From Thermoplasmatota archaeon (GTDB lineage: Archaea > Thermoplasmatota > Thermoplasmata > Thermoplasmatales > Thermoplasmataceae): a stretch of 45,799 nt of DNA. Numbering within the stretch: position 1 is the stretch's first letter; every line of letters begins with the position of its first letter. The translations under genes were made by a program, and so were the position numbers. The notes beneath the pieces were generated by a model. It was not told the DNA's origin, searched no databases, and saw only the letters and a program-made list of their open reading frames with translations. The stretch lies in the NCBI GenBank assembly GCA_023379845.1, contig JAMCPG010000042.1, positions 83,203 through 129,001 on the forward strand. The letters run 5' to 3'. Of the stretch, positions 1 through 45,799 are shown one piece after another.

Positions 1-1004
1 AAGTTTCTTTCTATTATGCCCACATTTGTAACATTGCTCAGAGCCTTCCTTATCTCTTCTGTCGGGTATGGACGGTACCATCTTAATTTAAGGAAACCGA
101 CCTTTTTGCCTTCCTTTCTCATCTCGTGAGCAACTGATCTTGCCACTACTGCGGCACTTCCCATTCCAACCAGTACCGTGTCTGCATCCTCGACATTTGT
201 CTCTTCTATGAAAGGATTCTCATAATCGGAGTGGAATATGTTGTTATACTCCTCATACGCCGAATAGATTACCTTCTTGGATCTCTTTGCTGCCTCGTAG
301 TTCTGCCTTCTCAACTCCATCACCCAATCTTCGTTTACCTGGGGTGCAATAGAAACAGGGTTATCGGGATGCATTCTCCTGTTGCCGAGATCATAGGCAG
401 GCAGGAAATCACGCACAGCTTCCTTCGTAGGAACTCGAACCATGTGCTGTGAATGCGTGAGGTATCCACCATCCATTGCAACTGCCGCAGGCATCCTTAC
501 CTTCGGATCTTCTGCCACCCTGTATGCAATCAAAGTTGAATCCAGGGCTTCCTGAGCTGTTGAGGCCCATCCAATTATCCATCCAAGATCCCTTACAAGC
601 AGTGCATCATTATGCTCTACACCAAAAGCTCCAGGATCGTCCAATGCTCTGTTTCCTACAAGTGCCACTAGAGGCAGCCTGTCAGTTGCAGTAACGCCTA
701 TGGACTCCATGGCATACAACCATCCAACGCCGCTACTTCCAACGAACGCTCTTGCACCGACAGAAGAAGCATGTTTGCCGATTTCAAATTGTGAGTGCTC
801 TCCATCAGCAACAATGTACTCAGCGTCTAGTTCGCCATTTGCTATGAACTTTGCAAGCCTATCCATAACGCCAGTATATGGTCTGATTGGATATGCAGCA
901 AAGACATCCACGTCGACCAGCTTAACAGCCTCAGCGACTGCATCCGTTCCAGTCATCAACTCTTCGCGATCAAATACAGATTTTGCTTCCTGTTTAACAA
1001 CCAT
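1..1004 (-). CDS. porA: Pyruvate:ferredoxin oxidoreductase alpha subunit, N-terminal 334 residues (cut by window edge)
   Basis: This is the alpha subunit of a 2-oxoacid:ferredoxin oxidoreductase, which with the beta subunit binds thiamine diphosphate and oxidises pyruvate plus CoA to acetyl-CoA, CO2 and reduced ferredoxin in the cytoplasm. The translation begins MVVKQEAKSVFDREELMTG and carries the N-terminal POR domain with AAYPIRPYTGVMDRLA and ADGEHSQFE, followed by the middle and C-terminal transketolase-like domains (LVGMGSAAVVARSVAHEMR, then KLRWYRPYPTEEIRKAL). It runs off the window at VGIIERN, where the family normally continues for about 65-70 residues. The start lies one base beyond the stop of the gamma-delta gene, so the two are co-transcribed and probably translationally coupled. 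A C-terminal piece of porA lies at the other end of the window (45700-45799). Confidence 0.93.
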   Translation of the reverse strand, partial: MVVKQEAKSVFDREELMTGTDAVAEAVKLVDVDVFAAYPIRPYTGVMDRLAKFIANGELDAEYIVADGEHSQFEIGKHASSVGARAFVGSSGVGWLYAMESIGVTATDRLPLVALVGNRALDDPGAFGVEHNDALLVRDLGWIIGWASTAQEALDSTLIAYRVAEDPKVRMPAAVAMDGGYLTHSQHMVRVPTKEAVRDFLPAYDLGNRRMHPDNPVSIAPQVNEDWVMELRRQNYEAAKRSKKVIYSAYEEYNNIFHSDYENPFIEETNVEDADTVLVGMGSAAVVARSVAHEMRKEGKKVGFLKLRWYRPYPTEEIRKALSNVTNVGIIERN

Positions 1005-1005
1005 T

Positions 1006-2184
1006 TTATTTCACCACTCCCTTCTTGTAAGGCTTAGGAGTCTCAACCTTAGCAACCGTGTTTCCCTTTCCGGTTACAGGGCTTGGCATAAGTCTATCCT
1101 TGCCTTTCTTGTCTTCAGCCCACTTAACGTACTTCTCGGGATCCTTTTTGTACAAGACATATGGCGAATCCTGATTTTCAAACTTCATTTCATCAACCAT
1201 CACAATACAATCCTCAACAGGACATACTTCAGCACATCGGCCACAGCCTGTACAATATTCATAATTCACGTCATAAAGACCTTCAGTAGTAGGATCAAAT
1301 ACCTCATCCGGGCAGTCGTACCAGCAGAGTGTACACTTTGTACATATATCGAATCTGACAACAGGCCTCTGCGTCTTGCTTGTTCCACGCTTGAAATCCG
1401 GGTTTCTATTCTGCCCTCTCGGACCCATCTGGAAACCTCTTTTGACGCCCTTTACATATACTCCCTCATCGAAATTCTTCCATCCTGGAAGAATGGGCTT
1501 TGGATAGGGCCAGTCAATTCCTTCTCCGGGATTTACTGTTGAAACCTTGACTTCCTCGTATGCCTTCCTTGCTGCAGCGGCCTTTTCCTTGCTCTTGTAT
1601 TTTGTGGCAACATAGTCTGCAACAGTATCAATGGTGGTAATTTCAGGTGCCACTTTGGCTAGTGCACCGAGTATTCTGACATCCGTCATGTCATCCTTGA
1701 AGTACCAAAGGCCCGCAAAACTGGCCTCTCCTGGTAGTATTGCCAACCTGTACGGAAACTTCTTTTTCTCCATCTCTGCCACGAGATCTCCAGGTTTCCG
1801 GTTGCTTACAATTATCATTACACCATCTTTCACAATCTTTTCATTAATCGGCCTAATTCCATATCCACCCCAGGGCTCGAGTCCCTTCACCATGGTGTCG
1901 TCTAGAACGACAACGACCTCAGCTTCAGTAATATCCATGGATGCGCTTGCTTCTGCCTCAAGATCCTCTTCAGAGAGATCCTTAGAAAAATAGGCGAAAT
2001 TTGCGCATGGTATACCGTTTCTCTGTGGATCATCGCTGTACCTGCCGTTTGAAAAAGCAGTCTTCCCATCCTTATGGGCAGCGTATACAATATCCCCAGA
2101 AATATGGTAAGCCAATGTTTTCTGGAATATTCCACGATAATTCACCTCTAGTCTTATTAAATGCGGTTTTTGAGTTTGCATCAT
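1006..2184 (-). CDS. Pyruvate:ferredoxin oxidoreductase gamma-delta fusion
   Basis: The gamma subunit (POR gamma domain, about residues 10-190) and the delta ferredoxin subunit (about 270-345) are fused in one 392-residue protein; in many archaea they are separate genes. The delta part has two [4Fe-4S] binding motifs, C281-x2-C284-x2-C287-x3-C291P and C311-x2-C314-x2-C317-x3-C321P, which carry electrons from the TPP site to external ferredoxin. A linker of about 80 residues and a Lys/Pro-rich tail are extra to the separate subunits. It is the first gene of the operon porGD-porA(-porB). A GAGG-type ribosome binding site precedes the ATG by about seven bases; a second ATG follows immediately and could equally serve. 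Gamma-delta identity is firm; the substrate (pyruvate rather than another 2-oxoacid) is inferred. Confidence 0.92.
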   Translation of the reverse strand: MMQTQKPHLIRLEVNYRGIFQKTLAYHISGDIVYAAHKDGKTAFSNGRYSDDPQRNGIPCANFAYFSKDLSEEDLEAEASASMDITEAEVVVVLDDTMVKGLEPWGGYGIRPINEKIVKDGVMIIVSNRKPGDLVAEMEKKKFPYRLAILPGEASFAGLWYFKDDMTDVRILGALAKVAPEITTIDTVADYVATKYKSKEKAAAARKAYEEVKVSTVNPGEGIDWPYPKPILPGWKNFDEGVYVKGVKRGFQMGPRGQNRNPDFKRGTSKTQRPVVRFDICTKCTLCWYDCPDEVFDPTTEGLYDVNYEYCTGCGRCAEVCPVEDCIVMVDEMKFENQDSPYVLYKKDPEKYVKWAEDKKGKDRLMPSPVTGKGNTVAKVETPKPYKKGVVK

Positions 2185-2967
2185 GCTTACTCCTCTATCT
2201 TACACAACTAACTAAATCTTAACTACTTTTGTTTGAACGTGTTCAAACTTTAAACGATTTAAATTGATAAGATGGTATTTCCAGCCAAAAAATGACAGAG
2301 CTAATGACCTCAAGGAAGAAGAATAGCTATTAAACGATGCAAGATGATGATCTGATTCAAATTATACAGCTAGTATCTAAACAGTGATAATTCAGTAATT
2401 TTTTAGTTCGTTAAACAATAATGAAAAAGAATTCAAAAGCAAACAATTTTCAGTCAAACGATCGCTGCAGCAGAAATAAATCGTTCATGCATGTTATACG
2501 ATCTCAACATTCAATCTCAACTTATTCAAAAGAGAAAATTTTCCCATTTTGAACAACCACCAAGAAAAAGTACAAAAATACTTTGTACCAAGACCTTTGC
2601 AAACTAAAGTTAAAAGATTTAGTAGGTGACACTCTACATTAGTTATTTACCATAAAAATGCAGAGAAGATTCAATCACCTGCTTTATTTACTGACACTCT
2701 GGATAGTCAATACAACAAAAACTCTGCATATTATAACACATCAAGTGAACAATTCTTTTATTTTAACAATCGGGTTCGCTGAGAAATGCATTAACTCATT
2801 GCAAAAAAGCAGCCAATTAGGCAGCAATTCAATATAATGGCTATCTAAAAGTGGCAAAATTAAATGAGATTGGCTTTTAAATGGTATTTAAGCAAATTTT
2901 GCACAGGAGCAAAAAAGTATAAAATATAACTATGTGAATATATTTTTTAAACCAGAACGTAAGGAGT
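2185..2967. other. Long AT-rich non-coding region between the divergent POR operon and the OFA-type transporter
   Basis: No convincing gene is visible in these 783 bases. The stretch is much richer in A and T than the flanking genes. It holds the POR promoter and palindrome on the left, and a probable transporter promoter on the right (TTTTAAATGGTATTTAAG near 2875-2892 and TATAAAATATAA near 2919-2930). Inside are a perfect 7-base inverted repeat with 5-base spacer (2570-2576 and 2582-2588), a direct repeat of TGACACTCT (2627-2635 and 2692-2700) and an 8-base inverted repeat around the transporter promoter (2854-2861 and 2895-2902). Its length may reflect complex regulation, a decayed gene, an unrecognised small RNA or an origin-like region; the sequence does not decide. 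Confidence 0.6.
2231..2248. promoter_or_regulatory. Perfect palindrome (operator candidate) in the POR promoter
   Basis: GTTTGAAC-GT-GTTCAAAC is a perfect 8-base inverted repeat with a 2-base centre, ending about 46 bases before the porGD start. On the minus strand TATA-like boxes (ATTTAAAT and TTTAAAG, about 2249-2263) lie just upstream, so the palindrome covers the expected transcription start. This position suits a dimeric repressor. The cognate regulator is unknown. Confidence 0.55.
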
Positions 2968-4542
2968 GTGTTTAATATAGTTGAAAATAACGTAGGAAGT
3001 TCGGTTGGAACTATAAAATCGCCATATGGGTCCTATCGTCTAATAAAGGACAAGAACGGTAGGCAGTATAGGGTTGGAGAACGACCGGAAGACGTTACGA
3101 AGAAAATTCTGGGCTATAGAATAGGTAGAAGGACGATGGTTCTTGGGGCTTGGATGTGTTTCTTCTTTGGTAGTGTTCTGGAATACGGCTGGGGGGCTGC
3201 CTCCACGCTTGTTATTTCCCACTATCATTGGTCTACCGTTGAGGGATTCTTCAATTATACTGTATATGTATTGTTTGAAGCAACAGTAGCTGCATATATA
3301 TTTTCTCGTTTAAGGGAAAAAGGACTCCTCTCCCTGAGGCGAATGCTCTGGATGGGATCGGCACTGCTTATAATTGCTTATATAATCTTCGCTAACTCAT
3401 TTTCCCCATGGATCTCTTACGTCGGATATGCAATGATAGGCGGGCTTGCCTCTGGTCTCGGATACGCTGCTGGCGGTGGAGTAATTACAAAATGGTTTCC
3501 AGACAAGAGAGGTTGGAGGCTTGGGCTTGCGAATGGAGCATGGGCATATGGTGCGGTTCCATTTATTATAATCTACACAGATCCAAGCCTATTTTATCCC
3601 GGCGACTTCCAGTTCATCCTTTATATGACAGGTACGATCATAGCTGTTGGTCTTCTTGTTGCTTCATTCCTTGTTTGCGATGCTCCAAAGAACTGGTGGC
3701 CCGCTAGTGTCGATCCACTTGTAGTGGCCGCGGGCACTTCAAAGTCCAAGGAGCTTCAGGCAAACCCTCCTGCAGTTGCACAGTTTACGACTCAAGAATT
3801 TTTCGCAACCAGGCAGGGAAAGGCACAAATGGCTTCATTTACACTTGCTCTAGCGGCTTCACTTTTCAACGTCGCATTATACGCACCTTTCGGTGCAGCA
3901 ATGGGATTTGGAGGTGGTATAGCTTTTACTGTTGGTGCTGCTGGATTCGCCTTTACGGATGGTATAGGAAGACCAACACAGGGTTGGATATCATCGTTTA
4001 TAGGTAGAAGGAAAGCCGTTACTATTTTCTACTTACTGATGGGAATAGGAGGTCTGGGTGTCCTGGCTGCTGGATTGGCGCATCAGGCAATTATATGGGC
4101 AATACTGGCTGTGCTGACTGGCGCTGTTTCCGGTTCGTGCTTCGTATTTGACTGGCTGATTATTTCTGACTACTTTGGTGAGAACTACGTTGCTACTAAC
4201 TGGTCCGTTCCTTACATGCTGAAAGTCTTTGGAGGCGCATTTGGTGGGATAGGCGCAACAACCTTACTTGTTTTTATAAGCGGCTATGGATGGGGGGCGG
4301 TGCTTGGTACATACACAGGAATAGTGTCTTTAACTGATTTATCTTGGATAGTTGCATTCCTGATAGCAACCATATTTGCACTGGTTGCAGCTGCCCTTGT
4401 CTGGTTTTATGAGAAGAAGCCAACCATCGAAGAATACTATAAAGCGCGTCATAAACTTGGTTTACCGACACCTGCAAGAGGAGAACTGCAATCTTCTCCT
4501 GAATTAACCGAATCCAACGAAGCGGCCGGAGGTGCTAAATAA
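2968..4542 (+). CDS. MFS transporter, oxalate/formate antiporter (OFA) family
   Basis: A 524-residue polytopic membrane protein of the major facilitator superfamily with about 12 hydrophobic segments. After a polar N-terminal stretch of about 55 residues the first segment is MVLGAWMCFFFGSVLEYGWG; later ones include AMIGGLASGLGYAAGGGVITKWFPDKRG, the Gly-rich MFS motif with the cytoplasmic DKRG loop typical of OFA proteins. OFA members exchange or import small carboxylates; the substrate cannot be read here. The annotated start is GTG at 2968, with AAGGAG only one base before it, which is unusually close, so the start is uncertain; M57 is the next ATG but would remove conserved-looking sequence. 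The stop overlaps the ATG of the following small membrane gene by one base. Confidence 0.82.
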   Translation: MFNIVENNVGSSVGTIKSPYGSYRLIKDKNGRQYRVGERPEDVTKKILGYRIGRRTMVLGAWMCFFFGSVLEYGWGAASTLVISHYHWSTVEGFFNYTVYVLFEATVAAYIFSRLREKGLLSLRRMLWMGSALLIIAYIIFANSFSPWISYVGYAMIGGLASGLGYAAGGGVITKWFPDKRGWRLGLANGAWAYGAVPFIIIYTDPSLFYPGDFQFILYMTGTIIAVGLLVASFLVCDAPKNWWPASVDPLVVAAGTSKSKELQANPPAVAQFTTQEFFATRQGKAQMASFTLALAASLFNVALYAPFGAAMGFGGGIAFTVGAAGFAFTDGIGRPTQGWISSFIGRRKAVTIFYLLMGIGGLGVLAAGLAHQAIIWAILAVLTGAVSGSCFVFDWLIISDYFGENYVATNWSVPYMLKVFGGAFGGIGATTLLVFISGYGWGAVLGTYTGIVSLTDLSWIVAFLIATIFALVAAALVWFYEKKPTIEEYYKARHKLGLPTPARGELQSSPELTESNEAAGGAK

Positions 4543-4799
4543 TGGCAGAAAAACAATTAGAGGAAGGTTCTACGATCCATAAGGGTAAAGTAGATGTCTC
4601 GGACACTGTGATATATGTAATAGGTTTTGTCATGATAGGGATTGGTCTCCTGATCGGTATATTAGCCGTTACTAAGTCATCACAACTTATCATGGCACTT
4701 GGACTTGCTATTTTATGGATAGGCGTCCTGATTACATGGTTCAGCGGAGTAATAGGAAACAAAGTTATTCCTGAAGGTTTTGGCTCTAAGAAGCAGTAG
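4542..4799 (+). CDS. Small two-helix membrane protein coupled to the OFA transporter
   Basis: An 85-residue protein with two hydrophobic helices, about residues 20-43 (VIYVIGFVMIGIGLLIGILAV) and 49-70 (LIMALGLAILWIGVLITWF), joined by a short polar turn. I do not recognise the family. Its ATG shares the last base of the transporter's stop codon (TAATG), so translation is coupled and the two proteins are probably made together. An accessory or stabilising subunit of the carrier is the natural inference but nothing in the sequence proves it. A T-rich stretch follows the stop (from about 4826), compatible with transcription termination. Confidence 0.72.
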   Translation: MAEKQLEEGSTIHKGKVDVSDTVIYVIGFVMIGIGLLIGILAVTKSSQLIMALGLAILWIGVLITWFSGVIGNKVIPEGFGSKKQ

Positions 4800-4948
4800 T
4801 ATTTCCGCGTGCACTATTTATTACCTTTTTTATTTTTGTCATTTTTAATTTCTCAGAATTATGTGTTTATGCTCTTGATTGTTCTACATATTCCAAAACC
4901 TCAAATATCTATGCTTAAAGCTTAAATAAAAAGCCAAGTTCCGGAACC

Positions 4949-5887
4949 GTGGAAACACAGTACGAGCAGATATACAAGAAACAGCACTATTCCCTGGTCG
5001 GGAAGCACTCAGCGGTAAAGGTCTGCCACTGGACTAAAAGCGAGCTCAGGGGCGGTGAAGGATGCTATAAGGGAACATTCTATGGTATAAAGTCACACCA
5101 GTGTGTTCAAATGACTCCTGCGGTTTCATCCTGTACAGAGAACTGCTCATTCTGCTGGCGTTTTCAGGGCTTTGATGGAATGCACATTTCTGATGAGGAC
5201 GATCCGGAATTTATTCTTGAAGAGAGCATCAAGGCACACAAGAAACTCCTGACAGGATTCAAGGGAAACCCGATGGTTTCAAAAGAGAAGTGGGAAGAAT
5301 CACAGGATCCAAAGCATATTGCAATATCGCTTACGGGCGAACCAACCCTATATAGTCGCCTTGGCGAATTCATCGCACTTGCCAGGAAGAGGGGAATTTC
5401 AACCTTCCTCGTGACCAATGGAACACTTCCGATGATCCTTGAAAAACTTGATCCTCTCCCGACACAGCTTTACGTCACGGTTGCCGGACCAACAAAAGCA
5501 ATATTCAACAGCGTTTTAAACCCGGCACTTGGTAACGCATGGGAAAACTTCAACAGGACATTGGATCTGCTCCCCTCACTAAATACAAGGAAAGTGGTCA
5601 GGCATACACTTGTCAAGGATGTCAACTTTCCATATCTGGAAGAGTACACGGCAATGGACAGGCGGGCTGATCCAGACTTCATCGAGTCAAAAGGATACGT
5701 ACATGTAGGAGCGTCCATAGCAAACCTCAGCCAGGACAATATGCCCTCACATGATTCAATAGTTGACTTCTCCAGAAAATTAGCTGCAAACCTTGGCTAC
5801 GTTTACACAGCCGAGCGAAGGGAGAGCAGGGTTTCACTTATTAGCAAGGATCCATCCAAGGCGAAGATCGATTTTTCCGCCATATAA
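4949..5887 (+). CDS. taw1: S-adenosylmethionine-dependent tRNA 4-demethylwyosine synthase (Taw1/TYW1)
   Basis: A radical SAM enzyme that condenses N1-methylguanosine-37 of tRNA-Phe with pyruvate carbons to make the tricyclic 4-demethylwyosine. The radical SAM motif is C62-x3-C66-x2-C69 (CTENCSFCWRF), and three further cysteines, C26, C39 and C52, are placed where archaeal TYW1 binds its second iron-sulfur cluster. ISLTGEPTLY is the family's GEP-type SAM-binding motif and FLVTNGTLP follows. Length (312) is normal for archaeal Taw1. The start is GTG, with a TATA-like CTTAAATAA about 25 bases upstream (4921-4929), so the message is probably leaderless. The gene stands alone, with an acyl-CoA dehydrogenase downstream under its own promoter. 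Confidence 0.93.
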   Translation: METQYEQIYKKQHYSLVGKHSAVKVCHWTKSELRGGEGCYKGTFYGIKSHQCVQMTPAVSSCTENCSFCWRFQGFDGMHISDEDDPEFILEESIKAHKKLLTGFKGNPMVSKEKWEESQDPKHIAISLTGEPTLYSRLGEFIALARKRGISTFLVTNGTLPMILEKLDPLPTQLYVTVAGPTKAIFNSVLNPALGNAWENFNRTLDLLPSLNTRKVVRHTLVKDVNFPYLEEYTAMDRRADPDFIESKGYVHVGASIANLSQDNMPSHDSIVDFSRKLAANLGYVYTAERRESRVSLISKDPSKAKIDFSAI

Positions 5888-5934
5888 ATGGCGGTCAGAT
5901 ATTATAAAACCTAAGCATCATGATCTGAAGAAAT

Positions 5935-7122
5935 ATGCTGGATTATTCTTTTAGTGATGAAGAGGAGCTTCTCAGGGAAACCGCAAGGGAATTCTGTGAA
6001 CGCGAAATTACGCCCAAAATAAAGCAGATGATGCATGACAGAAAGATGCCTTCCTCTATCTGGAAGGCAATGGCAAAAATGAACTTTCTCGGAATGAACG
6101 TGCCTGGCGAGTATGGTGGGATGGGAGCCGATCCTATCTCGACAGCGATTGTTGCGGAGGAGATATCCAGGGCTGATCCTACTGCCTCAATACCGGTCCT
6201 TTTCCTGGTGGATAATGCATGGTCATACCTCATCTCGAGATACGGAACACCTGACCTGAAGGCAGAACTTTTGCCTAAGGTAGTCAGAGGGGAAAGGATC
6301 GTCGGGATCGCGTCCACAGAGCCAAACTATGGTTCGGATATAGGATCAATGAAATCTTACGCAACAGAGAAGAATGGGAATTATCTTGCGACAGGCGAGA
6401 AGTCATACATCAGTCTTGTAAGGGATATAGCAGAGACGGGTGGCGGTTTTGTCACTGTCCTGAAAACTGATGTCAGGAAGAAGACGGATGGTGTCTCCCT
6501 CTTCTACATGCCTTATGACAAATCATTTGATGTGACATATCTGGAGGAGATGGGACGCGAAGGTTCCTCCTGGGCGGCTTTCAGGTTCAAGGACATAAAT
6601 TTACCAAAAGAATACATGCTTGGTACATTGAACGGCGGGTTCAAGATAATACATGAAGGATTTGAATTCGCACGCGGCCTGATATCAGTTATCTCAGCAG
6701 GAGCAGCTATAAAGTCCCTTGAGAATGGTGTGGAGTACATGAAGCAGAGGGATGCCTTCGGTCAACCAATTGTAAGGTTCCAGGGGCTGCAGTTCCAGCT
6801 TGCAGAACATGTAGCAAGGTTGGAGGCGGCAAGAAACATTGCTTACAAAGCTCTCTGGATGTATTCTGCCGAACAAAAATCTGGTCGTTTTACGCGGTTC
6901 CAGGTAAGCAAGGAGATCGCTATAGCAAAGCTTCTGACAACTACATGGGCATTTGATGCAATAAACGATGCACTTCAGTGGCAGGGTGCATTCGGTTATT
7001 CCAAGGAGTGCCCCGAAGAGTGGGCACTTAGGGGAATCAGGTCATTCCAGCTGGCCGAAGGATCGCGCGAGATCATGAAGGTCATCATAGCGAGGGAGAC
7101 TGTCGGCAAGGAGAATATGTAA
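5935..7122 (+). CDS. Acyl-CoA dehydrogenase (stand-alone)
   Basis: A full-length 395-residue flavoprotein of the acyl-CoA dehydrogenase family, which forms a 2,3-double bond in acyl-CoA using FAD and passes electrons to electron-transfer flavoprotein. N-terminal helical domain about 1-120 (GMNVPGEYGGMGADP), central beta domain with ASTEPNYGSDI in place of the usual TEPxxGSD, and C-terminal helical domain with QRDAFGQPIVRFQGLQFQLA and the end motif LAEGSREIMKVIIAR. E375 in AEGS occupies the position of the catalytic glutamate of the YEGT motif. A TATA-like TATTATAAAA lies about 30 bases before the ATG, so it is probably leaderless. It is separate from the second ACAD cluster at 14518-16685. 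Chain-length or branched-chain specificity cannot be read. Confidence 0.93.
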   Translation: MLDYSFSDEEELLRETAREFCEREITPKIKQMMHDRKMPSSIWKAMAKMNFLGMNVPGEYGGMGADPISTAIVAEEISRADPTASIPVLFLVDNAWSYLISRYGTPDLKAELLPKVVRGERIVGIASTEPNYGSDIGSMKSYATEKNGNYLATGEKSYISLVRDIAETGGGFVTVLKTDVRKKTDGVSLFYMPYDKSFDVTYLEEMGREGSSWAAFRFKDINLPKEYMLGTLNGGFKIIHEGFEFARGLISVISAGAAIKSLENGVEYMKQRDAFGQPIVRFQGLQFQLAEHVARLEAARNIAYKALWMYSAEQKSGRFTRFQVSKEIAIAKLLTTTWAFDAINDALQWQGAFGYSKECPEEWALRGIRSFQLAEGSREIMKVIIARETVGKENM

Positions 7123-7124
7123 AT

Positions 7125-8660
7125 TCACTCGTTCCTTTCATTTTTTAGTGTGTTGGTCAGGTGGAATGGATTCAGCAGATTAGTCAGGAAGGCAGAAAGA
7201 TCTTTCCACTGGATCTGTTTTGTCAGGAGGAGCACTCCTGTGAATACCAGGCCAGATGCTACTATGAGAGGAAGCAGTATAAATATCCTCTGCGGATCGA
7301 TATATTTAATGAACAGGAAAATGAAGAGTGCCTCAACAGCCGCAGGAACCAGTGGATAGAACGTCCTCAAGCTGAATGATATGTGTGATGTTCTGTACAG
7401 TGAGATTCTCAGCACGAGATAGAGGAAGAAGCTGGCAATGAGCGAGCTCACCCCGCCGCCAAAAGGGCCAAGCGACAGCGCCGTTATTCCAAATATGCTA
7501 CGTGGTATAAGTATCAGGTTCAGTGCAATGTTCATGACCAGGCTCGCTACTGTCAGCAGACCAACCGATTTTGCCTTGTTCTTTGCAATAAGCGCCGAAC
7601 TTGACGGTACCATGAGAACAACAAATAGTGCATTGATTGAAAGTATGGCCAGAATATCAGAGTATGGCACATATATAGCGCTGAAAATTCTCATGATATA
7701 ATAGCTGAGAAATAATGTCACAATGACAAAAGGAAGTATGAATATTACAACCAGGCGTTCGAATTCATTGGTCTGCCGGTTCAGATTCTTGATGTCGTTT
7801 TCTGAATGTAGCCTGGCAAGGATTGGCAAGAAGAAGGCAGTCATTGCCGTTCCCAGGCTGCTCAATATGAGTGCTATTTTTTGCGAAAGATAGAAGCCGC
7901 CGGTTGCAAAGTCTCCCCAGAAGAACTGTATTATGACCTTGTCAATGTTACCATTGACCGTGCCTATTATTGTCGCAAGCGACAGTGGAATAGCAATCTT
8001 CGTGTATTTCTTTATATAGGCCATGCTTATTTTCGAGAATTTCCAGGGCCTGCCAAGATTGTAGGAGATGACAAAATATGCAAAGTAAGAAAAGTCATAT
8101 GCTAGCGAAACGAAGATGGCAGCCATTGTCTCAGAAAGAATTCCTGGCTTTACAACCGCAATTATCCCAATGATTATGAACAGCGAGTTCCGGATGATTG
8201 CATCCGCTATAAGGGGGATTGCGAACTTAGCTGCCCTCATGTGAGATCTATGGTACGATTGCGGAAAAGAGCCGATACTTACGAAAAAGTAGTATGGAAT
8301 AAGGCCAAGAACTACCCAGTATTCGACGGAGAATTCAAATCCCCTGTGAAGGACATCTGTCCAGACAAGCAATGCGCAATAGGTTGCGACGGCGAATATG
8401 AACCCCAATACAAGCTTTATAAAGAGGTAATTAGAGTTAGCAGACCCCTCATCCTCGCCCGATGAAAGATATCTTACATATGCTGTCGAATACCCCATGT
8501 CTGTGAGGAAAGACATCACGCCGACAAACCCGATACCGAAGGAAAGTATGCCCCATGCTACAGGATAATACCTTGTGATGAAGTAAACGCCAACAAGACC
8601 GAATATACTATTCAGAAAATTCTGAACAACAAGAACCGGCGTCTTGGATGTAAACAACAA
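7125..8660 (-). CDS. MOP-superfamily flippase (polysaccharide/lipid-linked oligosaccharide exporter, Wzx-like)
   Basis: A 511-residue, very hydrophobic protein with about 12-14 membrane segments and the pattern of Wzx/O-antigen flippases: an N-terminal segment LVVQNFLNSIFGLVGVYFIT, an early Gly-rich helix pair, and two repeated six-helix halves. Such proteins flip lipid-linked sugars across the membrane, for glycolipids or protein N-glycosylation in archaea. The start appears to be TTG, followed by a second TTG; an A/T-rich TATA-like ATATTTATT lies about 26 bases before, consistent with a leaderless start, but ATG-less initiation lowers certainty. It diverges from rfcL through a shared 88-base promoter region. 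Its stop is two bases from that of the convergent acyl-CoA dehydrogenase. No glycosyltransferase is adjacent. Confidence 0.85.
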   Translation of the reverse strand: MLFTSKTPVLVVQNFLNSIFGLVGVYFITRYYPVAWGILSFGIGFVGVMSFLTDMGYSTAYVRYLSSGEDEGSANSNYLFIKLVLGFIFAVATYCALLVWTDVLHRGFEFSVEYWVVLGLIPYYFFVSIGSFPQSYHRSHMRAAKFAIPLIADAIIRNSLFIIIGIIAVVKPGILSETMAAIFVSLAYDFSYFAYFVISYNLGRPWKFSKISMAYIKKYTKIAIPLSLATIIGTVNGNIDKVIIQFFWGDFATGGFYLSQKIALILSSLGTAMTAFFLPILARLHSENDIKNLNRQTNEFERLVVIFILPFVIVTLFLSYYIMRIFSAIYVPYSDILAILSINALFVVLMVPSSSALIAKNKAKSVGLLTVASLVMNIALNLILIPRSIFGITALSLGPFGGGVSSLIASFFLYLVLRISLYRTSHISFSLRTFYPLVPAAVEALFIFLFIKYIDPQRIFILLPLIVASGLVFTGVLLLTKQIQWKDLSAFLTNLLNPFHLTNTLKNERNE

Positions 8661-8748
8661 GCCGGTATGTATAAAAGAGAATAAATATTATCATTGACTA
8701 TATCGCTGAACGAAGAAGAGCAATCTCTCTCTTCAGGAAGAATGCCGG
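8661..8748. promoter_or_regulatory. Shared divergent promoter region, flippase / rfcL
   Basis: The 88 bases hold TATAAAA and ATAAATATTA (about 8668-8691). Read leftwards the A/T-rich box is about 26 bases from the flippase TTG. Read rightwards it predicts a start near 8711, giving rfcL a leader of about 40 bases that contains AGGAAG (8735-8740) about nine bases before its ATG. Confidence 0.45.
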
Positions 8749-10014
8749 ATGCCATGGAGTGAAAAATACAGGCCGCGAAACTTGCAGGATATCGTTATCA
8801 CGGATGACCTGTACACCAGGATATATTCATGGGTTGAAAAATGGCTTTCCGGGAGGCCTCAGAAGAAGGGGCTCATCCTTTACGGACCACCGGGAACTGG
8901 GAAAAGCAGCACTGCTTACTGTATTGCGGACAGTTTTGGAATACCGGTAATAGAGATGAATGGATCATCCCAGAGAAACAGCGACAAGATGAAGGAAATT
9001 GCGGGCAATGCAGCCATGACGAGGGACATTTTTTCCAATTATTCTGAGCCCAATACGAAGCCCGACAAGATTATACTCATAGATGAGGCAGATAACATAG
9101 ATGCCGGAAGGACGGGAACAGACTCTGGAGGAATCAGGGAGCTTGGATCAATAATCAGGAACACCGCATGCCCCATAATACTGACCATGAACGACTTCTA
9201 CGAGTTCCGGAGAAAGAATGGCGCAGATACCGTAATATCAGGTTCGGACGCGATAGAGTTCAAGCAGTATGCAAGGAGAAATGACAACAATTCCAAAAAC
9301 TTCAGGGTCAAGCTTTTAAAACGCGTAAGGGACATTCTGGCAAAAGAGGGAAAATCCCTTGGACCTGAAATTCTCAATGATATATTTGAACGAAATGGTA
9401 CCGACATACGGGCAATCCTGAACGACGTAGAGGCTGCCGCTTCAAGCAGCTCGCCAACCATGTCAGGCGATAGAGATGAGTCAAGCAATATTTTCAGGTC
9501 GCTAGAGAGCATTCTTATAGATCGGGACCCGGTAAAGAGTCTTTCCGCTCTTGCTGACAAGGACTTCACGGTAGATCAGCTTCTTCTCTGGATTGACGAG
9601 AATCTTGTAGACGTAGCGGACAACCCCGCTGATCTTTCATCCTCTTACGAGAACATAGCAATTGCAGATCTTTACAACGGCTTCGTGATCAAGAAACAGC
9701 ATTTTGCCTTTCAGGGATATGCACAGGAAATAGCGGCGCTGACGGGATCCACGCTGCAAAACTCCGCCAGGCATTTTCTGAAATTTCAGTTTCCAGTCTA
9801 CCTCAGCAGGATGTCTGCGGTAAGGGATTCAAGGGAGGCCAGGAAGTCAGTTCAGTTGAAGCTCGCCAGATTCAATCATTCATCGACTGGAACTATTTCC
9901 GCATATGAATGGTTTTTCCGGCTCCTTGCGCAATCTTCCGGGCAGGAATTTTCATCACTGGCCAGCAGGCTGCTGTTATCAGAGGCAGAAGCCAGGATAA
10001 TAGGCGGCAAATAA
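8749..10014 (+). CDS. rfcL: Replication factor C large subunit (clamp loader)
   Basis: The large subunit of the archaeal clamp loader, which with RfcS opens the PCNA ring and loads it on primed DNA. The N-terminus MPWSEKYRPRNLQDIV is the classic RFC start. AAA+ features are Walker A GPPGTGKSS (about 46-54), Walker B ILIDEADN (about 109-116) and a sensor region ILTMNDFY. The C-terminal helical collar extends to 421 residues, usual for Thermoplasmatales. No obvious PIP-box is visible at the C-terminus (ends SEAEARIIGGK), where other archaeal RfcL proteins often carry one. The start at 8749 is preferred over the downstream out-of-frame ATG because it gives the conserved EKYRP leader. PCNA, its partner, is encoded at 34550-35281. 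Confidence 0.96.
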   Translation: MPWSEKYRPRNLQDIVITDDLYTRIYSWVEKWLSGRPQKKGLILYGPPGTGKSSTAYCIADSFGIPVIEMNGSSQRNSDKMKEIAGNAAMTRDIFSNYSEPNTKPDKIILIDEADNIDAGRTGTDSGGIRELGSIIRNTACPIILTMNDFYEFRRKNGADTVISGSDAIEFKQYARRNDNNSKNFRVKLLKRVRDILAKEGKSLGPEILNDIFERNGTDIRAILNDVEAAASSSSPTMSGDRDESSNIFRSLESILIDRDPVKSLSALADKDFTVDQLLLWIDENLVDVADNPADLSSSYENIAIADLYNGFVIKKQHFAFQGYAQEIAALTGSTLQNSARHFLKFQFPVYLSRMSAVRDSREARKSVQLKLARFNHSSTGTISAYEWFFRLLAQSSGQEFSSLASRLLLSEAEARIIGGK

Positions 10015-10017
10015 CGC

Positions 10018-10284
10018 CTAGGCTCCGACTTTTTCCTTGCACTTCTTGATCGTACCGCTTACGGTAATTACAGCTATACCTTTGAGATCCTTCTCTATGT
10101 AGAGGCAGAGATTATCTTTCTGGAACTGGTCTGTCAGAACTATTGCATAGGGATCTTCCCTGAATTTCACCTTCGATCCGAATTTTGTCCTAATCTTATC
10201 CAGTGCCATCTCAAGGTTTCCGTTGCTATCTTTCTTTATAAGGACATATCTCTTACGATACAGCGATCCCTTCAACGCAGACAT
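10018..10284 (-). CDS. rnp2: Ribonuclease P protein component 2 (Pop5-like), short form
   Basis: An 88-residue basic protein. The beginning (KRYVLIKKDSNGNLEMALDKI) and the end (GIAVITVSGTIKKCKEKVG) match the Pop5/Rnp2 pattern of a first strand RY-hydrophobic, a long helix, and a final strand VxVSGTIxxxxEK. Pop5 pairs with Rpp30 and supports the RNase P RNA in trimming tRNA 5' ends. It is shorter than many archaeal Pop5 proteins (about 110-140 residues), lacking some central sequence, so the call rests mainly on the ends. The gene is convergent with rfcL, the stops being three bases apart. An alternative is an unrelated small RNA-binding protein. Confidence 0.6.
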   Translation of the reverse strand: MSALKGSLYRKRYVLIKKDSNGNLEMALDKIRTKFGSKVKFREDPYAIVLTDQFQKDNLCLYIEKDLKGIAVITVSGTIKKCKEKVGA

Positions 10285-10429
10285 ATAGTAGGACGGGATA
10301 TTTTATTTTTGGAACGTTTGAAGAAGATCCAGTGAGACATTAGATCTAATGCGCCGAATAGAACGTTTTTTCAACAAAACAGCTACGACTGCAACTTTCT
10401 CGATTTAAGGAGTGATCAAAATGTGCAAA

Positions 10430-10440
10430 AGATAAATACG
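10430..10440 (+). promoter_or_regulatory. TATA-like box of leaderless amidohydrolase promoter
   Basis: AGATAAATACG is centred about 25 bases before the ATG at 10459. This spacing places transcription start on the first codon and decides for that ATG over the GTG at 10423, which would lie upstream of the box. Confidence 0.55.
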
Positions 10441-10458
10441 CTCGCACGGTCACAAATC

Positions 10459-11586
10459 ATGAAAGTAATCAAGGCAACGACTCTTTTTGATGGATCGACG
10501 GAAAGCAGGGACCAGTACATTGCGTTTGACGATGAGATCAGGTATATCGGGAAGAAGAAACCAGAAGGTGAGCTTATTGCTGAAGGTATCGTCACGCCTG
10601 CAATAGTTGATGGTCACAGCCATATTGGAATGGACAGGGCAGGAGAACCCATGTACGAGGGTGAAGCAAACGAAAAAATGGATTCTATTTACCCGCTGGT
10701 AAGGGCAATCGACAGCATTTATATGGATGATCATGCGTTCACTGAATCCGTGGAATCCGGTGTTCTCTACTCCACTGTGCTGCCAGGGAGCGGCAACCCT
10801 ATTGGTGGTAAAGCCGCCCTGATAAAAAACTTCGCGGGCAACACAAGGGACGCTTTCATCAAGGAGATCGGAATAAAGGCTGCCCTGGGTTACAATCCCC
10901 GAAGCACCGTGGAATGGAAAGGCAAGAGGCCTTCAACAAGGATGGGAGCAGTGGCTTTGTTACGTGAAAATTTCTCCAAGGCTGTCAAGGCAAAGAAACT
11001 GATTGACAAAAAGAAAAAGCTTCCCGAGGAAATGGAACCCTTAACGGAAGTATTCATGGACATACTTTCCGGGAAATACAAATTGATGATCCATCTGCAC
11101 AAGGAAGACGATCTCTATATTGCGATACAGCTTGCCAGGGAATTCGGTTTCAAATTTGTAGTGAACCATGGGCTCGACATTTCCCGGACCTTACCATTCG
11201 AGGATCTAAAGAAGCTCAATATACCGCTTATATATGGCCCGCTTGATTCGCACCCATACAAGGTGGAATTAAAACATGAGTCATGGCGGAACTGCGAGTA
11301 CGTGATGAAATCCGGGGTAAAATTCGGTATGATGAGCGATCATCCCGTAATTCTGCAAAGAAATATGTTCTACACCATGCGACACTTCCTGAGATTCGGG
11401 ATGAGCAAGGCAGAAGCAATATCGCATGTCACAAGTATAACTGCTGATATCATAGGAGCAGAAGGCATTGGTAGCGTGAAGAAAGGTTATAAATCATCAC
11501 TTATCGTCTGGACTGGAGATCCCTTCAATCTATCAAGCTATCCCTCAATGGTTATCGGCGAGGGCAGGATACTTGTAGAGCAGTGA
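10459..11586 (+). CDS. Metal-dependent amidohydrolase (imidazolonepropionase-related family)
   Basis: A 375-residue cytoplasmic hydrolase of the amidohydrolase superfamily. The metal ligands are visible in order: VDGHSHIGM (HxH on strand 1), MIHLHKEDD, FVVNHGLD, and MMSDHPV with the catalytic aspartate. It ends with the composite beta domain IGSVKKGYKSSLIVWTGDPF, typical of the family. The substrate (a cyclic amide, a urea or a peptide-like compound) cannot be assigned; relatives are often annotated imidazolonepropionase or dipeptidase. A start 12 codons upstream (GTG at 10423) is possible, but the TATA-like box sits between it and this ATG. The gene is convergent with an MFS carrier. Confidence 0.87.
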   Translation: MKVIKATTLFDGSTESRDQYIAFDDEIRYIGKKKPEGELIAEGIVTPAIVDGHSHIGMDRAGEPMYEGEANEKMDSIYPLVRAIDSIYMDDHAFTESVESGVLYSTVLPGSGNPIGGKAALIKNFAGNTRDAFIKEIGIKAALGYNPRSTVEWKGKRPSTRMGAVALLRENFSKAVKAKKLIDKKKKLPEEMEPLTEVFMDILSGKYKLMIHLHKEDDLYIAIQLAREFGFKFVVNHGLDISRTLPFEDLKKLNIPLIYGPLDSHPYKVELKHESWRNCEYVMKSGVKFGMMSDHPVILQRNMFYTMRHFLRFGMSKAEAISHVTSITADIIGAEGIGSVKKGYKSSLIVWTGDPFNLSSYPSMVIGEGRILVEQ

Positions 11587-11605
11587 TCCTTTTGGAACAT
11601 AACTT

Positions 11606-12922
11606 CTATTGTGTTATGTAATCGACCTGTTTCTGTTCCCCTGCAGTTGCATATCCTGCAATGAATATTCCTGCCAACAAAACAAAAGAGGAAGCCAGGA
11701 CAGCCAATATCCAGTAATATGCCCATCCATAAATTGCTGCGTAGAAAGGTATCAGCAGCAGTGCAACAGAACCTATAGTAGAGCCCAGATTATATGAGAA
11801 TCCGACGCCGGTTGTTCTGTACTTCTTGCTGAAGGATTCCGCCATGAATGCCGGAAGCGTGGAAAATATCATGGCCTCGACAAATACCTGGGCTGAAAAG
11901 GCCAAGACCACGGCAGTAAGATTTGTCGTGAAAGCGAATAGATCAGCGAAGACCGAAACAATAATGAACGCAATAACATATATTTTCATGAAAATAAGTT
12001 TTTTCAGTGACCTGCTGGCTATTACGCCGCCGAGAACCACCCCTCCAATGGAAACAAGGTTGATTATTGCAATCCAGAATCCAGTGGTGGGCCTGGAAAA
12101 GTCGTCTACAGACTCAAATATTGTCGGATAAAGGCTGAAGGTTGCTGTATTGACAAACAGAAGGCTCCCAGCGATTGCGACAACTATAAGCAACGGGATC
12201 AAAGATTGTCTGAACAGCGAAAATACTGGCTTATCGAGCAGCTCCTTATGCTTCTTCGCCTTCTCAAAAACAGAAGATTCACGAACCTTGTACCTTATAA
12301 CAAACGTGGAGAGACCTGGAATAATTGTAGTGAAGAAGAGTATCCTCCAGCCGATATTGCTGTAACTACTCCCAAAGATATCAGTAAGTATGAAGAAGAC
12401 AAAGGCAACCAAGGCATATCCAACGCCGAACCCGCTCTGAACAAACGCTCCGAGAAGGTTTCTCTTGTTCCTGGGAACGCTTTCCATGGACAGGGCCGTT
12501 CCGCCCCCATACTCTGCACCGGCAAAAAGCCCCATGAAGAAAAGGAGAATCCCCATTGTTAGAGGGGCAAGCGCACCTATATGTGCGTAAGTCGGAAGAA
12601 ACCCAAGGGCAAAGCTGGTAAGCGAAAAAATCAGTATTGTTATGACCAGCATACGCTGTCTACCCAGTTTATCACCTATGAAGTTTCCCAGGAATATCGC
12701 GCCTATGGCTCTTGCAATACCATTTACCACAAATATGAAGAAATAGACTATGTATAAGCTACCTGGAAAGAAAAGAGGGACGATCGTGGACTCCTGGATA
12801 AGATACGCTATCGTGACATAGCCATCCATGAGCCAACCGAAGAATGAACCTAGAACTGGAATCATATAGCTTATACTTCTTGCATTTGTGCCCTCGTTGG
12901 ATTCCTTGTTTCCAGTTTCCAT
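11606..12922 (-). CDS. MFS transporter (metabolite:H+ symporter / sugar-transporter-like)
   Basis: A 438-residue 12-helix carrier. The first helix contains GSFFGWLMDGY, the DGY-type signature of metabolite:H+ symporters, followed by the loop motif GNFIGDKLGRQRMLV (MFS motif A, GxxxDxxGRR-like) after helix 2, and repeated in the second half as GGVIASRSLKK. Helix 4-5 contains AGAEYGGGTALSMESVPRNKR, typical of carboxylate or sugar symporters. Solute unknown; organic acid or sugar uptake coupled to the steep proton gradient of an acidophile is plausible. A TATA-like GATAAATAAC lies about 33 bases before the ATG. Convergent with the amidohydrolase and a neighbour, on the same strand, of pantothenate kinase. 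Confidence 0.85.
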   Translation of the reverse strand: METGNKESNEGTNARSISYMIPVLGSFFGWLMDGYVTIAYLIQESTIVPLFFPGSLYIVYFFIFVVNGIARAIGAIFLGNFIGDKLGRQRMLVITILIFSLTSFALGFLPTYAHIGALAPLTMGILLFFMGLFAGAEYGGGTALSMESVPRNKRNLLGAFVQSGFGVGYALVAFVFFILTDIFGSSYSNIGWRILFFTTIIPGLSTFVIRYKVRESSVFEKAKKHKELLDKPVFSLFRQSLIPLLIVVAIAGSLLFVNTATFSLYPTIFESVDDFSRPTTGFWIAIINLVSIGGVVLGGVIASRSLKKLIFMKIYVIAFIIVSVFADLFAFTTNLTAVVLAFSAQVFVEAMIFSTLPAFMAESFSKKYRTTGVGFSYNLGSTIGSVALLLIPFYAAIYGWAYYWILAVLASSFVLLAGIFIAGYATAGEQKQVDYITQ

Positions 12923-12988
12923 ACCTATGGAGGGTCATATACAAGATGTTATTTATCGTTATGATTGCATATTGAGATTTGGTGATAT

Positions 12989-13951
12989 CTAGATTTTTCT
13001 CATCAGAACTCTGCCAATTGAATGATCATGCAGTTTTTCAAGTATTAAATGTGCGTGGAACTTGGTAGGCGCAATATTCTCCCGCAGATTCACGGCATTG
13101 ATCTCGTCCCATATTTTTCCTGCAGTTAAGACTGCCTTTTCCAGATCCAAAGCAGAATAAGAATGGAAATATGACTCACTCTTCTGGAAAGCTGTTCTCA
13201 TAAGTACCTTAAATCTTTCTATGAACCATTCCTTTATGTCGGACTCATCAGCATCCAGATATATGGAAAAATCAAAGAAGTCAGAAACAAAAAATTCAGG
13301 TTCCGAAGCCTGTTTCATGTTTCTTGATTGCAGGACGTTGAGTCCTTCAAGAATTAGAATATCTGGCGTGTTTACAGTGATATATTCTCCGGGGACAATG
13401 TCGTAGAGAAGATGCGAATAAACAGGCACCTTGAGATCACCTATCCCTGACTTCAGGTCATACAGGAATGATATGAGGTCCTTGACGTTGAAGCTCTCAG
13501 GGAAACCCTTCCTGTTCATGATATTCCTCTCCTGGAGGATTCTGTTAGGAAAGATGAACCCGTCAGTGGGTATCAGATCCACAGACGGCGCTTCTGGCCA
13601 TGCTGATATCAGTGTCTTGAGCAACCTTGCTGTAGTGCTTTTCCCGACCGCAACGCTCCCCGCTATGCCTATGATGAATGTGATCTTTTCATATTTGATG
13701 CCCAGGAATTCCCTTCTCGCAGCATATAGTTCCCTGGCTGCTCTATAATACAGGTGCAGCAGTCTGGAAAGAGGCAGATAAATATCAACCACCTCATCAA
13801 GAGAAATATTTTCGTTCAGCCCCCTGATCTCTTCAAGATCAGATGTCTTCAGTGTCAATGGGGTAGAGTTCCTCAGCTCTTTCCAAGAATCCCTGCTGAA
13901 CGTTATATATGGCGATTTTTTCTGCTTTGATGCGTTTGTGCCTGAAATCAT
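12989..13951 (-). CDS. coaA: Pantothenate kinase, bacterial type I (CoaA-like)
   Basis: This protein phosphorylates pantothenate with ATP, the first step of CoA synthesis. The P-loop GIAGSVAVGKST (about 95-106) is diagnostic for type I CoaA; LIPTDGFIFPNR and KVPVYSHLLYDIVPGE are the substrate-binding segments of that family, and ILEGLNVLQ follows. Length (320) is that of bacterial CoaA. Most archaea instead use pantoate kinase and phosphopantothenate synthetase; Thermoplasmatales lack pantoate kinase, and the Picrophilus torridus homologue of CoaA has been shown to have pantothenate kinase activity. A TATA-like TTTATATTTAC lies about 28 bases before the ATG, so the transcript is probably leaderless. 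Confidence 0.93.
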   Translation of the reverse strand: MISGTNASKQKKSPYITFSRDSWKELRNSTPLTLKTSDLEEIRGLNENISLDEVVDIYLPLSRLLHLYYRAARELYAARREFLGIKYEKITFIIGIAGSVAVGKSTTARLLKTLISAWPEAPSVDLIPTDGFIFPNRILQERNIMNRKGFPESFNVKDLISFLYDLKSGIGDLKVPVYSHLLYDIVPGEYITVNTPDILILEGLNVLQSRNMKQASEPEFFVSDFFDFSIYLDADESDIKEWFIERFKVLMRTAFQKSESYFHSYSALDLEKAVLTAGKIWDEINAVNLRENIAPTKFHAHLILEKLHDHSIGRVLMRKI

Positions 13952-14056
13952 GTGTCATCTGTATGCAAAGTAAATATAAATTCTGGCACTTCTGACGAAA
14001 GCAATTCGGCTTGAGCATAAGAACAATTAAATAAAGTTTTCCAATACAATCAGAGA

Positions 14057-14464
14057 ATGATTAAGACACCGAAGAGATTTGGAAGCTTCATGGGCGGAGT
14101 TCTGACCGCCATTATACTTATCCCACTGCTGGTCATGGTTTCGGTCTATGCCGTTATTTTCGCAGGGCTAATTGCTGCACTTGTTTCCAGAGGAGTAACG
14201 AGGGGAGTGCTGTCGACAATCCTTGCCGGCTTTATACTTGTTGTGGTGATAATTATAATTGCTGTTCTGAACCTTAACACCTACATGTTTGACATTCTGG
14301 GAGATATCTCGAGTTTTTCGATCCTCAGGGCGGCAGACATACAAATATTAGAGCTTGTCGAGTTCAGCAGCACGCTTACGCTTGTAGAGAAGACTCTCTT
14401 CTACCTGGTTCTCTTGCCAGGTCTCGGTGGATTGATAGGTGGTCTAATCAGGCCAGGTTACTGA
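14057..14464 (+). CDS. Small polytopic membrane protein (DUF5518-like)
   Basis: A 135-residue protein with a Lys/Arg-rich start (MIKTPKRFGSF) and four hydrophobic segments: about 11-30, 33-45, 50-70 and a C-terminal pair of Gly-rich helices ending GLGGLIGGLIRPGY. The arrangement of glycine-rich hairpins is reminiscent of the archaeal DUF5518 group of uncharacterised membrane proteins, but I assign this only by general resemblance. A TATA-like ATTAAATAAAG lies about 25-28 bases before the ATG, so a leaderless message is likely. It is convergent with the fatty-acid oxidation operon and shares a hairpin terminator region. No function can be given. Confidence 0.72.
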   Translation: MIKTPKRFGSFMGGVLTAIILIPLLVMVSVYAVIFAGLIAALVSRGVTRGVLSTILAGFILVVVIIIIAVLNLNTYMFDILGDISSFSILRAADIQILELVEFSSTLTLVEKTLFYLVLLPGLGGLIGGLIRPGY

Positions 14465-14496
14465 TCCTTTGCAGCGGAAGAGGCTCCTCCTAGCAT

Positions 14497-14514
14497 CAGG
14501 CCTTTTTGCGCCTG
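14497..14514. terminator. Hairpin between convergent genes
   Basis: CAGGC and GCCTG arms are separated by CTTTTTGC, in the 53 bases between two convergent stops. The loop carries T5 on the plus strand. It may act for either direction; the evidence is only the inverted repeat and its place. Confidence 0.35.
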
Positions 14515-14517
14515 GTT

Positions 14518-15576
14518 TCAGAGGAAACCGGATTTATCTCCATAGACCTGATCGGCAAGTTCCATACTATCCTTATAACCGTCTCCGAAAATAGTTTGCA
14601 GTGATGTAGAATCCCTGTAGAACTTCTCCACTCCAAAATCCTCTAGATACCCATAACCACCATGGACCTGGATCGACTGTCTTGAAGCTCGAACTGCAAG
14701 TTCCATTGCCCGAACCTTAAAATGCTTTCTGCCGGCAATGCTAAAGTCATTTGGATCATTGAGCTTCGCCGAAAGCAGATCAATTTCTTCCAGCATTGAT
14801 GAGATGGAGAATGCGACCGGGGAATAGTCCTTGAGGATGTGACCAAAAGTGCTCCTTACTTTCGAATAGTCGAGTGCCTTGTGCATGGAACCTTTAGCCA
14901 TGCCCAGTGCAATCGCAGCAACGTCCAGATCAAGCATATCAAAAATCTGCTGCATTTTCTGGTCCCCGTTTTCCCTCATCAGGATCATGTGTTCTGCCTT
15001 GTCGAATGTTGCAGACCCAATGCCTAACCCTCGAAATCCAAGAGCATGATAACGCTTTACCGGAACACTGGCCCTGGTTGCAATCATGGCCGTCGGCTTT
15101 TCATCTGTCGACGCAATTATGCACTCAGAAGAAGGAGAAAGAACATAACTTTTGGATCCACTGAGAATGCCTTTTTCCAGAGACAGGTTTCCAACCGCCT
15201 CCCTGTTCATGCTTGATACCGAAAGAGCGATTCCAGCAGTTTTTTTGCCTGATGCGATCGCCTTCAGGACGTCCTGTCCACCATCCACTCCAGACAGCAG
15301 CGGGTAAGCGATCCTGTTCTGTATCGCGATGAGCAATGCAATGGAAGGAGAAAACCTGGCAAATTCCTGCAGCATGAGCAAATAAGTGGCGGGAATGAGG
15401 TTTGAACCTCCCGACTCCTCGGAAAAGAGGAGTCCTATAAAGCCCTGGGATCCGATCTTGCCCATCATCTCATCGCTTATCCCATCCTTTTCAATAATTA
15501 CGTTAGCTGGCTCCACGGTCTTGGAGAAAAATTCGTCTACCGCGGATATCAGCATGGATCTCTCTTCATCGCTCAT
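14518..15576 (-). CDS. Acyl-CoA dehydrogenase-like protein lacking the usual catalytic glutamate
   Basis: A 352-residue protein of the acyl-CoA dehydrogenase fold, shorter than its neighbour (about 370-395 usual). Recognisable are LISAVDEFFSKTVEP at the N-terminus, FIGLLFSEESGGS, the C-terminal helix with RSTFGHILKDYSPVAFSIS, and GGYGYLEDFGVEKFYRDS, a strong family motif. The terminal YEGT motif is replaced by IFGDGYKDS, so the catalytic glutamate position is glycine, and the central FAD loop is also divergent. Its ATG overlaps the stop of the upstream full-length acyl-CoA dehydrogenase by four bases (ATGA). A heteromeric enzyme with one catalytic and one divergent subunit, as known for some mycobacterial FadE pairs, is inferred. 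Confidence 0.85.
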   Translation of the reverse strand: MSDEERSMLISAVDEFFSKTVEPANVIIEKDGISDEMMGKIGSQGFIGLLFSEESGGSNLIPATYLLMLQEFARFSPSIALLIAIQNRIAYPLLSGVDGGQDVLKAIASGKKTAGIALSVSSMNREAVGNLSLEKGILSGSKSYVLSPSSECIIASTDEKPTAMIATRASVPVKRYHALGFRGLGIGSATFDKAEHMILMRENGDQKMQQIFDMLDLDVAAIALGMAKGSMHKALDYSKVRSTFGHILKDYSPVAFSISSMLEEIDLLSAKLNDPNDFSIAGRKHFKVRAMELAVRASRQSIQVHGGYGYLEDFGVEKFYRDSTSLQTIFGDGYKDSMELADQVYGDKSGFL

Positions 15577-16685
15577 GATTTCTCCTCCTTTGTAAGAAAT
15601 CTAGAAATTACCAACTTTTCAACCTCACTTGTTCCTTCCCATATCTCCAGTATCTTTGCATCCCTGAAATACCGCTCAAGATCTCCCGTCAGGCCTTCCA
15701 GCCCGGTCAGTTCAAGCGCCTTCTCTGCACAGAATACAGCAGATTCCGATGCAAATGCCTTTGCCATGCTCGTAAGTTCAGGCTTCGGCTTGAACTGGAA
15801 AAGATACGATGCAGCCTTGTAGGTGAGCATCCTCGATGCCTCTATTCTTGTCGCCATATCTGCTATGGCGAAATTTACCTCCTCCAGTCCTTGATATGCC
15901 TCATTCCTGTTCTTAAGAATGGCCAGGGTGCGGTCCAGGCTCCCCTGGGCAACACCCAGTCCCTGTGCAGCGACAAAAATCCTGCTGATGTTGAAAAACG
16001 TCATGATATAGTAGAAGCCCTTGCCCTCCTCACCAATCAAGTTTTCCGCGGGAACCTCAACATTGTTAAGCACGAGCTCCGCGGTGTCAGTCGCGCGGAC
16101 GCCAAGCTTACCCTTTAGCTTGTTTGCACTGAACCCCTTGCTCTTCGAATCCACAACGAATATGCTCAACCCATGGTGTCTCTTGTTGTCGGGCCTTGAT
16201 GTGCGAACAAGCATTACAAAGAAGTCTGCAATAGATCCATTAGTGATGAACATCTTTGCACCATTTATGATATATTTTTCGTCGACCTTCTTTGCTTCTG
16301 TCTTGATGCCTGCAACGTCGCTTCCTCCGCCCGGCTCAGTTACTGCAAGACCCATCATCGCCTTTCCGGCGTTTACCTTTGCGAGATATTTTTCCTTCAG
16401 CAGATCGCTACCAAAAAGCATGATTGTCTCGGCTCCAAAATATGGAACAGTAACAGAGATGCCGAGCCCCGGATCCACCCTGCATAGTTCCTCTATGGCT
16501 ACAAGAGTCTTCCACGGGTTAGTGAAATCCACAATTCCCTGATCAAAGGCAAGCTTCTTCAACGCATCGGGATACTTTTCCTCCATGTCATGCTCCCTGG
16601 CGATTTCCGGAGTAAATTCCTTCAGTGCAAACTCCCTAACCTTGTCCCTGTGTTGAGCTATATCTTCAGGCAAGTCAAAGTCCAT
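15573..16685 (-). CDS. Acyl-CoA dehydrogenase
   Basis: A canonical FAD-dependent acyl-CoA dehydrogenase of 370 residues. Visible motifs include GLAVTEPGGGSDVAGIKT, YIINGAKMFITNGSIADFF, the middle LKGKLGVRATDTAELVLNNVEVP split over the beta domain, and the end DAKILEIWEGTSEVEKLVISR with the catalytic glutamate in WEGT. I place the start at the ATG giving MDFDLPEDIAQHRDKV; a longer frame upstream would overlap the thiolase. It begins four bases after the thiolase stop and overlaps the next acyl-CoA dehydrogenase-like gene by four bases, so three genes form one operon for beta-oxidation-like steps. Electron acceptor would be ETF, whose genes are not in the window; a membrane ETF:quinone-type oxidoreductase is at 20628-22649. 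Confidence 0.94.
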   Translation of the reverse strand: MDFDLPEDIAQHRDKVREFALKEFTPEIAREHDMEEKYPDALKKLAFDQGIVDFTNPWKTLVAIEELCRVDPGLGISVTVPYFGAETIMLFGSDLLKEKYLAKVNAGKAMMGLAVTEPGGGSDVAGIKTEAKKVDEKYIINGAKMFITNGSIADFFVMLVRTSRPDNKRHHGLSIFVVDSKSKGFSANKLKGKLGVRATDTAELVLNNVEVPAENLIGEEGKGFYYIMTFFNISRIFVAAQGLGVAQGSLDRTLAILKNRNEAYQGLEEVNFAIADMATRIEASRMLTYKAASYLFQFKPKPELTSMAKAFASESAVFCAEKALELTGLEGLTGDLERYFRDAKILEIWEGTSEVEKLVISRFLTKEEKS

Positions 16686-16689
16686 ATTA

Positions 16690-17880
16690 TCACGCCCTTT
16701 CCAAAACCATGGAATATCCCTGGCCGCCACCAACGCAAAGTGTCGCCACACCAATATCTTTCCCCTTTTCCTGAAGCGTTCTTGAAAGTGTTCCGGCCAG
16801 TCTTGCTCCAGATGCGCCGAGAGGATGGCCTATGGAGATTGCCCCTCCATGTATGTTGACCTTTTCCATTGGGATATCAAGCTCCTTCATTGCATTCAAG
16901 GGAACAACGGCAAAAGCCTCGTTAATCTCCCAAAGATCAATGTCATTTCCCGTCAATCCGGTATTGGCAAAAGCTCTCTTCGTTGCAGGAACCGGTCCCT
17001 CTCCCATTATGGAGGGATCAACTGCCGCCCATCCAAAACCTCTTATTTTGCTGATAGGTTTCAAACCGTATTCATTGAGCTTGGCTCCCGACATCAGCAT
17101 AACAAGAGATGCGCCGGCGTTAAGGGGAGAAGAATTCCCGGCAGTTATACTTCCTCCTGATTTAAATGCGGGTTGAAGTTTCTCGAGCTGTTCGAGATTT
17201 GTATCTTTCCTGATGCTCTGATCTCTGTCTATCCTGACAATGTTACCATCCTTCTCCACCTCGACGGGAAGGATCTCACCCGGCAGATATGTGTCCACGG
17301 ATTCAGCTGCAAGCTTATGGCTCCTCAAAGAGAATTCATCCATTTCCTTTCTTCCAATACCTTTCAGATCAGCCAGCTTTTCTGCCGTGAGGCCCATTGA
17401 GTAGCCTGTATTCATGTCGAGCCTGGCATACTCCGGACGGACAAGCAACTTGATGTTCGGTTTGATGTGGGGGTTGTTTGAAAGGGGAACATGCGTCATG
17501 TGTTCCATCCCCCCAGCAAGCACAATATCAGCATTTCCGGTCATAATCTCCATTGCACCTATGCTTATTGCATTCAGGGAGGATGAACAAGCGCGATCAA
17601 TTGCCATAGCGGGAACGGTGACAGGCAGCTTCGAGAGGAGAGCAGGATGTTTTCCACCATAAGTCCAGTTTTCGTCTGCCTGGAGTGCACAGCCAGTAAT
17701 CAAATCAGAAATCTCCTGGGGGCGCACACCAGTCGAGGAAATAGAATCATTCACGAGACTGGCAAGAACCTCATCCATCCTGATTCCGTTGAATACGTCA
17801 CGCTCAGGGTCATTCGGTCTTGATCTTGAAAAAGGGCTCCTTTTATAGTAAACGATGAAAGCATCTTTCTGATCAGGCAT
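16690..17880 (-). CDS. Thiolase (acetyl-CoA C-acyltransferase)
   Basis: A 396-residue degradative-type thiolase, cleaving 3-oxoacyl-CoA with CoA to give acetyl-CoA. The nucleophile is C98 in AIDRACSSSLNAIS; the C-terminal catalytic residues are in NEAFAV, SIGHPLGASGARLAG and ATLCVGGGQGYSM (second cysteine). Degradative rather than biosynthetic is inferred from company with acyl-CoA dehydrogenases. The start chosen is the ATG of MPDQKDAFIVYYKRSPF; ATGs 5 and 36 codons upstream are in frame, but the longer extension is hydrophobic, unconserved in look and crosses a TATA-like TTTTAATA box. First gene of the operon thiolase, dehydrogenase, dehydrogenase-like. No enoyl-CoA hydratase or 3-hydroxyacyl-CoA dehydrogenase lies in the window. 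Confidence 0.92.
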   Translation of the reverse strand: MPDQKDAFIVYYKRSPFSRSRPNDPERDVFNGIRMDEVLASLVNDSISSTGVRPQEISDLITGCALQADENWTYGGKHPALLSKLPVTVPAMAIDRACSSSLNAISIGAMEIMTGNADIVLAGGMEHMTHVPLSNNPHIKPNIKLLVRPEYARLDMNTGYSMGLTAEKLADLKGIGRKEMDEFSLRSHKLAAESVDTYLPGEILPVEVEKDGNIVRIDRDQSIRKDTNLEQLEKLQPAFKSGGSITAGNSSPLNAGASLVMLMSGAKLNEYGLKPISKIRGFGWAAVDPSIMGEGPVPATKRAFANTGLTGNDIDLWEINEAFAVVPLNAMKELDIPMEKVNIHGGAISIGHPLGASGARLAGTLSRTLQEKGKDIGVATLCVGGGQGYSMVLERA

Positions 17881-18052
17881 AATTATCTCTTCCATGATAC
17901 AAGTAGTATTAAAATGAGTTATGCTGACATGAGTGCCGATAGATTTTAATAACATGAAGCTAAATTTTAAACTTAACCCGATTTGCAAAAAATTGGCTGA
18001 AGTTTTGTGAGAAATTAGGTCAGATTTTACAGATGGTGGTATTTGAAATATG

Positions 18053-18115
18053 TATTGGGTCTTAGAGTCGTGTATCTAGGGGTTTCCGTCATAGCTTTTG
18101 GCTCTAAACCCAATA
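18053..18115. other. Long imperfect hairpin in intergenic DNA
   Basis: A 15-base arm (18053-18067, TATTGGGTCTTAGAG) pairs with 18102-18115 (CTCTAAACCCAATA) with a single bulged base; the loop is 34 bases. It lies between the thiolase promoter and the end of the aminopeptidase gene. The GC-containing, nearly perfect pairing stands out from its AT-rich surroundings. It could be a structured small RNA, the ends of a miniature mobile element or a long terminator; no further hallmark was found. Confidence 0.5.
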
Positions 18116-18134
18116 TGCGTATATGGCTTTCATT

Positions 18135-18158
18135 GATAAAACACACATATATTTTATC
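18135..18158 (-). terminator. Hairpin downstream of the aminopeptidase gene
   Basis: GATAAAA and TTTTATC form a perfect 7-base inverted repeat around a 10-base loop, eight bases beyond the minus-strand stop at 18166. The position suits a 3' end signal. Confidence 0.45.
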
Positions 18159-18165
18159 GAGGATA

Positions 18166-20559
18166 TCAGGAACTGCTTTTGATTGCCTTAAGGAGCTTTT
18201 CATTTATTGCCAATGATTCAAGGCCCTGGGCAATTCCTCTTTCCAGCAAAGGAGTGCTTATTCTCTTCAACAGGTCCTCCATCTCCTTTGTCCTGCCAAG
18301 TCCAATATATGGCGTTACCCCGAATATGAGCCTGCTGGGTGTTGCAGTTCCAACAAAAACACTTGACATCCTCTTTGCGATTTCCGGGAGCTTCTTGAAA
18401 GCCAGATCCCTGTTTGCAGGATCGACCCCGAGAGATGAGAAGTAGGATGTTATATCCTGTTTCTTGATCTTTCCTTCATCTATCAGCTTGGTCACGAAGT
18501 TGTAACTCTCTTCGCCCTTTATATGTCCCATTGCTGATATGATCTTGACCCTGTCCTCATCGCTCCTGACCTTTGCGAGTTTGTCGGCCATCTTCCTGAT
18601 ATCAGAAAAGTGGAGGGCAGCAGCAATTGCAATAGCACCCCTCATGTCCGGGACCTCATCCTCCAAGGAGTCGAATTTCTTCGCAACTTCCGAAGCGAAT
18701 CCTGAATCAATCATTGCGAGCCTTGCACTTAATGTTCCCCGAAGGATGGTGTCATTCACCGATTCACCCTTCTTCATGCTGCCAAGCCTTTCAAGCTGGG
18801 CCCTGTAGAATTTTACTGCAATATCGACAAGCTTCTTGTTCTTGTGGTCGAGCAGGTACAACTGCTGGTACTGTGATGATATCTCCTGAACTACGGTGTT
18901 ATCGTGATCCCCGTTGAATTTTGAAATATAGTGCGCATATCTTTCAAAACCAAGCCTTCCTGAAACCAGGAATGCATACATATCAGATACGACGCCCCAT
19001 CTGTCGAGATAACTCATACTCTTCATATTGCCGAGCATGTTCTCGTATGAGGCCTCATCATAAAGGACCCTGTAGAAACCAGACTCATCAGCGTTCAGTT
19101 TAACAAAATCATGAGCGTCGATATCCATATGGTCTGATTCCATCAATAGTGCCTCTTCCTTGCCCTTCCTTTTCAGTGTAAGTGGTATCGGCCAGATCTC
19201 ATCTGATTGCGATCCATCCAGCAGGAAACGTCTCTGTTCAAGGCGCAGCTTCTCTCCATTGCGCTTCACCTCTACATAAGGGTATCCGGGCCTCTTAATC
19301 CAAGCTTCCATCACTTTGCTTATGGGCTTGCCGGAGGACCTCTCAATGCTCTTCCACAAATCCGCACCAGTTGCGTTCTGGTAAGAGAATGCTGTCAGAT
19401 AGGAGTGAATCCCCTGCCTGAATTCTTCATGACCTGCATATTTCTCAATCATTCGCAGTATCATGCCCCCTTTGCCGTAGCTTATCTGGTCAAATATCTG
19501 GGCAACGGTCTCCGGATCCTTCACATCCACATCGATAGGATGCGTTTTCTGGAGGGAATCATCGTTGAATGCTCCAGAGGCCCGTGTAAGCATCATTTCG
19601 CCCGTAATATTCCAGTCAGGGTAATACTTCTCGACCATCTTGTACATCATGAAAGTAGCAAAACTTTCGTTGAGCCAGAGATCATTCCACCACTTCATCG
19701 TGACAAGATCACCGAACCACTGGTGTGCAATCTCATGTGCAATTACCGAAGCGACCCTTTTCTTAGTTATCTCGCTTGTGTTCTTGTTCACAAGAATGGC
19801 TGTTTCCCTGAAAGTAATTGCGCCCCAGTTCTCCATTGCACCTGCGCCAAACTCCGGCACAGATATGAGATGCATCTTGGGGAGTGCATAGTTTATTCCA
19901 AAGTATGAGTCAAAGAACTCAAGCGATTGCTTTCCAACCGTGATAGGAAAATCAGTGCTGTCCAGATTATTTGCAAGTCCGCTGAGATACACATCCTTGT
20001 CCTTGTATTTTCCTGACCTGGTCTCTAACTTTCCTATTCCCAGGTACAGGAGGTAAGTGGACATCCTTGGCGTTTCATGAAATACGTAGGTCTTCCTCCC
20101 CTTTGCGGTTTCAACGTTCTTTGCAGGCATATTTGATATTACATCTAGGCCATCATCAACCTTGACAGTCAACTTGAAGACAGCTTTCCAGCTTGGATCA
20201 TCGACGCAGGGAAAAGCCATTCTTGCACCTGTAGATTCAAACTGCGTCGTGAGCATCTCGCTTCCATCAACTGCTTTGGCGATATAGAGCCCCATCAGGG
20301 TTTTAGAGGCATCGGCATGAAACTTTATTTTTAGGGAGGACTTCTTACCAAACTTTCCCTTTACAACGATCTCGTCACTCTTGGATCCTTTCTCATGTTT
20401 AACATTGGCTCCATCGAGTTCCATGGAATCAACAACCGGTCCAGATACATTGAGAAGCAATGAGTCCGACTCGCCTTCCGTACTTATCGTTTCCTCACCT
20501 GCATAAGAGTGGCCCGAGAAATCCACGTCAAGCGATATATCGTATTTCTCTATTTTCAT
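18166..20559 (-). CDS. M1-family aminopeptidase, tricorn-interacting factor F2/F3 type
   Basis: A 797-residue zinc aminopeptidase. It has the M1 exopeptidase motif GAMENWGAITFRE and the zinc motif HEIAHQWFGDLVTMKWWNDLWLNE split over HExxH (two His, catalytic Glu) and the distal Glu of NESFA. N-terminal beta domain (about 1-190), catalytic domain (190-440), then the beta-sandwich and a long C-terminal helical domain. Length and motifs match Thermoplasma tricorn-interacting factors F2 and F3, which take short peptides released by proteasome and tricorn down to free amino acids. F2 and F3 cannot be told apart by eye. A TATA-like GAATTAAACTTC lies about 26 bases before the ATG, so leaderless. It stands alone between two hairpin-flanked gaps. 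Confidence 0.93.
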   Translation of the reverse strand: MKIEKYDISLDVDFSGHSYAGEETISTEGESDSLLLNVSGPVVDSMELDGANVKHEKGSKSDEIVVKGKFGKKSSLKIKFHADASKTLMGLYIAKAVDGSEMLTTQFESTGARMAFPCVDDPSWKAVFKLTVKVDDGLDVISNMPAKNVETAKGRKTYVFHETPRMSTYLLYLGIGKLETRSGKYKDKDVYLSGLANNLDSTDFPITVGKQSLEFFDSYFGINYALPKMHLISVPEFGAGAMENWGAITFRETAILVNKNTSEITKKRVASVIAHEIAHQWFGDLVTMKWWNDLWLNESFATFMMYKMVEKYYPDWNITGEMMLTRASGAFNDDSLQKTHPIDVDVKDPETVAQIFDQISYGKGGMILRMIEKYAGHEEFRQGIHSYLTAFSYQNATGADLWKSIERSSGKPISKVMEAWIKRPGYPYVEVKRNGEKLRLEQRRFLLDGSQSDEIWPIPLTLKRKGKEEALLMESDHMDIDAHDFVKLNADESGFYRVLYDEASYENMLGNMKSMSYLDRWGVVSDMYAFLVSGRLGFERYAHYISKFNGDHDNTVVQEISSQYQQLYLLDHKNKKLVDIAVKFYRAQLERLGSMKKGESVNDTILRGTLSARLAMIDSGFASEVAKKFDSLEDEVPDMRGAIAIAAALHFSDIRKMADKLAKVRSDEDRVKIISAMGHIKGEESYNFVTKLIDEGKIKKQDITSYFSSLGVDPANRDLAFKKLPEIAKRMSSVFVGTATPSRLIFGVTPYIGLGRTKEMEDLLKRISTPLLERGIAQGLESLAINEKLLKAIKSSS

Positions 20560-20627
20560 ATCTTGTGAATATTACTTGAAGTTTAATTCTATCGATCGAC
20601 CGGGATGGCTTCAGCATGAGAGTAGAA

Positions 20628-22649
20628 TCACTGCAACTTGCCGGCAATTATCTCTGAGATGTCGTTTATCTTTATCTTCTCCTCCCTGTTTGTCACCTTC
20701 CGTGCATCATCGAGCATAATCATGCAGTATGGGCAAGCAGTTACGAGGTTTGTAGCGCCTGTCTGGTCTGCCATTTCTATCCTCTTATGAGAGATCTTTG
20801 TACCTGCGGTTTCATTCATCCAGAGTCTACCGCCGCCTGCTCCGCAACAGAGGGACTTTGTCTTGTTCATAGCCATCTCAACTATGTTGCTTGAAACTGA
20901 GCCAAGGGCTTCCCTTGGAGCATCGAATACCCTGTTGTATCTTCCCAGATAACATGGATCATGGAATGTATATTTCGCATCCCTGTCGCCATCCTTTGAA
21001 ACCTTGATCTTCCCTTCAGAAATAAGCTTGGAGATGTATTCTGTGTGGTGAAAGACTTCCACCTTATATCCCATCGAGGCGTAATCATTCTTAAGTGAGT
21101 TGAAGCAGTGCGGGCATGCAGTAATGATCTGTTTTACGTTGTGCTTCTTCAGTGTTTCGATGTTCTGTGTAGCAAGAGTCTGCGCCATGTATTCGTTTCC
21201 CGTTCTCTTCGCAGGGTCACCGGTGCATTTCTCCTCCTCTCCCAGTATGGCAAAATTGATCTTCGCTTCCTTCAGAATCTTAACAACCGATTTTGCTATG
21301 TCGCTGTTCCTTGGATCAAAACTTGCAACACAGCCAACCCAGTAAAGGAGATCAAAATCATCGCTTTGCGTCTTTGAAACTATGTTTATCCCAAGGTCCT
21401 TCGCCCAGTCAGCACGTGTGGACTGTGGGTTGTTAAAGGGTGAATTATACATCTCAAGATTCCTGTACATGTCGATCGTCTCCTTTGGTGCCTTTCCCTG
21501 GTTCAGCACCAGCGATCTTCTCATGTTCACGATCTTGTCAAGGTGGTCGATCATGACAGGGCACTGCTCAACGCAAGCCATGCATGTCGTGCAGGACCAC
21601 AGATCCTCCTCTGCTATCGCAGATCCAATTACAGGCTTGATCAGTTCTGACTTTGCAGGATCCTCTTGGGACCTCCTCACCTCCGGGCCCTCGGCCAGGA
21701 CAACCTCTCTCAGGTCCCAAATTATGTCCCTCGGGGAAAGGGTCTTTCCGGTCATAGCGGCAGGGCAGTTTGCAGTACATCTTCCGCACTCAGTGCAGGC
21801 ATAGAAGTCGAGGTAATCCTTCCAAGTGAAATCACGTATGTCTGTTGCGCCAAACTTGGTTTCCTTCTCAAAATCTATGGGCATCAACTGCGCCTGTGGC
21901 GTATCCTTCAACAGAAGAACATTGAAAGGAGCGGCCAGGAGGTGAAGATGTTTTGATCTGGGTATGTATACGAGGAAAACGAGAAAATCGAGTGCATGTA
22001 CTGTCCATACGGACCAGTAGAGATAGTAACCGGCAGAACCGGATATTTTGGGCAGGGACGTCGCAAGAGCATACGTTATCGGGGTGTATTGCGTTGGAAG
22101 CGTGGTCATAATTGCTCCAGGAATTGATTGGGTCACACCGTCTATCCTGAGTATACCGAGAATGTAATAACTGATCATGAGCGTGCCTACAAGGAAAAGT
22201 ATAAAGGCTGCCTCAAATCCGTTGAAACCCTGATACCTGGGAATTCTTATAACCCATCTTCGCAACACGGCATAAATGACATCTGCAATCAGTATTGCAG
22301 CCATGATATCTACAGTGAGGAAGACCGCATCTGCCAGGCCGCCCGGAGGTATCAGCACCTTCCCGGGAAACAGGCCTGTATAGAAGAAGCTAAGGGAATA
22401 GCCCGCGAATGCGATGAATCCCCAGAACATTATCGCGTGCATTATCCCGCCGGAGAGATCCTTGAAGAGTTTACCCTGCAGGAAGACGTTTCTTATGACG
22501 TAGTAAAGCCTTCTTCCGATGTTTGCCTTCATTTTCACCTTTTTCTGCGGTATTTTGAAGGCATTCCAAAGCAGGGAATAGATGGTGTACAGGAAAAGGA
22601 ACACAGCGATGATAACGCCAGCAAGCAGTAAAATCGAGAATAGGTACAT
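20628..22649 (-). CDS. Membrane-bound heme/Fe-S oxidoreductase (HdrD-like CCG protein, ETF:quinone oxidoreductase type)
   Basis: A 673-residue fusion. Residues 1-240 hold about six membrane helices of the NarI-like heme b type, with histidines suited as ligands (H71 in GGIMHAIMFWGF, H218 in WTVHALDFLVF, H234/H236). Next come two [4Fe-4S] motifs, C285-x2-C288-x2-C291-x3-C295 and C353-x2-C356-x2-C359-x3-C363, and two cysteine-rich CCG-type domains (EKCTGDPAKRTG with CPHC; HDPCYLGRYN, CCGAGGG, CPYC). This layout is that of proteins proposed to pass electrons from ETF or acyl-CoA oxidation to menaquinone, and resembles HdrDE. The presence of three acyl-CoA dehydrogenases nearby fits that job; an alternative is a lactate/glycolate or heterodisulfide-type role. 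Confidence 0.85.
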   Translation of the reverse strand: MYLFSILLLAGVIIAVFLFLYTIYSLLWNAFKIPQKKVKMKANIGRRLYYVIRNVFLQGKLFKDLSGGIMHAIMFWGFIAFAGYSLSFFYTGLFPGKVLIPPGGLADAVFLTVDIMAAILIADVIYAVLRRWVIRIPRYQGFNGFEAAFILFLVGTLMISYYILGILRIDGVTQSIPGAIMTTLPTQYTPITYALATSLPKISGSAGYYLYWSVWTVHALDFLVFLVYIPRSKHLHLLAAPFNVLLLKDTPQAQLMPIDFEKETKFGATDIRDFTWKDYLDFYACTECGRCTANCPAAMTGKTLSPRDIIWDLREVVLAEGPEVRRSQEDPAKSELIKPVIGSAIAEEDLWSCTTCMACVEQCPVMIDHLDKIVNMRRSLVLNQGKAPKETIDMYRNLEMYNSPFNNPQSTRADWAKDLGINIVSKTQSDDFDLLYWVGCVASFDPRNSDIAKSVVKILKEAKINFAILGEEEKCTGDPAKRTGNEYMAQTLATQNIETLKKHNVKQIITACPHCFNSLKNDYASMGYKVEVFHHTEYISKLISEGKIKVSKDGDRDAKYTFHDPCYLGRYNRVFDAPREALGSVSSNIVEMAMNKTKSLCCGAGGGRLWMNETAGTKISHKRIEMADQTGATNLVTACPYCMIMLDDARKVTNREEKIKINDISEIIAGKLQ

Positions 22650-22781
22650 CAGTCACCACACCGGAGATTCAGACAATCCACGTGTCATTATATAAGCGCA
22701 TTATATTTATTATTTCCCTAATATTTTACGTGATTCCAAGTCCTGGGAGCATAACCATTCGAATGTGCATGATCAAATCGC

Positions 22782-22813
22782 ATCAAGATAATTTAGTGCG
22801 AATTTTTCTTGAT
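22782..22813 (-). terminator. Hairpin downstream of the sedolisin gene
   Basis: ATCAAGA (22782-22788) and TCTTGAT (22807-22813) form a perfect 7-base inverted repeat 20 bases beyond the minus-strand stop at 22834. On the minus strand the loop begins with A5, not T-rich, so activity is uncertain. Confidence 0.4.
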
Positions 22814-22833
22814 AAGCTCAAGATGAAACGGCA

Positions 22834-25737
22834 TTACCTGCGCCGGCGACCCGATGCCACTATTCCCGCAGATATAAAGGTCAAAGCTAGTAACGTCAGC
22901 AAGATCTGAATTTCCCTGCTAGAAAGAATGGAATTATAAATCGATCCAAGTATGCCAGTCGGCTTGCTTCTCGAAAAAGTTATCGACTCCATTATCCTGT
23001 GGCCATTCACGATAATCGAGCCGTTAGATGGGCTTGCACTATATCCACCAATGGCGGAAACATTGAACGAAATGGTTGAATTAGCGAAGTAAAAGACGAT
23101 AGATGTGTTGGTGCCAGAGACGGTCTGGTTTCCGAGCGTGACTGACCATTCAGTTCCAGCTGGAAGTCCCGTTTCACTGAATATTACAGGCATGACGTAT
23201 AACCTGAATGTTATATTTACGACAGAGGGCTTCCCGCCAGCAACTGTCAGTTCTTGTAACGAAGAATTGAAATATGACAGGTTAAAACTCCCGGCGTGAT
23301 AAGTATATGTCCCGTTCATAAGATCTACTATTATTTCTGAGGTGTTGGATGATGCATTCAATGTCTGCCCGGTTGAGCTGGTTATGTTGACGTACCAGAA
23401 TCCCGAAGGCAACCCTTTCTCAATAAAAGTCTCTACGTACAGTACCGGATCAAACATGATCGTAATGTTCAATGACCTATTTCCTGATACGGTAAAGGTT
23501 CCGCTTCCATTCAATGGTCTGTAATCCGGATCTTTTGAATTGGCGAAATACATGTAAGTCCCGTTTTTGAGAAAGAGTTGAATTGACTTAGAAGTTGACG
23601 ATCGATACGATATATTCGCTGTTTGGTTGTATATATAAATGGACCACGGTGTTGCCGAAGGCAGACCAGACTCTTCAAACGAAGCGGAAAATCTTGAAAC
23701 TTTAAATTTTATATCAACCGACTTCGATCCATTCACTGAGATATTTCCTGACGACGGATATGCCAAATATGACTGGTTCGCGCTTGAAACATTGTATGAA
23801 TAGGAACCGTTGGGAAGACAGTATGTGATATTGGAACCCGACAATGCAGATTCAAGCCTGCCTGAAACGTTTACAAACCATTTGCCTGAAGAGAGGCCAG
23901 ACTCGTTGAAAGTCACCAAGTGTCCAAGCTGGTTACTTACAAGGTTATAGGAGTTTATACTTCCCCAGCCGACAGACAGGCTATATCCGTTTCCAGCTGC
24001 AAAATCCGCATTGGTCCCATTCCTTATTATATAAAAGACAGGTTTTCCAGACAAATTCCCAGAGATCTGTTCCTGCCCGAGCTTGTAGAGGAGAGGGTTG
24101 ATAAAACCCTCTGGTTTTCCCAACGAGTGATCGATAACGGCTATCTGTCCCGCAACAAGCGGTGACGCAATACTTGTTCCATCAACATCGGCATAACCGG
24201 CCTGCCCATTAATTGAGATGTAGATTGACATGTTTGCCCCATCGGCTGCGATATCCGGTGTACCCCTGCCAGATGCAACACCGGTTATTGGCTCTGCCCC
24301 TGATATAACCTTACTGACATATGATGAGGACTGCTGCCAGTTCGGCTCAGGAAAAATCTTGCTCACTCCGCCCTGTGATCCGTTGCCTGGATCAGGGGTG
24401 TTGAACCAGACAGCCTCGGACGAAATCCCTGTGGTTCCACTACCATTACTTGACTGTGTTCCCGACAGGTAAGTGAAGGCGCCTCCCACAGCCAGGGTTC
24501 CAAAATTATTGTACGCCATTGAAGCCGGAAAGGATGGTACTGGAGATGGTGTGTTCCCATTATCTCCGGAAGAAGCTATGACGGTTATCCCCCTTGCCGC
24601 AGCCTCCATTTCATATTGCATCCAGGTTGAGTCATTGCAGTCCTGAGTTCCCCATGAATTAGAAATTGCAACGACTTTTGAAAGCGCGGAATCCACCGTT
24701 GCATTATAGCTTGGGGAAAGAACGGAGGCAAAAGCGACATTCAGGTCACTGATACTTGGTGCGGATCCATAAACTTCCACAATCGAAGCTCCCGGAGCCA
24801 TTGAACCTGCCATTTCAAGATCGAGTGTGCTCTCCACATTAGCTTGAGTTGAGTCATATTGGGCAGATTGACCCGGCGGAAGAGCACCGCAGACTGGATA
24901 CCCATAAACAGAAGGAACAGGCTCTCCCGAGGGCAGGTTATTTTTGAAGTAGGTCGATATGTCGACAGGGTCAAAGGGTGCAACCGACACATTGGAACTG
25001 GTGTGCCCCGTCCAGAGTATTGTTGCAATGGTAGAATTTGAAGGATAACCGTACTGCTTGAAAAGTTGATTAAGCTGGTATGCAGCCTGGAAATCTGAAC
25101 CGTATAGTGTCTGATCTGTTCCAGAGCCTGTGAAGAGAGGGGATAAACTGGGCACAAACCTGTCGCTGAGCCCAGAGATCGATGCAATTTTTCCAAAATT
25201 TGCTTCCAGGCTGGGCACTGCATCTGGAGCAAAAAACAATCTTTCAGGAGACTTGAAAACCATGATTTCTGTATGGAAAACATCTTCAAACTGTCTAACC
25301 GTTGCTGTCAGGGATATAGATACCCTATCTTCAAACGTTCTTGATACATTGAGCCCATTCGACTTGAAATAGTTCACATACGAATTGTATTCTGTATAGC
25401 TTGGCGAGAATTCTGAAATGAACTCTTTCTCCGTCAGATATCTGTGATACTCAGGTGAGAATGGATCCTGAAGGTTCATCAGAAGCTGGCTTAACTGCGC
25501 GCTGTTCCTGAATTCTAGTGTTACCAGGATGGTCAGCGTCTTGCCTTGATTCATCGATCCAAGTTGCATGTCGGATCCAAGATATGTGCACGAGGCTTGC
25601 GCGGATATGTACTGCGAAGCATTCGGATACGAGGAGACTCCGGGTTGGCTTGGATCTGTCCTATCTTGTGTTAACCCTAATCCTGAAATAAGTATGAGGA
25701 GGATCGCAATTACCCATGCAAAATAGGCATACTTCAC
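22834..25737 (-). CDS. Secreted, membrane-anchored sedolisin (S53, pro-kumamolisin) serine-carboxyl protease
   Basis: A 967-residue acid protease precursor. A signal peptide/anchor (about 5-23) leads to an activation prodomain (about 45-190; SPEYHRYLTEKEF is typical), then the catalytic domain: E302 and D306 in VESTLDLEMAG, oxyanion D392 in SSGDNGN, and nucleophile S522 in DGTSIASP. From about 606 there are four related repeats of some 80 residues, each opening with F-x-E-x-G-L-P/S (about 610, 687, 770, 853). A C-terminal membrane helix and RRRR tail (about 945-967) anchor it outside the cell. Many NxS/T sites suggest glycosylation. Role: digestion of protein outside the cell at low pH, feeding the peptide economy that also includes the F2/F3-type aminopeptidase. 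Confidence 0.92.
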   Translation of the reverse strand: MKYAYFAWVIAILLILISGLGLTQDRTDPSQPGVSSYPNASQYISAQASCTYLGSDMQLGSMNQGKTLTILVTLEFRNSAQLSQLLMNLQDPFSPEYHRYLTEKEFISEFSPSYTEYNSYVNYFKSNGLNVSRTFEDRVSISLTATVRQFEDVFHTEIMVFKSPERLFFAPDAVPSLEANFGKIASISGLSDRFVPSLSPLFTGSGTDQTLYGSDFQAAYQLNQLFKQYGYPSNSTIATILWTGHTSSNVSVAPFDPVDISTYFKNNLPSGEPVPSVYGYPVCGALPPGQSAQYDSTQANVESTLDLEMAGSMAPGASIVEVYGSAPSISDLNVAFASVLSPSYNATVDSALSKVVAISNSWGTQDCNDSTWMQYEMEAAARGITVIASSGDNGNTPSPVPSFPASMAYNNFGTLAVGGAFTYLSGTQSSNGSGTTGISSEAVWFNTPDPGNGSQGGVSKIFPEPNWQQSSSYVSKVISGAEPITGVASGRGTPDIAADGANMSIYISINGQAGYADVDGTSIASPLVAGQIAVIDHSLGKPEGFINPLLYKLGQEQISGNLSGKPVFYIIRNGTNADFAAGNGYSLSVGWGSINSYNLVSNQLGHLVTFNESGLSSGKWFVNVSGRLESALSGSNITYCLPNGSYSYNVSSANQSYLAYPSSGNISVNGSKSVDIKFKVSRFSASFEESGLPSATPWSIYIYNQTANISYRSSTSKSIQLFLKNGTYMYFANSKDPDYRPLNGSGTFTVSGNRSLNITIMFDPVLYVETFIEKGLPSGFWYVNITSSTGQTLNASSNTSEIIVDLMNGTYTYHAGSFNLSYFNSSLQELTVAGGKPSVVNITFRLYVMPVIFSETGLPAGTEWSVTLGNQTVSGTNTSIVFYFANSTISFNVSAIGGYSASPSNGSIIVNGHRIMESITFSRSKPTGILGSIYNSILSSREIQILLTLLALTFISAGIVASGRRRR

Positions 25738-25959
25738 TCGGTGGCATTATCTTATAGGATAAAATAATTAATGGTACTATTCAGTTGGGCATCTCGGAAT
25801 CCAGAAACTTTGCTATCTATTGAGCGAGAAATCTCGAGTTTACATGGAGCGGATGGTTTCGGAAGACCAATCGTTCCAAAAACGTGAGAAACCATCTGGA
25901 ATATTTGTCCTTCGTAACTTGGGCGCGATCCATTAGTTTGAAATGCGTTTAATGAAATA

Positions 25960-27093
25960 TCATTTCTGCAAGAGAAAGATATATTCATGCTTGAAGACAT
26001 AATATCCACCTGCAAGGGCGCGATATCTCCATAGCTCCTTCTGGTTCCTTTTTCCTCTCGTATCCTCAAAATTCTTGACTATTATGCTTTTAAGTGTGAA
26101 CCCGCATTCCATAAGCCTTTGCATAGAATAGAAACCAACAGGTATCCACGATCCTGATGCGTACTTATCCCCTATCACAATGACCAAATGCCCTCCCTCA
26201 GCCAAAATATGGTAACACTTTTTCCCTATTATCGACATGCGATCCAGAAAGATTTCCAGGCTGGCAGAATTTGAAAGATCTCTTTCATCGCTGCTGAAAT
26301 GTATAATGTCAAAATATGGTGGATGCAACAATATCAACTTTGGCGCAGGAGCCCCAATGCCTGCGAAGATTTTATTAAAATCGGCGACCAGGCTGTCTGC
26401 ATTAATCATGATGGCCCTTGACCTGGAGTTATTCTTAAGCTCATCCAGTGCTCCCGTGACCCTCGCAGTCGTTTCAGCGTTAAGTTCGATTCCAACTGAA
26501 TTTCTCCCCAGGTTTGAAGCTTCGAAGAGCGTTGTTCCACTGCCGGCGAATGGATCAAATACCCAGTCATTCTTCCTGGTGAATCTGAGCATGAACTGCC
26601 TCGGTATCTGTGGAACAAAATTCCCCCAGTACCAAGCTGAGTTTCCCTGGGAACTTTCTCGCCTGTCTAAATGCCAGTAGCTGTCGGTAATGATATCCTT
26701 GTAAATTTTCCACTGATTCAGATTCAGGTCATTGGTCCCGTTGCTCTTATGATTGATAAGTGATCTTGAGAGCCTTTTCAGGTAGTAATTCATGCGTTCT
26801 TCGGTGTATGATGACATTGCCTGATCCAGTTCATCAAGCAGATATGAAAGGGAAACCATATTTCCCTGGTCCGCTGGTGCATCGTCAGTTGAAGGCGGCA
26901 ATTGAAGGGATAAAAGCTCCACCTTGAGATTCTTTAATCCGGTTAATTTAGCCTCTTTACCGCTTAATTCGGCAATATGATCAACCGATCTCACAAGTCT
27001 ATCTTCAACGGGAACCTTGAAATCATCTTTCTTGTAGTGATTTCCCGGATATTTGTGGCCCTGTAGAGATTTTTTTCCTGCCCCTTTTTCCAT
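25960..27093 (-). CDS. DNA methyltransferase (N6-adenine/N4-cytosine type), apparently orphan
   Basis: A SAM-dependent amino-methyltransferase. Motif I is DPFAGSGTTLFEASNLGRN, about residues 180-198 from this start, with VGIELN following; the catalytic motif is LLHPPYFD (about 255-262), in which the usual D/N/S before PPY is histidine. Motif I precedes PPY, the alpha/gamma rather than beta order. The N-terminal 130 residues are probably for target recognition or assembly. No restriction endonuclease is adjacent. The chosen start (MEKGAGKKS) has a TATA-like CTTAAAT about 31 bases upstream; an ATG 16 codons earlier exists at 27141 but lies upstream of that box. Function could be genome marking, part of a defence system, or RNA methylation; the last is less likely. 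Confidence 0.83.
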   Translation of the reverse strand: MEKGAGKKSLQGHKYPGNHYKKDDFKVPVEDRLVRSVDHIAELSGKEAKLTGLKNLKVELLSLQLPPSTDDAPADQGNMVSLSYLLDELDQAMSSYTEERMNYYLKRLSRSLINHKSNGTNDLNLNQWKIYKDIITDSYWHLDRRESSQGNSAWYWGNFVPQIPRQFMLRFTRKNDWVFDPFAGSGTTLFEASNLGRNSVGIELNAETTARVTGALDELKNNSRSRAIMINADSLVADFNKIFAGIGAPAPKLILLHPPYFDIIHFSSDERDLSNSASLEIFLDRMSIIGKKCYHILAEGGHLVIVIGDKYASGSWIPVGFYSMQRLMECGFTLKSIIVKNFEDTRGKRNQKELWRYRALAGGYYVFKHEYIFLLQK

Positions 27094-27118
27094 TTTATGG
27101 CGCCATAAGGACAAGGCA

Positions 27119-27128
27119 GGATTTAAGA
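27119..27128. promoter_or_regulatory. Two-way TATA-like box between methyltransferase and APH-fold kinase
   Basis: GGATTTAAGA reads as TTTAAG on one strand and CTTAAA on the other. It is about 31 bases from the methyltransferase ATG at 27093 and about 36 bases from the kinase ATG at 27161, so one box could serve both divergent genes. The longer forms of both genes would start on the same CATG at 27139-27142. Confidence 0.35.
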
Positions 27129-27160
27129 TTGTCAACCGCATGCTTTACTTGAAGCTTCCA

Positions 27161-28021
27161 ATGGAAAATGAACTGATCGCATCCGATATTCTGGACGCTA
27201 TAAAGAGGTCATTTCCGGAGTTGAGAATATCGAAGATTGTTATAAATAACAGGGGATGGGACAATATCATAGCGATTGTAAACGACGATGTAGTATTCAG
27301 GTTCCCCAAAAATACGTCATCTGAAAAGAGAATGAAAATGGAGATAAAACTGATTGGAATGCTGACAGGATTTCCCGTTCGTCTTCCAGAATACACATTT
27401 CTTGCCGAAACCGGTAGATTTTTCGCCGGATATCCTTTCATTCCCGGGGTTCCATTAAGCTCTTCCTCCACACTCGGGAAAGGTATTTTGAGCGATATTA
27501 CCAAGATCCTTAGATATATGAGGGAATTTCCATTAAGCAAATGCAGGCTGGCAGGTTTACCCATTCATGACAACATTTCCTGGCTTACTAAACAGGAGGA
27601 AATACTCGGCAGATTCGAGCAAACTCTCTCTATTTTGACGGGACCTGGGTATTTTTCTGAACTGAGGAAAGAACTTATTGAGGCTTTATCCGGAATGAGT
27701 AAGGATTGCCTAACTCTTTGTCATGGAGACCTGTACAGGGGAAATGTGTTGATCTCAGGGAGACATGACAGGATAATTGGTGTGATAGACTGGGGTGATG
27801 CATTCTATGGTGACTACGCTTTTGACATCGCGGCAGTGGCACTCGATTTTCCCTCCAGACATATGAAGGAGATCTTATCGAAACTCTCTCCAGAAGGTGA
27901 CAAAACAGCTCTGGAGAGAATATTTTACTACTCAAAGGTTGAACCCCTTTATCTCGCAGATAACCTGATGAGAAAGGGACATAAGGAAGAAGCCAGCAAA
28001 GTGCTTGAAGAGATTATGTAA
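27161..28021 (+). CDS. Aminoglycoside/choline phosphotransferase (APH) family kinase
   Basis: A 286-residue protein-kinase-like fold enzyme. Near the N-terminus it has RGWDNIIAIVNDDVVFRFPK with the ATP-site lysine; the catalytic loop is LCHGDLYRGNVLIS and the metal-binding segment GVIDWGDAFYGDYAFDIA, the classic APH pair. Such enzymes phosphorylate small alcohols (aminoglycosides, homoserine, choline, macrolides, fructosamine); an archaeal substrate is unknown. The start is uncertain: ATG at 27140 gives seven more residues. It reads into the vWA gene, whose longest possible frame overlaps its end by 17 bases, but the vWA gene more likely has its own promoter. Its closeness to the vWA/PP2C/kinase triad may be functional or chance. 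Confidence 0.83.
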   Translation: MENELIASDILDAIKRSFPELRISKIVINNRGWDNIIAIVNDDVVFRFPKNTSSEKRMKMEIKLIGMLTGFPVRLPEYTFLAETGRFFAGYPFIPGVPLSSSSTLGKGILSDITKILRYMREFPLSKCRLAGLPIHDNISWLTKQEEILGRFEQTLSILTGPGYFSELRKELIEALSGMSKDCLTLCHGDLYRGNVLISGRHDRIIGVIDWGDAFYGDYAFDIAAVALDFPSRHMKEILSKLSPEGDKTALERIFYYSKVEPLYLADNLMRKGHKEEASKVLEEIM

Positions 28022-28115
28022 AACAGTCCTAATGGCTTGCAGCGGAGCGAAGAAAATAGATAATTCTATGATGCAGATCAGAAATATTTATAACTTGTAT
28101 CATGCTTTAGCCCTT

Positions 28116-28955
28116 ATGGTATACGAAGCAGAAATCAGCCGCACAAACCCGTCCTTGATATTGTTCCTCATCGATCAGTCAAGATCAATGAGTCACAAGT
28201 TGCCCGGTGGAGAGAGGTCCAAGGCACAGGAAGCCTCGGATGCAATCAACAGGCAAATCGGTGACTTTGTCCTGAGATGCACAAAGAGTGATGGAATTCG
28301 TGATTATTTCTATCTCGGCGTAATTGGCTATGGTTACGTTACGGGAAAGGCAGGATCCATTCTCAAAGGGGATCTTATACACCCAATTTCAGAACTCGCT
28401 GGAACACCTCTCAGGACGGAAAAGAGGAAGATGAAGGTATCAGACGGATCCGGTGGAGACATAGAAGTCGATTATGATTTTGGAGTGTGGTTTGATCCGG
28501 TTGCAAACGGCGACACGCCAATGTGCAAGGCGTTAGCGATTGCCAGGGATACCATAAAGGACTGGGTAGAAGAGCACCCATCGTCCTATCCACCGATCCT
28601 GATCAACATTACCGATGGACAGGCAACCGACGGAAACCCTGAGGACATAATAAAGGAGATCCAGGAGCTTAGGACCTCAGATGGCGATACGCTGATTTGG
28701 AATTGCCACTTATCTTCAAACCCTTCCACACCGGTTTCATTCCCTTCCGAGGAGTCGGATCTGCCTAACGACAAATATGCAATATCGCTGTTCGGCGTAT
28801 CTAGCGTGCTACCATCACAATATGTGGGATACGCAAGGGAAATGCAGATAGATCTTAAGGACAATGCCAGGGCTTACGTCTTCAATGCCCAGCTAGAGCA
28901 ACTGGTCGAATTCATCGATATTGGAACAAGGGGTCCCCAGGGGCAGATGCAATAA
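28116..28955 (+). CDS. TerY-like von Willebrand factor A domain protein
   Basis: A 279-residue cytoplasmic vWA protein. The metal-ion-dependent adhesion site is complete: DQSRS near residues 20-24 (DxSxS), the threonine in NGDTPMCKALAIA, and the aspartate in NITDGQATDG. This single-domain form, with the DTPM motif after the central strands, is typical of TerY proteins. The start at 28116 is supported by a TATA-like ATATTTATAAC about 28 bases upstream. It abuts the PP2C phosphatase gene directly (stop TAA followed by TTG), so the two are in one transcript. With the kinase at 29674-31281 they match the TerY-P triad, a predicted phosphorylation-based signalling unit in which the vWA protein probably gathers a metal-dependent complex. 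Confidence 0.87.
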   Translation: MVYEAEISRTNPSLILFLIDQSRSMSHKLPGGERSKAQEASDAINRQIGDFVLRCTKSDGIRDYFYLGVIGYGYVTGKAGSILKGDLIHPISELAGTPLRTEKRKMKVSDGSGGDIEVDYDFGVWFDPVANGDTPMCKALAIARDTIKDWVEEHPSSYPPILINITDGQATDGNPEDIIKEIQELRTSDGDTLIWNCHLSSNPSTPVSFPSEESDLPNDKYAISLFGVSSVLPSQYVGYAREMQIDLKDNARAYVFNAQLEQLVEFIDIGTRGPQGQMQ

Positions 28956-29690
28956 TTGCTTTCGGTAAGAGAGTTCCACCGCCCCAAGTCCGGGTATCGG
29001 GAATCTGAGTACGAGGATGCCTTCTCACTGGACGCAGAGGGTGGGAAATTCGCAGTAGCTGATGGTGCGACGGAGTCCAGTTTCTCCAATGTATGGGCTA
29101 AAGCACTGGTATCGACCTTTGTCGAAAACCCTCCCCCTATGGACATGAACGACAGGCAGTCGGTCAAGAACCTTTTGGACGAGGCAAGAAAAAAATGGTA
29201 CGGTGAGATAGACTGGACCTCGCTTCCATGGTTCCAGAAGAACAAGGCAGTACTTGGATCATACTCAACTTTTCTTGGGCTTCAGGTGGACTCGCCTGAG
29301 AGCCCAAAGCGCTACAGGTGCATCACGATAGGAGATTCTTGCCTTTTCCATCTTTCTGGCCCGAAAATGGAGTCTTTCCCCTACTCTGATTACAGGGATC
29401 TTAATTACACACCAAGGCTGATGTGGAGCGGCCATGGGTACCCGATTGGTCTTAGTAAGGAGGTTGAACCGCCCGGACTCGAAGTCAAGTATGGGAAGAT
29501 AAAGGAAGGTGACACTCTTATACTGGCGACAGATGCAATCTCCAAGTGGATGCTTCAGAACAAGGCAAGCCGGCCCTGGCAACAAGTTCTGGACAACGCC
29601 GACAACTGGGACTCATACATAGGCGGGCTTATTTCCAGCGGCGCAATGAAGAATGATGATATCACCATTATTTTCATCTCTGTATCTTAG
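28956..29690 (+). CDS. PP2C-family protein phosphatase
   Basis: A 244-residue metal-dependent Ser/Thr phosphatase. Visible motifs in order: ESEYEDAFSLD (acidic metal ligand), FAVADGATESSFSN (the DG ligand motif), LILATDAISKWM (D ligand in the TDG-like motif), and MKNDDITIIFI (final D ligand). It should reverse the action of the neighbouring kinase. The start is TTG immediately after the vWA stop, implying tight coupling; no ATG is available nearby. Its 3' end overlaps the convergent kinase gene by 17 bases, so the triad is tightly packed. Activity is inferred from the retained ligands. Confidence 0.86.
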   Translation: MLSVREFHRPKSGYRESEYEDAFSLDAEGGKFAVADGATESSFSNVWAKALVSTFVENPPPMDMNDRQSVKNLLDEARKKWYGEIDWTSLPWFQKNKAVLGSYSTFLGLQVDSPESPKRYRCITIGDSCLFHLSGPKMESFPYSDYRDLNYTPRLMWSGHGYPIGLSKEVEPPGLEVKYGKIKEGDTLILATDAISKWMLQNKASRPWQQVLDNADNWDSYIGGLISSGAMKNDDITIIFISVS

Positions 29691-31281
29691 CAAGTTCATC
29701 AGGGTCTATGCCATCCCAGAGAGGATCGTTTTTCAGGGCTTCAATGAGTAACTTCGTAAGCTTTCTTATTCTCCCCCTCTTTGATAGAAGCTCATTTATA
29801 AGCGGAGATTTATCAGGTGTCAGGAAATCAGTTTTCCTGAATAACAGGCAATCCTGGTCACCCCTGTTGTATCTGGTCCACAGGCTGGGATCCGATGCAA
29901 CTGCCAGCAAGGACAGATAAGTGACAAGGACAGAGAAATTATCCAATCGCTCATTATAAGTGGAGGTGGTTCTCTGAGGATGCTGGAAATGGTCGTGCCC
30001 ATTCTCCGGTGCCTTCATACCATTCAGGCTTGGCACATACATCCCATCATAGTCGACTAGCGTGATCCCATCAGAAGAATTCACCATGACATTGTCGCCG
30101 GATATGTCTCCATGAGCTATTCCGAATGTTCTGAGTCTGACTGCAACCGAGAGGAATTTTTTCGCAATATCGGATATTTTTCTAGTCGTTTCAAGATTAT
30201 TTGCAATATAAGTGTTAAGGTTGACACCATCTATCCATTCCATCAATAAAGCGGGGAAGTAGACGGCAGGATTCTTGAGTGTCCTCAAGGTCTTCGGAAG
30301 GTAACTGAAAGTAGCAAACGTAGATCCGTCGTTGAATCTGGAAATGGCCTTTGAAATAAGGTAATAACGCTTGCTGAGATCGGGCTTACTGCGAGTAAAA
30401 CATTTCAAGGCATGTGCGGATTGGCCATTTTCAAGCTTGAAAACAGTTCCGTAGTTGCCCGATGAGTACACCACGTTGCCGGGCATATTGACGTATGGAT
30501 TGGGGACGACCCTGGAAGAAAGTATTTCCACCCGGTCTTTCGAAATGCTGAACTCAAGATTCTGCATGGCCCTGGAATAGTCGCTCTGGCTCGGCCATGA
30601 AACATTCTGGGGTATGGAGTCAAGATCCGGAGGGACCTCGTCTATGATTGTCCTGGGATCCGGTGCAGCTGGTGCAGTTTCCACCGGCATTTGCTGTTGT
30701 GGCTGAGCATCAGGCATGGGGGTCTCTTCCTTCTTTGGCTCTTTCAAGTCATTTTGTGCGCTTGTCTCCTTGGGCTGTTCATGCTTTGGTGACGGCCTTA
30801 TGAAGGTTGCCACCACGAAGAGGAAGAAAGCGAAGAATACTACATCATAGATTGGAAGCAGGTATGCTATGAAAAGAGATGCGAGGACCGGTGCAAGGAA
30901 GAGGAATCGCCTGGGCGAGGATCTGAAATAATACAGGAATAGCCCTGTTGATAACGCCAGAACCGCAATGAGAAGTGCCATGGTATCATTGAAATCAAGA
31001 GGATTATCCAGCAGGGACATCGGCAGGAGTATTGCTATCGCTAGCAGGGAATAACTGCCGGATTCCCAGTTTATCATTCTCCTGGACCGTATGATGGCTA
31101 AGATGACCAGGAAAATGGCTGCAACAACAATTATATGATATGTCTCATATGCGCTGAATACGGATGCAAGGTGCAGTCCCTTCTCAACATAAGCCCATGA
31201 ACTGTAAATGAACTGCAGCGGCACGACTGCAATGAAGAGGATTACGAATATGAGTGCCAAGACCTTGTTTATATATTTCAT
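29674..31281 (-). CDS. Membrane-anchored Ser/Thr protein kinase of the TerY-P type
   Basis: A 535-residue protein. Residues 1-162 contain five or six membrane helices; 163-215 is a Lys/Glu- and Pro/Gln-rich linker; about 255-520 is a kinase fold. Kinase residues: glycine loop SSGNYGTVF (273-281), lysine in ALKCF (K293), catalytic loop HGDISGDNVMV (390-400, with D392 and N397), and metal-binding DYD (410-412) in place of DFG. The HGD form is shared with RIO- and LPS-kinase-like proteins. Known triad kinases usually carry soluble accessory domains; here the partner is a membrane module, suggesting sensing at the cell surface. It is convergent with the vWA-PP2C pair rather than in the same operon. 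Confidence 0.84.
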   Translation of the reverse strand: MKYINKVLALIFVILFIAVVPLQFIYSSWAYVEKGLHLASVFSAYETYHIIVVAAIFLVILAIIRSRRMINWESGSYSLLAIAILLPMSLLDNPLDFNDTMALLIAVLALSTGLFLYYFRSSPRRFLFLAPVLASLFIAYLLPIYDVVFFAFFLFVVATFIRPSPKHEQPKETSAQNDLKEPKKEETPMPDAQPQQQMPVETAPAAPDPRTIIDEVPPDLDSIPQNVSWPSQSDYSRAMQNLEFSISKDRVEILSSRVVPNPYVNMPGNVVYSSGNYGTVFKLENGQSAHALKCFTRSKPDLSKRYYLISKAISRFNDGSTFATFSYLPKTLRTLKNPAVYFPALLMEWIDGVNLNTYIANNLETTRKISDIAKKFLSVAVRLRTFGIAHGDISGDNVMVNSSDGITLVDYDGMYVPSLNGMKAPENGHDHFQHPQRTTSTYNERLDNFSVLVTYLSLLAVASDPSLWTRYNRGDQDCLLFRKTDFLTPDKSPLINELLSKRGRIRKLTKLLIEALKNDPLWDGIDPDELAKIQR

Positions 31282-31373
31282 CTTTACGGGATGAAGATCA
31301 TTCTCTACCTCTATTTTTTATCTTTGGTATTTGTCAGGCGTTATTTTTTTTAATTACCTAAAGTTATACTTAC

Positions 31374-32300
31374 ATGCTCATTGTGGATGGACGAAAGGAT
31401 TCGAATCTTCACTCATCGTGGTCGAATCAAAACAGGGAGATATGCACTGTCCCGCAGAATGAGATTGTCCAGATAATCATACCGGACTCCTCAACCATGC
31501 AGATAACAAAGGATTCAACGTCTGAAACTCTACATACGCTGGATTCAAGCATGTATGATGCCGCCGTTGGTCCAATCAGGGTGGAAGGCGCGTCGTCCGG
31601 AGATTCCTTAGAGATTGAGATTATACAGATCAAAACCTCTGACTGGGGCTGGACCTCGTTATCACCTGATTTCGGGCTCATCAAAAAGAGGTTCAGCGAA
31701 AGGCTTTACCACTGGAGTATTTTTGGCGGTTATGCCACCCCGATGGGGGATTTCCTGGAGGGCATTAGAATTAGAACTGATCCCTTTCTTGGAGTCATAG
31801 GAACGCAACCGTCATCTGGAAAATATGGCATGATACCTCCGCGACACTTCGGCGGCAACATGGATAACAGGCTTCTCAGGCCTGGATCAAAGCTCTACCT
31901 TCCATGCAACATTGATGGCGGTATGATCTCGTTCGGGGATCCGCATGCTGCCCAGGGCGATGGCGAGGTATGCGGAACTGCAATAGAAACATCGGCTGAA
32001 GCAATGGTCAGGTTCAGAGTTCTCAAAGGAGAAAAGATTTCATTTCCAAGGGCCAGGGTGCCCCCAGTGGCTGAACCGGAGTCAATAATGACCTCCGGAA
32101 TATCCAGGAGCCTGAAACAGGCTGCTATTATTGCTGTGGAAGAGATGATGGACGATCTTGCCCGAATGCAGGGGCTGACGGCAGAGGAGGCTTACGTTCT
32201 TTGCAGCGTAGCAGGTAACCTGAAGGTCTCAGAGATTGTTGACGAACCGAATTTTGTCGTATCTATGACGCTTCCAAGGAACATATTCAGCAGGGCATGA
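31374..32300 (+). CDS. Acetamidase/formamidase family protein
   Basis: A 308-residue member of the FmdA/AmdA family, which hydrolyses short amides such as formamide or acetamide to ammonia and the acid. Distinctive segments are PPRHFGGNMDNRLL and NIDGGMISFGDPHAAQGDGEVCGTAIE, the metal-binding core of the family. Length is normal for the short archaeal form. It is divergent from the kinase gene across 92 bases holding T- and A-rich promoter-like sequence. The role may be nitrogen supply or amide detoxification; the exact substrate is not shown. Confidence 0.9.
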   Translation: MLIVDGRKDSNLHSSWSNQNREICTVPQNEIVQIIIPDSSTMQITKDSTSETLHTLDSSMYDAAVGPIRVEGASSGDSLEIEIIQIKTSDWGWTSLSPDFGLIKKRFSERLYHWSIFGGYATPMGDFLEGIRIRTDPFLGVIGTQPSSGKYGMIPPRHFGGNMDNRLLRPGSKLYLPCNIDGGMISFGDPHAAQGDGEVCGTAIETSAEAMVRFRVLKGEKISFPRARVPPVAEPESIMTSGISRSLKQAAIIAVEEMMDDLARMQGLTAEEAYVLCSVAGNLKVSEIVDEPNFVVSMTLPRNIFSRA

Positions 32301-32370
32301 TCTTTCCCTGGTGAAGATTGGCGATCAAGGCAAAGAAAGCTTTATTACAAGAATCTGACTGAGTAATCGA

Positions 32371-33621
32371 ATGCAATTCAAGACTTCATTCAACATACCC
32401 GCTTCGCTCTGCATCAAGTGCAGATCTGCCAAGAATCTCTGCGGTCTCTCATACTGTCCTATACTTGTCAGCACGATGGTAAAACCAAAATTTGAGAGGC
32501 AGATCAGGAATGAGGTATCCGGTTCATCCCCGCCATCCGTGTTTGTAGGCAGGTTTGGTTATCCAAAGATCAAGGTTTATCCTTCGACGCCTCCGGAATT
32601 CGGTGAGACGGGAAGTTATGAAACACCTTCTGAATGGATGAAAATGGACATGGAAAAATTTCTCTCTATGCGCCTTTCGATGCTTAGGGGTGGAATGGAG
32701 ATTTCAGTGAAGAATGCATCCACTCCGGACAGCAAGCTTCTAGACACACAGCTTCTCTCCATGGCAAGCAAGCCCGTCGATATGGAGATGATTTTCAGCA
32801 AGAGCATGCTTTCATCCAAAATTGTGCTTTCTGAATACACTCCACCAATGGGACCGGCGGCCCCGCTTAAAAACATATCTTATGGGAACGTGAAAATAGA
32901 GCCATACGTTGAGAGGGCTTTCAATGACACCGATCTGCGTGCTGTCAGGGCCATATACGATCTGTACAATAGAGGGGTAGACGTCTCCCGCCTTTCGAAA
33001 ATACTCAGCACCGGTGCATTCGGGGTGAAGGAAGACCGCAGGGCAGTTCCTACGAGATGGTCTATAACTGCGGTTGACAAGAACGTTTCAGATCTGAACC
33101 TGAAAACGCTCAAGGGCATGGAGACAGTCGACAAGTTCGAGGTCTTTGTGCGAAAAACAGGCGGCAATCTCTTCATGGGTATAATGGCGCCGGGAAACTG
33201 GCAGTTTGAATGGGGGGAAGCATGGTTTCCAGGCAGCACGTGGAATACATGGGGATCTGAAGCCGAGGTCGAGATCGATTATGAGGGTTTCAATGGAAGA
33301 AAGGATTATCCCGGTATCGGTGGCTGTTACTATGCATCAAGACTGGCCGCTACAGAATATATGCTGAAGAGAAAGCGGATGGCAATTCCGCTCTTGTGGA
33401 GAGAGATTTATCCTGGATTCAATCTCCCGGTCGGCGTCTGGTATGTGAGGGAGAACCTGAGGGAAATGTTCAACACCAGGCCGGTGCAGCTAGACGACAT
33501 TGAGAGTTGCATTCTCTACCTGAAGACACAGATGAAGATACCGGTGGAAAAGTGGCTCTCAAGATCCACGATATACAGATACCTGAAAGCAGGATCGCTT
33601 GACAGGTATATTGCTGCGTGA
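32371..33621 (+). CDS. Archaeal Nre-family DNA repair protein
   Basis: A 416-residue protein with the N-terminal zinc-finger-like cluster C14-x2-C17-x6-C24-x4-C29 (CIKCRSAKNLCGLSYC), followed by SSPPSVFVGRFGYPKI and GPAAPLKN, hallmarks of archaeal Nre proteins. Nre proteins (NreA and NreB in haloarchaea) protect against DNA damage and some bind PCNA through a C-terminal PIP-box; a clear PIP-box is not seen here, the end being YLKAGSLDRYIAA. The gene overlaps the radical SAM gene by four bases and precedes PCNA, so the context is DNA repair. Direct biochemical activity of the family is not known to me. Confidence 0.88.
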   Translation: MQFKTSFNIPASLCIKCRSAKNLCGLSYCPILVSTMVKPKFERQIRNEVSGSSPPSVFVGRFGYPKIKVYPSTPPEFGETGSYETPSEWMKMDMEKFLSMRLSMLRGGMEISVKNASTPDSKLLDTQLLSMASKPVDMEMIFSKSMLSSKIVLSEYTPPMGPAAPLKNISYGNVKIEPYVERAFNDTDLRAVRAIYDLYNRGVDVSRLSKILSTGAFGVKEDRRAVPTRWSITAVDKNVSDLNLKTLKGMETVDKFEVFVRKTGGNLFMGIMAPGNWQFEWGEAWFPGSTWNTWGSEAEVEIDYEGFNGRKDYPGIGGCYYASRLAATEYMLKRKRMAIPLLWREIYPGFNLPVGVWYVRENLREMFNTRPVQLDDIESCILYLKTQMKIPVEKWLSRSTIYRYLKAGSLDRYIAA

Positions 33622-34463
33622 AGTATATGCAGGTGCTTGAAGTAAAGGCAAAGTCGGCCCTTAACAGATCTGGAATGGTGGAACTCGATTACGCTTTCAA
33701 TGCATATCTTGGCTGCGCTCATGGTTGCAGGTACTGCTATGCTGCAGATATTACTCCGGGAGAATCCGCAGAGACCTGGGGCGAGACAGTAAGGGTCAGG
33801 GTGAACATAATCGAACTTCTGCAGAGAGAGATAAAGAGCATGAGAAGAGGTCTCGTAGGTATTTCAACCATTACGGATCCGTACCAGCCAATAGAGGCAA
33901 AATACAGGCTCTCCAGGCAGGCAATTTCACTGCTGCTGGCAAACGGGTTCAGGGTCTCAATTCAGACGAAGTCTCCCCTTGTGCTTAGGGATCTCGACAT
34001 ACTTCGTGAAAGGAAAAGACTTGATGCAGGCGTCAGTTTGGCTACGCCGGACAGCCAAATATCCCGACTCATAGATAGGAAATCCCCCCTTCCGGAGGCC
34101 AGGATAAGGACAATGCGCGAACTCACGCGTAACTCTGTCAAGACATGGATGTTTATGGGGCCAATCATTCCAGGCATCAATGATTCCGGCGATTCGATAG
34201 AAGCCCTTATTTCTCTGGCTGCGGAGCTGAAGATCAGGGTTATCTATGATCTCCTCAATCCTTACAGTGGTGCGAAATCTATGTTAGGGGACAGCCTGGG
34301 TCCAGGCTGGCTTTCATCAATGATGGGGCTTGACAGGCGGAAGTGGTGGGAAAAAGTTGAGTCAACCATCCTTAGGGTCGCAAGGGAATACAACGTCAAA
34401 TGCAACAGCGAAGCCTCCGAGCTCAGCGCCGAGACTGGCCTTCTTTACAAGCAGCTTTTCTGA
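33618..34463 (+). CDS. Radical SAM protein, spore photoproduct lyase (SplB)-like
   Basis: A 281-residue radical SAM enzyme with the cluster motif C33-x3-C37-x2-C40 (GCAHGCRYCYAAD). The following ITDPYQPIEAKYRLSRQ is the family sequence of the SPL-like group often annotated DNA repair photolyase or Rv2578c-like. Such proteins may reverse or process a DNA lesion, but true spore photoproduct activity has not been established for archaeal members. The start is GTG at 33618, four bases inside the Nre gene; ATG at 33627 is an alternative losing three residues. The overlap with Nre and the PCNA gene 86 bases downstream strongly suggest a linked role in DNA maintenance. Confidence 0.86.
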   Translation: MKYMQVLEVKAKSALNRSGMVELDYAFNAYLGCAHGCRYCYAADITPGESAETWGETVRVRVNIIELLQREIKSMRRGLVGISTITDPYQPIEAKYRLSRQAISLLLANGFRVSIQTKSPLVLRDLDILRERKRLDAGVSLATPDSQISRLIDRKSPLPEARIRTMRELTRNSVKTWMFMGPIIPGINDSGDSIEALISLAAELKIRVIYDLLNPYSGAKSMLGDSLGPGWLSSMMGLDRRKWWEKVESTILRVAREYNVKCNSEASELSAETGLLYKQLF

Positions 34464-34549
34464 TTATATGCCTTTCTGCCGCTAGTCCTATGAAAAGAAT
34501 TATTAATCATCATGTTGATTCTCTGCAATCCGGATAGGTGTAAATTCAG

Positions 34550-35281
34550 ATGACAGCACTCAATATTTCAGTTAAAAACCTGCGAGAACTGGCAGATCTA
34601 ATCAATACGGTTGTGGGAGAGGCGAAATTTAAATTCGACAAGGCGGGCATGCTTGTAAGGGTAGTCGATCCGGCACATGTCGCCATGATAAATGCAGAGG
34701 TTCCCAGAGAGGCATTCGTGGAGTATCAGATCGATTCCGACGAGGAGATTGCACTGGACCTTGAGAAACTCAAGAATGTTCTAAAACTCGCCGGTTCCAA
34801 CGACAATGTTTTCGTGCGCAAGACAAACGACAAGCTCAAATTTGAGCTTGGCACGGTGAGCAAGAGCATAACTCTTCTTGACAACAGCATCGTAACTGTG
34901 CCAAAGATACCGCAGATATCCTCCGAATCATTCCTTGTTATCAGCAGAGGGGATTTCGAACGTGGCCTGAAGGCGGCCGAAGACGTATCGGATGCAATTA
35001 AATTCACCCTTTCCCCAGAAGAGTTCACTGCGAGATCCGCCTCGGATTCCGAGGATTCTGAGATGACAATCCCAAAGGACATGCTCAAGGAGATTAAGTG
35101 CAGCGGCACAATAAAGAGCCTCTATCCGCTCGAATATCTCCTGAAATTCGTCAAGTCGATACCATCCTCCGAAACACTCAAACTCAGCTTCAAGGACGAT
35201 TATCCTCTAACGATAGAATTCAACTTTGGCGGTTCGGGACTCATGAAGGGGCTCTTCCTTCTCGCTCCTAGAACAGAATGA
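34550..35281 (+). CDS. pcn: DNA polymerase sliding clamp (PCNA)
   Basis: A 243-residue PCNA, the trimeric ring that tethers polymerases and repair enzymes to DNA. Recognisable segments include the opening helix with NLRELADLINTVVGEAKFKF, the family's DPAHVAMINAEVP, LDLEKLKNVLKLAGSND, the interdomain region, and the C-terminal YPLTIEFNFGGSGLMKGLFLLAPR (split here as DYPLTIEFNF and LLAPRTE). Length is normal. Upstream AGGTG may serve as a weak ribosome binding site about ten bases before the ATG, and a TATA-like AATTATTAATC is about 50 bases upstream, suggesting a short leader. Confidence 0.96.
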   Translation: MTALNISVKNLRELADLINTVVGEAKFKFDKAGMLVRVVDPAHVAMINAEVPREAFVEYQIDSDEEIALDLEKLKNVLKLAGSNDNVFVRKTNDKLKFELGTVSKSITLLDNSIVTVPKIPQISSESFLVISRGDFERGLKAAEDVSDAIKFTLSPEEFTARSASDSEDSEMTIPKDMLKEIKCSGTIKSLYPLEYLLKFVKSIPSSETLKLSFKDDYPLTIEFNFGGSGLMKGLFLLAPRTE

Positions 35282-35390
35282 TAATATTGTCCGCCTGAGC
35301 TATCGTCGGATATTATCCTATCAATTACTTTTTTACAAAGTATTTTGAGAACTGGTTAAATAAGCTAAAGTCATATTTGATTTGATATCA

Positions 35391-35753
35391 ATGAATAAGC
35401 TCACTAAAGAAGAGGAAAGGGTTATTGTCCATAAGGGGACAGAAAGACCATTCACAGGCGAATACGACGATTTCTTCGAAAAAGGCACATATGTTTGCAG
35501 AAGGTGCAACACTCCACTATACAGGTCTGACAGTAAATTCGACTCCGGTTGTGGATGGCCAAGTTTTGACGACGAGATACCTGGAGCGGTGAAGCGGCTG
35601 CCGGATCCGGATGGAATGAGGACAGAGATAGAATGCGCAAACTGTGGCGCGCATCTAGGTCATGTGTTCCTCGGTGAACGCCTGACGGCAAAGAATACCC
35701 GGCACTGCGTGAACTCAATCTCGCTCAGATTCATACCCGGAGGTGAAAAGTAG
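35391..35753 (+). CDS. msrB: Peptide methionine-R-sulfoxide reductase MsrB
   Basis: A 120-residue MsrB, which reduces methionine-R-sulfoxide in proteins. It has the structural zinc cysteines CRRC and CANC, the signature [12 protein letters not shown], and the catalytic cysteine in [17 protein letters not shown] three codons upstream is possible, but the ATG has a TATA-like GGTTAAATAAG about 30 bases before it. The stop is immediately followed by the msrA ATG, so both repair enzymes are made from one transcript. Confidence 0.95.
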
Positions 35754-36302
35754 ATGTCTGGAACTCCAGAATCAATAGTCCTTGGCGGCGGCTGCTTCTG
35801 GTGCACGGAGGCCGTATTCAAGGAGATAACAGGCGTTGTTGGGGTTGAACCGGGTTATGCGGGTGGAAACGTCCCCAACCCGACATACAGGATGGTCTGC
35901 ACCGGTAATACTGGACACGCGGAAGTTGTCATGGTGAAGTTTGATCCAGACGAAATAGACCTGAAAGAAATACTCCAGATCTTCTTTGCAACCCATGATC
36001 CCACCACGCTCAACAGGCAGGGAGCAGATTTCGGCACCCAATATAGATCAACCATCCTGTACAGAGATGATGCGCAGAAGAAAATTGCTGAAGAAACTAT
36101 CAGGGAACTGACTGATAGCAAGGTTTTCAAGAACCCCATAGTGACCACGGTCGAGCCGCTCGGTGAATTCTACCCGGCAGAGGACTATCATCATGATTAT
36201 TACGCTAAGAATCCTCTGGCAGGTTACTGTATGATGGTAATATCGCCCAAAGTGTCAAAACTCAGAAAGAAATTCAGCGACAGGATAAAAGTAAAGAATT
36301 AA
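35754..36302 (+). CDS. msrA: Peptide methionine-S-sulfoxide reductase MsrA
   Basis: A 182-residue MsrA, which repairs methionine-S-sulfoxide. The active-site motif GGGCFWCTEAVF near residues 11-22 contains the catalytic cysteine, and the family motifs GYAGGNVPNPTY, TGHAEVVMVKFDP, FFATHDPTTLNRQGADFGTQYRS and YHHDYYAKNP follow (each shown in part). The ATG directly follows the msrB stop. Together the pair covers both sulfoxide stereoisomers. Confidence 0.96.
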   Translation: MSGTPESIVLGGGCFWCTEAVFKEITGVVGVEPGYAGGNVPNPTYRMVCTGNTGHAEVVMVKFDPDEIDLKEILQIFFATHDPTTLNRQGADFGTQYRSTILYRDDAQKKIAEETIRELTDSKVFKNPIVTTVEPLGEFYPAEDYHHDYYAKNPLAGYCMMVISPKVSKLRKKFSDRIKVKN

Positions 36303-36341
36303 TCATCATATGATGTGACTATAAAATGTCACTTCACACCT

Positions 36342-36893
36342 TTAAAATTCCAGTTCTGAGGACCAGATTAGACTGGCAAATTCACCATTAATTGACGCAA
36401 GGTTAACATCATGCACCAAGTCAGCGCTAATCTTTTTTCCATCCAGTTCCCTCTCATTTGCTGCGCATCCATCCCTGATTACAAAAGTCCTGAATCCAAG
36501 GTTTCCCGACATTCTTGCCGTTACGCTCACGCAGTGATCTGTCGCCAGACCCATGATATATATTTCAGGGTCACCCATAGAGTGTAGAATTTCTTCCAGC
36601 TTTGTTCCTATGAACGCACTGTTCACATGCTTTGTTATTATCGTCTCATGATCAAGGGGCGATACCTCTGGCTTGAAATCAAAACCAGGTTTCCCGCTTT
36701 TGAGAAGTGAATTTGGGTTGAGTGAATCATGCCTGACATGGATAGTTTTTCTGCCGTTTGACCGGAACTTTCTGAGAACATCCTTCATTACATTTTCGGC
36801 ACCGGGGTTGTTCCTTGCACCCCAAACAGGGTCGTCAAACCCTTTCTGGACATCAATTATTACAAGAGCAGCCAAAGAAGAAGCAGTTACCAT
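36342..36893 (-). CDS. Isochorismatase-like cysteine hydrolase
   Basis: A 183-residue hydrolase of the isochorismatase/nicotinamidase superfamily. The catalytic triad can be read: Asp14 in VIIDVQKGFDDP, Lys in ITKHVNSAF, and the nucleophilic Cys in GLATDHCVSVTARM, preceded by the cis-peptide type sequence. Substrates in this family range from nicotinamide to isochorismate and ureidoacrylate; zinc-site histidines of true nicotinamidase are not clear, so the substrate is left open. It is convergent with msrA. Confidence 0.9.
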   Translation of the reverse strand: MVTASSLAALVIIDVQKGFDDPVWGARNNPGAENVMKDVLRKFRSNGRKTIHVRHDSLNPNSLLKSGKPGFDFKPEVSPLDHETIITKHVNSAFIGTKLEEILHSMGDPEIYIMGLATDHCVSVTARMSGNLGFRTFVIRDGCAANERELDGKKISADLVHDVNLASINGEFASLIWSSELEF

Positions 36894-36943
36894 AAGCTAA
36901 TATTCTCAGGTGCCTAATATTCTTGATGCAAAGGTATTCCGGT

Positions 36944-37255
36944 TTACTTTAGTTTTTCAATCTGCAGCTTCAAACCATCTATGCCCCTGACCAATGCCGT
37001 CTCGCCAGGATAGAACTCATCGCCATCATGCAAAGGAATTGCTTCCCATGTTTGTGAATTTGCAACTACATCTATCCTCTTCCCGGAAACTCTCTTTACC
37101 CTGCATCTCCTTCCAATTATGCTTTCTACACCGACGAAACTGTGCGTCCTGAATGGAAACCTCACCAGGTTTCCTCCTAAGATTGCCCCAATAAAGAGCG
37201 ATGTAACAGTATCAAGCAGGATTATCAGAATAAGTTCTGACTCGGCGATCGGCAT
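36944..37255 (-). CDS. NfeD-like small membrane protein
   Basis: A 103-residue protein with one N-terminal hydrophobic segment (about 8-30) and a C-terminal five-stranded OB-fold-like domain of the NfeD type: SIIGRRCRVKRVSGKRIDVV, SQTWEAIPL, then the DGDEFYPGETALVRGIDGLKLQI end pattern (shown in part). NfeD proteins usually pair with stomatin-like proteins or serine protease partners; neither is adjacent here, so it appears to stand alone. Assignment rests on the G-V / W-A / G-V pattern and is moderate. Confidence 0.65.
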   Translation of the reverse strand: MPIAESELILIILLDTVTSLFIGAILGGNLVRFPFRTHSFVGVESIIGRRCRVKRVSGKRIDVVANSQTWEAIPLHDGDEFYPGETALVRGIDGLKLQIEKLK

Positions 37256-37364
37256 ATGTCTCCTTCAAATCAAAATATCATTTCCCAGTTAATCTATTTT
37301 TACCGTTTATTCAATTATGGATAACTTTGGAAAAAAATCAAAGATCATGAAAACGAATTAACAT

Positions 37365-37377
37365 CCCGCAATGCGGG
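37365..37377. terminator. Short GC hairpin downstream of the MBL-like gene
   Basis: CCCGC-AAT-GCGGG is a perfect 5-base inverted repeat in an AT-rich gap, about 64 bases beyond the stop of the gene at 37441. T- and A-runs flank it. It may be a 3' end structure. Confidence 0.3.
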
Positions 37378-37440
37378 TTGATGCAATTCTTCCTAGTATG
37401 CATATAATGAAAAATAGCATTTTTTCAAAAAATTAAGGAA

Positions 37441-38070
37441 TCAGACGTGATCCTGCAGGCTGCCTATAAGATCATCCTGATGGCCACTCAGGAGAGACCT
37501 TGCACCAGTTTCTCTTACAATCTTTGAAATGCTCTTCTTTACGGCATCCTTCTTGCTTCCATCCGGGTCAGGCATTATGTGTCCAGGGAACAGGACTAAC
37601 TTTCCCTCTGAACCCCAGGCAGAATCCCCCACAATAAGCATATCCTCAAAATGCAGAACCATCTCATCAAGAAAAGGTAGATTATTTTCGGTCTCAGGCC
37701 TGATGTTATAAGACTTCAATCCGACAGGAAGCTTAGAACCTGGCCCATATTTTAGTCCTTTCTCAAGATGATGCAACCTTATCTCCTCTTCAGGCTTTCT
37801 TCTCTCAGTTCCTTTTAAATCGGGTATGTAGAGATCAACGCCCAGGACTCTTGCAAGCACTGAACTTCCCCTGATATGCGAAAAGTTAGTCATGATTACG
37901 GCTACTGGCTTCCCTAGAACCTTCAATGCATCTCCCAGTCCCGGCACCATTGGGGGATCTATGGCAGCAACGTTCCCAGAAGATATTAGGACATGACCTA
38001 CCTGCTCAATCCCTAGCTCAGGATCATTGGATTTCCACTTGAACACGTTCTTGGCAACTGGAATCAACAT
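37441..38070 (-). CDS. Metallo-beta-lactamase-fold-like protein with degenerate metal site
   Basis: A 209-residue protein whose layout follows the metallo-beta-lactamase fold: GHVLISSGNVAAIDPP (strand pair), VIMTNFSHIRGSSVLARVLG where the HxHxDH loop would be, LYIPDLKGTE, a later MLIVGDSAWG and LLSGHQDDLIG. The HxHxDH motif is reduced to a single histidine, while the later aspartate and histidine remain, so it probably lacks the usual two-metal site. Function unknown; a binding or non-hydrolytic role, or an altered enzyme, is possible. Upstream, 204 bases separate it from a divergent MFS gene. Confidence 0.65.
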   Translation of the reverse strand: MLIPVAKNVFKWKSNDPELGIEQVGHVLISSGNVAAIDPPMVPGLGDALKVLGKPVAVIMTNFSHIRGSSVLARVLGVDLYIPDLKGTERRKPEEEIRLHHLEKGLKYGPGSKLPVGLKSYNIRPETENNLPFLDEMVLHFEDMLIVGDSAWGSEGKLVLFPGHIMPDPDGSKKDAVKKSISKIVRETGARSLLSGHQDDLIGSLQDHV

Positions 38071-38274
38071 AAAACAAATATTGTCAGCCCGTTAATAGAT
38101 ATTAGCATAATTTCTTCATGCCCTCATGATCAATAAAAATTTTAATTCTTTAAACAGATCGTTCTGTTAGGATGCATTTTCAGCTGCTTCCCTATTCAAT
38201 TTGGGCAGGATAATTATTTTCTTCCATTGGAATTGTTAATCTGGGTCCGATTAATCCGTAACAGGGCGATCTGA

Positions 38275-39684
38275 TTGGATCATTCGGGTTCAAGGAGGCT
38301 TGTTTTGACAACAACCTCCATAGCTGCCTTCATTACACCGTTTCTTTCAAGTGCTATAGCATTTGCCGTTCCGCGCATCGGTGTCTCATTCCATCTTGAT
38401 TTCATCGACGTGGCACTTATACCCATGGTCTTTCTGATACCCCTAGCCTCCTTCATGATTTTCTTTGGCAGGATATCAGATGACATAGGGAGGGTGAAGA
38501 TTTTCAGGCTTGGTCTTGCAATTTTTGGAATTTCCGCAATTGCCGCATCATTCTCCACCTCGTATATATTTCTGATAGCTATGGTATTTCTCGCTGGATT
38601 AGGTTCTGCGATACTCAGCACCAATTCTACAGCCATCGTAAGTTACGTGTATTCGAGCGGAGGACGTGGGTTTGCACTCGGGATAAATGCCATGTCCGTG
38701 TATCTTGGCCTCACATTTGCTCCATTCCTCGGGGGCATCCTCATTGAGTTCATTGGTTGGAGGTCTGTTTTCCTATTGGCCGGCCCGTTTGGTTTTGCGG
38801 CACTCGCTTTGTCGACCATAAGCTTGAGAAATATAGAGATACATGGAACTACAACCAGGTTTGGATTGCTGGGCTCGGGATTTCTTGCAGGCACTATTTT
38901 GTCATTGACTGCCTACGTAGCCCTTGGAGATGTTACTGGCTTTATCAGATCCTCATACATATTGCCGGTGGCAGCGGTATTCATTATCTTATTCATCAGG
39001 TATGGATCACATGGTAGAGGGGAGGCAATACCATCCGAGATACTGAAGGGGAACAGGACTTTCGCAGCTTCAAACCTCACCGCACTTCTCAACTATCTCA
39101 GCACATTCTCAATAGTCTTCATCTTTTCGATCTATCTTCAGGTAATACTCCACGTCAGCCCGTTCATTTCAGGAATTCTGATACTTCCGGAGCCCGTTTT
39201 CATGGTTGCCTTGTCACCAGTTGCAGGAAAACTTTCCGACAGGTTTGGTTCAAGAAAAATTGCATCTGCAGGTATGGTGGTAATTGGCATATCATTCCTT
39301 GGATTTTACATTATACACCCGCTTTACACGGCAATCATACTGCTTCTTCTTGGAACAATAGGCATTGGATTTGGTCTTTTCTCTGCGCCAAATACAAACT
39401 CGGTAATGGGATCTGTCTCCCGGGATAACTCAGGGACGGCATCCGGATTCCTTGGAACGATGAGATTTACCGGGCAGTTATTCAGCATTGCGCTTGCAAC
39501 AATAATAATTTCTGCATACATTCCAAGATCGCTCACAGTAGGAATGTTCTCAGGAACAGTTGTGACCATAACGCCTCAATATTTTAGCAGCTTCTCGGAA
39601 GGGTTCCGAATAGTGATGATCGTATCGGCTATTCTAAGCCTTATTGGTGCCCTAACATCTCTGTTGAAGAATAAGGGCGACTGA
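38275..39684 (+). CDS. MFS exporter, 14-helix DHA2 (EmrB/QacA)-type
   Basis: A 469-residue polytopic protein with about 14 helices. Family features: FLIPLASFMIFFGRISDDIGR (motif A), the antiporter motif C-like GLTFAPFLGGILIEFIGWRSVF, and in the second half SPVAGKLSDRFGSRKI. These proton-driven exporters remove drugs, dyes or metabolites. The start is taken at TTG 38275 because the first helix follows directly and no ATG is close; this makes the exact start uncertain. It is divergent from the MBL-like gene. Confidence 0.83.
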   Translation: MDHSGSRRLVLTTTSIAAFITPFLSSAIAFAVPRIGVSFHLDFIDVALIPMVFLIPLASFMIFFGRISDDIGRVKIFRLGLAIFGISAIAASFSTSYIFLIAMVFLAGLGSAILSTNSTAIVSYVYSSGGRGFALGINAMSVYLGLTFAPFLGGILIEFIGWRSVFLLAGPFGFAALALSTISLRNIEIHGTTTRFGLLGSGFLAGTILSLTAYVALGDVTGFIRSSYILPVAAVFIILFIRYGSHGRGEAIPSEILKGNRTFAASNLTALLNYLSTFSIVFIFSIYLQVILHVSPFISGILILPEPVFMVALSPVAGKLSDRFGSRKIASAGMVVIGISFLGFYIIHPLYTAIILLLLGTIGIGFGLFSAPNTNSVMGSVSRDNSGTASGFLGTMRFTGQLFSIALATIIISAYIPRSLTVGMFSGTVVTITPQYFSSFSEGFRIVMIVSAILSLIGALTSLLKNKGD

Positions 39685-40000
39685 TGTGAATATGTTATTC
39701 CATCTTCCTGCCAATAGCAGATTGTTGATTGCTATGAGATTCTGTATATTGTAAAATGATCTTCTTAGATCTAGAAGCTGACTTCTCGTTGTTTGTCAGG
39801 ACTTCAGGCGCTGAATGCAGTCATTGTTTCCTCGAAATTATCTTGAGGCACTAATAGGAGGGTCTTATTATTTTCTGCTGCACCAAACTGGATCAGATGT
39901 GAGAAAACATCTAAAAAGAATCTTAAGAAATCAGCTTGTCCAGAGGCATATTGCTGATAATCCCCATATGGAATTGTTTTCTTATATGCCGGTCAATCTA
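39685..40000. other. Non-coding stretch
   Basis: The 316 bases between two convergent genes show no convincing gene. An 88-codon open frame on the plus strand runs on into the DUF488 gene and has no recognisable features. No tRNA-like fold was noted. Confidence 0.5.
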
Positions 40001-40354
40001 TTAGCGACCTGGGATTTTTTTCTCTACGTATTCCTTGAGTGCAACTGCGTTATTGAACCTGTCTTCTTTAGAAGAATATAGAAAAGTAACTTCTTTTCCT
40101 TTGCAGAGTTCCACAAAGTTAGGGGTGCCCGGATTACGATCCAATTCTGCAAAATACCTGAGCTTGAACTCGTCCCATTTTGCAGGATCGTGACCAAACC
40201 ATTTCCTGAGCTCATCAGAAGGAGCAATCTCCTTTACCCAATTATCTACTTTAAGATCAGCTTTTGACAATCCCCTTGGCCACAATTTATCAACAAGTAT
40301 TCTGATACCTGAACCGGCTTTATTCTTGTCATATACTCGAGCCAGGTTAATCAT
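40001..40354 (-). CDS. DUF488 family protein
   Basis: A 117-residue protein. It has the DUF488 pattern: MINLARVYD at the start, then [19 protein letters not shown] and [20 protein letters not shown], followed by FKLRYFAEL and a final [20 protein letters not shown]. The family is widespread, short and uncharacterised. The ATG chosen fits the usual family beginning; a longer frame adds 19 residues without conserved look. Confidence 0.88.
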
Positions 40355-40680
40355 TATTTTTAAATCATGATCTAAAATAAAAAGATTACTTAACTTCTTT
40401 TGCTCATGCAAGTCCTGCCTTAGTTTTTTATTTTCGTAATCACTTTGTCAGCTATCTCCTTCAAACTCTAATGAGCAAGCTGGAATTTATCAGATAACCC
40501 TGAATCCACCAATGTATTAGAAAGAAGTGTAACAACTCTATCAATATAGGATATACCATATATATTGGTCTTTCGACTCATCATTCTATTCATAAATAAA
40601 AGCTTGGTACATTAGACAGAACACTTACGATTATTTCAATGTCTTAAGAATAATAATGGCACATATGATTGACTTTAATT
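40355..40680. other. Non-coding stretch
   Basis: An AT-rich gap of 326 bases separating two minus-strand genes. TATTTTAG and TTTAAAAATAA near 40358-40382 are plausible promoter elements for the DUF488 gene. Nothing else was recognised. Confidence 0.5.
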
Positions 40681-41484
40681 TTAGTCAATAACATCAGATT
40701 TGGATTTTTCCCAAATAACCAGGTATTCCGTGCTCTTTCTTTTTATCGAAAAATCTTCCATTCCCGAAACCTCTTTAAGAAACTCTGTCTCAAGATCTTT
40801 TAAGGTTTTGGATGAAAGTGGTCTGACTGACCTGATAAACCTTGAAGATGAAAGCATTTTGATAGCTATCTTATCTCTTGTAAGTTCAGAGATAAAGGTT
40901 CCTATTTTCAGCATTCTGTCAGGCGGAAATTCTTCAATCACTGAGGACTCGAAGCCACGAAGGTTGTTGGTTTGCCTTTTTCTATCCAGATTTATTCCAT
41001 AATTTGATGCGGTATTTCGCAATGCTGAGCTGATTTTATCTCTTCTCTCTGGATAATCAGGATTTCGACCGCCAATCCTTATCAACGACATAACCGCCTT
41101 TCTCGATACGCGCAAAGCTTCTTCCATAACTGTTTTACGGTCATTGAGAAGATGAAATACGTGAACTATCAATGTTACATCAAAACTGTTGTCCATTAAC
41201 GGAAGATGATCAGCTTTGGCAATAATGGCCTTTCTAAGTCCCTTTATCCTCGCTTTTTCCAGCATTTTCTCTGAAATGTCAACTCCTGTTATGTCGAAAC
41301 CTGAATCCTGAAGAGGTATCGATATGCGACCTGTTCCTGCGCCAATTTCTAATATGTCTTTCGAGTCAGAAAGATTTTTTACTAGAAAGTCAAGAACCTC
41401 CTTTCTCAGTGGTTCTCTCGTATTGTCATATTGATTCGCTATTAAATCAAATAAAGGTATATCCTCTGATGAACCACTATCCAT
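40681..41484 (-). CDS. Class I SAM-dependent methyltransferase
   Basis: A 267-residue methyltransferase with motif I DILEIGAGTGRISIPL, the SAM-ribose acid in ITGVDISEKMLEKAR, and the motif IV-like segment SFDVTLIVHVFHLLNDRKTVMEEA. The C-terminal 100 residues are basic and unlike common subtypes. Substrate unknown. The start (MDSGSSEDIPLFDLIA) has a TATA-like CTTAATAG about 27 bases upstream, favouring it over a start 21 codons earlier. Codon use appears somewhat more AT-rich than in the central genes, as is the region around it, hinting at an accessory zone next to the transposase remnant. Confidence 0.85.
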   Translation of the reverse strand: MDSGSSEDIPLFDLIANQYDNTREPLRKEVLDFLVKNLSDSKDILEIGAGTGRISIPLQDSGFDITGVDISEKMLEKARIKGLRKAIIAKADHLPLMDNSFDVTLIVHVFHLLNDRKTVMEEALRVSRKAVMSLIRIGGRNPDYPERRDKISSALRNTASNYGINLDRKRQTNNLRGFESSVIEEFPPDRMLKIGTFISELTRDKIAIKMLSSSRFIRSVRPLSSKTLKDLETEFLKEVSGMEDFSIKRKSTEYLVIWEKSKSDVID

Positions 41485-41565
41485 AAGGGTGCATTGAAAG
41501 TTCGCTATTAAGCCTTGATTTTCATTTCGGACCTTTGGGGATATCAACCCTCTGAAAATGATAAA

Positions 41566-41793
41566 TTATTCATATGGAAGAGCGAGTGGGAATTTAAAAA
41601 ACCGTTTGATCCTGAAACCAGGTACACACTCAAAGAAGATAGAACTGATTCTTGAATATTTTTCTCTTTTGATGTGAATTGATACATAGAGAATACCGAT
41701 AATAACCGGATCTTCCGCTTTTGCAATCACTTTGAAATCTTTATTCTTCGTTTCAATCCTTGATATTCCATGACCAAGGCATACCCCAGCCAT
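41566..41793 (-). CDS. Small hypothetical protein (doubtful)
   Basis: A 75-codon open frame that would start MAGVCLGHGISRIETK. It has a middle hydrophobic stretch (PVIIGILYVSI) and a basic C-terminus (GFRIKRFFKF). No family is recognised. It lies just upstream of the methyltransferase gene on the same strand. GTTAAAC about 20 bases before the ATG is a weak promoter element. It could equally be a chance frame or a gene remnant. Confidence 0.3.
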   Translation of the reverse strand: MAGVCLGHGISRIETKNKDFKVIAKAEDPVIIGILYVSIHIKREKYSRISSIFFECVPGFRIKRFFKFPLALPYE

Positions 41794-42244
41794 CGAAATA
41801 TCATAGTTTAACCTCTAAACCCACCCTACCGTGTTTCTCTTCGATTGTTGATGCATCCATTAAGACTCAGTGTCAAATGGCAATACTTCATACGCACTGA
41901 AAATATTCGTATCATATCTTCAACATCGTCTGTTAGTGTTCGCATCGCACAGTTGTAAGGCTGCTAAATACACACCATGAAAGAGGATTAAATAATATCA
42001 CACGGAGTTAAGTTTTAAAAACTTTCAATTTCAGAATTGCGAATGGTGTTACGGAGCATCAAATATTTTTAAGTTAAATGTTATCCCTAAACATCCTATT
42101 TTTCTGATAATTATAGGGTCAAAATAGCTAGACGTCTTCAGATTTTAAAGTCCTAAATTTTAGTAAAATTTGGAAGGTCGGGTCACTTATGATATTTTCT
42201 AAAAACCTCTATAGAATCTTCAATACCATCCAAAATGAATTATC
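41794..42244. other. AT-rich stretch upstream of the transposase remnant
   Basis: About 450 bases without a recognisable gene. AT-rich, with GGATTAAATAATATC near 41989-42003. It should contain the left end of the insertion sequence, but I found no inverted repeat matched on the right side, nor a clear target-site duplication. Confidence 0.45.
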
Positions 42245-43414
42245 ATGATCATGTTCTCAGGAATCCGTATTTCAGCAGATAATCTGTATAATTTTCAACG
42301 GAAAGCTTTATTCATGCGATCCCGATCATTATCCATGGACATAATGAATTACGGTCTCCGCGAGAAATATGAACAGTTGAAGAAGTTTGGTGACAGGCTT
42401 TCAGACATGAAGGATACAATAGATTGGGATCGGATCAAGCCACTCCTCTCTGATCTTTACAGAAACGATACTGAGAAAGGTGGCAGGCCAAACTTTGATC
42501 CTGTATTCATGATGAAGATCATGTTCCTCCAGTCGTTATACGGTCTTGTTGACGAGACCATGGAGATCGAGCTCTACTCGAATATAAGATTCATCAACTT
42601 CCTGGACTACCCGGAATCCGTACCGGATGCAAGGACCATATGGCTATTCAGGGAGAGGATAGCCAATAACCACAAGGACAAGGAGATATGGAAAATGATC
42701 TGGAAGCAGTTCCTGGAGAAGGGAATAACTGTCAAGCAGGGCACGATACAGGATGCCACTTTCATTGAATCCAATCCAGGACATGGGAAAACCAGGAAAG
42801 GCGATGGTACGATGCCGATCGATCCGGAACTTCCCGATAAACAGGCTGAGCAGGAAAAACCTGAAACTGAGGCGTCAAAGAAGGAAATGAAGGCGGCGAA
42901 GAGGATCGAAAAGGAACGGAAAAAGAAGGAGATATCGGAGGAAAGGAAGAACGCGAAGACAAGGAGATCTAAGGATGGCACATGGGCTGTCAAGAATGGG
43001 AAAGCGCATTTCGGTCACAAGTTACACACGTCACAGACCGTCGAGCATGATATCATTGCCAATTACGCCGTAACAACGGCATCCATTCAATTCACGGATA
43101 GATCTTTCAATACCAGGCATCGTAAATTACAAGGACAAGGGATATTTTGGCGTTGAAGGAAGAGGAATAGATGCAACCATGGATAGATCCTCAAAGGTTA
43201 TAAATTGCCTGTGGAAAGCATCCGCCGCAACATGCGGATAACAAGGAAGCGATCCAGGGGTGAAAGACCCTATTCAGTGATCAAGACAATATTCCATGGT
43301 GGTCATGTCTTTGTTACCACTATCCCAAGGGTAAGGGTGAAATGCATGTTCATGTGTCTTGGGCACAACCTCATGTGCATGATAAGGATGAAAAAGAAGG
43401 GGATGATAGCGTGA
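42245..43414 (+). pseudogene. Decayed IS5-type transposase (two small deletions)
   Basis: Frame one (from 42245) encodes an IS5-like N-terminal domain (GGRPNFDPVFMMKIMFLQSLYG, seen as DUF772-type) and the first catalytic aspartate in TIQDATFI, with a Lys/Glu-rich insertion (about 190-235). The frame breaks near 43089, where CACGAT expected at HDS reads CAAT, a two-base loss; reading resumes in the next frame with IDLSIPGIVNYKDKGYFG (second aspartate). It breaks again near 43196, where one G is missing in AAGGGTTAT, then resumes LPVESIRRNMRITRKRS and the glutamate motif GERPYSVIK, ending at 43414. The three missing bases together restore register. The true start may be ATG 42314. Sequencing error is an alternative to decay. 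Confidence 0.85.
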
Positions 43415-44010
43415 GCTATGGAAATTCCATGAAGAATGGACGAAGATAGGGGAAAATAAGAGATAAAGGGACCATTACCGAAAGCATTGACCATGAATTC
43501 GCTGTAATTTCCCTGAAAGATCAATCAAGAGCCAAAATTAATATGTTGTTAGAAATTGTCTTTAGTTTTATATTGACGCGGTTCCATAACAGTGTTATAA
43601 GCACTCAGGTTAACTTTTCATAACCTCACTCCGTCGTTTTCGAAATTTATGTGCCCTGTCAACTCGTGTGGAAGCTTTACCGACCGTGAATGTACTTTAA
43701 GATATCATCGTTCCCCTTTTGTTGAACACAGTGATTGGTCAGAATGCATAATCGCGGGAAGATAGAGATATAGTTGGGGCGATTCTGAAAAAACTAAAAC
43801 AGTTTAACAAACACCAGGTCAATCTCTGATAACTAAAGTTTTTCCTGAGATACGGGCAGATATGTCAAACATGAAATAATGACAGAAACAAGTTAGCCTT
43901 AAGACTCAAGAGATACATTTAATACATCAATAGAAATCAGAAAAGACGATAATTTCAGAGATTACTGTAAAGCAGAGTGATTGTCCTCACATTGAAACTA
44001 GCGACAGGTT
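43415..44010. other. AT-rich non-coding stretch
   Basis: About 600 bases between the transposase remnant and the HTH gene. It should include the right end of the insertion sequence; no matched terminal repeat was found by eye. No gene or RNA recognised. Confidence 0.45.
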
Positions 44011-44030
44011 TAAGGATCTTTACATCCTTA
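44011..44030. promoter_or_regulatory. Inverted repeat overlapping the leaderless promoter of the HTH gene
   Basis: TAAGGAT-CTTTAC-ATCCTTA is a perfect 7-base inverted repeat with a 6-base spacer, ending two bases before the ATG at 44033. A TATA-like GGTTTAAGG (44008-44016) overlaps its left arm. A protein bound here would block transcription, so self-repression by the HTH protein is a reasonable inference. Confidence 0.5.
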
Positions 44031-44032
44031 TA

Positions 44033-44644
44033 ATGCACACCTCGTATGATAGTTCCAGGCAAACCATGTTTTCCTTTTTTTATTCACCAAGCGAGGAAAA
44101 ACTAGACGAGGCTCTGAGATACTTCTCCAGCAGACCCCAGGTAAAGAATCTTTCTGTGATTTCGAAGCAGGGAGCCATGGCAAATCTATTCTACACCTCC
44201 ACAGCAACCTCAATGTACAATAAGCTGGGAAACGTCGGTTTCAGGATTCATCCTGTTGTGGTTCATAACGGAGTGGAGAAATGGTTTTACATAAGCAATG
44301 GTTCCCCGGTAAAGCCTGAAGCAATCAATGACGAGAATACAACAGTAATATCCATGCAGAGCATATCGCAAAAGAGGTTCATTTCTGACTATCCTTCTAT
44401 TTTCTACCAGCTAAATCTTATGAACATTATCAACAGGCTGAGTGAAACCGAAAGCACGATTCTACTGAATGCCATGGATCATGGTTATTTTGAGTGGCCA
44501 AGAAAAATAAGCATGTCCGAACTCAGCAAGAAACTGCAGATCCCGAAAAGCACATTGAGCTATCATTTCCGATCAATTGAAAGAAAAACATTCAACGTGC
44601 TTCTATCGAGCGATTATTCATTCATGAAGACTGAAAAAATATAG
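44033..44644 (+). CDS. HTH transcriptional regulator (bacterioopsin-activator-like HTH-10 type)
   Basis: A 203-residue protein. The C-terminal 60 residues form a helix-turn-helix of the Bat/HTH-10 kind: LSETESTILLNAMDHGYF, then ISMSELSKKLQIPKSTLSYHFRSIERK (shown in part). The N-terminal 140 residues are probably a ligand or sensing domain with mixed strands and helices (FFYSPSEEKLDEAL). The message looks leaderless, with a TATA-like box about 21 bases before the ATG. It is convergent with porB, their stops 44 bases apart; whether it controls POR is untested, and its own promoter carries an inverted repeat different from the one at porGD. Confidence 0.8.
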   Translation: MHTSYDSSRQTMFSFFYSPSEEKLDEALRYFSSRPQVKNLSVISKQGAMANLFYTSTATSMYNKLGNVGFRIHPVVVHNGVEKWFYISNGSPVKPEAINDENTTVISMQSISQKRFISDYPSIFYQLNLMNIINRLSETESTILLNAMDHGYFEWPRKISMSELSKKLQIPKSTLSYHFRSIERKTFNVLLSSDYSFMKTEKI

Positions 44645-44647
44645 ACG

Positions 44648-44665
44648 CAGGGCTCAAAGGCCCTG
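44648..44665 (+). terminator. GC hairpin after the HTH gene
   Basis: CAGGGC-TCAAAG-GCCCTG is a perfect 6-base stem three bases beyond the TAG. It is followed on the plus strand by A-rich, not T-rich, sequence, so a 3' end structure rather than a simple intrinsic terminator is suggested. Confidence 0.45.
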
Positions 44666-44679
44666 GCATAACGACAAAC

Positions 44680-44688
44680 AAAAAAAAA
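44680..44688 (-). terminator. T-run terminator directly after porB
   Basis: Nine T residues on the minus strand follow the porB stop at once. Oligo-T runs are the established termination signal of archaeal RNA polymerase. Confidence 0.55.
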
Positions 44689-45684
44689 TTATTTTTTAAC
44701 TTTAAGGCCAGCCTTTATCGGAAGAATGCCCGGCAGTTCCCACTCGTCCCACATTTCGTCGACCTTGCTCTGAACGTAGTCATAGTCTTCGTCAAGGAAG
44801 TGGCTGAACCTGCCCTGCTTCTCGAGATATTCCCTGACGGGTGTTCTCTTCTTATTCCTGAGATCGTATGTGTACCTGACCTCGCCATTAACTATTTCGT
44901 AGTCGGCGAATATGCCTGTTTTTATTGCAAGCTCCCCTAATACATGGGAATACCTTGGGTGATAGTCCCAGCCTTTCGGGCATGGATCAATCGTGTGGAT
45001 GAGCGTAGGTCCACCAATGCTGAGAGCCTTCTTTACCTTGTTCATGTAGTCTGTTGGAGGGAATGTAGCGCAAGATGTTGCTACGTATTTGACATTCGGG
45101 TGACCAATAGCCATCATAGCTGCCAGGTTCTTCTTCCACCTTTCATGCATTATCCTCTTAACTGGGCCGGTTGGGCTGAAAGTTGTCTGCGCCCCCCAGG
45201 TAGTCAGGCCCGATGCCTGAATATCGGTGTTTGCGGCAGACTCATTATCGTAGACTATCACGAGGAGGTCATAAGGGCTCTGCATTGCTCCAGAAAGACC
45301 TCCAAGACCCTCATCGCCTGCTCCAAGATCACCAGAAAAGTTGATCACGTTGATCTTCTCTTTGGGTATCTTTCCTTTCCGCATCAGCGCTTTGAGGCCG
45401 GCAGCCATACCAACTGCCGAGGCTCCACCAGCTGCCAGCTGTGTGTGCATCCATGGCACGATCCAGGGAGTTGTCATGTACGAAGTATTAGCTACGTACA
45501 TGCATCCCGTGGCTCCAGTGACAACTGTCCTTGGACCAGATGCCTTGACAAAGTCTCTCATAACAAGGGCGCTCTCGCATCCCTGGCATGTCCTGTGTCC
45601 AGATGTGTAAAGCTCTTCTAAATCCACTGCGTGTACGCCTTTGTACAGATTTGCATTCTTAAATTCTTCAACTTCTTCAACCAT
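44689..45684 (-). CDS. porB: Pyruvate:ferredoxin oxidoreductase beta subunit
   Basis: The 331-residue beta subunit binds thiamine diphosphate and a proximal [4Fe-4S] cluster. Visible are HRTCQGCESALVMR with two cluster cysteines, GATGCMYVANTSYMTTPW, the Mg/TPP motif NFSGDLGAGDEGLGGLSGAM (shown in part) with YDNESAANTDIQ, and the last cluster-region cysteine in DPCPKGWDYHP. Length is normal. A strong AAGGAGGT site (about 45692-45699) precedes the ATG by seven or eight bases; this site overlaps the end of porA, whose stop is 15 bases upstream, so porA and porB are in one operon. Confidence 0.95.
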   Translation of the reverse strand: MVEEVEEFKNANLYKGVHAVDLEELYTSGHRTCQGCESALVMRDFVKASGPRTVVTGATGCMYVANTSYMTTPWIVPWMHTQLAAGGASAVGMAAGLKALMRKGKIPKEKINVINFSGDLGAGDEGLGGLSGAMQSPYDLLVIVYDNESAANTDIQASGLTTWGAQTTFSPTGPVKRIMHERWKKNLAAMMAIGHPNVKYVATSCATFPPTDYMNKVKKALSIGGPTLIHTIDPCPKGWDYHPRYSHVLGELAIKTGIFADYEIVNGEVRYTYDLRNKKRTPVREYLEKQGRFSHFLDEDYDYVQSKVDEMWDEWELPGILPIKAGLKVKK

Positions 45685-45699
45685 TTTTTTCTACCTCCT

Positions 45700-45799
45700 T
45701 CACTCCCTCAAGCCGATCCATGAAACCTTTGGAGATTTCTTGTCGGCAGTCATTTCGTACATCTTTCTTACTTCTTTCTTTGAAATTTCCCTTCCACCG
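45700..45799 (-). CDS. porA: Pyruvate:ferredoxin oxidoreductase alpha subunit, C-terminal 32 residues (cut by window edge)
   Basis: The frame, entering from the window edge, reads GGREISKKEVRKMYEM and ends KSPKVSWIGLRE before TGA. GGREI followed by a helix matches the end of POR alpha subunits (GLGGRDI-x-helix). It lies directly before porB. Whether this is the missing end of the porA at 1-1004 or belongs to a second copy is discussed in the findings; frame and content fit the first view, with about 30-35 codons absent. Confidence 0.85.
   Translation of the reverse strand, partial: GGREISKKEVRKMYEMTADKKSPKVSWIGLRE

What the first reader, a model, noticed from the sequence alone, without database searches (positions are those of the whole stretch)
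25960..31281. TerY-P-like phosphosignalling triad with a membrane-embedded kinase, beside a DNA methyltransferase and an APH kinase
Three tightly packed genes encode a TerY-like vWA protein with full MIDAS (DxSxS, T, D), a PP2C phosphatase with all metal ligands, and a kinase with K293, HGD-N and DYD residues. This set is the TerY-P triad known from comparative genomics of tellurite-resistance and stress systems. Here the kinase has five or six membrane helices and a Pro/Gln-rich linker before the kinase domain, the three genes are arranged convergently with a 17-base overlap, and a methyltransferase and an APH-family kinase sit directly upstream. A membrane-sensing form in an acidophilic archaeon, possibly tied to DNA modification or defence, would be new to me. 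The functional link to the methyltransferase is inference from neighbourhood only.
Basis: partly seen in the sequence, partly recalled or inferred. Interest (0 to 1): 0.78.

Follow-up and report, generated by a model that had tools for sequence, protein, structure and literature searches.

The report
Archaeal TerY-P triad, membrane-bound kinase variant
An acid-loving archaeon carries a conserved three-gene kinase/phosphatase/metal-binding-adaptor module of a type known from bacteria, here with the kinase built into the membrane; across its relatives the module is kept intact while the kinase's front-end sensor differs between lineages, and the neighbouring DNA methyltransferase is not part of it.

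Summary
A TerY-type vWA protein, a PP2C phosphatase and a protein kinase lie at 28116-31281, all with intact active sites, and the PP2C and kinase genes overlap tail to tail by 17 bases. Defence-system profiles name all three as TerY-P parts. The triad is all-or-none in Thermoplasmataceae (54 of 77 genomes) and is present in 7 of 8 Sysuiplasmatales. It is almost absent elsewhere in the phylum.

Three features depart from known TerY-P. (1) The kinase lacks the C-terminal OB fold or zinc ribbon and has an N-terminal input module instead. This module differs by clade: six membrane helices (window genus, a sister genus, Sysuiplasmatales), two helices (Thermoplasma), a PH domain, or an Ig-like domain. 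(2) The kinase gene is inverted. The convergent, mostly overlapping layout is kept in every archaeal family locus assessable, whereas bacterial homologues are co-directional. (3) No effector gene travels with it, and vWA, PP2C and the kinase domain are under strong purifying selection.

The methyltransferase link is not supported: it is a family-wide orphan gene found elsewhere in other genera. Best reading: a stably inherited archaeal receptor-kinase switch on the TerY-P core, a new variant of a known kind. Stimulus, target and role are untested.

The parts
28116..28955 (+). TerY-type vWA protein, 279 aa, MIDAS complete (ORF runs from TTG 28005; real start most likely ATG 28116)
   Evidence: PADLOC TerY PDLC02224 E=6e-91; MIDAS residues invariant in 53 archaeal and 6 bacterial homologues; start from tblastn boundaries and Ka/Ks
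28087..28093 (+). TATA-like box (tttataa) about 26 bases upstream of ATG 28116, consistent with a leaderless vWA-PP2C transcript
   Evidence: sequence read directly; inference, no transcript data
28956..29690 (+). PP2C phosphatase, 244 aa, TTG start directly after the vWA stop
   Evidence: PADLOC TerY-P PP2C PDLC02222 E=2e-27; Pfam PP2C_2 E=1e-4, below Pfam cut-off; metal ligands conserved
29674..29690 (.). 17-base tail-to-tail overlap of the PP2C and kinase genes
   Evidence: coordinates; gap between -23 and +12 in 50 of 51 loci, overlapping in 39
29674..31281 (-). membrane protein kinase, 535 aa
   Evidence: PADLOC STK_OB PDLC02223 E=3e-54 over profile 2-272 of 562 only; AlphaFold model pLDDT about 90 or more for most of residues 231-530, Foldseek top hits all protein kinases
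30787..31281 (-). kinase residues 1-165: six predicted membrane helices; positive-inside pattern places N- and C-terminus in the cytoplasm, leaving only one extracytoplasmic loop of about 20 residues
   Evidence: hydropathy; AlphaFold shows helices but with low confidence, pLDDT about 50; topology by inspection
30598..30786 (-). kinase residues 166-228: low-complexity Pro/Gln-rich linker, disordered in the model, fastest-evolving part of the triad
29677..30597 (-). kinase residues 229-535: catalytic domain (K293, HGD-N, DYDG), the part shared with other TerY-P kinases
27161..28021 (+). APH-family kinase; neighbour, not part of the system (found beside the triad only in this genus)
   Evidence: Pfam APH E=8.5e-19
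25960..27141 (-). N6/N4-type DNA methyltransferase; neighbour, not part of the system
   Evidence: Pfam N6_N4_Mtase E=7e-23, PADLOC MTase_II 402 bits; unlinked from the triad outside this genus

Best explanation
This is a TerY-P-type phosphorylation switch that Thermoplasmataceae and Sysuiplasmatales keep as a stable signalling module rather than as part of a defence island. The kinase senses something through its N-terminal module; in the window's clade that is a six-helix membrane domain with almost no extracytoplasmic part, so it more likely responds to the state of the membrane or a small lipophilic or ionic cue than to a bulky external ligand. The cytoplasmic kinase domain, on a flexible linker, phosphorylates the vWA protein and/or targets that the vWA protein recruits through its metal-dependent MIDAS site. 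The PP2C protein, apparently co-transcribed with the vWA protein, removes the phosphates and resets the switch. Because the kinase is transcribed from the opposite strand, its dose can be set apart from that of its antagonist and adaptor. Shown here: the three conserved active sites, their strict co-occurrence and layout, the strong purifying selection, and the lineage-specific N-terminal modules. Inferred: catalysis, who phosphorylates whom, the membrane stimulus, and the housekeeping role.
For: Family-specific profiles hit all three proteins. vWA and PP2C were found in the same 54 of 77 family genomes and strong kinase hits in 53 of those; in the 54th the kinase lies in an assembly gap. 7 of 8 Sysuiplasmatales genomes have the vWA, and six of the seven loci fetched show the same layout and a membrane-type kinase, the seventh being cut by the contig end. 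All catalytic residues are invariant among archaeal members apart from single outliers. Every archaeal family locus assessable is convergent; 50 of 51 have stop-to-stop gaps of -23 to +12 and 39 overlap, against 23% of other kinds of convergent pair in that range. Flanking genes are otherwise mostly genus-specific, with no fourth gene shared across the family. Ka/Ks against G072 is 0.016 for vWA, 0.046 for PP2C and 0.041 for the kinase domain, close to core neighbours. The kinase-domain tree recovers each N-terminal type as one group. The PH-type module is a PH fold (AlphaFold pLDDT 83; Foldseek to GRK2, SSRP1 and TFIIH p62 PH domains, E down to 6e-5). Published analogue: Sulfolobus ArnB, a vWA-family protein, switches complex state when phosphorylated by ArnC (PMC12852372).
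Against: No biochemical or expression data for any archaeal member were found. In bacteria the triad is a demonstrated anti-phage system (PMC10889362; PMC7699616, reporting Gao et al. 2020), and a self-contained three-gene unit is what that system looks like, so a defence role is not excluded. The membrane domain is predicted with low confidence and no fold.
Confidence: 0.62

Rival explanations
1. It is an archaeal anti-virus TerY-P system: the kinase (held at the membrane) detects infection and the triad blocks it by phosphorylating viral or host proteins.
For: Bacterial TerY-P protects against T7-like phages as a stand-alone three-gene system, with most cells surviving (PMC10889362; PMC7699616). 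All three proteins match PADLOC's TerY-P models.
Against: Retained with congruent neighbourhoods within genera, single-copy, Ka/Ks as low as core genes, no recognised defence genes among the neighbour clusters examined, and the OB domain characteristic of the PADLOC STK_OB kinase is missing (profile 2-272 of 562). Strain-level patchiness was not tested.
Confidence: 0.2
2. It is linked to DNA modification or repair: the switch controls the neighbouring methyltransferase, or the Nre/radical-SAM/PCNA genes on its other side.
For: MTase and APH adjoin the triad in most of the window's genus; Nre plus a radical-SAM gene lie near the triad in 13 loci of five genera, and PCNA follows in the window. 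Bacterial TerY-P is often linked to DNA-processing genes (PMC11090510, PMC4978471).
Against: The MTase relative sits elsewhere in other genera and even in congener G074. Nre/radical-SAM are absent near the triad in most genera and are inverted relative to it between clades, as expected of an old shared neighbourhood.
Confidence: 0.1
3. It is a metal or oxyanion stress switch (tellurite-type): the vWA MIDAS senses a metal and tunes the kinase/phosphatase balance.
For: The MIDAS is invariant; metal sensing is the original hypothesis for TerY-P (Anantharaman et al. 2012 as cited in PMC11090510); hosts live in metal-rich acid (general knowledge).
Against: No other ter genes recognised among the neighbour clusters examined; the part that varies between lineages is the kinase's N-terminus, pointing to sensing there rather than in the vWA protein.
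Confidence: 0.15

Closest known systems
TerY-P anti-phage system with kinase-OB fusion (PADLOC TerY / PP2C / STK_OB; Gao et al. 2020, known here through PMC7699616, PMC10889362 and PMC11090510)
   Same: All three proteins are homologous, and the three genes are adjacent and self-contained.
   Different: The archaeal kinase lacks the C-terminal OB domain, has an N-terminal input module, its gene is inverted, and the triad is stably inherited within genera.
TerY-P triad with kinase-zinc ribbon, inside Type II/III-A CoCoNuT restriction loci (PMC11090510)
   Same: Same three enzymes.
   Different: No zinc ribbon on the kinase, and no McrBC/helicase/HEPN system recognised as a shared neighbour of the archaeal triad.
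Planctomycetota, Campylobacteraceae and cyanobacterial vWA-PP2C-kinase loci (L042-L048, L122, L123)
   Same: Nearest bacterial homologues found (vWA 38-49% identical), same gene order.
   Different: Kinase gene co-directional; kinase domain at the protein's N-terminus with a C-terminal extension (OB-like, or one hydrophobic segment followed by repeat or WD40-like regions).
Sulfolobus ArnA/ArnB/ArnC phospho-switch (PMC12852372)
   Same: Works-like analogue: a vWA-family protein phosphorylated by a protein kinase in an archaeon.
   Different: Different protein families and partners; no homology tested or claimed.

Membership tests
TerY-P phosphorylation triad (broad sense) | TerY-family vWA protein | tested here: met
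   PADLOC TerY E=6e-91 over the full profile; MIDAS invariant
TerY-P phosphorylation triad (broad sense) | PP2C-type phosphatase with metal ligands | tested here: met
   PADLOC PP2C E=2e-27; aspartates conserved
TerY-P phosphorylation triad (broad sense) | Ser/Thr kinase of the TerY-P type with intact catalytic residues | tested here: met
   STK_OB kinase half E=3e-54; K293/HGD/DYD invariant in the archaeal set; kinase fold
TerY-P phosphorylation triad (broad sense) | Three genes adjacent and co-occurring | tested here: met
   all-or-none in 77 family genomes
TerY-P phosphorylation triad (broad sense) | Phosphorylation and its reversal between the three proteins | not testable with these tools
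   needs purified proteins
TerY-P anti-phage subtype (kinase-OB) | C-terminal OB fold on the kinase | tested here: not met
   match ends at profile position 272 of 562; the protein ends with the kinase domain
TerY-P anti-phage subtype (kinase-OB) | Anti-phage activity | not testable with these tools
   needs infection experiments
CoCoNuT-associated TerY-P (kinase-zinc ribbon) | C-terminal zinc ribbon on the kinase, with McrB/helicase genes nearby | tested here: not met
   no C-terminal extension and no such gene among the shared neighbour clusters read
Type II restriction-modification system | Methyltransferase with a cognate restriction endonuclease | tested here: not met
   immediate neighbours of the MTase are APH and a pro-kumamolisin-type protease, then an Fe-S protein

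The most novel reading that the evidence does not exclude
An archaeal receptor-kinase module with interchangeable front ends: an invariant vWA-PP2C-kinase core fitted in different lineages with a polytopic membrane domain, a two-helix membrane anchor, a PH domain or an Ig-like domain, turning a bacterial defence/stress triad into a core archaeal signal-transduction pathway.
Probability: 0.4. Interest if true: 0.7.

Novelty: new variant of a known kind. Interest (0 to 1): 0.52.

Why it matters
TerY-P has so far been discussed as a bacterial tellurite, phage-defence or restriction-linked triad. A stably inherited, family-wide archaeal version with strong purifying selection and lineage-specific sensors suggests that the core is a general phospho-switch that defence systems also use. 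Archaeal membrane receptor kinases with defined partners are scarce.

Tried and rejected
Link to the methyltransferase: rejected as unlinked outside the genus. APH as a fourth component: found beside the triad only in the genus. A hidden conserved effector: none, no neighbour cluster exceeds 13 of about 55 loci. The characterised T. volcanium PPM phosphatase (recalled from memory) as the triad's PP2C: probably not, because that genome has a second, more canonical PP2C at about 708 kb while the triad one is at about 570 kb; not proven. Missing kinase in G064: an assembly gap of Ns. Solved structures by sequence: nothing significant for vWA or PP2C, only generic kinases for the kinase. Pfam on the membrane domain: nothing significant. 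Papers: Anantharaman 2012 and Gao 2020 are not held and are cited through later papers.
Full report
What is there. The three core proteins are recognised only weakly by general libraries (vWA 2e-4, PP2C 1e-4, Pkinase 6e-5) but strongly by the profiles made for TerY-P: TerY 6e-91, PP2C 2e-27, STK_OB 3e-54. The STK_OB match covers only profile positions 2-272 of 562, so the OB half is missing. The vWA gene most likely starts at ATG 28116: alignments to relatives start there, the upstream codons evolve as non-coding (Ka/Ks 0.071 with them, 0.016 without), and a TATA-like box lies about 26 bases upstream.

Conservation. In 77 Thermoplasmataceae genomes (family named by inference from the titles of related contigs and from genome sizes) vWA and PP2C were found in the same 54, and strong kinase hits in 53 of those; the 54th has Ns where the kinase should be. 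In 390 genomes of the phylum only this family, one Sysuiplasmatales genome and one genome with two distant copies matched the vWA; 7 of 8 Sysuiplasmatales genomes do. The catalytic and metal-binding residues of all three proteins are invariant among archaeal members apart from single outliers.

Layout. In every archaeal family locus that could be assessed, vWA and PP2C run together and the kinase faces them. The two stop codons are -23 to +12 bases apart in 50 of 51 loci and the genes overlap in 39; the exception is a fragmented gene. Of 26 other kinds of convergent pair in the same stretches, 23% fall in that range and none was seen in more than six loci; this comparison is biased because the stretches were chosen for the triad. 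The six bacterial loci measured are co-directional, as are two cyanobacterial plasmid loci. The inversion therefore probably happened once at the base of the archaeal group and has been kept since; why is unknown.

The varying part. The kinase domain begins at a WPSxxxY-like motif. In bacteria this motif lies at the very N-terminus of the protein and an extension follows the kinase domain: OB-like in Calothrix; one hydrophobic segment plus repeats or WD40-like sequence in others (the OB and WD40 readings are by eye). In the archaea the protein ends with the kinase domain and an N-terminal module, mostly 110 to 300 residues, precedes it. Four types were seen: about four to six membrane helices (window genus, genus g8, Sysuiplasmatales); two helices (Thermoplasma-sized genomes); a PH domain, doubled in genus g11; and an Ig-like beta sandwich. 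The PH call rests on an AlphaFold model (pLDDT 83; seven strands and a C-terminal helix), Foldseek hits to GRK2, SSRP1 and TFIIH p62 PH domains and scattered Pfam PH hits. The Ig-like call rests only on weak filamin/GOLD hits and is provisional. On a tree made from the kinase domain alone, each type is one group: support 97/100 for PH, 100/100 for two-helix, 92/89 for multi-helix, 77/61 for Ig-like. Front ends have thus been replaced or remodelled at least twice on a constant core.

The window's own sensor. Residues 1-165 hold six hydrophobic segments. Positive residues cluster in the predicted inside loops (RSRR near residue 66, RSSPRR near residue 120) and after the last helix, placing both ends in the cytoplasm and leaving one external loop of about 20 residues. 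The model shows helices but at pLDDT near 50, so the arrangement is unknown. This part evolves about three times faster than the kinase domain (Ka/Ks 0.12 against 0.041), as expected of an input domain.

Neighbours. Clustering of all ORFs around about 55 loci found no gene other than the triad in more than 13. APH was found beside the triad only in the window's genus. The MTase has relatives in 64 of 77 genomes, elsewhere in the chromosome outside this genus and also in congener G074. Both diverge faster than vWA, PP2C and the kinase domain. MTase and triad are both missing in some genera, but that may be one event in one clade and is weak evidence.

Mechanism. Kinase and PP2C are enzymatic opposites, and vWA MIDAS proteins commonly act as metal-dependent adaptors (general knowledge). 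Sulfolobus ArnB shows that an archaeal vWA-family protein can switch its binding state on phosphorylation (PMC12852372). The simplest model is a sensor kinase acting on vWA or vWA-recruited targets, with PP2C as reset. Bacterial TerY-P protects against T7-like phages with most cells surviving (PMC10889362), so a defence role stays open, but steady inheritance and very low Ka/Ks fit core signalling better. None of the biochemistry was tested here.

Verdict. Real, a member of the TerY-P triad in the broad sense, not of its OB or zinc-ribbon subtypes; a new variant because of the inverted gene, the N-terminal sensors and the core-like conservation.

Noticed in passing
32371-34460 (with PCNA at 34550-35281): An Nre (archaeal DNA-repair-type) gene and a radical-SAM gene lie near the triad in 13 fetched loci of five genera, spanning the membrane-type and PH-type clades but in opposite orientation; PCNA follows in the window. 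Either an old shared neighbourhood or a link to DNA repair.
   Followed up: partly
25960-27141: Orphan N6/N4 methyltransferase, single-copy in most genomes, with relatives in 64 of 77 genomes of the family; no endonuclease partner beside it in the window. Possibly a regulatory or replication-linked methylase.
   Followed up: partly
G000:C7:16656-17192 (L120); L118: The window's genome and the T. volcanium-sized genome each have a second, more canonical PP2C outside the triad.
   Followed up: no
L124, L125 (genome G422, another family of the class): Two distant vWA-PP2C-kinase loci in one genome, one co-directional and one with a different gene arrangement.
   Followed up: no
L126, L131-L136 (Sysuiplasmatales): The triad of this separate order is closer to the window's genus (vWA 75-79% identity) than most of the window's own family is, suggesting transfer of the whole convergent unit between orders.
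   Followed up: partly
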